The notes under the pieces were generated by a model. It did no database searches, was not told where the DNA came from, and was given only the letters and a program-made list of their open reading frames with translations. DNA of 51,055 nt from an uncultured Dehalococcoidia bacterium (lineage in GTDB: Bacteria > Chloroflexota > Dehalococcoidia > Lucifugimonadales > CAJWUJ01): contig CAJWUJ010000010.1 in assembly GCA_913047625.1 (NCBI GenBank), forward strand, positions 1 through 51,055. The letters are read 5' to 3'. The position numbers were made by a program, and so were the translations under genes. Positions 1 through 51,055 of this stretch are shown here, in pieces. Every line of letters starts with the position of its first letter. Position 1 is the first letter of the stretch.

Positions 1-371
1 AGATTAGCAACATATCCCATGGTTTTGCCCTGATAGACGACAGGTGAAATAAGAGAAATGTCATTGAGATGAACTCCTCCAAAATAAGGATGGTTGGTCA
101 TTATTCCGTCGCCTTCTTGTATATTGTCCATCCCGTACTGGGTTACTCCGTAGCGAACAGTCTGAACCATAGAGCCAAGATGGTTGGGCTGACCAAATGC
201 CTGAGCAATAGGCCGCAAATTATAATCAAAGAAACTGCAAGAAAAATCGCAACGGGTTTTGATATTGGTTGAGAAGGCACTTCTTTTCAGAGCCGCTGAC
301 ATCTCTTCAGTGGCTTCAGTAAACGCGTTACGGATAACTTCAAAGCGGATAGGATCAATTGTTTTTTTCAT
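1..371 (-). CDS. Hydantoinase B/oxoprolinase family protein, N-terminal part (runs off the left edge)
   Basis: The reverse strand reads about 123 residues starting MKKTIDPIRFEVIRNAF and containing a 'GD-I-TNHPYFGGVHLNDI' stretch. That matches the N-terminal substrate/metal region of HyuB-type ATP-dependent N-methylhydantoinase/5-oxoprolinase subunits. The C-terminal three quarters lie outside the window. The start at 371 is favoured over an in-frame ATG at 389 because a GAGGAG ribosome site sits just upstream of 371. A HyuA partner is not upstream, since that side is the divergent mqnD; it could lie downstream outside the window. It is a shorter match to the two other HyuB-like genes here than those are to each other. 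Family assignment is secure; the substrate is unknown. Confidence 0.85.
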   Translation of the reverse strand, partial: MKKTIDPIRFEVIRNAFTEATEEMSAALKRSAFSTNIKTRCDFSCSFFDYNLRPIAQAFGQPNHLGSMVQTVRYGVTQYGMDNIQEGDGIMTNHPYFGGVHLNDISLISPVVYQGKTMGYVAN

Positions 372-453
372 ACCTTTCTCCTCTTTCATACCTAGAACTA
401 ATGACTACACGGGGCTTGAATCATCCTCGACTAGCATAAAGCCAGCATTCCAC

Positions 454-482
454 ACTATAACAGAACTCAAAGTTGAGACCAA
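454..482 (-). promoter_or_regulatory. Possible promoter for the left-edge HyuB-like gene, with an overlapping dyad
   Basis: On the reverse strand a TATAGT -10 box (454-459) lies 17 bases from a poor -35 (TTGGTC, 477-482). The spacer contains a perfect dyad, CTCAA-AG-TTGAG, at 466-477, where a repressor could sit. The -35 is weak, so this is a suggestion only. The rest of 372-615 holds no gene. Confidence 0.25.
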
Positions 483-552
483 TAATCAATCTCAGGATGG
501 GTAGCTAGCTGATATAGATCAGATGTTGTTATAATTGGAACTGATATACTTT

Positions 553-575
553 GTACGAAATTCTAATATTCGTAC
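553..575. promoter_or_regulatory. Perfect 7-bp inverted repeat upstream of mqnD
   Basis: GTACGAA (553-559) and TTCGTAC (569-575) are exact reverse complements separated by nine bases. They end 26 bases before the mqnD ribosome site. A TATAAT-like box at 530-535 lies upstream, which would place the repeat in the early transcript. It could be a protein operator or an RNA hairpin. The sequence shows the symmetry only; the function is inferred. Confidence 0.35.
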
Positions 576-615
576 GGAATAGATCCTCTCAGTTGCACAA
601 TGGAGGTACTACAAC

Positions 616-1437
616 TTGGAAACGTTTCGCATTGGCCACAGCCCAGATCCTGACGATGCTTTTATGTACTACGCTATCGCACACGACAAAGTTGCTGTGG
701 GTGATAGAAAAGTGGTTCATGTGTTGGAAGAAATCGAGAGTCTGAATAAGAGAGCTCTCACAGAAGAGCTTGAATGCACTGCTATCTCTGCTGCAGCATA
801 TCCATTGCTGGCAGATAAGTATCGGATAATGTCTACAGGAGCCTCTATAGGAAGAAACTACGGCCCTATTATTGTTGCAAACAAAGCCTTTGATCTACAA
901 GGTGCCCGTATTGCAATTCCAGGGCTTCACACGACTGCTTATTTGCTCGCGCAAATATATATTCCGGATTTCATTCCTGTGCCAATGAAGTTTGATGAAG
1001 TTCTACCTGCGGTTAAAGACGGCCAAATTGAAGCTGGGTTAATCATTCATGAAGGCCAAATCACGTATGAAGAAGACAATCTGGTTAACCTAATGGATCT
1101 TGGGGTAAAGTGGTACAACGATACAAATTTGCCACTTCCGTTGGGGCTCGACATGATACGTAGAGACCTAGGTGAATCCTGGGCTCAAACAATGCAAACT
1201 GCACTTAGAGATAGTATTCAGTACGCATTTGACCATGAGGACGATGCCATCAAATATGCCATGAGTTTCGGGCGTGGGATTGACCCAGAAACGTGTAAAA
1301 CTTTCGTTAAAATGTATGTGAACGAGGATACCCTTGATCTAGGCACTGAAGGGATTCAGGCTTTAACTACGTTGTATGAAAAAGCAATAGAGGTAGGAGC
1401 TATCGCAGAAATGCCTCCCTTGGACGTAGTCCAATGA
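616..1437 (+). CDS. mqnD: 1,4-dihydroxy-6-naphthoate synthase MqnD
   Basis: This 273-residue protein makes 1,4-dihydroxy-6-naphthoate from cyclic dehypoxanthinyl futalosine, a late step of the futalosine route to menaquinone. It belongs to the periplasmic-binding-protein-like MqnA/MqnD family. The hallmark 'SPDPDDAFM' follows the start, and the 'GPIIVANK' and 'AIPGLHTTAYLL' segments fit the family. Length is normal. The start is TTG at 616, chosen because GGAGGT at 602-607 is eight bases upstream and the family N-terminus begins there. Its stop overlaps the next ATG by four bases, so it is probably co-translated with the MFS permease. The other mqn genes here are on the opposite strand 4 kb away; no mqnB is visible. 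Confidence 0.93.
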   Translation: METFRIGHSPDPDDAFMYYAIAHDKVAVGDRKVVHVLEEIESLNKRALTEELECTAISAAAYPLLADKYRIMSTGASIGRNYGPIIVANKAFDLQGARIAIPGLHTTAYLLAQIYIPDFIPVPMKFDEVLPAVKDGQIEAGLIIHEGQITYEEDNLVNLMDLGVKWYNDTNLPLPLGLDMIRRDLGESWAQTMQTALRDSIQYAFDHEDDAIKYAMSFGRGIDPETCKTFVKMYVNEDTLDLGTEGIQALTTLYEKAIEVGAIAEMPPLDVVQ

Positions 1438-2711
1438 CCGATCTTCCCAAGAAATCTGATGACCCTGTTCCTTCATTCAAGTACGATCCGCCCGTTGTTT
1501 GGTATAAATACTACGGATGGAAAGTTGTTTTTCTCGGATCGTTTATATTAGCAATCATCAATGGGCCTTTGGTGTCAGGAGGAGGGACATTCTTTGTAGC
1601 TCTAGAAAGACAATATAAATGGAGCAGAACTGTTCTTTCAGGAGCCGTGACACTTAGTAGAGCAGAAGGTGCATTTTTTGGACCTGTCGAAGGCTACCTT
1701 GCTGACAGACTGGGGGCCAGACGAGTCATTCTACTCGGCTTCACAATACTGGCATTAGGCTGGTTGTGGTTCAGCCAAACTAACAGCGTCTTCATATTGT
1801 ACGGAGCATATATCGTTATGGCATTTGGATCAGGAATCACTGGGTGGGTGCCAATGATGCAGGTAGTCAATAATTGGTTTTCCAGAAGAAGAGGTATTGC
1901 CATGGCTATCACCCTCAGCGGCTTCAGTGTGGGTGGACTTCTAGTCCCTCTCGTTGCTTGGGGAATCGACAATATCGGATGGAGCAATACAGCGCTAGTC
2001 ATGGCAGCTACAATTGCCATCCTTGCTCTGCCATCATCTTTGGCTATGCGAAACAGACCCCAAGATTACGGTCAATTTACTGCTGATGAATTCGCCCCTC
2101 AGAAAACTGGTCAATATATAGATCCTGATGCAGGTTTAACTGCTAAGCAGGCTATGAAGACTTCCTCGTTCTGGATTATCAGTGCCTGCCATGCCATAGC
2201 ATCTATGGGATGGATGATAGTGACTGTACATATTGTTCCTCTTCTCACCGACAAGGGCATATCGTTACAAATGGCAAGCTTAGTGGTGGGCGTCTTTACG
2301 ACGGTAGGCATGATAGCCCAACTCGTCGGTGGGTTTCTAGCTGACAGAATGTCCCATCGATTAGGCATATTACTCTTTTGTATATCACAGGCCTTTTCTA
2401 TGTTGATTATTGCTTATGCCGAGGGTACATTTTCTATCCTGATTTTTTCAGTGCTTTTTGGCATTGGCTACGGAGGCAGATCCACCTTTCTCTCAGCCAT
2501 CAGAGGAGACTATTTCGGAAGAAAAGCTTTCGGCACAATTATTGGTATTTCACTGGTACCCATGACTATATGTATGGTTCTGGGCCCATTAATTATCGGT
2601 AACGTATTCGATAGGACAGGGGACTATACCTCTTCATTCATAGTGACAGGAATCCTTACTGCACTTGGAGGTATTTCGATCATACTAGCTAAACGACCGC
2701 AGACAGCATAG
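1434..2711 (+). CDS. MFS transporter (monocarboxylate / oxalate-formate antiporter-like)
   Basis: This is a 425-residue integral membrane permease. After a hydrophilic N-terminus of about 28 residues, alternating hydrophobic segments fit 12 transmembrane helices with a central cytoplasmic loop around residues 200-240. The 'GYLADRLGARRVIL' loop between helices 2 and 3 is the MFS motif A, and a related 'GFLADRMSHRLG' occurs in the second half. The N-terminal 'YYGWKVV' and 'WFSRRRGIAMAIT' segments are typical of bacterial MCT/OFA-type permeases that carry small carboxylates. It starts inside the stop of mqnD (ATGA overlap), so the two are likely one transcript, though no functional tie to menaquinone is obvious. 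The substrate cannot be read from sequence. Confidence 0.9.
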   Translation: MTDLPKKSDDPVPSFKYDPPVVWYKYYGWKVVFLGSFILAIINGPLVSGGGTFFVALERQYKWSRTVLSGAVTLSRAEGAFFGPVEGYLADRLGARRVILLGFTILALGWLWFSQTNSVFILYGAYIVMAFGSGITGWVPMMQVVNNWFSRRRGIAMAITLSGFSVGGLLVPLVAWGIDNIGWSNTALVMAATIAILALPSSLAMRNRPQDYGQFTADEFAPQKTGQYIDPDAGLTAKQAMKTSSFWIISACHAIASMGWMIVTVHIVPLLTDKGISLQMASLVVGVFTTVGMIAQLVGGFLADRMSHRLGILLFCISQAFSMLIIAYAEGTFSILIFSVLFGIGYGGRSTFLSAIRGDYFGRKAFGTIIGISLVPMTICMVLGPLIIGNVFDRTGDYTSSFIVTGILTALGGISIILAKRPQTA

Positions 2712-2728
2712 CTATTCCACAGTTTTCA

Positions 2729-2756
2729 TTGACACATACTAAATCCGTGATATTCT
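2729..2756 (+). promoter_or_regulatory. Sigma-70-like promoter for the amidohydrolase gene
   Basis: A perfect TTGACA (2729-2734) and a TATTCT -10 box (2751-2756) are separated by 16 bases. Transcription would begin near 2763, about 57 bases before the ATG at 2820. This suggests the amidohydrolase has its own promoter, separate from mqnD-MFS. Confidence 0.5.
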
Positions 2757-2819
2757 ACCTCTGCAACTCGACCAACCACTCAGGTCTCAGCTTAATTTAC
2801 TAGGAGGAAACAAACCACC

Positions 2820-3956
2820 ATGGCAAAACAAGGTTATAAAATCATGGATAGTGATTTACACGTCCAAGAACCCGCAGATATTTACGAACGCTACCTTGAA
2901 GAACCCTTCAAATCAAAGGCCCCCCGAAAAGAGCGTGCCCATGCCTCAGGAGTAGAGAAATGGGTCGCTGGAGAACATTATCTTCCTTACTGGGCAGAAG
3001 ATCCGGAGGTTGCGGCAGCCAACACATTTTTGATGAATAAAAAAGAGAAAACTCCTTTCCAAGCAAAGGCGTTTGAAAATAATTTCAATGCTGAGACCAC
3101 CTGCGAAGCAATGGATCTAGAAGGCGTAGATATTGCTATCCTTTACAGAAGCATGGGAGGAATGCTTGCTCAGGCCTTCGATGTTCTTGAGCCCGAATTC
3201 TTAACTGCACTTTGTAGAGCTTACAATAACTGGATGAAGGATTACTGTGATTATAACCCTGATCGGCTGAAAGGCGTTGCGATGGTTTCAATAGCAGATG
3301 TTGATGGCGCTGTAGAAGAAGTAAAACGAGCTGCTCAGGATTTAGGTTTCTGGGGAGTCTCTATTCATCCTGAGCCAATCTTTGGAAGAATTCTTTACTC
3401 GAAAGAAGTAGAACCTTTCTGGGAAGAATGTGCAAAGCAAAATATTGCGGTAGGCATCCACGGCACAGGCACAGCATTAACACGGGATGATCTGGGAAGG
3501 AAATTCTTGGAGCATCCTGCAGGGAGAATTGTATCTCGTTCCGTCAGCTTCCCTGTACAGCTTATGTCTTCACTAGCTGGTGTAATCGCAAGTGGAATAA
3601 TTGAGCGTAACCCCAATCTTCGTATAGCTTTCCTGGAAGGAAATGCCGGCTGGTTGCCGTGGTTTCTATACAGGTTAGATGAGCTCTACCACAAGCATGG
3701 TTATCCTCGTCTTGAAAAAGATCCAACTGATTACTTCCTATCAAACTGCTTCATTGGAACAGACGTAGATGAATTCGGTGTTGCAGATGTAATCAACAGA
3801 TTAGGAGACGATAATATAGTAATTTCAACGGACTATCCGCATTTTGACAGTGCTTTTCCCAATGCTATGGATGAATTTCTTGAGCTGGAGATATCTGATG
3901 AGAATAAGAGAAAGATACTTTGGGATAACTGTGCTCGCTACTATGGCCAAGCATAG
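2820..3956 (+). CDS. Amidohydrolase family 2 metal-dependent hydrolase/decarboxylase
   Basis: This is a 378-residue protein of the amidohydrolase_2 (ACMSD-like TIM-barrel) superfamily. Putative metal or active-site residues visible are D12 and H14 in 'MDSDLHV', H183 in 'SIHPEP', H214 in 'GIHGTG', and D338/H341 in 'STDYPHFD'. Members hydrolyse or decarboxylate aromatic and heterocyclic carboxylates, are cytoplasmic, and bind Zn or a similar metal. The start is supported by TAGGAGG about 10 bases upstream and by the family N-terminus. Two small genes of unknown function follow on the same strand (44 and 99 bases between genes), suggesting a small catabolic unit. The specific substrate is not determinable. 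Confidence 0.88.
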   Translation: MAKQGYKIMDSDLHVQEPADIYERYLEEPFKSKAPRKERAHASGVEKWVAGEHYLPYWAEDPEVAAANTFLMNKKEKTPFQAKAFENNFNAETTCEAMDLEGVDIAILYRSMGGMLAQAFDVLEPEFLTALCRAYNNWMKDYCDYNPDRLKGVAMVSIADVDGAVEEVKRAAQDLGFWGVSIHPEPIFGRILYSKEVEPFWEECAKQNIAVGIHGTGTALTRDDLGRKFLEHPAGRIVSRSVSFPVQLMSSLAGVIASGIIERNPNLRIAFLEGNAGWLPWFLYRLDELYHKHGYPRLEKDPTDYFLSNCFIGTDVDEFGVADVINRLGDDNIVISTDYPHFDSAFPNAMDEFLELEISDENKRKILWDNCARYYGQA

Positions 3957-4000
3957 GAACAGTTCATAACTTTTTAGCATTACAGAGAAAGGATCGAAAT

Positions 4001-4297
4001 ATGGAAAAAGAAAACCTCGTATTGGCAAAATTTAAATCTGGAGATGGTATCTTCGAAAAATTCATGGGATGGATGCAATCAGATGAAGGAATGGGCGTAC
4101 GAAAAAGTATGGCTTATCCTGAAAAGACAGTTCCCGCAATAGCACCAGACAAAAGTTATATTATGTTTAAAATCTCCGTGCATAACGAAGAAGCTTTGAA
4201 AGAAATGGCTTCAGGTAAGAACGCGATAGCAAAACCCATTTTCGATGAATGTATTGAAAGCATTCAAGTGTGGGAATGCAATCCAGTGGAACTATAA
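4001..4297 (+). CDS. Small conserved-looking protein of unknown function
   Basis: This is a 98-residue soluble protein with no signal peptide or membrane segment. I do not recognise the family. The predicted pattern (beta strand near residues 6-12, helix with 'FEKFMGWMQ', strand 'YIMFKISVHN', helix 'EEALKEMAS', then strand 'SIQVWECNP') resembles a single ferredoxin-like or dimeric alpha-beta-barrel fold. Such proteins often accompany catabolic enzymes. That fold is an inference from pattern only. AAAGG lies about eight bases before the ATG. It follows the amidohydrolase by 44 bases and is probably co-transcribed with it. Confidence 0.7.
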   Translation: MEKENLVLAKFKSGDGIFEKFMGWMQSDEGMGVRKSMAYPEKTVPAIAPDKSYIMFKISVHNEEALKEMASGKNAIAKPIFDECIESIQVWECNPVEL

Positions 4298-4312
4298 TTT
4301 CAGTTATCTCTG

Positions 4313-4367
4313 CCTAGTTTCTAGGATAGCGCGGTTTGGGGCACTGGGTAATAGAATCCCCCCCTAG
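4313..4367 (+). other. Mutually exclusive hairpins in the 4298-4396 intergenic region
   Basis: CCTAG-TTT-CTAGG (4313-4325) is a perfect short hairpin. The same CTAGG (4321-4325) can instead pair with CCTAG at 4363-4367. That longer fold would also bring GGGG (4338-4341) against the C-run at 4358-4364. Two alternative folds just ahead of a start codon at 4397 resemble an attenuation or translational switch. No T-run follows, so a simple terminator is unlikely. No known riboswitch class is recognised. Confidence 0.3.
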
Positions 4368-4396
4368 ATTGTTATAACAGCAGATAGGAGAATCTA

Positions 4397-4984
4397 ATGT
4401 CAGGTACTGTAGAAGACTACAAAGTATGGGTAACAGGAGAGAATTCCTTTATTCGATTGGCACTTTCAGATCAAGCAGAATTTTCTACCATTGCTAGTCA
4501 CTGGAGGGTTCTTTACTCTCCGTTTGGTCCGGGACACGCGCTCTTCTTACACAGTGAATTAATTGGTAACGAAATATTAGCCTATTCAGACAACATCGCT
4601 CTTGCGAGATGGCTGCAAGCAAGCATAGAAGCTATTATTAATCCTGATTTTTCACAGTACAGCGGACCGATTATAGAGGCTGAATTCGAACGAAACGGTG
4701 ATATAAGATCTTATATAACTGAAAGAGTCTACTCTGCGGAAAATGATTTAACGCTAACATGGTACGATTTCTTAGAGCCTATCTCGGTTCACGCTTCTCC
4801 TGGTAGCCAAGGCAGAAAACTTGGGGTAACTACCATACTAATACCCGCTTTAAAGGCACAATTGTCTATGGATGATGACTTTGCTGAGGGAACGCCCCGA
4901 TCACAACCAAGGGAAAATAAACCCTCGTCTAGTGCCTGCATTGCTTGGTCCGAGACCTGGTTAGGGCCTGAAGAGTCTTCCTAA
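4397..4984 (+). CDS. Hypothetical protein
   Basis: This is a 195-residue soluble protein whose family I do not recognise. TAGGAG lies seven bases before the ATG. The first 150 residues look compact and mixed alpha/beta, with 'LYSPFGPGHALFLHSE' and 'LTWYDFLEPISVHASPGS' standing out as possibly conserved. Residues about 150-185 are polar and Pro/Ser-rich, probably a linker, and the protein ends in a 'CIAWSETWLGPEES' tail. No catalytic motif, signal peptide or membrane helix is evident. Its position after the amidohydrolase and the 98-residue protein suggests an accessory role in the same pathway, but nothing in the sequence proves this. Confidence 0.65.
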   Translation: MSGTVEDYKVWVTGENSFIRLALSDQAEFSTIASHWRVLYSPFGPGHALFLHSELIGNEILAYSDNIALARWLQASIEAIINPDFSQYSGPIIEAEFERNGDIRSYITERVYSAENDLTLTWYDFLEPISVHASPGSQGRKLGVTTILIPALKAQLSMDDDFAEGTPRSQPRENKPSSSACIAWSETWLGPEESS

Positions 4985-5016
4985 ATCCCTCTATCACAGG
5001 ACGTGTTAATAAACCG

Positions 5017-5037
5017 TATTAGTTGTAGTAACTAATA
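5017..5037. terminator. Weak inverted repeat at the convergent end of mqnC
   Basis: TATTAGTT (5017-5024) and AACTAATA (5030-5037) form an 8-bp perfect stem with a five-base loop that spans the mqnC stop codon. It lies where two convergent genes end. The stem is AT-rich and has no clear U-tract on either strand, so termination is uncertain. Confidence 0.25.
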
Positions 5038-6131
5038 TGTTCGTACTCTGTTGTTCTCTGAACAGGAATGAATCCAGCCTCTCTTATCATGCGAAGCACT
5101 TCTTCTTTTGTAGTACGATTGTAAAATCCTGCTTCCTGCATCACATTTTCGTCAAATAGGGTTCCGCCAAAATCGTCCGCTCCAAAATGTAACGCTATCT
5201 GACCTGTCTTTTTCCCTTCGGAAAACCAAGATGCTTGAACATGCTGGATGTTATCAAGATAAATTCTTGATAACGCTATCATACGAAGATACTTGTTGGG
5301 ACCTGATTCTACTTTAACTTTATTAGCCAGTGGGGTATTTTCTCGTTTGTAACTCCATGGAATAAAAGCAGTGAATCCTTCTTTTCCGGCAGCTAACGCC
5401 TCGTCTTGCAACGATCTTACATGTTCTAAGTGTTCAATAATATCTTCGTCCGTTTCCAAATGACCGTACATTAGAGTAGCTGTAGTCCGGTAATCTAATA
5501 GATGTGCCTGACGATGTACCTCAAGCCAGTCGTTGACTTTGCCCTTAGGGGATAACCTGCTAATCTGATGTTTCACTCTGTCCGATAGTACTTCCGCACC
5601 TCCACCCGGTAAGGTAGTCTGTCCTGCCTTTTTTAATCTAAATAACACTTCATGCACCGAAGCCTCGGTAACTTCCGCCATCTTATTAATCTCCGGGGCT
5701 GAAAAAAAGTGAGGTGTCAAACCAGGAAACGTTTTTCGAGTACGTCGAACCAAATCTTCATAATATTCCATCGGCAATGCAGAATTAAGGCCACCTTGTA
5801 TGAGCACAGTGGTAACCCCTTGCTCCACTGCTTTACCTATTTGGGTAAGCATTTGATCTACTGAATAAGTATATTTATCTGTATCTTTTTCAGTTCGATA
5901 GAAGGCACAAAATGTACAGTATGCATCACAGACATTTGTGTAATTCAAATTCGTATCTACTACAAATGTCACTGATTGTTGGGGATTTTTCAAGAGGCGC
6001 ACTTTCTGAGCGACGGATCCGATATCAAGCAATGGGGCGTTCTTCAGTAATTGCAATCCTTCACCGCCATCTAATCTTTCTCCTTGAAGAGCCTTCGTGT
6101 AAATGGTATTTAACGCAGTGGACACAGTCAC
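5019..6131 (-). CDS. mqnC: Cyclic dehypoxanthinyl futalosine synthase MqnC (radical SAM)
   Basis: This 370-residue radical-SAM enzyme cyclises dehypoxanthinyl futalosine in the futalosine menaquinone pathway. The [4Fe-4S]-SAM ligands are C68, C72 and C75 in 'CDAYCTFCAF', the MqnC/MqnE/CofH-type signature. 'LPGGGAEVLS' and 'SWFSEGKKTGQIALHFGADDFGG' are further family hallmarks. Length is normal for MqnC. The start ATG overlaps the end of mqnA by four bases, indicating translational coupling in the mqnE-mqnA-mqnC operon. It is distinguished from MqnE by the short N-terminus ahead of the cysteine motif and by the 'SWFSEGKK' region. Confidence 0.95.
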   Translation of the reverse strand: MTVSTALNTIYTKALQGERLDGGEGLQLLKNAPLLDIGSVAQKVRLLKNPQQSVTFVVDTNLNYTNVCDAYCTFCAFYRTEKDTDKYTYSVDQMLTQIGKAVEQGVTTVLIQGGLNSALPMEYYEDLVRRTRKTFPGLTPHFFSAPEINKMAEVTEASVHEVLFRLKKAGQTTLPGGGAEVLSDRVKHQISRLSPKGKVNDWLEVHRQAHLLDYRTTATLMYGHLETDEDIIEHLEHVRSLQDEALAAGKEGFTAFIPWSYKRENTPLANKVKVESGPNKYLRMIALSRIYLDNIQHVQASWFSEGKKTGQIALHFGADDFGGTLFDENVMQEAGFYNRTTKEEVLRMIREAGFIPVQRTTEYEHISYYN

Positions 6132-6904
6132 TTAACGAGTTCCTCCTTAATTTCAAGCGTTTGATATGCCTGTTGAAAGGCATGAACAGCAGTCCAGTCT
6201 TCAGGTTCTAACAAATATCTGAACCGGCCGAGGTATTGAACCACATCATCTGCAGACATTGTGTCTGATGCAGCCTCATTCTTTATACTTTCAAATTGTT
6301 CGCCTATATTCATCTTAAGTGACTTCTCTAACTTTTCTGCTAACTTTGCCTTGTAAAGTGTATCAACATCACGCCTAACCATCCAGAGAGCAAATACAAA
6401 AGGCAAATTCTTCCATTGCAACCACTCCCATGCTAAATCAAAATAGTAGGGAAACGCCATCCCTGCCTCAGGCTTTTGCAAAGCCTGATCACCTATTAGC
6501 AAGAACGCGTCACACGTATCAACTGTATCCAAGGCACTATACTCAAGTGGTACAACCTTCTCTTTCTTCTCTAATAATATTCTCAGCAGATTCACTGACG
6601 TAGCTGTTTCCGCAGTAATTCCAATCACTTTGCCGTGCAACTCTGCCATCGGAACTCTTGAATAAAGCGCTACACTCCCAACCCTTCCCTTGATACTAAG
6701 ACCCATTCCTCCAACAGGTTCAAACTCATCCCAGAGCTTCAGACAATCCACAAGAGATAATAAACCAGCATCAAGTTGTCCTTCTCTAGCACATTCACCC
6801 ATAACCCGCGGCACTAAAGACACAAGTTCAAATTCAGGACAACTTAGGTCACTATAAAAAGGGATGGAATTCAAGTAGGGGATCTGTCCAACCCTAATTG
6901 TCAT
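6128..6904 (-). CDS. mqnA: Chorismate dehydratase MqnA
   Basis: This 258-residue protein dehydrates chorismate to 3-enolpyruvoyl-benzoate, the committed step of the futalosine pathway. The N-terminus 'IRVGQIPYLNSIPFYSDL' is diagnostic for MqnA. The fold is the periplasmic-binding-protein-like MqnA/MqnD type, but there is no signal peptide and it acts in the cytoplasm. The gene overlaps mqnE by 11 bases and mqnC by four, so it sits in the middle of a tightly coupled operon. Homology to MqnD explains the shared fold, but the two are clearly separated by their N-terminal motifs. Confidence 0.94.
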   Translation of the reverse strand: MTIRVGQIPYLNSIPFYSDLSCPEFELVSLVPRVMGECAREGQLDAGLLSLVDCLKLWDEFEPVGGMGLSIKGRVGSVALYSRVPMAELHGKVIGITAETATSVNLLRILLEKKEKVVPLEYSALDTVDTCDAFLLIGDQALQKPEAGMAFPYYFDLAWEWLQWKNLPFVFALWMVRRDVDTLYKAKLAEKLEKSLKMNIGEQFESIKNEAASDTMSADDVVQYLGRFRYLLEPEDWTAVHAFQQAYQTLEIKEELVK

Positions 6905-7991
6905 AAATCTTTATCTCCTGATATAAGGCGTCGCGTTCTACTGGGATTTTGCCTGCTTCTCTAATTAATCCCAATAAGCGTTCCCGTGCTAATCCTACAG
7001 GACTGCTTGCTTTTGCTGCATGAGCTATCTTTTCCTCGCCTATGGTTCCATCCAAATCACTAGCACCGAAATTCAAAGCTATGGACGCTGTATTTTCACC
7101 CATCATGACCCAATACGCCTTAATATGCGGGATATTATCAAGCATAAGCCTAGCTGTGGCTAAAGTTTTCAAATCTTCCATTGGTGAAGCCTGATGTTCA
7201 ACCAAATTAGTTTCTCCTACTTGATATTCAAGAGGAATGAACGAGAAAAAGCCTCCGGTTTCGTTTTGCAACTTGCGAATTTCCATCATGTGCCGGATGC
7301 GTTCCTCGTATGTCTCGATATGCCCAAATAACATAGTGGCATTTGATCGTATACCCATCCGATGAGCTATTCTGTGAATTTCAAGCCATTTATCGGCTCC
7401 TATTTTCCCAGGAAACAATAGCTTGCGGACACGTTCTGAAAACACTTCAGCTCCACCACCAGGCATTGCATCTAAGCCAGCATCTCTCATGGTTGCAAGA
7501 ACCTCTTCATATGATAGCCTGAAGCGCTTCGAAAAATAATCGATTTCAGCTGCTGTCCAAGCCTTTATGTTTATTTCCGGATGTTCTTGGCGAATGGTAC
7601 TGATAATACTTACATATGTTTCAAAGGGCCAGTCAGGATGATGACCACCAACAATATGGACTTCATGCAGTTCAGGAGTAATTTTTGATAGTATTTCCTC
7701 CATTGTCATCTCATAAGCCCCATCCTGTCCTTTCTTCTTGGCGAAGTCGCAAAACTTGCAGGATAAAACACATAAGTTAGTCGGGTTTATCTGTCTATTG
7801 AAAACAAAGTAGACCTTTTGATCCCATAGTTCTGTTTTTACGTAGTTCGCCATAGCACCGAGGCCAGTAATGTCCTTGGTGCGCAAACAGGCCATTCCAT
7901 CTTCAAATGAAAGTTCCTCATGTCGAAGGATTTTTTGCCAGATTTGATCCAAGGCAGGATCACTAAGGATCATTTGTTCTTTAAGATTCAT
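6894..7991 (-). CDS. mqnE: Aminofutalosine synthase MqnE (radical SAM)
   Basis: This 365-residue radical-SAM enzyme joins 3-enolpyruvoyl-benzoate to the adenosyl moiety of SAM to form 6-amino-6-deoxyfutalosine. The cluster ligands are C74, C78 and C81 in 'CVLSCKFCDFAKK'. 'VGGHHPDWPFE', 'MPGGGAEVFS' and 'ALNFGASDLDGT' are family features. It is the first gene of mqnE-mqnA-mqnC. A near-consensus promoter lies at 8083-8111, giving a leader of roughly 85 bases that contains a 10-bp palindrome (GCCAATTGGC, 8049-8058). The ribosome site is weak. Use of MqnE implies an aminofutalosine deaminase or nucleosidase branch encoded elsewhere. Confidence 0.95.
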   Translation of the reverse strand: MNLKEQMILSDPALDQIWQKILRHEELSFEDGMACLRTKDITGLGAMANYVKTELWDQKVYFVFNRQINPTNLCVLSCKFCDFAKKKGQDGAYEMTMEEILSKITPELHEVHIVGGHHPDWPFETYVSIISTIRQEHPEINIKAWTAAEIDYFSKRFRLSYEEVLATMRDAGLDAMPGGGAEVFSERVRKLLFPGKIGADKWLEIHRIAHRMGIRSNATMLFGHIETYEERIRHMMEIRKLQNETGGFFSFIPLEYQVGETNLVEHQASPMEDLKTLATARLMLDNIPHIKAYWVMMGENTASIALNFGASDLDGTIGEEKIAHAAKASSPVGLARERLLGLIREAGKIPVERDALYQEIKIYDN

Positions 7992-8082
7992 ACAGTTTCA
8001 GTCCAATTACTCAAAATCTAAATAAAAAGTTCGTTAAAACCAGTCAAAGCCAATTGGCGCATCCCAGTTTTAAGCGAAGCTC

Positions 8083-8111
8083 AGTATAGGATGTTGGGGA
8101 ACTGAGGTCAA
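8083..8111 (-). promoter_or_regulatory. Near-consensus sigma-70 promoter of the mqnEAC operon
   Basis: On the reverse strand TTGACC (8106-8111) and TATACT (8083-8088) match the -35 and -10 consensus at five of six positions each, with a 17-base spacer. It lies just after the formate dehydrogenase stop codon (8118). The menaquinone operon can therefore be transcribed independently of the upstream Mo/W block. Confidence 0.65.
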
Positions 8112-8117
8112 CAAGCA

Positions 8118-10823
8118 CTAACCCCTTTTACTGACTAACTTATTCACTCTTACTGCGCAAACTTTGTATTCCGGGATTTTTGACACCGGATCATACACTG
8201 AATTAGTCAGGTAATTTGCTGAAAAAGTCCCTAGTTTCAAAAACGGTACGAAGACCTCACCCCTCTTAACCGCATCAGTGCACAGAATTTGACCTTCCAA
8301 GGTTCCTCTCCGTGATTCAAGCATAACGGTTTCTCCATCACCAACTGAATACACTAGGGCATCCTCTGGATGCATCGCTATGTGTAGATTTGGGGCCCGT
8401 GCCAATAAATGACGAGCACGACGTGTAATAGTTCCGCCGTGCCAGTGATAAAGAGTTCTCCCTGTGTTCAAGATCAAAGGGTATTTCCGATTCGGTAGCT
8501 CAGCCGCAGGTTCTCCTTGCTCAAAAGCTACAAATTTAGCCCTTTCACCAATGGGGAACGAGTCCTGATACAGAAATCGAGTGCCGGAATCGGATAAATC
8601 TCTGCACGGCCATTGCAAACCTCCTTCATTATCCAGCCTACTGTAATTAATACCGCCCACAATCGGGGTCAGACTAGCCATCTCATCCCAGATTTCACTA
8701 GGGTTTAGAAACTTGAATTGCTTCTGCAAACGTAGGTCGCACAACTTATCCATCGTGTTCGCCAAATCACATATAATTTGCCAATCAGGACGACTCTGAT
8801 TGCGAGGACTCATTGCCTTTCGTACTCTCTGCACACGTCTTTCACTATTGGTGAACGTGCCATCTTTCTCTGCGAAGCTTGTGGCAGGAAATATCACGTC
8901 AGCTAAAACCGCTGTTTCGTGCATGAAAATATCTTGTACGACCAAAAACTCTAATTGCTTAAACAATGATTCGGCATGCCTGAGATTAGGCTCGCTCAGC
9001 ATAGGATTCTCTCCTGTGATGTACATAGCTTTAACAGTTCCGTCGCTAATCCGTTCAACCATATCAGTAACAACTAAACCAGGAGTTTTTGGTAAGTCAC
9101 CTTGCCATCTATCAGAAAACTTCTTGATAGATTCTTCAGTGAGTAATTGATACCCCGGAAGACTATTAGGTAAGCAACCCGCGTCCCCACAACCTTGCAC
9201 ATTATTTTGCCCTCGAAGAGGTGAGATCCCAGACCCCTCTTTACCCAGTTGTCCCGCAACAAACGCCAAATTCAAAAGACTATGTGCATTTGCAGTACCA
9301 TTGGTATGCTGGGTAATACCCATGCCCCATATGAGACACGAGCCACTAAAATCCGGTGTAGCATAGAATTTTCCCGCGAGGCTTATTTCCCTAGCAGAAA
9401 CACCAGTAATTTTCTCCACTTTTTCAAGGGTATATTCATCAACCACCTTTCTCCATTCCTTATACCCTTCAGTTCTATTTTGAACAAAGGTTTCATCAAC
9501 TAACCCCTGGTCAATTATTGCTTTTGCCAAACCATTTAAAAGAGCCACATCTGTTCCCGGATTTGGCCTCAACCACAAATCAGCATACTGACAAAGGTCG
9601 ATTCTTTTTGGATTAATGACTATGAGTTTTGCACCTTTTTCTACAACAGCACGTTTCATTCTGGCTGCTGCGACAGGATGATTCGAAGTGGCGTCCGAAC
9701 CTACAACCATAAGACATCCGGCTTGTTCATAATCAATATATGAATTGCTTGTTGCCCCACTACCAAGAGAAGTCAGCATAGCCTCTACTGATGGTGAATG
9801 GCATAGCCTTGTACAGTGATCAATATGGTTACTTTTCATGACTAACCGTGCGAATTTCTGCTGGATATATCCATCTTCATTAGTAGCTTTGGCAGAACAC
9901 AAAGTAGCAAAACTCCCGTCCCTGTAATCCTTCAGTTTTCTCGCGGTATATTCAAGAGCTTCATCCCATGAAGCAATTTCAAATACTCCATTCTTTTTAA
10001 TTAACGGCTCGCGTATTCTGTCCGGATGATTTACAAATGTGGTACCAAATCGACCCTTCACGCACAACATTCCGACGCTAGAAGGATTGCTGGGATCGTC
10101 ATTAACTTCAACGATTTCCTCTTTCTCATCAACCTTGACTTTAATACCGCAACCCACCCCACAATAAGGACAAGTGGTATCAGTTACTGTCGTAGTTTGC
10201 TGTGATACATTCTTAACCGTTATGGCACCTGTGGGACATACCGACAAACACTGCCCGCAGGTAGTGCAAACAGATTCCACAAGGGGTTTATCCAAAAAAG
10301 TACCGACTTTAGTTTCTAGATTGGTACCTAACATGTCGATGGCACCAATAAACTGTGCGCCTTCTTGACAGCCTACTGTGCAACGAGTACATAGGATGCA
10401 CGATTCCATCGCAATATCAAAAACAGGGTTACTACTATCAACCTGTTCTCTTTCTCTCGGTTGCCATCTGGCTTCTTTTATTCCATGATGCTTAGCTGCT
10501 ACGGAAAGATCCCCATAATCGCCATTCTCGCTCCCAGATACCATAGCCAGTGTAAGCTCAAGGACTCCTGAGCGAATTCGCTTGAGTTCTTCAGTTTCTG
10601 TTTGGATCTTTAAATCTTTTGTTGCTTGAACAGAACAAGCAGCCACAAACCCTTTTCTTCCTTCAATTTCTACCAAGCATGTTCTGCATGCTCCAATAGA
10701 ATTCATATCCCCATCTTTACAGAGTTGTGGTAAATATGTGCCCGATTGATTTACCGCATCGAGAACGGTATCAAATTCACCAACTGATACTGGTTGGTCG
10801 TTAATATATACGTTCGTACTCAT
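8118..10823 (-). CDS. fdhA: Formate dehydrogenase, molybdopterin-binding catalytic subunit (FdsA/FdhF-like)
   Basis: This is a 901-residue cytoplasmic oxidoreductase with no Tat signal. The N-terminal [2Fe-2S] domain has C35, C46, C49 and C63. Two ferredoxin-type [4Fe-4S] sites follow (C142/145/148/152 and C186/189/192/196). The catalytic part begins with the proximal [4Fe-4S] site (C218, C221, C225, C254). The metal ligand is C341 followed by H342 ('TRLCHSPS'), with the conserved Arg at R537 in 'PLRGQNNVQG'; these match Cys-type, non-selenocysteine formate dehydrogenases. The His-Cys3 site usual between the [2Fe-2S] domain and the ferredoxin domain is absent: residues 88-112 carry no Cys. 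The gene follows NuoE-like and NuoF-like genes, so electrons probably go to NAD. No fdhD is seen. Confidence 0.9.
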   Translation of the reverse strand: MSTNVYINDQPVSVGEFDTVLDAVNQSGTYLPQLCKDGDMNSIGACRTCLVEIEGRKGFVAACSVQATKDLKIQTETEELKRIRSGVLELTLAMVSGSENGDYGDLSVAAKHHGIKEARWQPREREQVDSSNPVFDIAMESCILCTRCTVGCQEGAQFIGAIDMLGTNLETKVGTFLDKPLVESVCTTCGQCLSVCPTGAITVKNVSQQTTTVTDTTCPYCGVGCGIKVKVDEKEEIVEVNDDPSNPSSVGMLCVKGRFGTTFVNHPDRIREPLIKKNGVFEIASWDEALEYTARKLKDYRDGSFATLCSAKATNEDGYIQQKFARLVMKSNHIDHCTRLCHSPSVEAMLTSLGSGATSNSYIDYEQAGCLMVVGSDATSNHPVAAARMKRAVVEKGAKLIVINPKRIDLCQYADLWLRPNPGTDVALLNGLAKAIIDQGLVDETFVQNRTEGYKEWRKVVDEYTLEKVEKITGVSAREISLAGKFYATPDFSGSCLIWGMGITQHTNGTANAHSLLNLAFVAGQLGKEGSGISPLRGQNNVQGCGDAGCLPNSLPGYQLLTEESIKKFSDRWQGDLPKTPGLVVTDMVERISDGTVKAMYITGENPMLSEPNLRHAESLFKQLEFLVVQDIFMHETAVLADVIFPATSFAEKDGTFTNSERRVQRVRKAMSPRNQSRPDWQIICDLANTMDKLCDLRLQKQFKFLNPSEIWDEMASLTPIVGGINYSRLDNEGGLQWPCRDLSDSGTRFLYQDSFPIGERAKFVAFEQGEPAAELPNRKYPLILNTGRTLYHWHGGTITRRARHLLARAPNLHIAMHPEDALVYSVGDGETVMLESRRGTLEGQILCTDAVKRGEVFVPFLKLGTFSANYLTNSVYDPVSKIPEYKVCAVRVNKLVSKRG

Positions 10824-10848
10824 AGAGATACCTCACAAACTGGGTTCG

Positions 10849-12420
10849 TTAGCTAGTTTTTAACCCTGCCTCTAATTCAGACTTAAATAATTCCAAGCTG
10901 TTTGTCACCACGTTTCCTGCCATCTGACCAAGACCACATAACGAAACTGGTAAAAGATCCGCTAAGAATTTCAATTCTGTTAGATCCGCTTTCTTTCCCT
11001 TCTTATTCAACAAGTTGTCAATAAGAGTTACTATTCTGGGAGTTCCTTCTCTGCACGGTGTACACTTCCCGCAGGATTCCACAGCATTGTACATAGCCAA
11101 ATTCCTAATTACCTCTAATATTGGGATTCGATCATCAATTGCTACCACTCCTCCTGCTCCAAGAACTACTCCTGATGAATGCACCACTGGAGGCACTAAT
11201 TGTGAATCAAATAACTTGGTAGGAAGCATGCCACTTGATGGTCCCCCTACCGCCGCGGCTACGATAGATCTATCTGGTAATGCTCCTCCACCTATGTCAT
11301 AGATCAACTGGCCTACAGATGTTCCTAATGGCATCTCAACCAACCCCGTTCTTTGTATAGCACCACTTAATGAGAACAGCTTAGTGCCAGGACTCTCATT
11401 AGTACCAACCTGACAAAACTTTTCACCACCATCGGCAATAATTGTCGGAATGAATGCTAGGGTTTCAATATTATTGATTACTGTTGGTCTTGACCACAGC
11501 CCCGATTCTGTGGGGAAAGGAGGCCGTAATCTTGGTACTCTTCGATCTCCCTCAATAGTATTTAATAGTGTCGTTTCCTCACCGCAAACATACCCTCCAG
11601 CACCTTGCCTGACTTCTAAATCAAACGAAAAATCTGTACCCAAAATCTGAGATCCCAATAAGCCGTTTTCTAGAGCCTGAGCGATCGCGTCGTCTATTCT
11701 TTTTTTGGAAATATCAGCCTCGGCGTTTATATAGATATAGCCCTTTGCTGCACCGGAGACATACCCTGCAATGACCATTCCTTCTATGATTCTGTGAGGA
11801 TCACCCTCCATTAGGTGGCGATCTTTGTATATTCCAGGCTCACCTTCTTCTCCATTTGCAACAATATACCGTTGTTCTCTTTTGAAAGAGCGAGCACTTT
11901 TCCACTTAAGCGCTACAGGGAAATATGCTCCGCCGCGCCCCCGTAATTTACTGGTTTCCAGCACTGTTAAAACTTCTTCAGGATCCATTTGCAAGCAATT
12001 GTACAAGCTTGAATATCCACCTCTTGCAATAAATTGGTAAATATTCCCTGGATCTACAAACCCACAGTTTTCTATCACTATTCGGTGCTGTGTCCTGAAA
12101 AAGGCGTCTATCTCTGAATGATCACTTGCTTCCTCCAATGAATCTATCAGCTCAGATACTGTAACCTTCGACGGGTCAATCTTTCCTATTCTTTTGTCCA
12201 ACCCATTTTTTGAGATTATTATCTGGGGAGCGTTAAAGCACGCTCCATCGCATCCGACCTCCACGACTCTGTATGAAGAGGCCTGGTGGGAAAGTTTTTC
12301 CATCAAGACTTCAACACCTAATCCTCTAGAGCAATGCCCAACCTGTACCATGATCTTGGGCATTTTTGCTAATAGGGTTTCTTGTTCCTTCGCGTAAGCC
12401 AGTAACTTCTGCCATTTCAT
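10849..12420 (-). CDS. NuoF-like NADH-binding diaphorase subunit (FdsB/HydB-like)
   Basis: This 523-residue FMN/NAD(H)-binding subunit passes electrons to NAD. Residues 1-110 form a thioredoxin-like domain with C30, C57 and C61. The FMN/NADH domain shows 'RGRGGAYFP' (about 160-167) and 'EEGEPGIYKDRHLMEGDPH' (190-208). The C-terminal [4Fe-4S] N3-type site is C450, C453, C456 ('CGKCTPCREG') plus C495 ('LCGLGQ'). It lacks the extra C-terminal ferredoxin domain of bifurcating HydB proteins. The ATG overlaps the NuoE-like stop by four bases and 25 bases separate it from fdhA. It is the likely NAD-reducing partner of the formate dehydrogenase, and perhaps also of the aldehyde oxidoreductase upstream. 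Confidence 0.92.
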   Translation of the reverse strand: MKWQKLLAYAKEQETLLAKMPKIMVQVGHCSRGLGVEVLMEKLSHQASSYRVVEVGCDGACFNAPQIIISKNGLDKRIGKIDPSKVTVSELIDSLEEASDHSEIDAFFRTQHRIVIENCGFVDPGNIYQFIARGGYSSLYNCLQMDPEEVLTVLETSKLRGRGGAYFPVALKWKSARSFKREQRYIVANGEEGEPGIYKDRHLMEGDPHRIIEGMVIAGYVSGAAKGYIYINAEADISKKRIDDAIAQALENGLLGSQILGTDFSFDLEVRQGAGGYVCGEETTLLNTIEGDRRVPRLRPPFPTESGLWSRPTVINNIETLAFIPTIIADGGEKFCQVGTNESPGTKLFSLSGAIQRTGLVEMPLGTSVGQLIYDIGGGALPDRSIVAAAVGGPSSGMLPTKLFDSQLVPPVVHSSGVVLGAGGVVAIDDRIPILEVIRNLAMYNAVESCGKCTPCREGTPRIVTLIDNLLNKKGKKADLTELKFLADLLPVSLCGLGQMAGNVVTNSLELFKSELEAGLKTS

Positions 12421-12875
12421 GGGTGAGTACCGCCCTCCATAGCGTTAATTACATCTTGTTCTACGGCATGTGCAGTCCATTTGTGATTATGACGAAGAAC
12501 TGGAGCGACCCCACATAAAAAACCGCACTGTAACTCTTCGATAGTTGTATTATCACTGCCAGATGCTCGTGCTAGCTTATTGGCCCTAGACAATAAATCA
12601 TGCGCACCTTTTAAAACACAACTAAGTCCCGTACAAATGCCTACCACATTGCCTGAAGGTTCCCGAGTCCTTAATTCTGTATAACTGGTTGCGGAGCCCC
12701 AGACCTCGGAAACAGGAACACGCAGATGCTTGGCTGCTTCTTCCAAGGCGGATTCTTCTAGAAATCCGAACTCCTCGTGAATAAAATGTAAAACTGGAAG
12801 CAGAAATGATCGTTCGCTAGGGAAATTCTCTCGTAAGAGTTCAGCTAGTCTTTCTTTGTTCATTTTCTCTTTCAT
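12417..12875 (-). CDS. NuoE-like [2Fe-2S] subunit (FdsG-like)
   Basis: This is a 152-residue subunit with a helical N-terminal region and a thioredoxin-like [2Fe-2S] domain. The ligands C81, C86 ('CTGLSC') and C117, C121 ('CGFLC') have the family spacing. It relays electrons to or from the NuoF-like FMN subunit. Its start overlaps the stop of the aldehyde oxidoreductase gene by three bases, and its stop overlaps the NuoF-like start. A second in-frame ATG four codons in (12863) is possible. The overlaps on both sides argue that aldehyde oxidoreductase, NuoE, NuoF and FdhA are made together. Confidence 0.92.
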   Translation of the reverse strand: MKEKMNKERLAELLRENFPSERSFLLPVLHFIHEEFGFLEESALEEAAKHLRVPVSEVWGSATSYTELRTREPSGNVVGICTGLSCVLKGAHDLLSRANKLARASGSDNTTIEELQCGFLCGVAPVLRHNHKWTAHAVEQDVINAMEGGTHP

Positions 12876-14719
12876 TTCACTGAACCTTTTGCACTTTTGA
12901 CTATCTCTAGTAAATCGAGATTCCGCAGAACATTGGTCGGCACCCTACCTTGTGTATCCCATCCCCTCGCATGGTAATAGCCATCGATCATTAGGGACAG
13001 CTCCTGCTCAGTTAATCCCGTTGCCTGTTTATCAATTCCATTATACGTTTCTTCCAGAATTCGTCGAGGAAGAGTATCATCTTTTCGGTGCCATCCTTCC
13101 CTGATATTGAAGCACTTGCGCAGGGTGTTAATGCGTGTTCCAGCCCTTTCTAGCTCTTCCGCTGTCATACTCATCCCGGTAACCATTTCGTAAATAGTTG
13201 AAGATTCTGTATAAAAGTCTTCAAAGCAATTGCGCAAGAATTTGCACCAGATCATCGAATCTAGTACGGCCGAATAGTCTTCTTTCTCTGCAGCCAGTTT
13301 CCCTTTTTCCACACTTGCTTCAAATCGGTCCACTCCTGGAGCGAAGTCAGCTTCATATGCTGAAGATCTATTATGGCAAGCACCTCTCGGATTGACCGCC
13401 AATCCTAGTGCCATGGTTTTCAGTCCCCTAGGTTCGTATCCTGGCATCTCTAAACCTTTTACATGCATTGCCCAATAATCTGATCCCTGTCCAAGTGTCA
13501 TAGCTGCTTTTTTGCAACCGCCGTACAGCAATTTACCAATACCTGTTTGGTTAGATATAGCGTCCACACAGTCTATCAATGCAGCAGTGTTACCAAATCT
13601 GAGCTCAATTCCTTCAGTATCTTTTAATGTCAGTAGTCCTTGTTCAAAACACTCCATCGCCCAAGCAATAGTTACTCCTGTGCTGACAGTGTCCAGTCCA
13701 GCTAAGTCGCACATTTTACTGGCTTTAATAACCGTATTACGATCTTTAATTGCGCACAGCGGTCCTAAGGCATACAGGGTTTCATATTCCAGTCGATTTT
13801 GAATACTTTTGCCCGAATCAGTAGTTTCAAAAATCTGTTCGCATCCGATTGTACAGTTTGCGCAGTGTGCAGTCTTGATCTTAGCCGTTTTCTGTAAGGC
13901 CTCCCCACTTAAATCCTCACTATCTTCAACATGGGCGAACTGAAAATTCTGTGTGGGAAGGATACGCAATCGATTAAATGTGGCAAGGTTATCCACAGTA
14001 CCAATTAATCGGTATTTCGCCGTAGCATTACTTCTGCTTTTTTCTCTTAATAATCGATTTTTCCCTTCTAATAACTCTGGTTGGGCCACACTGATAGCAT
14101 GACTTCCATTCAATGCAATTGCCTTAAGGTTTTTAGAGCCCATAACTGCTCCTGCTCCACCTCTACCAGCATGTCTGCCTCCATCATTACTGATTGTTGC
14201 GTAATGAACCAAGTTTTCTCCTGCGGGACCAATAGAAAGAACTCTCACTACATAATCCTTGAGCGTTTCCTTAACAGTCTTTTCGGTTTCAGCTGTTGTA
14301 AGGCCAGTCAGATACTTTGCATCGAGAAAATCAACTCTTCCATTCTGGACAAAAAGCAATGTAGGCCGTTTAGCTCTACCAATAAGAATTAAGGCATCAC
14401 ACCCGCATTTCTTCAGTTCTGTCGCACAAAAGCTGGAAGATAGGGAATCGTTTATAAACCCGGTGAGTGGAGATTTGCTAACAACAGCGAACTTGCTGGA
14501 GGTAGTTAATCTAGTACCTACTAAAGGACTAGTTGCAAAAATCAGCGGACTACTAGGATCAAAAGGATCAGTACCAGGAACAGAAAACTTAAAAAGGAGG
14601 TATGCACCCAGTCCTACTCCTCCTATGTATTGCCTCAGGTGCTCTTTTTCAATATCGATCCAGTGAGATGTTTCGGAAGTAAGATCTACAACAAGAATCT
14701 TTCCGTGATAGCCAAACAT
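12872..14719 (-). CDS. aor: Aldehyde:ferredoxin oxidoreductase-type tungstoenzyme
   Basis: This 615-residue protein belongs to the AOR family, which oxidises aldehydes to acids (or reduces acids) with tungsto-bispyranopterin and one [4Fe-4S] cluster. The N-terminus 'GYHGKILVVDLTSE' is typical. The cluster ligands are C286, C289, C293 ('CANCTIGC') and probably C492 in 'DSMIWCKF'. 'DGGRHAGRGGAGAVMGSKNLKA' is the pterin-binding region. The ATG at 14719 is preferred over a TTG one codon earlier because of a GGGGGA site in the end of the moaD-like gene. It sits between the MoaD-like carrier and nuoE with essentially no gaps. No AorA-type ferredoxin subunit is present. The substrate is unknown; tungsten use is inferred from family. 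Confidence 0.92.
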   Translation of the reverse strand: MFGYHGKILVVDLTSETSHWIDIEKEHLRQYIGGVGLGAYLLFKFSVPGTDPFDPSSPLIFATSPLVGTRLTTSSKFAVVSKSPLTGFINDSLSSSFCATELKKCGCDALILIGRAKRPTLLFVQNGRVDFLDAKYLTGLTTAETEKTVKETLKDYVVRVLSIGPAGENLVHYATISNDGGRHAGRGGAGAVMGSKNLKAIALNGSHAISVAQPELLEGKNRLLREKSRSNATAKYRLIGTVDNLATFNRLRILPTQNFQFAHVEDSEDLSGEALQKTAKIKTAHCANCTIGCEQIFETTDSGKSIQNRLEYETLYALGPLCAIKDRNTVIKASKMCDLAGLDTVSTGVTIAWAMECFEQGLLTLKDTEGIELRFGNTAALIDCVDAISNQTGIGKLLYGGCKKAAMTLGQGSDYWAMHVKGLEMPGYEPRGLKTMALGLAVNPRGACHNRSSAYEADFAPGVDRFEASVEKGKLAAEKEDYSAVLDSMIWCKFLRNCFEDFYTESSTIYEMVTGMSMTAEELERAGTRINTLRKCFNIREGWHRKDDTLPRRILEETYNGIDKQATGLTEQELSLMIDGYYHARGWDTQGRVPTNVLRNLDLLEIVKSAKGSVK

Positions 14720-14722
14720 CAA

Positions 14723-15025
14723 TTATCCCCCAGCACTACTTGATATAAGTAAAAGCACATCATTAGGAGCAATTGGCTGATCCGGATCATTAGTAAATAT
14801 AGATCCGTTTAAACAATATATGTGACCCTGCTGAAGCACTATATTGCCTCCAGTTTTCTGGACAATCTTGTCAGTAGCTTGAGGGAATTGTTGAGTGAGA
14901 ACGCGGTTAATGTCAAGTAATGTAGTTCCTTCAGGCATAGTCAGTCTGAGTGATTTCATCCCAATCACCATTTGTGCCACTCCGTAAAATTCGATGGTGA
15001 ATTCGATTACATTCTTTTTAGTCAT
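14723..15025 (-). CDS. MoaD/ThiS-like sulfur carrier protein
   Basis: This is a 100-residue beta-grasp protein ending in 'SSSAGG', the Gly-Gly tail adenylylated and thiocarboxylated to deliver sulfur during molybdopterin synthesis. It overlaps mobA by eight bases upstream and abuts the aldehyde oxidoreductase gene. MoaD-like genes commonly sit next to AOR genes, where they probably support the tungstopterin. It differs from the second MoaD-like gene at 38723, which goes with an XDH-type enzyme. Whether it works with the general MoaE cannot be told; no moaE, moaA or moaC is present here. Confidence 0.85.
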   Translation of the reverse strand: MTKKNVIEFTIEFYGVAQMVIGMKSLRLTMPEGTTLLDINRVLTQQFPQATDKIVQKTGGNIVLQQGHIYCLNGSIFTNDPDQPIAPNDVLLLISSSAGG

Positions 15026-15656
15026 ACTGCCTTTTCGAAACCAAATATTGTATTTTATCCAAATCTTCTTGGGTATTTATGTTGAGAAAGCTCGTTAATT
15101 CTGGATCTTGCATACGTATTTTTTCTTCTTCTACAAAACACACTTTTTTCATGGGGAAAAATCTTGCAATCTTTAAATCATTAGCCACAATCTGTTTTTC
15201 AATCGCAGGTACACATGATTTGTTATATATAGCATGTAGAGGTTCGGGCCTGTCTTCAAGTATTGGTATTACAGCATCAAATCCTTTGGTGAATGAAATC
15301 AAATAATTTATTAATGCATGGTTCAAAAAAGGCATATCACATGCTGCCACGAAACACCAATCGTTAGTAGCCGCATTCAAACCCGAATAAATTCCTCCTA
15401 AGGATCCAGTATTCGGATAAATATCAGTGGCAATATTAACATTGCGGGGCAATCGTAAGTCTCTTTCCCTCTGTTTGTCTGAAACTACGACGATAATTTC
15501 ATCAGCACATGATCGTAACATTCGGATTATCCGATCGATCATTCGTTCTCCGGCAATAACCTCTTGCGCTTTATCACGACCCAGCCTCCTACTCATTCCG
15601 CCCGCAAGCACTATGGCTGTAAATTTTACAGAATCCCCTGACTGTAATTTTCGCAT
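15018..15656 (-). CDS. mobA: Molybdenum cofactor guanylyltransferase MobA
   Basis: This 212-residue nucleotidyltransferase attaches GMP to molybdopterin to give the (bis-)MGD form needed by formate dehydrogenase. The N-terminal 'IVLAGGMSRRLGRDK' is the MobA signature for GTP and pyrophosphate binding. 'DIYPNTGSLGGIYSGL' and 'ACDMPFLN' are the other MobA blocks. The start gives a 14-residue leader before the motif. It follows the SDR at 15693 by 36 bases and overlaps the MoaD-like gene. Presence in the formate dehydrogenase operon fits the enzyme's need for bis-MGD. AOR-type enzymes usually do not need the nucleotide. Confidence 0.92.
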   Translation of the reverse strand: MRKLQSGDSVKFTAIVLAGGMSRRLGRDKAQEVIAGERMIDRIIRMLRSCADEIIVVVSDKQRERDLRLPRNVNIATDIYPNTGSLGGIYSGLNAATNDWCFVAACDMPFLNHALINYLISFTKGFDAVIPILEDRPEPLHAIYNKSCVPAIEKQIVANDLKIARFFPMKKVCFVEEEKIRMQDPELTSFLNINTQEDLDKIQYLVSKRQYD

Positions 15657-15692
15657 ATAAGTAGCAATCCCTATCTTAAATTAACTAACCGT

Positions 15693-16550
15693 TTAACCGC
15701 GAACAGGGAAATCTGTTCCGGCTAATTTGTTGCTTAACATCCATAACTGTTTCGCATCTTTTTCACTATAGGACTGGGGGGCTGATTTCTCGATCATTCC
15801 ATTAACAAAATATTTTCCTCTCGTCTCCTGGAATTCACTCGACATCAATATATTCATAATTTTGGATGCACTTTCCTCTGAACTAATACCAACCCGCATG
15901 AAAAGATTCAAGAAACGAGCAATGAGGGATTTATTGTTACTAGCCAAGAAATTAGTAGCTACCAAACCGGGATGCACAGCATTCACGGCAATCTTTGATC
16001 CCCGCAGGTTCCGATCCATCTGATAGGTGAATAGTAAATTGGCCAACTTAGAACGGCCATAAGCTCTCCAAGCTCGATAGTTATGCTTAAGCTGCAGATC
16101 AGAAAAGTCGATATAACTTCGCTTGTGAGCACTTGAGGATACATTAAGAATCTTCGGACTGGGACTTTTACACAACAGCTCAATCAAGAAATTACCAAGC
16201 AGAAAGTAGTTCAAATGATTCAAAGCAAAGGTCATCTCGATACCATCAACGCTCTGCCTTCTCTGAAAAAAGACTGACCCAGCATTATTAACCAAGATAT
16301 CTAAGCAAGGAAACTGTGCATACATATTGCTAACAAGCGTATCAATATCCGCTCGGGAGGAAAGATCAGCAATCATGGGAAAAACACTTTTGTTTTTTGT
16401 GGCCCTGGTAATGTGCTCACAAACAGCATTTGTTTTTATTAGGTCTCTTCCAGCTACAATGACTTGTGAACCTTGCGCTGCTAGAGCTAACGCTACAGAT
16501 TTACCAACCCCTGAAGTTCCGCCTGTCACTAAAGATATGAGATTCTTCAT
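15693..16550 (-). CDS. Short-chain dehydrogenase, retinol-dehydrogenase-like
   Basis: This is a 285-residue classical SDR. The dinucleotide site is 'TGGTSGVGKS' (9-18), 'NNAG' is at 88-91, Ser near 139-140, and the catalytic Tyr and Lys are Y164 and K168 ('YGRSK'). The segment after the catalytic Tyr and the overall length resemble retinol-dehydrogenase/WW-oxidoreductase-type SDRs, which reduce or oxidise aldehydes and alcohols. It lies 36 bases before mobA on the same strand, so it may be the first gene of the mobA-aor-fdh operon. If so, it could interconvert an aldehyde used or made by the aldehyde oxidoreductase. That link is inference. Confidence 0.85.
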   Translation of the reverse strand: MKNLISLVTGGTSGVGKSVALALAAQGSQVIVAGRDLIKTNAVCEHITRATKNKSVFPMIADLSSRADIDTLVSNMYAQFPCLDILVNNAGSVFFQRRQSVDGIEMTFALNHLNYFLLGNFLIELLCKSPSPKILNVSSSAHKRSYIDFSDLQLKHNYRAWRAYGRSKLANLLFTYQMDRNLRGSKIAVNAVHPGLVATNFLASNNKSLIARFLNLFMRVGISSEESASKIMNILMSSEFQETRGKYFVNGMIEKSAPQSYSEKDAKQLWMLSNKLAGTDFPVRG

Positions 16551-16581
16551 ACACTAATCCTGTTTATGTATTGTATTGGTC

Positions 16582-16620
16582 ACTGTGTGCCGAATAATTG
16601 AGCTTAGGTAACAACACAGT
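16582..16620. repeat. Inverted repeat between two SDR genes
   Basis: ACTGTGT (16582-16588) and ACACAGT (16614-16620) are exact reverse complements, 25 bases apart, in the 99-base gap between two SDR genes. There is no adjacent T-run, so it is more likely an operator-type repeat than a terminator, or chance. Confidence 0.25.
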
Positions 16621-16649
16621 CAAAGCTTCGTTCCAACAACATGAATCTT

Positions 16650-17402
16650 TTAGATTCCGGTGAATCCACCGTCTACTGGTAACTCTACACCAGTGATAAA
16701 CGATGCATCATCAGATGCCAGGAACAAGACGGCTTTTGCTACCTCTATGTAGTCTCCAAATCTCTGCAGGGGAGTTATATCTATATTGCGTTTCCGAATG
16801 TTCGTATCCGCTAATGCACCTACGCCTTTCATAGGAGCTAGGAATCCCGGATGAATGGAATTAATTCTAATACCTCTGTCCCCGTAGCGTACAGCAAGTG
16901 TTTTGGTCAAGCTGCGTACGGCCCCTTTGGATGCGCCATATGCAGGGTGACCTTCCTCTCCTCCAACCAAACCCATAATGGAAGAGATATTCACAATAGC
17001 GCCTCCGCCATTTTTTAATAACTCAGGTATGACATATTTACACCCGAAATAGGTGCCCGTAATGTTGGTAGCCATAAGTCTGTTCCAGCCAGCCGTGCTA
17101 TTGTGATCTGTTTCTGAATGCCCGCTGATTCCTGCATTATTAACTAGAATATCGATACGTCCATAAGCCTCTCGGGACGTGTTTATTAGATTTTCCCAAC
17201 TCTGTTCATCAGTAACATCAGTTGATACAAAAAGAGCGTCTCCTCCCATGGTCTTGACTGCTTTCTCGATAGAATGACCAAGCTCAACTTGCACATCAGC
17301 AATAACAACACTTGCTCCCTCCTGGGAAAAAACCTCTGCAATACTGGCACCTAATCCCTGTGCTCCTCCAGTAATAATTGCTGTTTTATCTCGTAATTTC
17401 AT
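16650..17402 (-). CDS. Short-chain dehydrogenase/reductase, FabG-like
   Basis: This is a 250-residue classical SDR. 'TGGAQGLG' (11-18) binds NAD(P), 'NNAG' is at 88-91, and the catalytic set is S141, Y155 and K159 ('YGASK'). The C-terminal 'ITGVELPVDGGFTGI' is the usual FabG-type ending. AAGGGG lies eight bases before the ATG. It is followed by the retinol-dehydrogenase-like SDR after 99 bases. The 17403-17641 gap upstream is divergent with a HyuB-like gene; I see no confident promoter in it. Substrate cannot be predicted. It is more likely catabolic than the housekeeping FabG, since no fatty-acid genes are nearby. Confidence 0.87.
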   Translation of the reverse strand: MKLRDKTAIITGGAQGLGASIAEVFSQEGASVVIADVQVELGHSIEKAVKTMGGDALFVSTDVTDEQSWENLINTSREAYGRIDILVNNAGISGHSETDHNSTAGWNRLMATNITGTYFGCKYVIPELLKNGGGAIVNISSIMGLVGGEEGHPAYGASKGAVRSLTKTLAVRYGDRGIRINSIHPGFLAPMKGVGALADTNIRKRNIDITPLQRFGDYIEVAKAVLFLASDDASFITGVELPVDGGFTGI

Positions 17403-17641
17403 TGGTCACCCCTTTTTAAGAACTTACGTTTTTCACAATTTATGCAGCCTTGGCAACGAAACTTACCTGAAACACTATGAGTCTACTCCATGCATCGAAG
17501 TAAGTCAGTAATCACAGCACCACAAATACAGAGACTATCTAAGTTTTTGATTATTCTATACACTAGGCCGAAAATATCGCACTTTAAAGCATTCTATAAA
17601 TTGAACTTAGTTTTAAATTCTTACGGAAGGAACTGTTTCTT

Positions 17642-19375
17642 ATGTCCCAAATAAAAGATCCATCCAAACTGGAAATACTAAAAAATAGCTTCGAAGGTAT
17701 CGCAGATGGTATGGCATTAACCATTGTACGTACATCTCGATCATCAATCGTTCGCTCTGGATTGGACTTCTCTACAGCGGTTTTAAGTGCTAATGGTGAA
17801 CTAGTAGGACAAGGTATGTGCCAGCCTATCCATTTGGGCGGAATGATGCCTGCACTAGAAACCTGTCGATCAAGATATGAGGGCAATATCAACCCTGGGG
17901 ATATTTTCATTAATAATGATCCTTATGAAGGTGGCTCTCACTTACCAGATATATTCCTGTATAAGCCAATCTTTGTTGGTGATACTCTCGTTGCTTATGG
18001 TTGTGCAATGGCCCACCAAACTGATATCGGAGGCAGAGTCCCTGGTGGAAATGCTTGTGACAGCACCGAGATTTACCAAGAAGGGCTACGTATCCCTCCG
18101 CTGAAACTATACGAAAACGGCGAACCAAACGAAACCATCTTCAGGTTGCTAGAAAAAGCAGTGCGAGTTCCTGACAAAGTACTTGGGGACGTAACCGGGC
18201 AGCTAGCCGCGCTCCAATACGCAGAACAAGAAGTAATGCGGATTGTGGAACAATACGGCCCCGAAGAGTTTATACAGTACCAAGATGAGCTTATCGATTA
18301 CACTGAGACCTTAACACGCAATACATTGCGGTCCCTCCCAGACGGTCAATGGTCATTCACAGATTACATTGGAGACGATGGTGTCACTGATGACGTGATA
18401 CCAATACAAGTGAACCTAACTAAAACCGGTGATAATATCACTGTCGACTTTGAAGGTACCGGACCTCAATGTAAAGGCGCAATCCAACCAGTTTTTGTAA
18501 CTACAAAAGCAATGGTTTATGCGGCCTTGAAAAACGTTTTGGGAATAGTTAGTGATATCCCGAATACATCCGGGTATTTTAGACCTGTGACTGTAACTGC
18601 CCCGGAAGGAACATTTGTGAATCCACTGCCTCCTGCTCCTGTTGCAGCGAGAAATCTAGGTTGTATTCGGATTCATCAAGCAGTATTAGGAGCTTTTGCC
18701 CAAATGCTTCCAGATAAGATCTATGCGTGTTCTGGCGGATGCGAATTCGGTGTGAGCATGGCTGGGTATGACAAAACAAAGAACCCTTGGCAACCTTGGA
18801 TTCAAATTGAGTTCCAAAACGAATGTGCGGTTGGAGCCTTACCATTCAAAGATGGTGCGGACGGACAAGGTGCTGGAGCCAGCAATCAATCCAATATCCC
18901 TATTGAAACAATGGAGGCTGAGCAACCAATAGTTGTAGAAGAATACGGATTCATACAAGATACCGAGGGAGCAGGCGAATTTCGTGGTGGAATGGGAACC
19001 CGTCGTAGTTATCGTTATACGCAGGACGATACGCTTGTCCAAGTCAGATCCGACCGCATGAAATTCCCCCCTTTTGGTGTCAATGGAGGGGATGATGCAT
19101 TGCCCACTAGGATATTTTTCAACGATGACCAGCAGGACCGTTCAAAATTCATAGAGACAGTTCCGTCTGGAACTGTCTTATCCGTGGATATGCCTGGTGC
19201 AGGAGGTTGGGGAAATCCGTTGGATCGGGATCCTGCTCTGGTTTTGGATGATTTTATTCAAGAAAAGATCTCAGCTAAAAGAGCACGAGAGAAATATGGT
19301 GTAGTGGTGGACGAAACAGAGAGAACTGTCAATTTTGAAGATACCAAAATCCTGCGCGAAAACATGGGTCGCTAA
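17642..19375 (+). CDS. Hydantoinase B/oxoprolinase family protein
   Basis: This 577-residue protein matches the HyuB subunit family (ATP-dependent N-methylhydantoinase, acetone/acetophenone carboxylase and 5-oxoprolinase relatives). The 'NPGDIFINNDPYEGGSHLPDI' region and 'HQTDIGGRVPGGNACDSTEIYQEG' are family hallmarks. The C-terminal 'GGMGTRRSYRY' and 'DMPGAGGWGNPLDRDP' blocks are also present. Length is normal for a stand-alone B subunit. AAGGA lies about 11 bases before the ATG. No HyuA gene is adjacent, and moeA follows on the same strand 81 bases on. It is closely similar to the gene at 49525, so the two are paralogs. Substrate is unknown. Confidence 0.9.
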   Translation: MSQIKDPSKLEILKNSFEGIADGMALTIVRTSRSSIVRSGLDFSTAVLSANGELVGQGMCQPIHLGGMMPALETCRSRYEGNINPGDIFINNDPYEGGSHLPDIFLYKPIFVGDTLVAYGCAMAHQTDIGGRVPGGNACDSTEIYQEGLRIPPLKLYENGEPNETIFRLLEKAVRVPDKVLGDVTGQLAALQYAEQEVMRIVEQYGPEEFIQYQDELIDYTETLTRNTLRSLPDGQWSFTDYIGDDGVTDDVIPIQVNLTKTGDNITVDFEGTGPQCKGAIQPVFVTTKAMVYAALKNVLGIVSDIPNTSGYFRPVTVTAPEGTFVNPLPPAPVAARNLGCIRIHQAVLGAFAQMLPDKIYACSGGCEFGVSMAGYDKTKNPWQPWIQIEFQNECAVGALPFKDGADGQGAGASNQSNIPIETMEAEQPIVVEEYGFIQDTEGAGEFRGGMGTRRSYRYTQDDTLVQVRSDRMKFPPFGVNGGDDALPTRIFFNDDQQDRSKFIETVPSGTVLSVDMPGAGGWGNPLDRDPALVLDDFIQEKISAKRAREKYGVVVDETERTVNFEDTKILRENMGR

Positions 19376-19456
19376 TTTTTCATCATTCAAATGTTTTTCT
19401 TTTAAGACGCGTTATTAACGGACATTTATCGTATTTAACCATGGATTACAGGGACT

Positions 19457-20692
19457 ATGCCTGAATTTTTTAACGTTCTCCCTCCTGATCAAGCTATAAC
19501 TCTGCTTTTTGAACATTTGCAGCCAGAAATCGAATCTGAAATCGTGGCTACCGAAAGTTCACTAGGGCGAATTCTATGTGCAGATATTACTTCTAGTGAA
19601 AATCTTCCCCTTTTTGCTCGTTCCAGTATGGATGGTTTTGCGGTAAAAGCTGACGATACTTTCGGTGCTAGCGGATCACTTCCGGCCTATCTAACTGTCA
19701 AAGCAGAAGTACCCGTTGGAAAAACTACTAAAGCTATCGTACAGACTGGGACATCAATCAAAGTGCACACGGGAAGTGCACTCCCAAACGGGGCCAACGC
19801 TGTTGTTATTATGGAAAATACCCAGTCTGTAGATGAAAACACGATTGAAGTACTAAAGCCAGTCGCGCCTGGCGAGAATATAATTCCAGAAGGTGAGGAG
19901 ATTAAAGCCAAAACCACTGTTTTCCACAAGGGCACCATTGTCCGAGCACAAGATATCGGAGGACTTATGGCTCTCGGGATCACTGAAATTGCAGTCACAA
20001 GAAAAGTCAGGATAGCGTTGATATCTACAGGGGATGAGGTAATCCGTCCGACAAGAACACCTCTCCCTGGCCAAGTCCGTGATATCAATAGTTACACTCT
20101 CGCTTCCCTTATTCAAAAATACCCTGCATTCACAGTAAAAAGCCACCTAGTGGGAGATAACCTCAATCAGCTTAAAAAAGCTGCCCAAGAAAGTCTTGAA
20201 CTAGCCGACATGTTGATAATTTCTGCAGGGAGTTCTGTCAGTTCTAGAGACCTGACTTCCACCATTGTTAACGAACTTGGAACTCCAGGGGTAATCGTAC
20301 ACGGTTTAGCGATTAAACCAGGAAAGCCCACTATTCTCGGTGTAGTGGAAAATAAACCAGTTTTCGGTCTCCCTGGTAATCCCGTCTCTGCAATTAATGT
20401 CTTTGATCTAATCGTACGTCCCACTATTTACTACATGGGTGGATGTAACTTGTCTCCATACCCTAATACTCAAAAAGCCGTACTCTTGAAGAACATTCCC
20501 TCTGCTCCGGGAAGAGAAGATTACGTACAGGTTAAATTAATCAGTGATAATGGCGAATTATTTGCTGAACCCGTATTTGGAGAGTCTAATTTAATATATC
20601 TTTTGGTTCGATCTGACGGTACGGTAGGGGTACCTCTTGATAAAAACGGGCTTTACGCTGGAGAGGAAGTAACAGTCTACATAAACGACTAA
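19457..20692 (+). CDS. moeA: Molybdopterin molybdotransferase MoeA
   Basis: This 411-residue enzyme inserts molybdate (or tungstate) into adenylylated molybdopterin. The N-terminal 'SSMDGFAVKADDTFG', the 'ISTGDEVIRP' block and the 'GLPGNPVSAINVF' block are typical MoeA motifs, and domain order and length are normal. A GGGA ribosome site precedes the ATG. A second MoeA, fused to a binding-protein domain, begins 16 bases after its stop. Two MoeA proteins side by side, next to enzymes of Mo and W type, suggest metal specialisation, as proposed for paired MoeA proteins in archaea. That is inference. Confidence 0.94.
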   Translation: MPEFFNVLPPDQAITLLFEHLQPEIESEIVATESSLGRILCADITSSENLPLFARSSMDGFAVKADDTFGASGSLPAYLTVKAEVPVGKTTKAIVQTGTSIKVHTGSALPNGANAVVIMENTQSVDENTIEVLKPVAPGENIIPEGEEIKAKTTVFHKGTIVRAQDIGGLMALGITEIAVTRKVRIALISTGDEVIRPTRTPLPGQVRDINSYTLASLIQKYPAFTVKSHLVGDNLNQLKKAAQESLELADMLIISAGSSVSSRDLTSTIVNELGTPGVIVHGLAIKPGKPTILGVVENKPVFGLPGNPVSAINVFDLIVRPTIYYMGGCNLSPYPNTQKAVLLKNIPSAPGREDYVQVKLISDNGELFAEPVFGESNLIYLLVRSDGTVGVPLDKNGLYAGEEVTVYIND

Positions 20693-20708
20693 CTTATTAA
20701 TTCAGGTA

Positions 20709-22667
20709 ATGTACATGAACAAGCACCTCCACAAAAACCATAGTAGATACTACCTTGAAGACATCCCTTTGCAGGAAGCACTGGAAAAGTTTTTTGCCGA
20801 ATTAGAACATTCATTCTGCTTGCGCACCTCAGCATCTGAAAATATCTCACTGCACAATGCCCTAGGTAGGACTACCGGAGCACCTGTATGGTCAAAATTA
20901 TCTGCTCCTCATTATCATGCAGCCGCGATGGACGGTATAGCAGTTCATGCAGATGATACTCGCGGTGCCACAAAATCCAATCACGTTGAACTTACTATAG
21001 GGGATCAGGCGATTTGGCTTAATACTGGTGATCCAATCCCACAAGGGAAAAATGCAGTTATTATGACTGAAGTAGTCGATCAAACAGATCCAGCCAGAGT
21101 CAAGATTATGTCCGCAGTCCCTCCCTGGAATCATGTGCGTCCAATGGGAGAAGACATCGTAAGCGGTGAGTTAATACTTCCAGAAAGTCACGTTATTAGA
21201 GCCCAAGATCTAGCAGCCTTAGCTGCCTCAGGTCTATCAAAATTACGGGTGAGGAAAAAGCCTAAAATTGCAATTATTCCCACAGGCAGTGAACTGGTGA
21301 AAATTGGTACTACTCCTCATGAAGGACAAATCATTGAATTCAATTCAGTTATGTTGTCTGCGTACATTCGAGAGTGGGGGGCGTCACCGAAAATTTTAGC
21401 ACCAGTAGCAGACGATATAGATGCAATCAAGCTATCTGTTACTAACGCCCTCAAAGTACATGATGTAGTATTGGTAAATGCTGGTTCCTCCGCAGGACTA
21501 AAAGATTTCACTGCTCCTGTTATTGAAAAACTAGGTAAAGTTATAGTACATGGAGTTGCAATTCGGCCAGGCCATCCTGTGGTGTTGGGTGTCGCTAGCA
21601 GTAAACCGGTGGTAGGAATTCCAGGGTATCCAGTATCTGCTGTTCTAGCCTTAGAACTCTTCGTGAAGCCAATAATTAGTCGCAAATTAGGCATAGAATT
21701 CAACCCACCCGCACAAACTACAGCTACCCTAACCAGAAAGGTGCTGTCATCAACAGGAGATGACGAATTTTTAAGGTTAAAGGTTGGCAGAGTGGGGAAG
21801 AAACTAGTTGCCACACCAATACAAAGAGGTGCTGGAGTAACCACATCCCTGATCGAAGCAGATGGGATCACAATAGTACCGAGGTTTTCAGAAGGGTTTG
21901 AGGCAGGCTCCAAAATCCAAGTTAACCTGTTTCGTACCATGGAAGAAATCAACAATACTACTGTTATTTTAGGAAGCCACGATCTAACAATAGATTTGTT
22001 AGCAAACTTGATGAAACGCCATTATCCCCGCTACAACATATCTTCCGCTAATGTCGGCAGTTTAGGTGGCATTATGGCATTAAAAAGAGGAGAAGCTCAT
22101 ATCGCTGGCGCTCATTTATTGGATGAGGAAACAGGTGAATACAATCTCAGCTATATCCAACAGTTTCTTCCTTCTACTCCTATACTGGTAATTGGGCTGG
22201 TTCGAAGAATTCAAGGACTAATAGTTAAGAAGTCTAATCCAAAAAATATACGGCATTTTATGGACTTAATCCGACCAGACGTCTTATTTGTAAACCGACA
22301 AAGAGGCTCAGGCACTCGTATGCTTCTAGATTTCGAATTGAAAAAGCTGAACATATCCATTAATCAAATCAACGGATATCCCCGAGAACAGTATACCCAT
22401 CTGAGTGTCGCCGCAGATGTAGCGAGCGGAATCGCCGATGTGGGCCTAGGAATTCTCGCAGCATCAAAGGCGTTAGACCTGGACTTTATTCCAATCGGGG
22501 AGGAGCAATACGATCTGATCATTCCTAAAGAGTTTTACTCACTCCCAAATATTCAAGCACTTCTATCAGTTATGGCTCACTCTGACTTTGCTACTTCCAT
22601 CATCCGCTACGGTGGCTATACCTGCAACAAGCCTGGACAAATTTTGAACGAGCTACCGATTAGATAA
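20709..22667 (+). CDS. MoeA-PBP fusion: molybdotransferase with C-terminal substrate-binding-like domain
   Basis: This is a 652-residue two-domain protein. Residues about 1-415 are MoeA-like ('YHAAAMDGIAVHADDT', 'IPTGSELVKIG', 'GIPGYPVSAVLAL'). Residues about 420-652 form a periplasmic-binding-protein/LysR-effector-like domain with 'ILGSHDLTIDLL', 'NRQRGSGTRMLLD' and 'DVASGIADVGLGI', of the type fused to MoeA in archaea and some bacteria. There is no signal peptide, so the domain acts in the cytoplasm, perhaps sensing or presenting the oxyanion or cofactor. An in-frame ATG two codons in (20715) is an alternative start. It follows moeA by 16 bases and ends in a hairpin terminator. Confidence 0.92.
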   Translation: MYMNKHLHKNHSRYYLEDIPLQEALEKFFAELEHSFCLRTSASENISLHNALGRTTGAPVWSKLSAPHYHAAAMDGIAVHADDTRGATKSNHVELTIGDQAIWLNTGDPIPQGKNAVIMTEVVDQTDPARVKIMSAVPPWNHVRPMGEDIVSGELILPESHVIRAQDLAALAASGLSKLRVRKKPKIAIIPTGSELVKIGTTPHEGQIIEFNSVMLSAYIREWGASPKILAPVADDIDAIKLSVTNALKVHDVVLVNAGSSAGLKDFTAPVIEKLGKVIVHGVAIRPGHPVVLGVASSKPVVGIPGYPVSAVLALELFVKPIISRKLGIEFNPPAQTTATLTRKVLSSTGDDEFLRLKVGRVGKKLVATPIQRGAGVTTSLIEADGITIVPRFSEGFEAGSKIQVNLFRTMEEINNTTVILGSHDLTIDLLANLMKRHYPRYNISSANVGSLGGIMALKRGEAHIAGAHLLDEETGEYNLSYIQQFLPSTPILVIGLVRRIQGLIVKKSNPKNIRHFMDLIRPDVLFVNRQRGSGTRMLLDFELKKLNISINQINGYPREQYTHLSVAADVASGIADVGLGILAASKALDLDFIPIGEEQYDLIIPKEFYSLPNIQALLSVMAHSDFATSIIRYGGYTCNKPGQILNELPIR

Positions 22668-22719
22668 AAGCCCAAATAACTACCTATAATCTAATATAGT
22701 TGCTAGACTTCGGGCTTTT
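22666..22719. terminator. Bidirectional terminator-like hairpin
   Basis: AAAAGCCC (22666-22673) pairs perfectly with GGGCTTTT (22712-22719). The loop holds an inner stem, CTATA/TATAG (22684-22688 and 22695-22699). Both strands end the stem in a short T-run, which suits the convergent ends of the MoeA-PBP gene and the membrane-protein gene. Confidence 0.55.
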
Positions 22720-22738
22720 ATCTACAGTTGAAGGTTGA

Positions 22739-23368
22739 TTACTTCGCCTTTTCTTTAAGTAAAACTATTCCGCCCGCAACTATGTTCAACACCATTATGC
22801 CGAAGACTAAGAATATAAACATCCCTAGGTCTAACGGTAGAACGGTAAGCAGTACAAACACTCCTCCAAAAACTACGCAGATCCAGTTTACAACAGGATG
22901 CAATCGCTTTTGTAAGGTAAAGGCGCGTCCAGCAAAAACAAACCCGATACCCCAGAAGAATAATAATCCTGCCCAAAGTGTTCCGCTAACAATCTGAATA
23001 GTTATTGCATTATCGACTTGATCGTTCTGGATGGCGTTCAACGAAGCCCAGTCCGCCATGGTTACTACTATTGCCAAAGCCGTAAGGGCCAGGAATATGA
23101 TCATAGCGATTCGTGCTAAAGTACTACCTGCTTTATCAATTTTCTGCATTGAATCAAGCAAAAGAACAACTCCAATAAAAGCAAAGACGAAACCCAAACT
23201 AGCAAGGAAAGTAAACACCCCTGTTAAAGCTTGTTGGTCTGTCATCTCTGCAATTCGATCAGCTGGAGTTTCACCTTGTCCTATTAGTATGCTTGTTAAG
23301 AAATTGGCAATGAATACTGAAAGTGGGCCCAGAATCAAAAACCATGCCGTTAGATTTTTTGTGCTCAT
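22739..23368 (-). CDS. Polytopic membrane protein of unknown family, last gene of the sdh operon
   Basis: This is a 209-residue, very hydrophobic protein with about six transmembrane helices (near residues 8-30, 46-72, 84-104, 122-146, 158-178 and 180-203). I do not recognise the family. AAGGAG lies eight bases before the ATG. It begins only 36 bases after the stop of the HdrB/SdhE-like gene on the same strand and is followed by a terminator, so it is probably part of the sdh operon. It has one His (in 'RLHPVV'), so it is not a classical heme-b SdhC/SdhD anchor. It might still anchor the soluble SdhABE subunits; this is untested inference. Confidence 0.78.
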   Translation of the reverse strand: MSTKNLTAWFLILGPLSVFIANFLTSILIGQGETPADRIAEMTDQQALTGVFTFLASLGFVFAFIGVVLLLDSMQKIDKAGSTLARIAMIIFLALTALAIVVTMADWASLNAIQNDQVDNAITIQIVSGTLWAGLLFFWGIGFVFAGRAFTLQKRLHPVVNWICVVFGGVFVLLTVLPLDLGMFIFLVFGIMVLNIVAGGIVLLKEKAK

Positions 23369-23404
23369 GAATAGTCTCCTTGCTAAGTTGGATGTTTCAA
23401 GTTA

Positions 23405-24322
23405 TTAGACTGGATTCTTACTTAGAACCTCTATCCACTGGATTTGCTTTTCGAAGCTTTTGGTACTGACTATATGCCTCTCCATCTTCATATCCTTAGG
23501 AGTAAACCCTATTGCCAAACCCACCAACTGTGGAAGATGAAGAACAGGCAGCTGTATTTTCTGGCTCTTATGTGACTCAGCGCGAGGCTGCATTCCATCA
23601 AGCTCAAGATGGCACAAAGGGCACGGAGTCACCATCACATCAGCCCCTTTCTTCTTTGCTTCAATAGTATGATTCCCACACATTTCAAGGGAATTACGCT
23701 CGTTAGCCGAAAGAATAGGGAATCCACAGCACTGTCCTTTACCCTTAGTAGCTACTGCCTCTCCTCCTAGAATTTCAATAGTAGCCTCAAGGTACTTTTT
23801 TCTGTCCGGAAACTGATCTAACTGCAATACATCGGAAGGACGTCTCATATAACATCCGTAAAAACTAGCGATTTTAACCCCAGTTAAAGGATTAACAACC
23901 TGTTCTTTCAACTTCTCCAGCCCATAATCTTCTCCTAAAATCCACAACATGTGCTTCACGTCTGTTGTTCCTTGATATTCAAGACCTTCTTCAGCAAGGT
24001 AGTCTCGATTAATCTTTTCACGATATTCAGGGTCTTTCTGAAGTCTTAAATTAGCCTTGCCAATAACTCCTTGGCAGGTACTACAGATAGTCATGATGGG
24101 CAAGCCTAGAACTTCGGCCTTGGCCAGAGTTCTGGCATTGATAGGATCGGATACTTCTTGACTAAGAACACCCGCACCAGTACACCCAACATCTTCCATT
24201 TCTACTAAGTCAAACCCCAGCTTGTTGGCCACTTTGACGGCTGCCGGATACAATTCCGGACATCCTCCTTTTGCTACACATCCTGGAAAAAACGCATACT
24301 TATTCAACTTTCTCTCTCCCAT
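23405..24322 (-). CDS. HdrB/SdhE-like cysteine-rich (CCG domain) subunit
   Basis: This 305-residue protein has two cysteine-rich domains of the heterodisulfide-reductase B type. The second CCG motif is complete: C157, C198, C199, C234 and C237. The first is partial: C15, C47 alone in place of the double Cys ('VGCTGAG'), then C80 and C83. Such subunits replace the membrane cytochrome b in type-E succinate dehydrogenases and in methylmenaquinol:fumarate reductases, where they bind an iron-sulfur cluster and meet the quinone. It overlaps sdhB by 19 bases, which fixes its role in the SdhABE-like complex. An HdrB in a heterodisulfide reductase is less likely, because there is no HdrA or HdrC. Confidence 0.9.
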
Positions 24323-25269
24323 TTATTAAATATTCTTTTGATCGCATCGGCTCCTTTACGCTTTTTGTGTAAAAAGTACGGTAACGGCGCCTTTCTTTTC
24401 ATAAAAGCCCTTAATCCTACTGGCCCAAGCTTCAGCAGTCCTGGCAAATTGAACCAGCCTTCAGTTTCTATTGCTAATCGTGTTTCATCCAACCAACCAT
24501 CATTCTTTACTGAAGCTGCAAAACTTTTATGATGATTCACTGGCCTTCCATGGCCAATTCCATGCTTAATAGCCATATCCCTTAATTCGAATATGCTTTC
24601 CGTCGGGCGGACATCTTTAGGACAATGAGCTGTAGCTTCGAAACAGTGTGTGCAATCCCAGACCTTCCTAGCCCCACTTGCAAATTCTAACTTTTCTCTT
24701 TTACTGCTGTCTCTGGGATCCATAACAACTCTATATACTTTATTGAGAGCAGCTGGACCAACGTACTGTTCATCAACAGCTATTACTAAACAACCCTGGT
24801 CGCACAGGCCACACATTGTACAGCTCATAACGCGTTGGAGTTCTTTGATTGTAGAGTCCGAAACTTCATCTTCACGGGCACCGTGGGCAAGATTAGAGAC
24901 TACCCAAGGTTTCATTGATTTATACTTCTCCAATAAGAAATCGTTTTGGTTATAAATCAAATCCTTGATTTTTTTTGCAGGATACAGTGGATCTACTGAC
25001 ACAACTCCGTCTTTTCCTTTCTTCACAGCCTTGGCCAAAGTAGTTCGGCAGGCTACGGTACCCTTACCGTTAACTTGGACAGAACAATCTCCACATAAAC
25101 CAGTTCTGCAACTTCCCTTAAATGACAAACTGGAATCGTGACTAGATTTAACTTCCATTAGTCCATCAAGAACTGTTGCATTCTCATCCACATCAATTGC
25201 ATATTCTGAATGATTTCCTTTTGTTTCCTTATCAGGATCGTATCGAAAAATCTTAAGTGTTACTTCCAT
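24304..25269 (-). CDS. sdhB: Succinate dehydrogenase/fumarate reductase iron-sulfur subunit
   Basis: This 321-residue subunit carries the electron path between FAD and quinone. The N-terminal [2Fe-2S] domain has C54, C59, C62 and C74. The C-terminal domain has C150, C153, C156 and C160, then C206, C209 and C216. In E. coli SdhB the second group is C206, C212 and C216; here the residue at the 212 position is Ala and an extra Cys sits at 209. The third cluster therefore has a shifted ligand set. The C-terminal extension after residue 235 is basic and longer than in E. coli. It lies between sdhA (58 bases upstream) and the overlapping HdrB-like gene. Confidence 0.93.
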
Positions 25270-25327
25270 AGTAGTTTTATTTCCTTTCGGGTTTCTAAGT
25301 CTATCTTGCGCAATGTTAGCTTTTTTA

Positions 25328-26956
25328 TTACTTAACTACGTGGCTTGAATTCTCTCGATAGACCAACGTATGCTTCTTCCATTGCTTATCATCTCGTTTT
25401 GGATAATCCGACCTGTAGTGATTTCCTCGACTTTCCGTACGTGCTAAAGCACTGGCAACAGTGGCCCCTGCTATGTCCAGTAAATTCCCCAGTTCCACCA
25501 TGCTGCAAAGTTCCGTGTTAAAAGTACCGCCGTATTTTTGAAGTCCTACTTTATCGTATCGATCTTGTAAAGACTCCACTGTTTTTTGGGCTTCCATCAA
25601 TGCATCTTTGTGACGAATAACTCCAACTTTATCGTTCATAACCTTTTGGAGATCTGACCGAATGGCAGTTTGAGAATCCTTTCCAGATGTTCCACGCGAA
25701 ACCAAGTTTCTAAGGCTTTTTCTTTGATCTTCTGCAAAACTATCAGAAACTTCCTTTGCCACGGCTGAAGCAGCATAATCTGATGACGCGATACCAGTGG
25801 CTCTCCCGTATACAAGATTATCAAGGAGAGCATTCCCGCCTAGCTGATTGGCACCATGGGTTCCAGAACAGGAACACCCGCCTGTAGCAAACAACCCTGG
25901 GATTTGAGTGGCTCCGTTAGCAGAAACCTTAATCCCACCAAGAGACCTGTGAGCACATGGAGTGATTGGAATAAGACCTTCAGCAATCTTAACTCCTTGT
26001 AAGTCTTTAAGCATGGCAGCTGTTTCATACAACTGTCTTTTTATTACATCCTTCTTGATGCCACTGCAATCTAGAAATAATTCAGTATTTCCGCCATCTT
26101 TGGTAGTCATGGCTTGTGTCATAACTTGACTGCATACATTTCTGTTCATAAGTTCCAATCCCTTTAGACCGCTTTTAGCGGATAGCGCTTTATTATTCTT
26201 ATCGACTATCCGTCCACCTAGTGATCTGGCCATTTCTGTAATAACAAGACCAGTACCTGGCAAACTAGTAGGGTGAAATTGAACAAATTCCATGTCCATC
26301 AGCGGAACACCTTGCCTGTAAGCTGCAGCCATACCATCACCGGTGGCTGAGAAAGCACTTGAAGTAGTTCCAAACATTTGGTTCGCCCCACCGGTTGCCA
26401 AAATAACAGCATTGCCCTGTTCTATGACAGTTTTGCCTGTAGGAATGTCATAATAGCAAACCCCTCTGCATTTATCGTCGGAAATTACTAGCGACAAGAC
26501 CAAGCAATCCTGCAAGACAGGAATTTCCAGCCTCATGATTTGTTCGTATAATACCTGCAGAATGAAATGACCGGCAGCATCCCCCGCAAAAGCTGTTCGT
26601 GCTATTGAAGATCCTCCAAATCGCACAAAATCCAACAAACCAGACTCATTGCGAGAAAATGGAACTCCCCATCGATCCAAGCGGACAACCTCTTCTTGTG
26701 CTTCTCTACATAGTTTTTCCACGAGGTCGGAATCACATAAGCCATCCCCTGATTCCACTGTATCCTGTATGTGTTGTTCTACCGAATCCCCATCATTCAA
26801 TGCTACGTTGACCCCACTATGGGAACTTGATGAATGACTCCTGAGTGGATGTTGTTTTGTAATTAATACTACTTCTGAGCCGTTTAACTTAGCAGTAATT
26901 GCGGCGTTCATACCAGCAAACCCGCCTCCAATAACTATAACATCATGATTTTTCAT
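25328..26956 (-). CDS. sdhA: Succinate dehydrogenase/fumarate reductase flavoprotein subunit
   Basis: This 542-residue FAD protein interconverts succinate and fumarate. The Rossmann motif 'IGGGFAG' (9-15) is followed by 'RSHSSSSHSG', in which H41 occupies the position of the covalent FAD-linking His. The active-site blocks 'QFHPTSLPGTG' and 'EMARSLGGR' and the C-terminal 'ESRGNHYRSDYP' are present. There is no Tat signal, so it faces the cytoplasm, unlike the periplasmic MfrA type. AGGAGG precedes the ATG, and a strong promoter lies at 27022-27051. It heads the operon sdhA-sdhB-HdrB-like-membrane protein. Direction of catalysis cannot be read from sequence. Confidence 0.93.
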   Translation of the reverse strand: MKNHDVIVIGGGFAGMNAAITAKLNGSEVVLITKQHPLRSHSSSSHSGVNVALNDGDSVEQHIQDTVESGDGLCDSDLVEKLCREAQEEVVRLDRWGVPFSRNESGLLDFVRFGGSSIARTAFAGDAAGHFILQVLYEQIMRLEIPVLQDCLVLSLVISDDKCRGVCYYDIPTGKTVIEQGNAVILATGGANQMFGTTSSAFSATGDGMAAAYRQGVPLMDMEFVQFHPTSLPGTGLVITEMARSLGGRIVDKNNKALSAKSGLKGLELMNRNVCSQVMTQAMTTKDGGNTELFLDCSGIKKDVIKRQLYETAAMLKDLQGVKIAEGLIPITPCAHRSLGGIKVSANGATQIPGLFATGGCSCSGTHGANQLGGNALLDNLVYGRATGIASSDYAASAVAKEVSDSFAEDQRKSLRNLVSRGTSGKDSQTAIRSDLQKVMNDKVGVIRHKDALMEAQKTVESLQDRYDKVGLQKYGGTFNTELCSMVELGNLLDIAGATVASALARTESRGNHYRSDYPKRDDKQWKKHTLVYRENSSHVVK

Positions 26957-27021
26957 GAATTCCTACTTTCCTCCTATTGCTACTAATTGATGAGCGACAC
27001 AAACCTGTGGTGACGCCTATT

Positions 27022-27051
27022 ATTGTAGTGCGCCACGCAGGAAAGTGTCAA
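27022..27051 (-). promoter_or_regulatory. Strong sigma-70-like promoter of the sdh operon
   Basis: On the reverse strand TTGACA (27046-27051, perfect) and TACAAT (27022-27027, five of six) are separated by 18 bases. Transcription would start near 27016, about 60 bases ahead of sdhA. It is the best-matching promoter I found in the window. Confidence 0.7.
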
Positions 27052-27097
27052 TTTAGCTCTCCTAAATTCGCTATAAAATAACCTGATTTACAGTTGT

Positions 27098-27847
27098 TTA
27101 ATAAGTAGCTCTTCCGCCACTAATATCAAACACAGCTCCCGTACTTGCTGAACAATCTGGTGATGCAAGCCAGTTTACGAGGCTAGCAACTTCACTGATC
27201 TCAACAGTTCTTTTCATTGGTATTTTTTGCACCATGTAATCAACGACTTCTGGTCCAATCTGATCCAGAATTTTAGTTTTAACCACTGCGGGCGTGACAC
27301 AGTTCACTCGAATACCAGTTTCAGCAAGTTCTTTGCCGACGGACTTAGTAAGTCCTATGACTCCTGCTTTGGTTGCAGAATAAGGAACCATTTTCGGATT
27401 TCCTTCCTTGCCAGCTATCGAAGCTATATTGACTATTCGACCGTAATTCTGGTTTAGCATATACGGTATAATTTCCTTACACATCAAGAAAACAGCTCTC
27501 AAATTGAGGTTGTAAACTCGATCCATTTCTTCAGCAGTAGTTTCCCAAAGATTACCAGCTGCCCCTGATATACCTGCATTATTAACTAATATGTCAATCT
27601 TTCCGAATTGCTGTTTTAGCTTAGTCACTGCTGTCCGCACCTCAGATTCCTTTGTAATATCCGCAACGGCTAGGGCCGCATGCACTCCCTTTTTTTCTAG
27701 AACTTGAACTGCTTTCATTCCTTCATTTTCATCAATATCTATCACGCCAATTTTGGCACCTTCAGAGCCTAATCGTTCCGCTATTCCCAATCCAATTCCA
27801 GTTGCCGATCCGGTAATGATAGCGCATTGATCTGCTAATGATTTCAC
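27098..27847 (-). CDS. Short-chain dehydrogenase/reductase, FabG-like
   Basis: This is a 249-residue classical SDR. 'TGSATGIGLG' (12-21) is the cofactor loop, 'NNAG' is at 89-92, and the catalytic residues are S143, Y156 and K160 ('YSATK'). D37 in 'VIDIDE' at the end of the second strand suggests NAD(H) preference. The last gene of a run with ilvD and the amidase, it follows the amidase by 48 bases. The 'GGRATY' ending is short. It could oxidise a sugar or hydroxy acid produced in that pathway, but the substrate is not evident. Confidence 0.88.
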   Translation of the reverse strand: MKSLADQCAIITGSATGIGLGIAERLGSEGAKIGVIDIDENEGMKAVQVLEKKGVHAALAVADITKESEVRTAVTKLKQQFGKIDILVNNAGISGAAGNLWETTAEEMDRVYNLNLRAVFLMCKEIIPYMLNQNYGRIVNIASIAGKEGNPKMVPYSATKAGVIGLTKSVGKELAETGIRVNCVTPAVVKTKILDQIGPEVVDYMVQKIPMKRTVEISEVASLVNWLASPDCSASTGAVFDISGGRATY

Positions 27848-27895
27848 TTTCTCATCTCCTTAGTAATTAGTATTTTCAAGCACCTTGGGCTCAAT

Positions 27896-29323
27896 TTACT
27901 CAAAGCCAAGCGGCCTGTGATGTTGCCAAGGCCGAGCTTCCTCATAAGCAGCAGAGGCTCTTATGACTTGGACTTCTCCACCCTTTGGCCCTACGATATG
28001 AAGACCAATAGGCAATCCTTCAGAGGAAAATCCGCAAGGAACAGTGGCTGCAGTTTGTCCGCTCATGTTTATAGGAAAAGTAAACGGGGTATATCCCCAC
28101 ATTTCATCTACTGATTGTCCGTTGATTTCGTCAGGGAACTTTTGTATTGGGAAGGCAGGAACAGCTAGGGCAGGACTCAATAGTAAATCAATATTGTCAA
28201 AAAACCGGTTCATCCGTTCTCTATGCCACTCCAGTTCATGAAGTGCATTCATAATCTTGCCTGCATTCCAGCTTCTGACTTCCTCAAGACCTAAGCGTAC
28301 TTCTTGGCTTAACTGATCAGAAGAACTGTCAAGTAATTTATCATAAACCGAGGCATAGTCTGACCAGAAAATTGTTTTGAAAGTTTCGAATATTTGTTCC
28401 CCATTTATTGGCGGATCCATCTCTTCAACTTCGGCCCCTAGGTCACTGAAGGTCTTTACTGCAGTGGCGACACAATGAGCAACTTCCGGATCGACTGGAG
28501 CATAACCATAGTTTTTTGACCACGCAATTTTCAAGCCCTTCACTCCGCCCTGTAATCCTACCGAGAAATCTGGGGCAGGCTCTTGCAGACAAGTAGGATC
28601 TCTCTGATCTGGACCAGCAAGAACCTGAAAGGTAATAACTGCATCTCTAACATTAAGTGTCATCGGGCCGTTTTGAGAAAATTGTCCCCACCGTCCAGGA
28701 GAGGTATACAATCGGGGAATTCGCCCTTGCGTAGGCTTAATACCGTAAACCCCGCAAAAGGCTCCTGGGATTCTAATGGATCCACCCCCATCACTTCCAG
28801 GAGCTATGGGGCTTAATGCTGCAATCAATGCTGCCGCTGCCCCTCCGCTTGAACCTCCGGCAGTACGACTCAAGTCCCACGGATTGCGACAAGCATCCCC
28901 AAGCATATTCTCAGTAGTTCCTCGATGCCCAAATTCAGGAGTGTTTGTTTTACCAAGTATGACTGTGCCCGCCTCTTTCAATCGTTCCACTATCAAGTCA
29001 TCCGTATCAGGAATATTATTTTCATAAACCTGAGACCCCATAGTTGTCCGTATACCCTGGGTTAAAACTAAATCTTTTATCGCAACTGGAACCCCATGCA
29101 GCGGGCCCAACTCTTCACCGTTTATAACTGCCTTTTCAGCATCTTTAGCTTGAGCCCGAGCAAGATCACCTGTTACAGTCAAAAACGCGTTGACCTTAGC
29201 ATCATGTTTTTCAATGCGGGCTAAAAAGTAGTCTGTCAGTTCAACTGGGGATATTTCCTTTCCTCGAATCTTCGCAACGAGTTCCCAAACTGGCATGTAA
29301 GCAAATTCATATTCATCGCTCAT
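27896..29323 (-). CDS. Amidase (amidase signature family, GatA-like)
   Basis: This 475-residue protein belongs to the Ser-cisSer-Lys amidase signature family. K83 in 'AIKDLV', S158/S159 in 'GGSSGG' and S182 in 'DGGGSIRIPG' form the catalytic set. The family hydrolyses amides, or acts as GatA in Asn/Gln-tRNA amidation. No gatB or gatC is nearby, and the setting with ilvD and SDR genes favours a catabolic amidase. It starts 11 bases after the ilvD stop, so the two are co-transcribed. Substrate is unknown. Confidence 0.9.
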   Translation of the reverse strand: MSDEYEFAYMPVWELVAKIRGKEISPVELTDYFLARIEKHDAKVNAFLTVTGDLARAQAKDAEKAVINGEELGPLHGVPVAIKDLVLTQGIRTTMGSQVYENNIPDTDDLIVERLKEAGTVILGKTNTPEFGHRGTTENMLGDACRNPWDLSRTAGGSSGGAAAALIAALSPIAPGSDGGGSIRIPGAFCGVYGIKPTQGRIPRLYTSPGRWGQFSQNGPMTLNVRDAVITFQVLAGPDQRDPTCLQEPAPDFSVGLQGGVKGLKIAWSKNYGYAPVDPEVAHCVATAVKTFSDLGAEVEEMDPPINGEQIFETFKTIFWSDYASVYDKLLDSSSDQLSQEVRLGLEEVRSWNAGKIMNALHELEWHRERMNRFFDNIDLLLSPALAVPAFPIQKFPDEINGQSVDEMWGYTPFTFPINMSGQTAATVPCGFSSEGLPIGLHIVGPKGGEVQVIRASAAYEEARPWQHHRPLGFE

Positions 29324-29334
29324 AATGTACCCCT

Positions 29335-31023
29335 CTAGCTTGTTACCGCTCCTTTAGAAGCTGAAGAAACCAGCTTGGCATACTTAGCAAGAACCCCCCT
29401 GGAGTACTTGCTAGGGATCGGATTCCAAGCCTGTTTCCGTTTATTCATTTCTTTGTCATCAATTTCGACATTCAAAATCCGCTTTTCAACATCCATAACT
29501 ACAATATCACCGTCCTGTATAAGTCCGATAGGACCACCTACTGCGGCTTCTGGAGCTACATGACCAATCATAGGTCCTCTTGTCGCTCCGGAAAATCTCC
29601 CATCAGTCATCAGAAGAACATCATTTCCCAGCCCTTGTCCCATGATCGCGGCAGTCACTGCCAACATTTCTTGCATACCTGGGCCTCCTTTCGGCCCCTC
29701 ATACCGAATCACTATCACATCACCTGAATGAACTGTCCCGCTAATCACTGCATCAAATGCTGCTCTTTCTCCATCAAAAACGCGAGCAGGCCCCTTATGC
29801 GACAAATGCTTTGTCCCCGACACCTTAAGAATCGCACCTTCTGGGGCTAAGTTTCCCTTGAGAACCACCAAGCCCCCGGTAGGACTCCTCGGAGCGCTTA
29901 TGGGATACACTATTTCATTGTCAGGCAACCCAACAACAGTCTCAAGTTCTTGTTCCAAAGTCTTGCCGGTAACAGTCAAAGCATCTCCGTGCAGGAGACC
30001 TCCGTCTAATAGCTGTTTCATGACAACCGGCACTCCACCCACTTTATCAAGATCCGACATAACGTACTGGCCTGCCGGCCTTAAATTAGTAAGATATGGT
30101 GTTTTTCTACTCAATCGGTCAAAGTCATCGATCTCAAGTGGAACATTTGCTTCGTGAGCTATTGCTAAAAGATGAAGTACTGAATTAGTTGATCCTCCCA
30201 TTGATAACACTACTGTAATAGCATTTTCAAACGCCTGTTTTGTCATTAGATCTCTAGGTTTAATTCCGTTCTCAAGTAACGAATATAAAATCTTGCCAAT
30301 AGACTTACCAACATCCTGGCTCCGCGGATCGACTGCAGGAATAGACGCTGCCCCTAAAGGAGTCATGCCCAGTGCTTCGATTGCAGAAGCCATGGTATTT
30401 GCAGTAAACATGCCGGCGCACGCTCCTGCTCCAGGACAGGCAACTTTTTCCATTGCTATGAGTTCTTCCATCGAGAGATTACCTTGGGAACATGCTCCAA
30501 TAGCTTCGTAAACATCTTGTATGTTGACATCTTTACCATTGTGTTGTCCCGGTAAAATTGCTCCTCCATAGACGAAAACAGCAGGAACATTAAGTCGTGC
30601 TATAGCCATGAGACCACCTGGCATGTTTTTGTCACACGCCCCAACTACGACCAGGGCATCCATTCCTTCTGCAAAAACAACGGTCTCTATGGAATCTGCA
30701 ATAACTTCTCTGCTGACTAAAGAGGCCTTCATGCCTTCCGTCCCCATCGAAATTCCGTCACTCACTGTGATTGTCCCAAATTTAAACGGAACGCAATTAG
30801 CATCCCGAACACCCTGTTCAACACTGTGGGTAAGCTGATCTAAATGGACGTTGCAAGGAGTAATGTCACTTGCCAAGTTAGCAATAGCAACAAACGGTTT
30901 TTTCATGTCTTCATCTTGTAATCCAACTGCTCGAAGCATTGCTCGCGCCCCAGCTCGGTCACGTCCATCCACTATATGTCTACTCTTATGTCTTAAGTCG
31001 GCCTTAGTACTTGATACAACCAT
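29335..31023 (-). CDS. ilvD: Dihydroxy-acid dehydratase IlvD
   Basis: This 562-residue iron-sulfur dehydratase converts 2,3-dihydroxy-isovalerate or -methylvalerate to the 2-keto acid in branched-chain amino acid synthesis. Cluster cysteines are C57 ('TPCN'), C130 ('[10 protein letters not shown]') and C202 ('[14 protein letters not shown]'); Lys at 132 follows the second. Length and the '[11 protein letters not shown]' block match true IlvD. GGGGAG precedes the ATG. It lies with an amidase and an SDR rather than other ilv genes. A role in sugar-acid dehydration is an alternative, but the sequence reads as a standard IlvD. Confidence 0.93.
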
Positions 31024-31084
31024 AACTGTCTCCCCTCGTCATTTGATAATGCGAATTTTTATTTGTTCTCTTCTTACTGGCTGA

Positions 31085-32041
31085 TTACTTTTTCCTCACG
31101 AGCTTTTGTAGTGACCTCACTTCACGAGGAGGATCTAATTTGCTGCCATAAGCTGTCCACGAAACCTCGCCAACGTAAATATCTCCGAAGGAGTCAACTG
31201 CAAGGCCATGTGGCGCAATAAACTGGCCGATGCCTTCTCCCTGACCACGGTCATCATCAATTCGAGCCACTTTATTACCGCTTTTATCCACGATAGTAAT
31301 CCGAGGGCCAATGTTGGGCCATATTTTATTAACCGGCATGTCAGGCCCTAGTTCTCCCACATAGCACAGGTCATTGTCCCGTGAATCCATGAAAAGAGCG
31401 CAAGGTCTATGCATATTGTTCCACTGGGTTTCATAACGTCCATTGGCATCAAACACCTGAACACGATGGTTTTCCCGATCGGCGACGTACAAGTAACCCT
31501 CCCGATCTGCAACAATGTTGTGAGGGAGGTTAAACTGTCCAGGATCAGTACCAGGCTCACCCCATGATAAAAGATGTTTGCCCTCGCGGGAAAACTTATG
31601 AATCCTGGAGTTCCCATATCCGTCTGACACGAATATGTCTTCGGTAGCAGGATCAAGAGCGACATGCGTACAGCGATGAAAAATATCTCCAGACTGATAA
31701 GGAGATGGCTTACCTGGTAGTCCGAGGGTAAGCAAAACTTTTCCTTCGAGCGTACACTTTTTCACGCAGTGATTACCGTCGTCCGTGAGGTATATCGTAC
31801 TATCGGGACCCATCGTAATTCCGTGAGGCCGAAGGTATTCACCCTCTCCCCATGATCCTAAGAACTTTCCATCCCGTGCGAAAACAGTCACTGGGTGATC
31901 ACTTCTGCTAAAAACGTATACATTGTCATCTGCATCTGTTCCTACAGCAGCTACTTCATGAAAAGACCAATCCTTCGGTAATTGAGCCCAGTCTTCTACC
32001 ACTTCGTAAATATATGTTTGATCTTTTTTGTCTTGCCCCAC
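31085..32041 (-). CDS. NHL-repeat six-bladed beta-propeller protein
   Basis: This is a protein of about 318 residues made of NHL-type repeats: 'GSWGEGEYLRPHGITMGPD', 'LLSWGEPGTDPGQFNLPHN' and 'GEGIGQFIAPHGLAVDSFG' mark successive blades. It resembles the peptidyl-alpha-hydroxyglycine amidating-lyase/SMP-30-like propeller group. There is no signal peptide, so it is probably cytoplasmic. The start is GTG at 32041, not the GTG at 32071, because AGAAGGAGG at 32048-32056 lies between them at the right spacing. It precedes ilvD by 61 bases. The biochemical role is unknown; a lactonase-like or binding function is possible. Confidence 0.85.
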   Translation of the reverse strand: MGQDKKDQTYIYEVVEDWAQLPKDWSFHEVAAVGTDADDNVYVFSRSDHPVTVFARDGKFLGSWGEGEYLRPHGITMGPDSTIYLTDDGNHCVKKCTLEGKVLLTLGLPGKPSPYQSGDIFHRCTHVALDPATEDIFVSDGYGNSRIHKFSREGKHLLSWGEPGTDPGQFNLPHNIVADREGYLYVADRENHRVQVFDANGRYETQWNNMHRPCALFMDSRDNDLCYVGELGPDMPVNKIWPNIGPRITIVDKSGNKVARIDDDRGQGEGIGQFIAPHGLAVDSFGDIYVGEVSWTAYGSKLDPPREVRSLQKLVRKK

Positions 32042-32085
32042 GTTCGCCCTCCTTCTGCATTGCAATATCACTCAATCTTATCACT

Positions 32086-32113
32086 ATTAAAGATACTGAT
32101 CACATCGATTCAA
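32086..32113 (-). promoter_or_regulatory. Possible promoter for the propeller-ilvD-amidase-SDR run
   Basis: On the reverse strand TTGAAT (32108-32113) and TTTAAT (32086-32091) have a 16-base spacer. Transcription would start near 32079, about 38 bases before the GTG at 32041. The match is moderate. Confidence 0.35.
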
Positions 32114-32234
32114 AACCTTCAACTTCTTGACTGCACCTTAGCGAATAGCTTAGCTATTTGTCCACCTAATCCTTTGCTGATATTATAGGCGAACTTTGGA
32201 ATCCGTAAACTAAGTGACGGGAGGATTTAAAGCG

Positions 32235-33239
32235 ATGTCTATTAACATGTATCTTCGAGTTCCTGTAGGTTTGGAAATCCCAAAATTGGCAGACTTTGCT
32301 AAGCGCTGTGAGGATGCTGGATTCGCTGGAATCGGCATTCATGACCATCAAGATGCGGGCCGAGATGTATTCTCAGCTCTAACAGCCGTTGCACTTAACA
32401 CATCTAAATTGAAGCTTTTTCCAGCTGTAACTAACCCGGTTACAAGGCATCCTATGGTCTTGGCATCATTAGCCAATTCGCTAGAAGAAGTGGCCCCCAA
32501 CAGAACCCTCGTAATGATTGGTTCTGGGGATATGGCAGTTACCCATATAGGTAAGCAAAAAGCGACAATCGATGAACTTTCAGATGCCACTAATATCGTA
32601 AGGCAATTATTGGCTGGTGACTCTCTCACATTCGGGTCCAGTAGAGACGAACATCTTATCTATACCCCAAGCACTCCCGTCCCGGTCTACATCGCTGCAA
32701 CTGGGCCAAAAACCCTGAAATTGGCTGGACAAGTAGGAGATGGGGCTTTTATTTGGACAGGCTTCAGTGAAGAAGCTGTCCAAATCACCAGACAAATCAT
32801 AGCTGATGGCCTGAAAAGTGCAGGGAGGCCTGAAACACCGTTACCTATAGTAGCAGTTGCACCGATTCGCATCGAAAAAGATATCCCTGCTGCATGCTCA
32901 TGGATGTCAGGTTGGCTAGCAGCAGATTGCGGCCTTCCGGGTACACTCGGCAATCGAATGGCAAACCACCATGGACCTTATATGGGATCTTCTAGACAAA
33001 AATTATCTGATGCTGCACTAGGAAAGACTACTGCTGTAGAAGATTTGCAAGCTCTTGGAGATTTTATCGGCTTGTTCGGACCCCCAGAATACATCGCAGA
33101 AAGAATATTGCAAATTCACGAAGAAAGAGGAATATCAGATATTTTCCTAATGTCTGCCCATCATAAAGACACTCAATATGTCATGCCTCAAGCTGAACTT
33201 GATGCTTTCTCAAAAATAATATTTAAGAGAATATCCTAG
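32235..33239 (+). CDS. LLM-class (luciferase-like) flavin/F420-dependent oxidoreductase
   Basis: This is a 334-residue TIM-barrel oxidoreductase of the bacterial luciferase-like family. 'AKRCEDAGFAGIGIHDH' at the N-terminus, 'ATNPVTRHP'-type substrate-loop sequence ('PAVTNPVTRHPMVLAS') and 'YIAATGPKTLKLAGQVGDGAFI' are typical of F420-dependent members. It acts in the cytoplasm with F420 or FMN. The ATG at 32235 is preferred to an upstream in-frame GTG at 32214, because GGGAGG (32219-32224) lies between them with ten-base spacing. It stands alone, divergent from the propeller gene and convergent with recN. The substrate is unknown. Confidence 0.87.
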   Translation: MSINMYLRVPVGLEIPKLADFAKRCEDAGFAGIGIHDHQDAGRDVFSALTAVALNTSKLKLFPAVTNPVTRHPMVLASLANSLEEVAPNRTLVMIGSGDMAVTHIGKQKATIDELSDATNIVRQLLAGDSLTFGSSRDEHLIYTPSTPVPVYIAATGPKTLKLAGQVGDGAFIWTGFSEEAVQITRQIIADGLKSAGRPETPLPIVAVAPIRIEKDIPAACSWMSGWLAADCGLPGTLGNRMANHHGPYMGSSRQKLSDAALGKTTAVEDLQALGDFIGLFGPPEYIAERILQIHEERGISDIFLMSAHHKDTQYVMPQAELDAFSKIIFKRIS

Positions 33240-33253
33240 GGGTTCGAAAATAT

Positions 33254-34981
33254 CTAACAAAGACTCTTTTTTTCTTTATCAGCGATATTTAGGAGCTCTA
33301 ATGCAGTCTTTAAACTTGCTGCACTAGTAGAACCCCCGAGCATTAGAGCTAACTCACTGTTTCTATCTTGCTTCGTAAGCCGATGTACATTGGCTGAGGA
33401 CTGACCGTCTATCTGGCTTTTTTTCACACAATGATGTTGATCCCCAAAGGCCGCTATTTGGGGAAGGTGGGTCACACAAATCACCTGATGGTGCCGGCCA
33501 GTTTTCCACAGCTTTTGACCAACTATATTTCCCGCTTTGGCTCCTACTCCAGTATCAATCTCATCAAAAACTAAAACTGGTACTCCTGTATTTTCTTGTA
33601 AGGTATTTTTGAGAGCAAGTAATATCCTGGATATCTCCCCTCCTGACGCAACTTTATTCATGGGTCTTAACGGAACACCAGGATTGGTTGAAATTAAGAA
33701 TTCTATTCTGTCCACACCATTTTCTGTACAGTGATAAGTTATTCCATCAGAGAGGGTTATTCCTTCATCACCAGGTTGTCTATATATTTCAATAGTGAAA
33801 CGAGTGTTCTGCATTCCTAGTTGGCGCAAGTGGAGGGTAACTTCTTTTGCCAGCTTCTCAGCAGCCCGTTCTCGTCTCTGTGACAACTTTTGCGCTTCTT
33901 CAGACAGGCTTTTCTTAGCTATTTCCATTGCATTGTATATTTCTTGAAGAGTATTTTGATTTTCTTCATCTGTTCTTTGGTCACCCGCAAGTTTATGTTG
34001 AGTTTTCAAAACCTGCTCTACGGTTCCCCCGTATTTACTGGTAAGTTTGACAATCAATTCAAAGCGTTTTTCGACCTGTAGCAATCTTTCCGGATCCGCT
34101 TGCCTTTCTTCACCGTATATCCTGAGATCTCTTGAAATTTGTTCGAGAGAATTCAGTATTTCCGTGAGTTTCTCAATCTGGCTCTTTAGGTAATTGTCAG
34201 GATCTGGGGCCTTTTCGAGAAAGTTAATGCATTCAGACAGATAATCTACAGCAGACACATCTCCTTCTTTCAATAGGTGATAGCATTGGCTCGCTACTTC
34301 TTGGAGTCTTAGCGCATTTTGCAGGAACTCCCGTTCTTCTACGAGAATTTCTTCCTCTCCTACTTGAAGATTTGCTTGCTCTATTTCTTCTAGTTGGAAT
34401 TTAATAAGCTCTTGATAGCGGGAGTTCTGTTCTTTACTCGACTCAATTCTAATCTTCTCTTCTTCATAGAATTTTACCTTTTTAACCAGGTCTACTACTT
34501 TATTCCTGACTACATTAAGATCCCCAAAGGAGTCAAGTAACTCTAATTGTTTCTCAGTTCTTACTAAATCCGTATACTCGCCTTGAACATGAACATCAGC
34601 TAACAGAAGACCGATTTCACGTAGCATGCCCTGAGAAATAGCTCTGTTGTTAATCCAACACATACTGGTTCCAGAACGACGGATCTCCCTACGCAAAATC
34701 AATACATCGTCTTGAATATCAATTTGTTTGCTGGTGAGCAATTCTGTCAAACCCTGATTAGTCCTGCTGTCATACTGAAATATTCCCTCGATTGAGGCTT
34801 TTTCTTGGCCTTGACGGACAATATCCCGATCGAGTTTGCGACCCAAGACTCCAAGCAGAGCTTGTACGACTAGCGACTTTCCTGCTCCTGTTTCACCGCT
34901 AACAACATTGAGTCCTTTACTCAACTCTAATGTTGCTTGCTGGATTACCGCAAAATTCTCTATTGATAACTGCAACAGCAT
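33254..34981 (-). CDS. recN: DNA repair protein RecN
   Basis: This 575-residue SMC-like ATPase acts in double-strand-break repair. Walker A is 'GETGAGKS' (29-36); the C-terminal half carries the ABC signature 'ASGGEISRILLALK' and Walker B 'LVFDEIDTGVGAKAG'. Long coiled-coil-forming sequence fills residues about 160-370. Length is normal. It has a promoter of its own at 35011-35039 and a GGAG site before the ATG. I found no GAAC-N4-GTTC LexA box in the 217-base gap to the divergent panE-like gene, so SOS control is not apparent. Confidence 0.95.
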   Translation of the reverse strand: MLLQLSIENFAVIQQATLELSKGLNVVSGETGAGKSLVVQALLGVLGRKLDRDIVRQGQEKASIEGIFQYDSRTNQGLTELLTSKQIDIQDDVLILRREIRRSGTSMCWINNRAISQGMLREIGLLLADVHVQGEYTDLVRTEKQLELLDSFGDLNVVRNKVVDLVKKVKFYEEEKIRIESSKEQNSRYQELIKFQLEEIEQANLQVGEEEILVEEREFLQNALRLQEVASQCYHLLKEGDVSAVDYLSECINFLEKAPDPDNYLKSQIEKLTEILNSLEQISRDLRIYGEERQADPERLLQVEKRFELIVKLTSKYGGTVEQVLKTQHKLAGDQRTDEENQNTLQEIYNAMEIAKKSLSEEAQKLSQRRERAAEKLAKEVTLHLRQLGMQNTRFTIEIYRQPGDEGITLSDGITYHCTENGVDRIEFLISTNPGVPLRPMNKVASGGEISRILLALKNTLQENTGVPVLVFDEIDTGVGAKAGNIVGQKLWKTGRHHQVICVTHLPQIAAFGDQHHCVKKSQIDGQSSANVHRLTKQDRNSELALMLGGSTSAASLKTALELLNIADKEKKSLC

Positions 34982-35010
34982 ATGATGAAGTCTCCATATG
35001 TTTGGTTGTG

Positions 35011-35039
35011 ATGCTAAGTTTCTATGCAGCTCTAGTCAA
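35011..35039 (-). promoter_or_regulatory. Promoter of recN
   Basis: On the reverse strand TTGACT (35034-35039, five of six) and TAGCAT (35011-35016, four of six) are separated by 17 bases. The transcript would begin about 23 bases before the recN ATG. Confidence 0.5.
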
Positions 35040-35070
35040 GGTTATTTATATTTCCGATCAGGACTCATGC

Positions 35071-35102
35071 TTGACGCTAATCGTCCTCTTTGTTATCGTC
35101 AA
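35071..35102 (+). promoter_or_regulatory. Promoter of the panE-like gene, with TTGACG/CGTCAA dyad
   Basis: TTGACG (35071-35076) and TATCGT (35094-35099) have a 17-base spacer and would start a transcript near 35106, about 93 bases before the ATG at 35199. The -35 box TTGACG and CGTCAA (35097-35102) are also perfect reverse complements flanking the promoter core, so a regulator could bind there. No clear ribosome site precedes the panE-like ATG. Confidence 0.4.
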
Positions 35103-35198
35103 TCACGAAGCAGGTAAATATACGATGCATTTAGCTTGGTTGTGCTAGACAAGGCATAACAACGACTTTTACTAAATCACCCTACTACATTCTATCTC

Positions 35199-36257
35199 AT
35201 GAGATCTATCACCATTGTTGGAAGCGGAGCCATTGGGAGCCTTATGGGTGCCTATATGGTTCAATCTGGTCTTGATGTGACCTTGGTTGGCCAATGGAGT
35301 TCTCATGTCGAGGCACTCAAGCATAACGGCTTGACCGTTGAGGGAAGCCGGGGCACCTTTTCTGTTAAACCAACCACTATACATATTAGCGAATTAGATC
35401 AGCTTTCCAGTCCCCTGCAAACAGTACTAGTGGCAGTGAAATCAAACCAAACTACAGAGGTTGCTCGTACTATACTACCTTATCTAGCCAAAGATGCCTG
35501 TGTTGTTAGTGTCCAAAATGGCTTCAATGAAGATAGGCTATCTGATGTAATTGGGCGCGAGCGGGTTTTGGGGGCAATTATTACAGTCAGTGCAGAGCTG
35601 CTCATTCCTGGTAAAGTAATTGAACATACCGGTCTTGGCCAAGCCTTGCTCAGAAAAAACACTGCTCTCACAATCGGGGAAATTGATGGAAGCCTTTCAA
35701 ATAGACTATCCGAGTTGGCAGAAATCCTTAAGCCTGTAGGTGAAATTCGCATAACTAAGGAACTATTCAAAGAGCGGTGGGGTAAAACTATTACTAACTG
35801 TATGGGTAATGTCTCAGAAGCCATTACCGGTCTAAATTCTTGGGATACTCGGAGAAACCCTCTTATCCAGCGACTTATGATTCACCTAGGTTCGGAAGCT
35901 ACTCAAGTAGCTTTAGCATTAAATAACTGTCCTGATAAAGTGGCAGGAGGTCTCGATCCGTCCATATTAGCCTGCGCCACAACACACGAAGAGTCCTATA
36001 ACCTTGCAAAAGATGCTTTAACAGCAGGTACTACATCCTTACCTAAATACCCTGCCATCTCTTCCATGCTCCAAGATATTCTTCGGGGCAGGGTTACAGA
36101 AATCGATTATCTTAATGGATTGGTTGCAGACAAAGCAAAGGAATTTGGAATACCCACTCCAGTAAATAATGACGTGATCGAACTAATCAAAACTATGGAA
36201 ACAGGGCAAATTGCCCCCGATCCGGAAAATGTTCACCTGATTAAATCTATAGCATGA
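35199..36257 (+). CDS. 2-dehydropantoate 2-reductase family protein (ApbA/PanE)
   Basis: This is a 352-residue NADPH-dependent reductase of the ketopantoate-reductase family. The N-terminal Rossmann motif 'IVGSGAIGSLMGAYM' is at 6-20, and 'LVAVKSNQT' follows the nucleotide fold. The C-terminal helical domain has the 'KERWGKTITNCMGNVSEAITGLN' block containing the catalytic Lys and Asn positions. The family includes true PanE (coenzyme A synthesis) and many 2-ketoacid reductases of unknown use. It lies 105 bases before the XDH-type gene on the same strand, with MoaD and MmgE after that, so a catabolic role is at least as likely as PanE proper. Confidence 0.83.
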   Translation: MRSITIVGSGAIGSLMGAYMVQSGLDVTLVGQWSSHVEALKHNGLTVEGSRGTFSVKPTTIHISELDQLSSPLQTVLVAVKSNQTTEVARTILPYLAKDACVVSVQNGFNEDRLSDVIGRERVLGAIITVSAELLIPGKVIEHTGLGQALLRKNTALTIGEIDGSLSNRLSELAEILKPVGEIRITKELFKERWGKTITNCMGNVSEAITGLNSWDTRRNPLIQRLMIHLGSEATQVALALNNCPDKVAGGLDPSILACATTHEESYNLAKDALTAGTTSLPKYPAISSMLQDILRGRVTEIDYLNGLVADKAKEFGIPTPVNNDVIELIKTMETGQIAPDPENVHLIKSIA

Positions 36258-36362
36258 TCCGACGGTAAATGCTTTGACATTATAGTGCTATTTAACCAGC
36301 GTTGTGATAGGATACCGAAAATTCTACGCTGGCTGATTTGATTCTAGCTGAGGGGTTTCGTT

Positions 36363-38702
36363 ATGAAAAAAGATCAACCGAAAAATTTCTCTAAGAACGG
36401 CTCATACAAAGCGATCGGAACACGACCCTTACGGCATGATGGAACAGATAAAGTAACTGGTCATGCTCGTTATGCCGATGATGTTCATCCCACTGGCTTA
36501 TTATATGGAAAGATCTTACGAAGTCCCCACGCTCACGCAATAATCAAGTCCATCAACATTAAGCAAGCAATGGCATTGCCTGGCGTAAAAGCTATAGTTA
36601 CTTCTTCGGATTTTCCCAAACTGTCAGGTAATGCGGCAGATCTAGAAGGATCTTTAATAAACCATCGTTTCCTGTCTAATAACTGCATAGCAGAAGACAA
36701 AGTACTGTACAAAGGCCACGCTCTAGCCGCAGTAGCAGCAACCTCTCCCGAAGTAGCTAACCAGGCTACTAACTTGATCGAGGTGGACTTCGAAATCTTG
36801 GATCCTGTACTTGATCCTAGAGAAGCTATGCGGGATAACGCTCCCATACTGCACAAAAAGCTTACGAGTCTCACTTCTTCCAGTCACGTACTAAGTACTG
36901 GTGGTCTAGGAGAAAAAGAAACCACAAAGCCTACCAATGTAGCTAATTATTTTGACTTTGGCATTGGAGATGTTGATAAAGGGTTCGCTGAAGCTAGTGT
37001 AATCATGGAAGAAGAATACCAAACAACCCAGGTACACCAAGGTTATATAGAACCTCATTCGGCCACTGCTCACTGGCAAAATGATAACAGTATCACTGTG
37101 TGGTCAAGTTCCCAAGGTCATTTCATGGTTCGTGAACTTACTGCGAAATTACTAGGGATCTCCGAGTCCAAAGTTAGAGCTATTCCCTTGGAAATTGGTG
37201 GTGGTTTTGGAGGCAAAACTATTATCTACTTAGAACCTATCGCTGCAGCTTTATCACGCAAGGCTGGGAATCTGCCTGTGAAAATCGTAATGTCCCGTAC
37301 GGAAGTATTTGAGGCGACAGGCCCTGCCCCAGGGTCACATACCAAGGTTAAAATGGGTGTTACATCCGAAGGAAAACTGATAGCTGCCGAAGCAACCATG
37401 ATATTCGCTGCTGGTGCCTATCCAGGTTCTCCTGTTTCGGCGGCAGGTCAATGTATCTTTGCTCCCTACAACATTCCTAATGTCAGAATCCAAGGCTACG
37501 ATGTGGTAGTGAACGTTCCAAAAGCTGTTGCTTATAGAGCCCCAGGGGCTCCTCAAGCTGCATTTGCTAGCGAGCAAATGATCGATAGTTTGAGTACTAA
37601 GCTTGGGATAGATCCAATCGATTTTCGTTTGCTAAATGCAGTACAAGAGGGTGACCGTAAAGCGACTGGGCCTAAATGGCCAAAAATTGGTTGTATAGAA
37701 ACGCTGAAAGCTGCAAAAAGTCACAATCATTATAAATCCTCCTTGAAGACTGGTGTTGCGCTTAGAGGCAGAGGTGTTGCATCAGGGTTTTGGTTCAATG
37801 TAGGAGGTCCAGCAAGCGCACATGCCAGTGTTAACTCCGACGGAACAGTTAGCTTAACAGAGGGATCTCCAGACATAGGAGGAACTCGAACTGTCGCTGC
37901 GATGCACGTGGCTGAAGTACTAGGCATACCCACAGAAGATGTTCATCCCAATATCGGAGATACCGACGCAGTTGGATATACATCGTTAACTGGAGGAAGC
38001 AGTGTAGCTTTTAAGACTGGATGGGCTAGTTATGAAGCTGCAAATGACATCAAGAATCAATTAAAAGAACGTGCTGCCAAGCTCTGGTCTTCATCAGTGG
38101 ATGAAGTCGAGTACCACGATGGTAACCTGATCCATAAATCAGGAGAACTCAAGATCAGCTTTAAAGATTTGGCACAGAAACTGAATAGCCTAGGAGGACC
38201 TATTGTAGGTCGAGCTACGGTGGATCCAAAGGGAGCTGGCGGTGCATTCGCAACTCATATAGTTGATGTAGAGGTAGATCCAGATACTGGAAAGGTTTAT
38301 ATTTTGCGGTATACAGCAGTTCAAGACACAGGTAAGGCAATTCATCCTACATATGTTGAAGGGCAGATTCAAGGAGGCACAGTTCAAGGTATAGGATGGG
38401 CACTAAACGAAGGCTACTCATTTAGTGACGCAGGTCATATGCTTAACTCTAGTTTTCTAGATTACCGCATGGCAACCTGTTTGGACCTACCTATGATCGA
38501 AGCTGTCATTGTTGAGGTACCAAATCCTGGACACCCTTATGGTGTTAGAGGTGTTGGTGAGGTTCCAATCGTACCACCCATGGCTGCTCTGTCCAATGCA
38601 ATAACTAATGCAATCGGAGTTCGTTTAACAAAACTACCCATGTCCCCAGATGCAGTGTTTACAGCTCTAGACAGTCATAAACCTGAGAAGGTAAGCCCTT
38701 AA
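36363..38702 (+). CDS. Xanthine dehydrogenase/aldehyde oxidase family molybdopterin-binding subunit
   Basis: This is a 779-residue Mo hydroxylase large subunit (XDH/CoxL superfamily). 'GTRPLRHDGTDKVTGHARYADD' is the N-terminal hallmark; 'GGGFGGKT' and 'AYRAPGAPQAAFASEQ' are molybdopterin-binding segments. The active-site Glu is E733 in 'GVRGVGEVP'. The CO dehydrogenase form-I loop AYxCSFR is absent, so it is not a form-I CO dehydrogenase. No FAD or [2Fe-2S] subunit gene adjoins it, which is unusual. A MoaD-like gene follows after 20 bases. Substrate is probably a purine-like, heterocyclic or aldehyde compound but cannot be stated. Confidence 0.92.
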   Translation: MKKDQPKNFSKNGSYKAIGTRPLRHDGTDKVTGHARYADDVHPTGLLYGKILRSPHAHAIIKSINIKQAMALPGVKAIVTSSDFPKLSGNAADLEGSLINHRFLSNNCIAEDKVLYKGHALAAVAATSPEVANQATNLIEVDFEILDPVLDPREAMRDNAPILHKKLTSLTSSSHVLSTGGLGEKETTKPTNVANYFDFGIGDVDKGFAEASVIMEEEYQTTQVHQGYIEPHSATAHWQNDNSITVWSSSQGHFMVRELTAKLLGISESKVRAIPLEIGGGFGGKTIIYLEPIAAALSRKAGNLPVKIVMSRTEVFEATGPAPGSHTKVKMGVTSEGKLIAAEATMIFAAGAYPGSPVSAAGQCIFAPYNIPNVRIQGYDVVVNVPKAVAYRAPGAPQAAFASEQMIDSLSTKLGIDPIDFRLLNAVQEGDRKATGPKWPKIGCIETLKAAKSHNHYKSSLKTGVALRGRGVASGFWFNVGGPASAHASVNSDGTVSLTEGSPDIGGTRTVAAMHVAEVLGIPTEDVHPNIGDTDAVGYTSLTGGSSVAFKTGWASYEAANDIKNQLKERAAKLWSSSVDEVEYHDGNLIHKSGELKISFKDLAQKLNSLGGPIVGRATVDPKGAGGAFATHIVDVEVDPDTGKVYILRYTAVQDTGKAIHPTYVEGQIQGGTVQGIGWALNEGYSFSDAGHMLNSSFLDYRMATCLDLPMIEAVIVEVPNPGHPYGVRGVGEVPIVPPMAALSNAITNAIGVRLTKLPMSPDAVFTALDSHKPEKVSP

Positions 38703-38722
38703 TCCATATAGGATGGTAACAA

Positions 38723-38986
38723 ATGGCTGATGTTTGGATACCCTCCTCCTTGCAAAAATATACGGGAGGCCTTCAACAAATTCAGGTCGACGGTTCAACG
38801 ATTAGGCAAATAATCTCGAATCTAGAACTCCTTTATCCTATGACTAAGAACAAATTGGCTGATAAGAACGAAATCCTTCCAGGGATCGCAGTGATTATTG
38901 ATGGTGAGTCTACAAGATTGGGTTTACTAGAACCAGTACAAAGCGATAGTGAAGTGCATTTTTTACCAGCTCTTGGCGGAGGATAA
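38723..38986 (+). CDS. MoaD/ThiS-like sulfur carrier protein
   Basis: This is an 87-residue beta-grasp protein ending in 'LPALGGG', the Gly-Gly tail of MoaD/ThiS proteins. Tail-activated thiocarboxylate chemistry supplies sulfur to molybdopterin. AGGATGG precedes the ATG and it lies 20 bases after the XDH-type gene, so the two are co-transcribed. A dedicated carrier for this Mo enzyme is the simplest reading. It is distinct in sequence from the MoaD-like protein beside the aldehyde oxidoreductase. Confidence 0.83.
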   Translation: MADVWIPSSLQKYTGGLQQIQVDGSTIRQIISNLELLYPMTKNKLADKNEILPGIAVIIDGESTRLGLLEPVQSDSEVHFLPALGGG

Positions 38987-39023
38987 ACCCCTTAATAGCT
39001 GCACCTTAGGTTAGTAAATCACA

Positions 39024-40391
39024 ATGATCGATCAAACACTAGAAACAATAGTAGAGACTGTCGGGAAACTAGATTCAAAGAAGGTATCGAAAGAGGTACT
39101 AGAACAGACCAAACTCAGAATTCTTGATTACCTTGGATGTGTTGTAGGCGCGTTTAAAGAGCCCGTAGGATCCCTCGTAAAGCAAATCGCTGGACGGTCA
39201 AGACTATCAAGCAATGGGGTCACGTTACTGGGTACCAACTGGCAATCCTCCCCTGATATAGCTTGCTTCGGCAATGGACTCTTGGGAAGATATCTTGACT
39301 TTAACGACCAGTATTCCGGTAAAACCACTGGTCATCCGAGTGATATTATTCCAGCTGTGTTGGCCGCAACTGAGCTGAGTCAAGGTGATGGGCACTCCGT
39401 TATCGCAGGTACCCTGGTAGGGTACGAACTTTTTGGTCGCCTGTGTGATTCAATTACTTTAAAACCTAAGTGGGATCATGTGACCTTAGGAGCAATAGCA
39501 GCTGCAGGTGCTGCAGCCAAATCTCTAGGTTTAGACGAACAATCGACAAAGCATGCCATCAGCATAGCAACAGTATCTAATCTTTCTTTAGACCAGACAC
39601 GACGAGGTGAGCTTTCCCACTGGAAAGCAGGGGCATTCCCTAATGCTTCGAGGCAAGGCCTATTTGCAGCATTACTCGCAAAAGACGGACTAACTGGGCC
39701 AGATATGCCATTCGATGGAGCTCACGGATTTTGGAATGCGGTGGGACAACCTGATGACTCTTCTTGTCTTAGTTCTCCTTTGAGTAAATACAAGCTATTG
39801 GAAACGGCCATCAAAGCCCATTCAGCATGTTATCTAGATCTCTCAGCTGTAGATGCCATAATAGAACTCAGGGAAAGAGTCCTTATAGATGATATTGAAT
39901 CTATTTTGGTGCATACTTATCAATATTCCATTGATCTCACAGCTGATGTACCTTCCAAGTGGCGCCCGCAAACACGAGAAACTGCCGATCACAGTATGCC
40001 TTACATACTTGCTACTACATTACTTGAAGGATTCGTAGATCCTAAGCATTATGCACTTGATCGATTGAATGATAGCGAAGTTCACTCACTGATGGATCGA
40101 ATCCGGGTAACAGAAAACCCAATCTATTCCAAGAACTTTCCTCAAATACAGACACAACGAGTGGAAATAACCACTAAGTCAGGAGATCAATTAGTCAAGG
40201 AAGTTGACTACCCCACAGGGCATCCTTGTAAGCCCATGTCACTTTCTCAAATAGAGGCAAAGTTTTATCGTCTTGTAAAAGACGCTCTACCTAGCACCCA
40301 AGCTAAGGATTTAGTTTCTGGAATTATGGGCATAGAATCAAGTACTAGCCTCAAGGATGCACTTCGGTTATTAGTAGTTGAAGACAAATAA
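39024..40391 (+). CDS. MmgE/PrpD family protein
   Basis: This 455-residue protein belongs to the MmgE/PrpD family, which includes 2-methylcitrate dehydratase and related iron-free dehydratases or isomerases. 'LKLRILDYLGCVVGAF'-type N-terminus ('TKLRILDYLGCVVGAFKE'), 'GNGLLGRYLDFNDQY', 'GHPSDIIPAVLAATE' and 'KAHSACYLDLSAVDAI' are family blocks. No prpB or prpC is nearby. It ends the panE-like, XDH-type, MoaD-like run and follows the MoaD-like gene by 37 bases. A role in a catabolic acid pathway is inferred; substrate not known. Confidence 0.87.
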   Translation: MIDQTLETIVETVGKLDSKKVSKEVLEQTKLRILDYLGCVVGAFKEPVGSLVKQIAGRSRLSSNGVTLLGTNWQSSPDIACFGNGLLGRYLDFNDQYSGKTTGHPSDIIPAVLAATELSQGDGHSVIAGTLVGYELFGRLCDSITLKPKWDHVTLGAIAAAGAAAKSLGLDEQSTKHAISIATVSNLSLDQTRRGELSHWKAGAFPNASRQGLFAALLAKDGLTGPDMPFDGAHGFWNAVGQPDDSSCLSSPLSKYKLLETAIKAHSACYLDLSAVDAIIELRERVLIDDIESILVHTYQYSIDLTADVPSKWRPQTRETADHSMPYILATTLLEGFVDPKHYALDRLNDSEVHSLMDRIRVTENPIYSKNFPQIQTQRVEITTKSGDQLVKEVDYPTGHPCKPMSLSQIEAKFYRLVKDALPSTQAKDLVSGIMGIESSTSLKDALRLLVVEDK

Positions 40392-40429
40392 CGCATTTCT
40401 AGAATACTTTTAATAAAACCGATTCGCAG

Positions 40430-41053
40430 TTACTCTTCACGGCGCATTGAATCAATTTGAAGCTGTAAATATTTATTAAACGTTTCTTCTAAGTCTGTTC
40501 GCTGAGCGAATAAACCTTTTCTTGCAGTAGTAATAACAGAAGATTTTAACTCGGCAGAGCCTTCTTGGATCATACAATCGTGTCGGGCATGGACAACGAC
40601 TATTACTCCGGTCGGCTTCAGCACGCTATCGATCACTTGGGCTATTTCTTGTGTTAGTCTTTCTTGCAGCTGCAACCGATGAGTAAGCACCTCAACCACT
40701 TTCAATAGTCTCGAAAATCCAACGACTTTTGTAGTGTTAGCATTGAGCATATAACCTATGTGAACACGCCCATGGACTGGTTTCATATGGTGTTCGCACG
40801 TGGAAACGAATGAGATGCTGTCTATAATGACCATATCTCCAAGCACTTTCTCGTGATCATTTCCAAACTCGGCAGATGTTGTTAACTGGTCACTTGGATC
40901 AATTGTCAGCCCAGATGTAGACTCCAGTAAAGCTTTTGCCCACAATTCTGGTGTCCTCGCTAGACCAGGGCGATTTATATCCTCTCCAAGAAGCTCCAAA
41001 ACCTTCTGAAGTAATTGTTCGATCTCACTAAAATTTCTTGAATCTTCCATCAC
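40430..41053 (-). CDS. folE: GTP cyclohydrolase I FolE
   Basis: This is a 207-residue type-I GTP cyclohydrolase that makes 7,8-dihydroneopterin triphosphate for folate. The zinc ligands correspond to C86 and H89 in 'STCEHHMKP' and C160 in 'ARHDCM'. 'GFSRLLKVVEVL' and 'RLQLQERLTQEIAQ' are family motifs. The usual HLCM-x-RG block is altered to 'HDCMIQEG', so a conserved Arg-Gly is missing; activity is still plausible. The ATG is preceded by a 162-base gap with no single convincing promoter. Folate supply would be relevant to the GcvT/DmdA-like methyltransferase downstream. Confidence 0.9.
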   Translation of the reverse strand: MMEDSRNFSEIEQLLQKVLELLGEDINRPGLARTPELWAKALLESTSGLTIDPSDQLTTSAEFGNDHEKVLGDMVIIDSISFVSTCEHHMKPVHGRVHIGYMLNANTTKVVGFSRLLKVVEVLTHRLQLQERLTQEIAQVIDSVLKPTGVIVVVHARHDCMIQEGSAELKSSVITTARKGLFAQRTDLEETFNKYLQLQIDSMRREE

Positions 41054-41215
41054 TAGATATGCCTTACTTCGCTAAGCTGCCGAAAGACAGTATTCTTTCA
41101 CTAATGGAATTAGTTTTCAATGACCAAAACTGGTTCTCTTATATAATCTGAGAAAATAGTACCATAAACTACTTTTATAACCATCAACGACTATAACGAA
41201 TATTGAAAACAAATG

Positions 41216-42238
41216 TCAGGTAGCACTAGCATGTTCAGCGAAGTATCTGGCTATTTCGTCTCTACGAAAAGTTGGAATATTTTCGAGCAACCCAATTTTG
41301 TTTCTCATAAGTAATCCCTTAGTTTGCGGAACCACACGTCCGATAGTGCAAGCATCGATTTGGCCTTCTCGTAAAATAGTCAGTGCCGCGTCAGTCTGTT
41401 CTTCTGGTACGACTATAATAAGAGCTCCTGATGCCAATAGCCCAAGCGGGTCAAGGTTGAGGATAGAGCAAATCTCTCGTGTTTCTTGAAAAACACAAAT
41501 CTTTTCGGATTTAATCTCCATACCGACTTGTGAAGCAAAACCAATCTCTTGTAGTCCTGTGGCGATGCCTCCCTCAGTAGGATCATGCATTGCATGAATT
41601 TCAATCTTATTCTGTAATAAACTTACTTCTTTTAGGACACTAATACCCGGATCAAACAAAAAGTTTTTGGCTTTTTCTACTGAACTTGGTGACATTCCGT
41701 GCAAAAGTAGTGTTTCTGTATCTTCTCTCGCCAAAACTGCTGTTCCCTCAATTGCTACACCTTTTGATAATATTATAGAATCTCCTACCTCGGCTCCTGA
41801 CGACAAGACCTGTTTTCCTTTGTCCACCTCACCTAGCATGAAGCCTGTTGCTATCGGAACATCAACTCTGCCAGTAACTTCAGTATGACCGCCTACTAAT
41901 GTTATGTTTATAGCTGCGCACGCAGACACTAACTGGGAAAAAATCTCTCTAATTTCATCTTCATTAATAGTTTCTGGCAACAATAACGTACATAGAAACC
42001 ACTTAGGTATACCTCCCATGGCAGCTATGTCATTAGCATTAACCTGCACAACGTACCAACCAATAAGATCTGAGGCAAAAGTAATTGGATCACTCTTTGC
42101 GATCAAAATGCGATCCCCATAATCAATAAGAGCTGCATCTTCTCCCACATCCGGGCGAATCAACACCCTATTATCTTCTATAGGGATTCCTTGCAGTAAG
42201 CTTCCCAGTATACCCGGGGGTAATTTTCCTGTTTCCAT
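41216..42238 (-). CDS. AIR synthase-related protein (HypE/PurM/ThiL superfamily)
   Basis: This 340-residue protein has the two-domain AIR-synthase fold. 'RPDVGEDAALIDYGDRILIAKSDPITF' and 'NANDIAAMGGIPKWFLCTLLLPE' are the ATP-binding blocks, and 'HDPTEGGIATGLQEI' marks the second domain. It is most like HypE, but it ends 'EIARYFAEHASAT' and lacks the C-terminal PRIC cysteine tail that HypE uses to carry the cyano ligand. No other hyp gene or hydrogenase is present. It is better named an AIR-synthase-related protein; ThiL and PurM are less likely. Confidence 0.82.
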   Translation of the reverse strand: METGKLPPGILGSLLQGIPIEDNRVLIRPDVGEDAALIDYGDRILIAKSDPITFASDLIGWYVVQVNANDIAAMGGIPKWFLCTLLLPETINEDEIREIFSQLVSACAAINITLVGGHTEVTGRVDVPIATGFMLGEVDKGKQVLSSGAEVGDSIILSKGVAIEGTAVLAREDTETLLLHGMSPSSVEKAKNFLFDPGISVLKEVSLLQNKIEIHAMHDPTEGGIATGLQEIGFASQVGMEIKSEKICVFQETREICSILNLDPLGLLASGALIIVVPEEQTDAALTILREGQIDACTIGRVVPQTKGLLMRNKIGLLENIPTFRRDEIARYFAEHASAT

Positions 42239-42317
42239 GAGTTCCCTATGATACCATAGCTAAAACCGTATAGAAGCATCCCACTAACTAAGAGTGTTGG
42301 TGGTGCGAGGCAACTAT

Positions 42318-42701
42318 CTAACCCCGATCAATTTCCAGGATACCGGAATATGTTCCCTTATTATCATCATGCCGAGAATCTTGGACACCGATATATACTT
42401 GGCTACGCTTATTAATAGCAATCCATTGATTCTTAATCTCTCTGTATTTATAAACTTGAGACCCAATAATCAACAGCAGGGCTCCTTCTTTCTCTTTAGT
42501 TTCAGGTATTCTTAAGGATTTATCATACTGACTTTTCCATACCAGTGACTTCTTAATTGTTATAGAGCCCTTCGCTTCAACTATCCTAATTAATTGATCC
42601 GGCATAACTTCTGCCACCCATTTCCGAGCTTGTGCACCAGCCAGGCCAAATTCAATACGTTGTACTTCTCGCTTTTCTTCTTTAATATTTTCTATGCCCA
42701 T
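42318..42701 (-). CDS. Hypothetical protein
   Basis: This is a 127-residue protein of unknown family. AGGA lies seven bases before the ATG. It is charged and soluble: an N-terminal 'ENIKEEKREVQRIEFGLAG' stretch, then beta-like segments ('QLIRIVEAKGSITIKKSLVW', 'GALLLIIGSQVYKYREIKN'). No signal peptide, metal motif or membrane helix is seen. It lies 79 bases upstream of the AIR-synthase-related gene and may share its transcript. I see nothing that indicates function. Confidence 0.55.
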   Translation of the reverse strand: MGIENIKEEKREVQRIEFGLAGAQARKWVAEVMPDQLIRIVEAKGSITIKKSLVWKSQYDKSLRIPETKEKEGALLLIIGSQVYKYREIKNQWIAINKRSQVYIGVQDSRHDDNKGTYSGILEIDRG

Positions 42702-42847
42702 AAATATCCTATGTACTCATTAGTATCTGAGACTCCAGCTGACCACTTATAAGCTAATCTAGTAATGAAACTTAATACTTAAAAAAAGATTACAAAGATT
42801 GCCCAATGATTGGCGCCTAGGATATCATGAGAGGAGGTAGTGTAGCC

Positions 42848-44296
42848 ATGTATGATGAACCTCTTGTTTCTTCCCTTAAGTCAATCGTTGGAAGCGATTT
42901 TGTAATCTGCCATCCAGATGATCTTATCGTTTACGAATATGACGGTTCTGTTGACAAGGCTATACCAGACGTTGTCGTGCTACCTGAGACAACAGCCCAA
43001 ATATCTTCTATTCTGTCTCTCGCGCACGAAAAAAATATTCCTGTCGTGTGCAGGGGAGCAGGAACAGGTTTAAGCGGGGGAAGCATTGCTACACATGGAG
43101 GAGTGCAAATCTCTCTTTCCAGGATGACCCGTATTCTAGAAATTGACCCCCTTAATCTGACAGCCTTGGTTGAACCTGGAGTGATTAATTTAGATATAAC
43201 AAAAGCTGTAGCTAAGCATTCCTTATACTATTCTCCAGACCCGTCCAGCCAAAAATCATGCACTATTGGTGGTAACGTAGCAGAAAATGCCGGTGGTCCC
43301 CACTGCCTCAAATACGGTGTGACTACAAATCATGTTCTGGGAATGGAAGTTGTCCTAGAGGATGGCAAGGTAGTAGAGTTGGGCGGATATCCAGAAGCAC
43401 AACCAGGTTATGATTTAAGAGGCGCATTCATTGGAGGAGAGGGCACATTAGGAATAGCAACAAAAGTTCTTGTACGATTGTCCCGAAAGCCATCAATTAC
43501 CCGAACTTTTATGGCAATTTTTGCTGACCTTGATTCGGCATCCACTGCGGTAACTCAAATTATTGGAGCTCGTATTGTTCCTGCCGCACTTGAAATGATA
43601 GATGCTCTGGCTATCAAAGCAATTGAAAATGCCCGTCCTATGGGATATCCACGAGATGCAGGAGCAGTTCTTCTTATAGAGATTGAAGGTCTGGCTGAAG
43701 ATGTAAATGAGGAAAGTGAAGCTATAACCTCAATCTGTGAAGAACTAGGAGTCCGCGAAATCCGTTATTCAGAACTAGCTGAGGAAAGAGAACGTCTGTG
43801 GGCAGGCCGAAAAGGTGCGTTTGCAGCACTGGGAAGTTTAGCTCCGAACTACTATTTGGTTGACGGGGTTGTTCCCAGAACAAGATTGCCAGATGTTCTC
43901 CAAAAAATCGCCAAGATTTGTAGCGACCTAGACTTACCTGTTGCCAACGTGTTTCACGCCGGTGATGGTAACCTGCATCCCTTGATAGCTTTCGATGAAA
44001 GACAACCAGGATCAAGCGCCAAAGCCCTTCAGGCTGGTGAGGCAATCTTAGAACTATGCATAGAAGCTGGTGGCGTGCTAACAGGGGAACACGGTGTCGG
44101 CATTGAAAAGAAGGAGTACATGCCGCTAATGTTTACTCCTGATGATTTGTCTATAATGAAGGCTTTTAAGCAAGCATTTTCTCCAAAAAGCCTGCTTAAT
44201 CCAGGAAAAATCTTTCCTGATGGCAAGAAACCTACTCAAAAAGCCTCTATCAGAGTTGGAAGTTTCTCAACGACCGATAGTGATGTTTGGATTTAA
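42848..44296 (+). CDS. glcD: FAD-linked oxidase GlcD (glycolate oxidase subunit)
   Basis: This is a 482-residue FAD-binding PCMH-type oxidase subunit. 'CRGAGTGLSGGSIATHGG' is the FAD-pyrophosphate loop; the C-terminal 'HAGDGNLHPLI' and 'GEHGVGIEKKEYMPLMF' are GlcD signatures. It oxidises glycolate or D-lactate-type 2-hydroxy acids, with electrons passing to quinone through GlcF. The ATG at 42848 is preferred over one at 42827, because AGAGGAGGT (42830-42838) lies between them. Its stop overlaps the start of glcE by one base. Glycolate is the likely substrate because the full glcDEF set is present; D-lactate cannot be excluded. Confidence 0.92.
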   Translation: MYDEPLVSSLKSIVGSDFVICHPDDLIVYEYDGSVDKAIPDVVVLPETTAQISSILSLAHEKNIPVVCRGAGTGLSGGSIATHGGVQISLSRMTRILEIDPLNLTALVEPGVINLDITKAVAKHSLYYSPDPSSQKSCTIGGNVAENAGGPHCLKYGVTTNHVLGMEVVLEDGKVVELGGYPEAQPGYDLRGAFIGGEGTLGIATKVLVRLSRKPSITRTFMAIFADLDSASTAVTQIIGARIVPAALEMIDALAIKAIENARPMGYPRDAGAVLLIEIEGLAEDVNEESEAITSICEELGVREIRYSELAEERERLWAGRKGAFAALGSLAPNYYLVDGVVPRTRLPDVLQKIAKICSDLDLPVANVFHAGDGNLHPLIAFDERQPGSSAKALQAGEAILELCIEAGGVLTGEHGVGIEKKEYMPLMFTPDDLSIMKAFKQAFSPKSLLNPGKIFPDGKKPTQKASIRVGSFSTTDSDVWI

Positions 44297-45645
44297 TGAT
44301 GTCTGAAAATATATTGAGTCTCTTTCAAGATTTTTTACCATCCAAAGTACTGAAAAATGAAAACCCCACCAAATATTTCAATATTGACGGTATAACACCT
44401 CATTTAATTGTTACCCCAGAGAATATCGAACAAATCTCTACAGTTTTACGAATAGCCACGAAGAACAACCTTTCGGTTGTTCCTTGGGGTGGCGGGACAA
44501 AAATTAATATCGGCAACTATCCTGCAAAGCTTGATATTGTCTTATGTATGAGTGAAATGGATAAAATCATTGAAATGCATCCTGCCGACATGACTGTACG
44601 GGTACAAGCAGGCACAAAAATGGAATCAATCAAAAGGTCTCTGATAAAAGAAGGACAACTCTTGCCATTAACATCTCCTTTGGAATCTCGTGCCACAATT
44701 GGAGGAACCGTTTCAGCCAATGTATCTGGCTACCACAATCTGATTTACGGTACTTCTCGAGATTTAGTCATAGGAACAAAGTTTGTTCAAGCAAACGGCA
44801 CCGTGGCCAAATCTGGAGGTAACGTAGTCAAGAACGTGACAGGCTATGACTTAAATAAACTTTTTATAGGCGCAATAGGGACATTAGGAATTCTAGCGGA
44901 AATCTCGCTTAAAGTTATCCCGTTGCCTAGACAAATGCAAACATTTTTGTGTTTCTTTTCCTCGATCTCTCAAGCGCTAGCAGCTGATACTCAAATCAAG
45001 CAATTAGGCTTGTCTCCTACAACTTCATTTATTCTTGATACAAATTCTGCAAGTCATGTTGATGGCTATAAAGATTTATTTCAAAGCTCAACGGTCCTTG
45101 CAACTGAACTTTACAGCGGATCTTCGGGTATGCAAAAACGGGAAAATGAAATGGTGAGGATTTGCCATGCTGAAACAAATTCTTCCTGCCAAATTGTTGA
45201 TTCTCAAAGTGCCCAATCATTATGGGGACAATTATCTAACTTTGGGCATATCAACCATGACGACTCAGCTCTACTGATCCTCAGGTGCGGCCTACGACCG
45301 TCCCGCCTAAAACAGGCATATGACTCTATTCTGGCGGAGCTTTCCGACGTAAACTTACCTATCAGCGCGATATTGCAACAATCCCTAGGGTTAATACGAT
45401 TTTACGTTTGGTCTGGCGGCCCTATTCCTACGCCTAAGAGTCTTTCCTCTTTGATTACAAGAATTCGGCTCGTGATGAACGAACTAGAAGGATACACAGT
45501 AGTTGAACAATGCCCTGCAGAAACCAAATATCACTGCGATGTGTGGGGAAATCCAGGAAACTCCCTGAACCTTATGAAACAAGTTAAAGCTCAATTCGAC
45601 CCAAGTTCTATATTGAGCCCTGGCAGATTTATTGGGAGAATATAG
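44296..45645 (+). CDS. glcE: FAD-binding subunit GlcE
   Basis: This is a protein of about 449 residues, the second FAD-binding subunit of glycolate oxidase. 'VPWGGGTKINIGNYP' matches the FAD loop, and 'ESRATIGGTVSANVSGYHNLIYGTSRDLVIG' followed by 'KSGGNVVKNVTGYDLNKLFIGA' is typical GlcE sequence. It lacks the GlcD 'GEHGVG' end. The ATG at 44296 overlaps the glcD stop by one base, indicating coupled translation; an ATG immediately after (44299) is the alternative. The gene is followed by glcF after two bases. Confidence 0.9.
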   Translation: MMSENILSLFQDFLPSKVLKNENPTKYFNIDGITPHLIVTPENIEQISTVLRIATKNNLSVVPWGGGTKINIGNYPAKLDIVLCMSEMDKIIEMHPADMTVRVQAGTKMESIKRSLIKEGQLLPLTSPLESRATIGGTVSANVSGYHNLIYGTSRDLVIGTKFVQANGTVAKSGGNVVKNVTGYDLNKLFIGAIGTLGILAEISLKVIPLPRQMQTFLCFFSSISQALAADTQIKQLGLSPTTSFILDTNSASHVDGYKDLFQSSTVLATELYSGSSGMQKRENEMVRICHAETNSSCQIVDSQSAQSLWGQLSNFGHINHDDSALLILRCGLRPSRLKQAYDSILAELSDVNLPISAILQQSLGLIRFYVWSGGPIPTPKSLSSLITRIRLVMNELEGYTVVEQCPAETKYHCDVWGNPGNSLNLMKQVKAQFDPSSILSPGRFIGRI

Positions 45646-45647
45646 AC

Positions 45648-46958
45648 ATGACGATTTCGAAAGTTTCTAATACTTTACTCCTTGAACCTGGGATGGAAGA
45701 TATGTACAAATGCGTACATTGCGGGCTTTGCCTTAGTGCATGCCCGACATATCTCACAACAGGAAGGGAAATGGAATCGCCAAGAGGGAGAATTGCCCTC
45801 ATGAAAGCAGTTAAAGAAAGCCGAATAGAGCCGTCCTCTCGAGTCATCAGTCATTGGGAATCATGCCTTCAATGTCGGGGCTGTGAGACTGCTTGTCCTT
45901 CTGGCGTTCCTTTCGGATTCTTAATGGAACAGACAAAGGCAGAGTTAATTTATCCCCAAAAAACTTCTCTTAAACAAAGGTTCTTACACTTCTCTGTTTT
46001 TAAATTACTATTCCCTGCACTGCCATTGCTATACGTCTTGGGAACTTTGGTTAAGTTCTATCAAAAGTCTGGACTGCAGCGGATCCTTCGGTCACGAATA
46101 GTTACAAAAGTCGCTCCCTCATCTCTTGTAGTACTTGAAAACCAGCTACCTGCAATCAAAGGGAATTTCTTTTCAGCAAGTACAAAAATATATCCGACCA
46201 AAGAAAAGAAACAGGGAACGGTAGGATTATTGTCAGGATGTGTTATGCCCCTCTTCCAAGGGCCTATCATGGAAGCAACCGTACGAGTCCTTAACAGGAA
46301 CGGCTTTGATGTTGTTTCACCACCTGGCCAAGGATGCTGCGGCGCACTCAATGTTCACGCGGGTGAAAGGGAAAGAGCCAGTAAAATGGCGATTAACAAT
46401 ATCGAAGTGTTTTTGAAAGCAAACGTGGACAAGATTCTTACTGTGTCCGCTGGCTGTGGCTCAACAATGAAGGAGTACCAAAATCTACTGGATAAATCTT
46501 CTAGCATATCTTCTGAAGACGTTAGTACGTTTGTGTCTATGACTCAGGACATCACCGAGTTTCTTGTCTCTATCCCGTTGTCTGTCCCAAAAACTGCTTT
46601 GTCTATGAAGGTAACGTACCAAGATTCATGTCATTTGGCTCACGCACAAAAAATCACTAAAGCTCCTCGGGAAATATTACAGTCTATACCCGGCATTGAG
46701 CTAGTTGAACTTAAAGATTCTTTAATATGCTGTGGCGCTGCAGGAACCTATCAAATCGTGCAAAAGGATTTGTCTACGAAGCTCCTATCTAAGAAAATGG
46801 CAACTATAATAGAAACTAAAGCAGATGCTGTGGTGACAGCCAATCCTGGGTGTATCATTCAAATAGAAAACGGCATTAAGCAAAATGACTTAAATAGTCC
46901 TGTTTACCATATTGTGGAATTATTAGATTTAGCTTATTCTACCGAATCAAAGATATAG
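45648..46958 (+). CDS. glcF: Glycolate oxidase iron-sulfur subunit GlcF
   Basis: This 436-residue subunit passes electrons from the flavin subunits to quinone. Two ferredoxin-type [4Fe-4S] sites are C22/25/28/32 ('CVHCGLCLSACP') and C73/76/79/83 ('CLQCRGCETACP'). Two CCG domains follow ('QGCCGALNVHAG', 'ICCGAAGTYQ'), the same fold type as in the HdrB-like subunit at 23405. A hydrophobic stretch near residues 112-128 ('LLFPALPLLYVLGTLVK') could touch the membrane. It begins two bases after glcE. The three-gene set implies membrane-associated glycolate oxidation feeding the menaquinone pool. Confidence 0.93.
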   Translation: MTISKVSNTLLLEPGMEDMYKCVHCGLCLSACPTYLTTGREMESPRGRIALMKAVKESRIEPSSRVISHWESCLQCRGCETACPSGVPFGFLMEQTKAELIYPQKTSLKQRFLHFSVFKLLFPALPLLYVLGTLVKFYQKSGLQRILRSRIVTKVAPSSLVVLENQLPAIKGNFFSASTKIYPTKEKKQGTVGLLSGCVMPLFQGPIMEATVRVLNRNGFDVVSPPGQGCCGALNVHAGERERASKMAINNIEVFLKANVDKILTVSAGCGSTMKEYQNLLDKSSSISSEDVSTFVSMTQDITEFLVSIPLSVPKTALSMKVTYQDSCHLAHAQKITKAPREILQSIPGIELVELKDSLICCGAAGTYQIVQKDLSTKLLSKKMATIIETKADAVVTANPGCIIQIENGIKQNDLNSPVYHIVELLDLAYSTESKI

Positions 46959-46975
46959 CTAATAGGACTACTGAC

Positions 46976-48172
46976 ATGGCGTTTGATAAGTTACAGGCTA
47001 TCCTTGGTTCTGATGCAGGAAATAAGACCGGTGCGACCGCCGTGGAATCAAGCATCCTCATTAGCAGCCCCCAATCTTCCCTGATAGAAACTAATCAAGG
47101 ATCTCGAATTAACTTTTGCTCAAACAATTATCTCGGATTAGCTAACCACCCAGAAATTATAAGCCACGTAATTGAAGGTCTTCAAAAATATGGATACGGC
47201 ACTGCAGGTGCCCGTGCAATCTGCGGCACCCAAGAGATTCATAGAAAACTAGAAAGAGAGCTATCTGTCTTTCTCAAAAAAGAAGATTCGATATTATACC
47301 CTTCCGGGTTTGATGCTAATGCAGGACTTTTTGAAGCCTTGACTGATAAATCAGATACTATCTTAAGTGATGAACTGAATCATGCAAGCATCATAGATGG
47401 GATTCGCTTGGCACAAGCTCATAAAAAAGTCTACAAGCATAGTGATGTACACGATCTCGAGACTAAATTATGTGAAAGTGCCGATTCCCGCATGCAAATA
47501 ATCGTTACTGATGGAGTCTTTAGTATGCAGGGGGATTTTGCCCATCTAGACAAAATTTGTGACTTAGCAGATCAGTACAATGCCCTAGTGATTGTTGACG
47601 ACGCCCATGGAACCGGAATAGTAGGTAGAAATGGTAGAGGGACTCCAGAATACACCAATACTGAAGACCGCATAGATCTAATCACCTCCAGCCTTGGTAA
47701 AGCCTTGGGGGGTGCTATGGGCGGGGTAGTTAGCGGTAGGGCTTCAATAATAGAGCACTTGAGAAAAACCTCCAGGCCTTACTTATTTTCTACGAGCTTG
47801 TCTCCTGCAATGGTAACAGGTGCCCTTAAGGCCATAGAACTCGTTCGCCTACAGCCATCACTAAGACAAACTCTTGCTACTAACACTGCCTACATGCGTA
47901 AAAACCTCACTGAAATCGGACTACCTATTGGACCTGGTAGTCATCCAATAATACCTATTATGATTTATGACGAACAACTCGCTCACTCCTTTGCTAATTA
48001 CGTGAATGACCACGGGATTTATGTAAAAGCCTTTACCTTCCCTGTTGTGCCAAAAGGCCAAGCTAGAATCAGGATTCAAATATCTAGTGACCACACCCAA
48101 CAACAACTTGACGAGGCTATTGATACATTTCACCAAGCGGCTCATACCATCGGTATGATGTCCCTTCACTAA
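46976..48172 (+). CDS. kbl: Glycine C-acetyltransferase (2-amino-3-ketobutyrate CoA ligase)
   Basis: This is a 398-residue PLP enzyme of the alpha-oxoamine synthase family. The PLP-binding Lys is K242 in 'SSLGKALGG'; D208 and H211 in 'VDDAHGTG' and H136 in 'DELNHASIIDG' contact the cofactor. The segments 'YPSGFDANAGLFEAL' and 'SRPYLFSTSLSPA' match KBL better than BioF. KBL splits 2-amino-3-ketobutyrate into glycine and acetyl-CoA during threonine breakdown. No threonine dehydrogenase (tdh) adjoins it. It starts 17 bases after glcF, so glycolate and glycine metabolism are probably co-expressed. BioF (8-amino-7-oxononanoate synthase) is the main alternative. Confidence 0.82.
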   Translation: MAFDKLQAILGSDAGNKTGATAVESSILISSPQSSLIETNQGSRINFCSNNYLGLANHPEIISHVIEGLQKYGYGTAGARAICGTQEIHRKLERELSVFLKKEDSILYPSGFDANAGLFEALTDKSDTILSDELNHASIIDGIRLAQAHKKVYKHSDVHDLETKLCESADSRMQIIVTDGVFSMQGDFAHLDKICDLADQYNALVIVDDAHGTGIVGRNGRGTPEYTNTEDRIDLITSSLGKALGGAMGGVVSGRASIIEHLRKTSRPYLFSTSLSPAMVTGALKAIELVRLQPSLRQTLATNTAYMRKNLTEIGLPIGPGSHPIIPIMIYDEQLAHSFANYVNDHGIYVKAFTFPVVPKGQARIRIQISSDHTQQQLDEAIDTFHQAAHTIGMMSLH

Positions 48173-48196
48173 TTTAATACAAGTGAGGTAAAGAAA

Positions 48197-49426
48197 ATGT
48201 TACGAGTGAAAGAGCGTCATCTTCCTCTTAATTTGAGGCAGAGTGGAAATACAGATGCCCAAGTAAAGATTACTACTCGAATTCGTAAAGGCCCCTATTG
48301 GCACCTAGCAATAAAATCTGGTTGCTGGGCATTTGCTACATATAATCACATGTATCACCCAAGAGCATACGTTAAACCCGAAGATGGCGGCTTGATGAAA
48401 GAGTATGAATATATAACAAAAGATGTGACGATGTGGGACGTAGCTGTAGAACGTCAAATCCAACTTAAAGGACCAGATGCCGCCGCAATGGTTAATCATT
48501 TAATTACGAGAGATGTTCATACCAAGCTCCCCGTTAATAAGGCTCGCTATGTTATTCTGTGCAATCAGCACGGAGGCATAATTAATGATCCGGTGCTACT
48601 TAGGGTCGCTGAAGATGAATTCCGATTCAGTATCTCAGATTCTGATGTTTTACTCTGGGCTCAGGGAGTCAATGCTTCCGGCCGTTTCAATGTTGACATT
48701 AACGAGGTTGATATCTCACCGGTGCAAATTCAGGGACCGAAATCCGCTCAGCTCATGACTAAGCTATTTGGCCCGCAAGTACTGGAAATGAAATATTACA
48801 CCATCTGGCAAACGTACTTAGATGGACTTAGGGTAGATATTTCGCGAACGGGATTTTCAGCTGAAGTCGGTTTCGAGATTTACTTGCATCATGCCCTCGC
48901 TAACGCAGACGAGATGTGGAACAAAATTATGCAAGCTGGCGAAGAATTTAACCTTCACGTTATAGCTCCAAGTCACATTCGAAGGCTCGAAGCTGGTATT
49001 CTATCCTATGGTGCAGACATGGATATCGAGACAAATCCCTTCGAGGTTAACTTGGATTGGCAACTGGATTTCAGTAAACCTGATTTTATAGGTAAGGAAG
49101 CTCTTTTAGGAATCAAGAAAAGGGGAATTAGCCAAAGACTAGTAGGACTCAGAATGCAGGGAACTCCCCTTACTTGGTACACAGAAGATTTTTATTTAGT
49201 AAGAGACGCCAAAAGCTTCGGAGAGATAGGCTATATATCCAGTGCTTTTTATTCACCAAAATTACAGTCTAATATTGCCCTTGCCATGCTGCCTATTAAA
49301 TACACCGCTGTGGGCACTAAAGTCCAAGCTGTACTTCCAGCAGATGGACCGGTAGATGCCGAAGTTGTAGAAGTGCCGTTCGTCGATCCTTCGAAAACTA
49401 TTCCTGCACAGAATTTGTCGACATAG
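48197..49426 (+). CDS. GcvT/DmdA-like folate-dependent aminomethyltransferase family protein
   Basis: This is a 409-residue protein of the GcvT family (glycine cleavage T protein and relatives). 'DVTMWDVAVERQIQLKGPDAA', 'NQHGGIINDPVLLRVAEDEF', 'DISRTGFSAEVGFEIYL' and 'LEAGILSYGADMD' are family blocks. An N-terminal extension of about 70 residues precedes the catalytic region. 'VERQIQLKGPDA' and the N-terminal 'YHPR' resemble the DMSP demethylase (DmdA) branch more than true GcvT. No gcvP, gcvH or lipoyl genes are present, so a demethylase or sarcosine/dimethylglycine-type role is possible. GTGAGG lies eight bases before the ATG. Substrate is not determined. Confidence 0.83.
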   Translation: MLRVKERHLPLNLRQSGNTDAQVKITTRIRKGPYWHLAIKSGCWAFATYNHMYHPRAYVKPEDGGLMKEYEYITKDVTMWDVAVERQIQLKGPDAAAMVNHLITRDVHTKLPVNKARYVILCNQHGGIINDPVLLRVAEDEFRFSISDSDVLLWAQGVNASGRFNVDINEVDISPVQIQGPKSAQLMTKLFGPQVLEMKYYTIWQTYLDGLRVDISRTGFSAEVGFEIYLHHALANADEMWNKIMQAGEEFNLHVIAPSHIRRLEAGILSYGADMDIETNPFEVNLDWQLDFSKPDFIGKEALLGIKKRGISQRLVGLRMQGTPLTWYTEDFYLVRDAKSFGEIGYISSAFYSPKLQSNIALAMLPIKYTAVGTKVQAVLPADGPVDAEVVEVPFVDPSKTIPAQNLST

Positions 49427-49441
49427 CTCTATATTAATCCC

Positions 49442-49489
49442 AGGTCACCATTCCTACCTTCGTAAAAAAATACAGGAGTAAAGTGACCT
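49442..49489. terminator. Imperfect inverted repeat between convergent genes
   Basis: AGGTCAC (49442-49448) and GTGACCT (49483-49489) are perfect reverse complements, with an inner TCCT/AGGA pairing (49452-49455 and 49474-49477). The repeat lies between the convergent GcvT/DmdA-like and HyuB-like genes and could act as a terminator or a protein-binding dyad. No long T-run follows, so termination is uncertain. The rest of 49427-49524 shows no gene. Confidence 0.3.
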
Positions 49490-49524
49490 TGGCCCAAATG
49501 AAGTGCGTGCGTGAGTCTTTTATC

Positions 49525-51055
49525 CTACGATTCAGCCACCACAATTTCAGGATCTAGTGAGAGCGGGCCTCTCGTCTTTAGCATTTCGGCCCGCAGTTTT
49601 TCCGTTGCATCCTTGTCAACAGAGAACGGGTTCGATTTTAAAACTACCCCGTACGCCTCTTTAGCGTGATCTAAGGTGACTTTCCCTTGAGTGGCGTCCG
49701 CCACTACTGCGTCAGGATCTCGCTCTAACGGATCTCCATAGCCACCTGCTCCAGCTTGGATTAACCTATAGACTTCTCCTTTTTTCATCGAAGTAAGGAA
49801 CTTGGACGGTAACACTTTCTTATCAGTATCAGGATTCATAATACTGTACGTTCTACTACCTGGGCTGCCACCTTGTGCACCATAAGGCAAAAATTTGGTA
49901 CGGTCAGATCTAATCTGAATCTGAGCTTTTTCAGCTAGTAACTCATATTCCCTAATAATTCCAAGACCTCCTCGGAATTTTCCAGGACCTGCTGTATCTG
50001 GAACCAAACCATACTGTGTAATCAAAAGAGGTTGTTCCGCCTCAATGCTCTCAATAGGTGTATTAGCCATATTTGTTATGGGAGCTGCGGCTCCATCTGC
50101 CCCATCCATATGCGGGCCCCCACCTCTGGGACCATCATTATTAAACTCAAGAAACACAAAGCCTTTTCCATCAGGAAAATAGCCACCAAAGCTAACTCCC
50201 ACTTCTCCGCCACCCCATGCCGCAGGAACCTTATCAGGCAAAGCCTTTGCCATAGCTCCAAAAAGCGCATGAGTAATGCGGAACCCTCCCAATCCTCGGG
50301 CAGCGACTGCTCCGGGATGCTGTGGGTTAACGAAACAACCTGGAGGTGCAATAACATTAATAGGCCTAAAAAAGCCAGAATTTGCCTGGGTAGTAGGATT
50401 CGTCAAACACTTAACAACGGAATATACGCAAGATTTAGTAAAAGCAAAGTTAGGGTTTATTGATCCTTCAGCTTGAGGAGATGTTCCAGTAAAATCCACC
50501 TCCATTTCATCTTCATCGATAGTGATCTTTACCTTTATAGCAATAGGGTCAGGGTTGATACCATCTCCATCAATGTAATCGGTGAAATCCCATGTTCCAT
50601 TAGGTAGCGCCTTGATTTCAGCCCTTGTCAGGCGCTCGGTGTAATCGATTATGTCAACCATGTAGTCTTTCAGGTCTTCTATGCCATATTCATCAACCAA
50701 CTGAAGTAAGTCCTTTTCCCCCTGATGCAAAGCAGCAACCTGGGACATAACGTCGCCCAGTACTTTGTCAGGAACCCGTACGGCTTTCTCTAAAATTCGC
50801 CACACAGCTTTATTTAAGACTCCCTCATCATACAATTTAATTGCGGGGATCCTTAACCCTTCTTGATAGATTTCGGTACTATCACATGCGTTGCCTCCTG
50901 CAACTCTCCCGCCAATATCAGTCTGATGAGCTATGCAACAAGTGTACCCGATCAAAGTATCATTAACGAATACAGGCTTAAATAAGAAAATATCAGGTAG
51001 ATGACTAGCACCTTCATATGGGTCATTATTGGCAAAGATATCTCCTGGCTTAATG
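49525..51055 (-). CDS. Hydantoinase B/oxoprolinase family protein, partial (5' end beyond the right edge)
   Basis: About 510 residues read on the reverse strand; the coding frame continues past 51055 ('IKPGDIFANNDPYEGASHLPDIF' is readable at the edge), so the start is outside. 'HQTDIGGRVAGGNACDSTEIYQEG' and 'QAGAGGYGDPLERDPD' are HyuB hallmarks. The protein is closely similar to the one encoded at 17642, with a nearly identical 'DKVLGDVMSQVAAL' region. The ATG at 50955 is internal. HyuA, if present, would lie to the right. Substrate unknown. Confidence 0.9.
   Translation of the reverse strand, partial: IKPGDIFANNDPYEGASHLPDIFLFKPVFVNDTLIGYTCCIAHQTDIGGRVAGGNACDSTEIYQEGLRIPAIKLYDEGVLNKAVWRILEKAVRVPDKVLGDVMSQVAALHQGEKDLLQLVDEYGIEDLKDYMVDIIDYTERLTRAEIKALPNGTWDFTDYIDGDGINPDPIAIKVKITIDEDEMEVDFTGTSPQAEGSINPNFAFTKSCVYSVVKCLTNPTTQANSGFFRPINVIAPPGCFVNPQHPGAVAARGLGGFRITHALFGAMAKALPDKVPAAWGGGEVGVSFGGYFPDGKGFVFLEFNNDGPRGGGPHMDGADGAAAPITNMANTPIESIEAEQPLLITQYGLVPDTAGPGKFRGGLGIIREYELLAEKAQIQIRSDRTKFLPYGAQGGSPGSRTYSIMNPDTDKKVLPSKFLTSMKKGEVYRLIQAGAGGYGDPLERDPDAVVADATQGKVTLDHAKEAYGVVLKSNPFSVDKDATEKLRAEMLKTRGPLSLDPEIVVAES

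Follow-up and report, generated by a model that had tools for sequence, protein, structure and literature searches.

A probable MeFDH1-like, NAD-linked formate dehydrogenase alpha subunit from a Dehalococcoidia lineage without the His-Cys3 cluster site

Formate dehydrogenases with a complex-I-like N-terminus have been described with and without a His-Cys3 [4Fe-4S] cluster. The passages of PMC7171172 on the Rhodobacter capsulatus enzyme (RcFDH, FdsABGD; 6tg9, 6tga) place this cluster (A4; ligands H117, C121, C124 and C130) outside the path from bis-MGD to FMN, for which the direct chain comprises five clusters, and at the FdsA-FdsA dimer interface, where it might hand electrons between protomers. 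A 2026 review states, in the portion concerned with FdsABGD, that electron transfer occurs within tetramers and not between them (PMC13397495). In MeFDH1 of Methylorubrum extorquens (7vw6, 7e5z, 8j83, 7xqw), the missing cluster is named as a major point in which the enzyme differs from RcFDH, and the relevant section of the source infers that MeFDH1 can do without it (PMC10869683; A5 in that paper is A4 of Radon et al.). Class I formate dehydrogenases are defined by a 'CH RGQ' motif in the part of PMC8808070 that covers classification. The bifurcating WOR of Acetomicrobium mobile (BfuABCSL) is of Type 2, and its BfuA is said, in the text of PMC9304861 that deals with it, to lack A3 and A5; we infer that A3 is the His-Cys3 cluster.

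Here we describe a formate dehydrogenase gene in a 51,055-nucleotide stretch of DNA from an uncultured Dehalococcoidia bacterium; this whole stretch is referred to as the window. The alpha subunit and its cofactor sites are as follows.

8118..10823, minus strand: formate dehydrogenase alpha subunit, MeFDH1-like, 901 aa (TIGR01591; best match MeFDH1, 7vw6)
10635..10721, minus strand: [2Fe-2S] ligands C35, C46, C49 and C63 (Fer2_4; Cys in 90/90 aligned rows)
10488..10562, minus strand: residues 88-112, the place of the FdsA/NuoG His-Cys3 site, Cys-free (alignments; PF10588 unmatched)
10236..10400, minus strand: ferredoxin domain with two [4Fe-4S] sites, C142-C196 (Fer4 families; seven of eight Cys columns 90/90, C192 88/90)
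10062..10172, minus strand: [4Fe-4S] site beside the metal cofactor, C218, C221, C225 and C254 (Molybdop_Fe4S4; 90/90 rows)
9798..9803, minus strand: predicted metal ligand C341 with H342, the 'CH' motif (invariant in the 34-row alignment A1)

The 901-aa frame runs uninterrupted from 10823 to 8118. It scores 731.3 bits against the NCBIfam model TIGR01591 (Fdh-alpha; cut-off 666.25), and Pfam matches at E<=0.001 cover Fer2_4, ferredoxin, Molybdop_Fe4S4 and molybdopterin domains; by both collections the N-terminus is complex-I-like. Cysteines stand at positions 35, 46, 49 and 63, at 142, 145, 148, 152, 186, 189, 192 and 196, and at 218, 221, 225 and 254, besides others. In a full-length alignment, 15 of the 16 cysteine columns that would bind the four other alpha-subunit clusters are Cys in 90/90 rows and the remaining one, C192, in 88/90. 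The claim of an earlier sequence-only reading that the [2Fe-2S] (C35-C63) and [4Fe-4S] (C142-C196) sites are intact thus holds. Both halves of the class I motif are present, as C341-H342 and as R537-G538-Q539, the latter also invariant in A1.

The same reading had proposed that residues 88-112 are Cys-free and that the His-Cys3 site is missing, and our analysis agrees on both points. The window protein has no Cys at all between C63 and C142 (residues 64-141), so a His-Cys3 [4Fe-4S] cluster cannot form there. PF10588, the Pfam family for the His-Cys3 region, is unmatched at E<=0.001; in a control at E<=0.1 the FdsA-type protein L103 scored 58.1 bits and the paralogue L027 scored 41.2 bits against it, and neither L042 nor L086, both of them site-less relatives, gave a match. 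In alignments, the FdsA chains 9wxb and 6tg9 read H-PLD-C-LT-C-AANGD-C where the window protein has a shorter, Cys-free loop, so that the FdsA pattern H-x3-C-x2-C-x5-C is absent from it. MeFDH1, already published without this cluster (PMC10869683, in the passages comparing it with RcFDH), is likewise Cys-free at this position, and the window protein shows the same combination of a missing His-Cys3 site and 16 retained cluster cysteines.

We considered whether ligands could come from elsewhere in the chain or from non-Cys residues (H112/H113, or Asp and Asn in the loop). H112-H113 do lie near the site, and one relative, L051, keeps H-x3-C-x2-D-x5-C. However, residues 64-141 hold no Cys, both histidines and the loop residues are poorly conserved among close relatives, and the MeFDH1 structures, as described in part of PMC10869683, show no cluster at that place. 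We consider substitute ligands very improbable. That the gene is degenerate or misassembled is hardly credible, and we rejected it: the frame is intact, catalytic and cluster residues are invariant, and the site is missing from many other assemblies.

The extent of the loss was judged from 90 full-length rows. These comprise the window protein, MeFDH1 and 88 of 105 collected loci, 14 of the others being incomplete and three (by subtraction) unmatched at E<=1e-20. The site is missing from 76 rows, a number in which the window protein appears twice (once as L001) and roughly five sequences came in through two collections; 11 rows have the site, two have three Cys without the His, and one has three of the four ligands. 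An accident of chance or assembly in the window is ruled out by these 76 rows. The sample is skewed toward close relatives, since peptides taken from the window protein served as queries in the genome scan. A total of 241 plasmid records matched; 60 of these were among the matches listed, 12 were hand-picked and one (L104) was incomplete and dropped, and among the 11 hand-picked rows seven lack the site and four have it. All rows at least 48% identical to the window protein come from Chloroflexota, mostly Dehalococcoidia or SAR202, or from genomes of the same order as the window; none has a complete site and one, L051, has a partial one. Judged from these sequences, loss of the His-Cys3 site is a trait of the lineage.

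In the alignment, the vacated loop can be just a few residues long or reach about 60. L021 and L053 have a low-complexity or repeat-like insert of about 60 residues in it. The loop of L040 holds a repeat-like stretch, KSPPLIKGGWGDF, with a near-copy in L046; it is presumably a translated dispersed repeat. L051 (SAR202, 58% identity), whose partial site is that given above, takes a basal position in the group that holds the window protein. Its N-terminal part groups beside the Chloroflexota rows (SH-aLRT 85), yet is 46-47% identical to the FdsA-type L103. The partial site is possibly a relic of the lost cluster; a domain swap is the other possible reading.

Other rows depart from the FdsA pattern in the opposite direction. 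In paralogous formate dehydrogenases of about 31-34% identity (L027-L033), the His-Cys3 region is enlarged to seven Cys and a His in 7/7 rows (H-x3-C-x2-C-x5-C-x5-C-x9-C-x2-C-x5-C), and the same enlarged pattern occurs in the window's own genome (L004; G000:C1:185148-185417). In L027 each half of this region gives its own alignment to the one site of HydA1 (8a6t), though FdsA aligns as an unbroken block; L027-type enzymes may have a second cluster in the enlarged region. L023, L024 and L026 have three Cys without the His at the site. Each also has one in-frame TGA, and the match is broken near residue 340, at the active site, which together suggest that they use selenocysteine.

MeFDH1 is the closest solved relative of the window protein. 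The best PDB sequence matches over the whole protein are the MeFDH1 entries 7vw6 and 7e5z (E 8e-186), with identities of 40% in the catalytic part and 32-34% in the N-terminal parts. A fold search with an AlphaFold model (pLDDT 80.3, pTM 0.75) also placed 7vw6 first (E 4.6e-80, TMq 0.78), with FdsA-type 9ktl at E 5.6e-72 and 6tg9 at E 1.6e-69 (TMq 0.76). When the N-terminal 207 residues were searched alone, hydrogenase subunits matched best, and FdsA-type 9wxb (E 3e-24) was slightly ahead of MeFDH1 (7.5e-24). We built a full-length tree of 82 rows, excluding the site columns and omitting eight near-copies or close relatives from the 90. In this tree 58 Chloroflexota rows and eight MeFDH1-type/Planctomycetota rows are joined (SH-aLRT 96, no bootstrap), apart from the FdsA-type rows L098, L103 and L105. 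A mixture-model tree of 38 rows hand-chosen from the 90 gave the same Chloroflexota and MeFDH1-type grouping (SH-aLRT 96, no bootstrap). In a tree of the N-terminal part only (158 columns), the two groups stay unjoined. These are quick trees without bootstrap, in which long branches meet at the junction between the Chloroflexota and MeFDH1.

A single change shared by all site-less formate dehydrogenases was rejected: the one-clade constraint gave an AU p of 0.0074 on the full-length data (quick tree, long branches), because the betaproteobacterial plasmid rows L094 and L097, together with L025, fall beside FdsA. The full-length data thus call for at least two changes, to be read as losses should the site be ancestral; the N-terminal tree, taken by itself, does not require two. 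If the partial site of L051 is a relic, the loss in Chloroflexota would be separate from that in MeFDH1. Although neither the N-terminal search nor the N-terminal tree points to MeFDH1 in particular, we think it very likely that the window protein is the alpha subunit of an MeFDH1-like, NAD-linked formate dehydrogenase from a lineage without the His-Cys3 [4Fe-4S] cluster.

By analogy with these enzymes, electrons from formate would start at a bis-MGD centre with predicted W or Mo and pass through the C218-C254 cluster and the two ferredoxin-domain clusters to the N-terminal [2Fe-2S] cluster. From there they would pass to NuoF (FMN) and on to NAD+, the likely acceptor. The His-Cys3 cluster would be a side branch, and the proposed path from metal to NAD+ does without it. 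The sequence-only reading had described the subunit as one cluster short in the usual relay. One cluster fewer than in FdsA/NuoG is correct; its place in the relay is not, since the RcFDH cluster lies off the path, as set out in the portion of PMC7171172 on electron transfer. A broken relay was rejected on this ground and because MeFDH1 does without the cluster (PMC10869683, in its comparison with RcFDH). If the window enzyme works like MeFDH1, its relay would therefore be whole despite the loss. Since the missing cluster sits at the dimer interface in RcFDH, there is probably no electron exchange between protomers of the window enzyme, and perhaps the FdsA-type dimer is missing too.

Five genes lie upstream of the formate dehydrogenase gene on the same strand.

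10849..12420, minus strand: NuoF/FdsB-like FMN subunit, 523 aa (Complex1_51K, NADH_4Fe-4S and SLBB only, E<=0.001)
12417..12875, minus strand: NuoE/FdsG-like [2Fe-2S] subunit, 152 aa (2Fe-2S_thioredx)
12872..14722, minus strand: aldehyde ferredoxin oxidoreductase (AOR) family protein, tungsten type, 616 aa (AFOR_N, AFOR_C; 1aor, E 9.6e-104)
14723..15025, minus strand: MoaD/ThiS-like small protein with a GG end (weak ThiS match, E 0.0091, below cut-off)
15018..15656, minus strand: MobA-like guanylyltransferase (NTP_transf_3; MobA models match below their cut-offs)

The order of transcription is MobA-like, MoaD/ThiS-like, AOR-family, NuoE, NuoF and formate dehydrogenase, and the last four genes overlap or are closely spaced. 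A NuoE/NuoF-type diaphorase is thus encoded directly upstream of the alpha subunit. The AOR-family gene is the single AFOR_C match in the window's genome, which is 91% complete. That genome also contains another NuoE-NuoF module, after which comes a NuoG-like frame of 256 aa (G000:C1:182771-185834), and a search of it for TupA-like proteins, run without a positive control, was empty. Downstream, on the same strand, 5019-7991 in the window holds menaquinone genes of the aminofutalosine pathway; MqnE scores above cut-off for 6894-7991, and we take the two other genes to belong to the same pathway.

The window enzyme shares with MeFDH1 the domain order, the four alpha-subunit clusters, the absence of the His-Cys3 cluster, the Cys-His and RGQ motifs and a diaphorase-type partner. 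However, MeFDH1 carries its diaphorase as a single fused beta chain (PMC10478512, in the text on its subunits), whereas NuoE and NuoF are two genes in the window, so we do not assign the window enzyme to the two-subunit MeFDH1 holoenzyme; the AOR operon is likewise a feature of the window. R. capsulatus FdsABGD has the same alpha-subunit layout and separate NuoE/NuoF-type partners, but FdsA carries the His-Cys3 cluster. B. subtilis ForC (YjgC, 8rqz) is also a formate dehydrogenase with an N-terminal extension like that of FdsA; unlike the window enzyme, it has five clusters, a CQ...RGH motif, a ForE partner and a menaquinone acceptor (PMC8808070, where ForC is treated). Bfu of A. mobile resembles the window in having an AOR-type subunit with NuoE/F/G-like subunits, but has an S subunit beside the AOR-type L, and the account of BfuA in the extract of PMC9304861 describes no formate dehydrogenase domain. 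That extract assigns extra Fe-S clusters (B2-B5) to the bifurcating BfuB, whereas the 523-aa NuoF has no extra ferredoxin (Fer4) domain in Pfam at E<=0.001. This indicates simple NAD+ reduction, and an electron-bifurcating enzyme was rejected.

We surveyed upstream genes in loci L035-L092, which were sorted into groups according to their identity with the window formate dehydrogenase, and required at least 6.5 kb of upstream DNA. Among close relatives (at least 57%), 20 of 26 had enough. AOR, NuoE and NuoF were found together in 13 of these 20, and NuoE and NuoF without AOR in one (L051). The other six (L035, L047, L048, L050, L052 and L080) had no NuoE, NuoF or AOR match upstream or anywhere in the examined locus; a neighbouring diaphorase is therefore not universal. 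In two more distant groups, B and C, AOR was found in 0/11 and 0/11 loci and NuoF in 8/11 and 10/11. AOR adjoins the formate dehydrogenase gene in both Planctomycetota contigs, with no NuoE/F match in the examined DNA. One of these, L086, encodes a MoeA-like protein, a MobA whose C-terminus weakly matches MoaD, AOR and formate dehydrogenase, and on the opposite strand a TupA/TupB-like transporter (TupA 193.9 bits, cut-off 400; TupB 141.3, cut-off 320).

It is gene order that suggests that a single NADH-forming module may serve two tungsten enzymes. We reasoned that AOR, NuoE, NuoF and formate dehydrogenase could be one complex in which aldehyde and formate both feed this module; AOR may then dock on the alpha subunit, the lost cluster reflecting an altered partner face. 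The overlap or close spacing of the window genes, their recurrence in 13/20 close relatives and the adjoining AOR in 2/2 Planctomycetota contigs are consistent with this, as is the A. mobile enzyme, which joins an AOR-type subunit to the NuoG/F/E-like BfuABC (PMC9304861, PMC13328260, in the passages on its composition). However, AOR is found in 0/22 of the site-less group B and C loci with at least 6.5 kb upstream, and none is annotated in five MeFDH1-type plasmid regions (up to 4 kb of flank). Unlike a docking face, the vacated loop differs in both length and composition from one relative to another, and the linkage could stem from a shared requirement for pterin-cofactor genes. We regard a single complex as rather unlikely. 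Distinctly unlikely is a fuller version for SAR202/Dehalococcoidia, in which tungsten AOR and tungsten formate dehydrogenase share one NuoEF in one complex, oxidising aldehydes and formate to yield NADH, and the inter-protomer cluster was shed stepwise, with L051 half-way.

Formate dehydrogenase has been mentioned for SAR202 in connection with C1 oxidation (PMC5864207 and PMC5395668, in the passages concerned). The AOR-NuoE-NuoF-FDH arrangement is not described in the relevant part of PMC3971608, and we found no paper in the open-access literature that combines SAR202 with both formate dehydrogenase and aldehyde ferredoxin oxidoreductase, which is weak evidence of absence, nor any biochemistry there on a Dehalococcoidia member of this enzyme group. 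We conclude that the absence of the site is real, common to the lineage and functionally unsurprising, and ordinary given MeFDH1. The alpha subunit joins the already known MeFDH1-like kind, and the unfused diaphorase sets the holoenzyme apart from MeFDH1. In an abundant but uncultured marine lineage, formate dehydrogenases can lack the His-Cys3 cluster of the complex-I-like module, just as MeFDH1 does, in agreement with the off-path position of this cluster in RcFDH. The AOR-NuoE-NuoF-FDH operon offers a testable lead to the oxidation of aldehydes and C1 compounds by SAR202.
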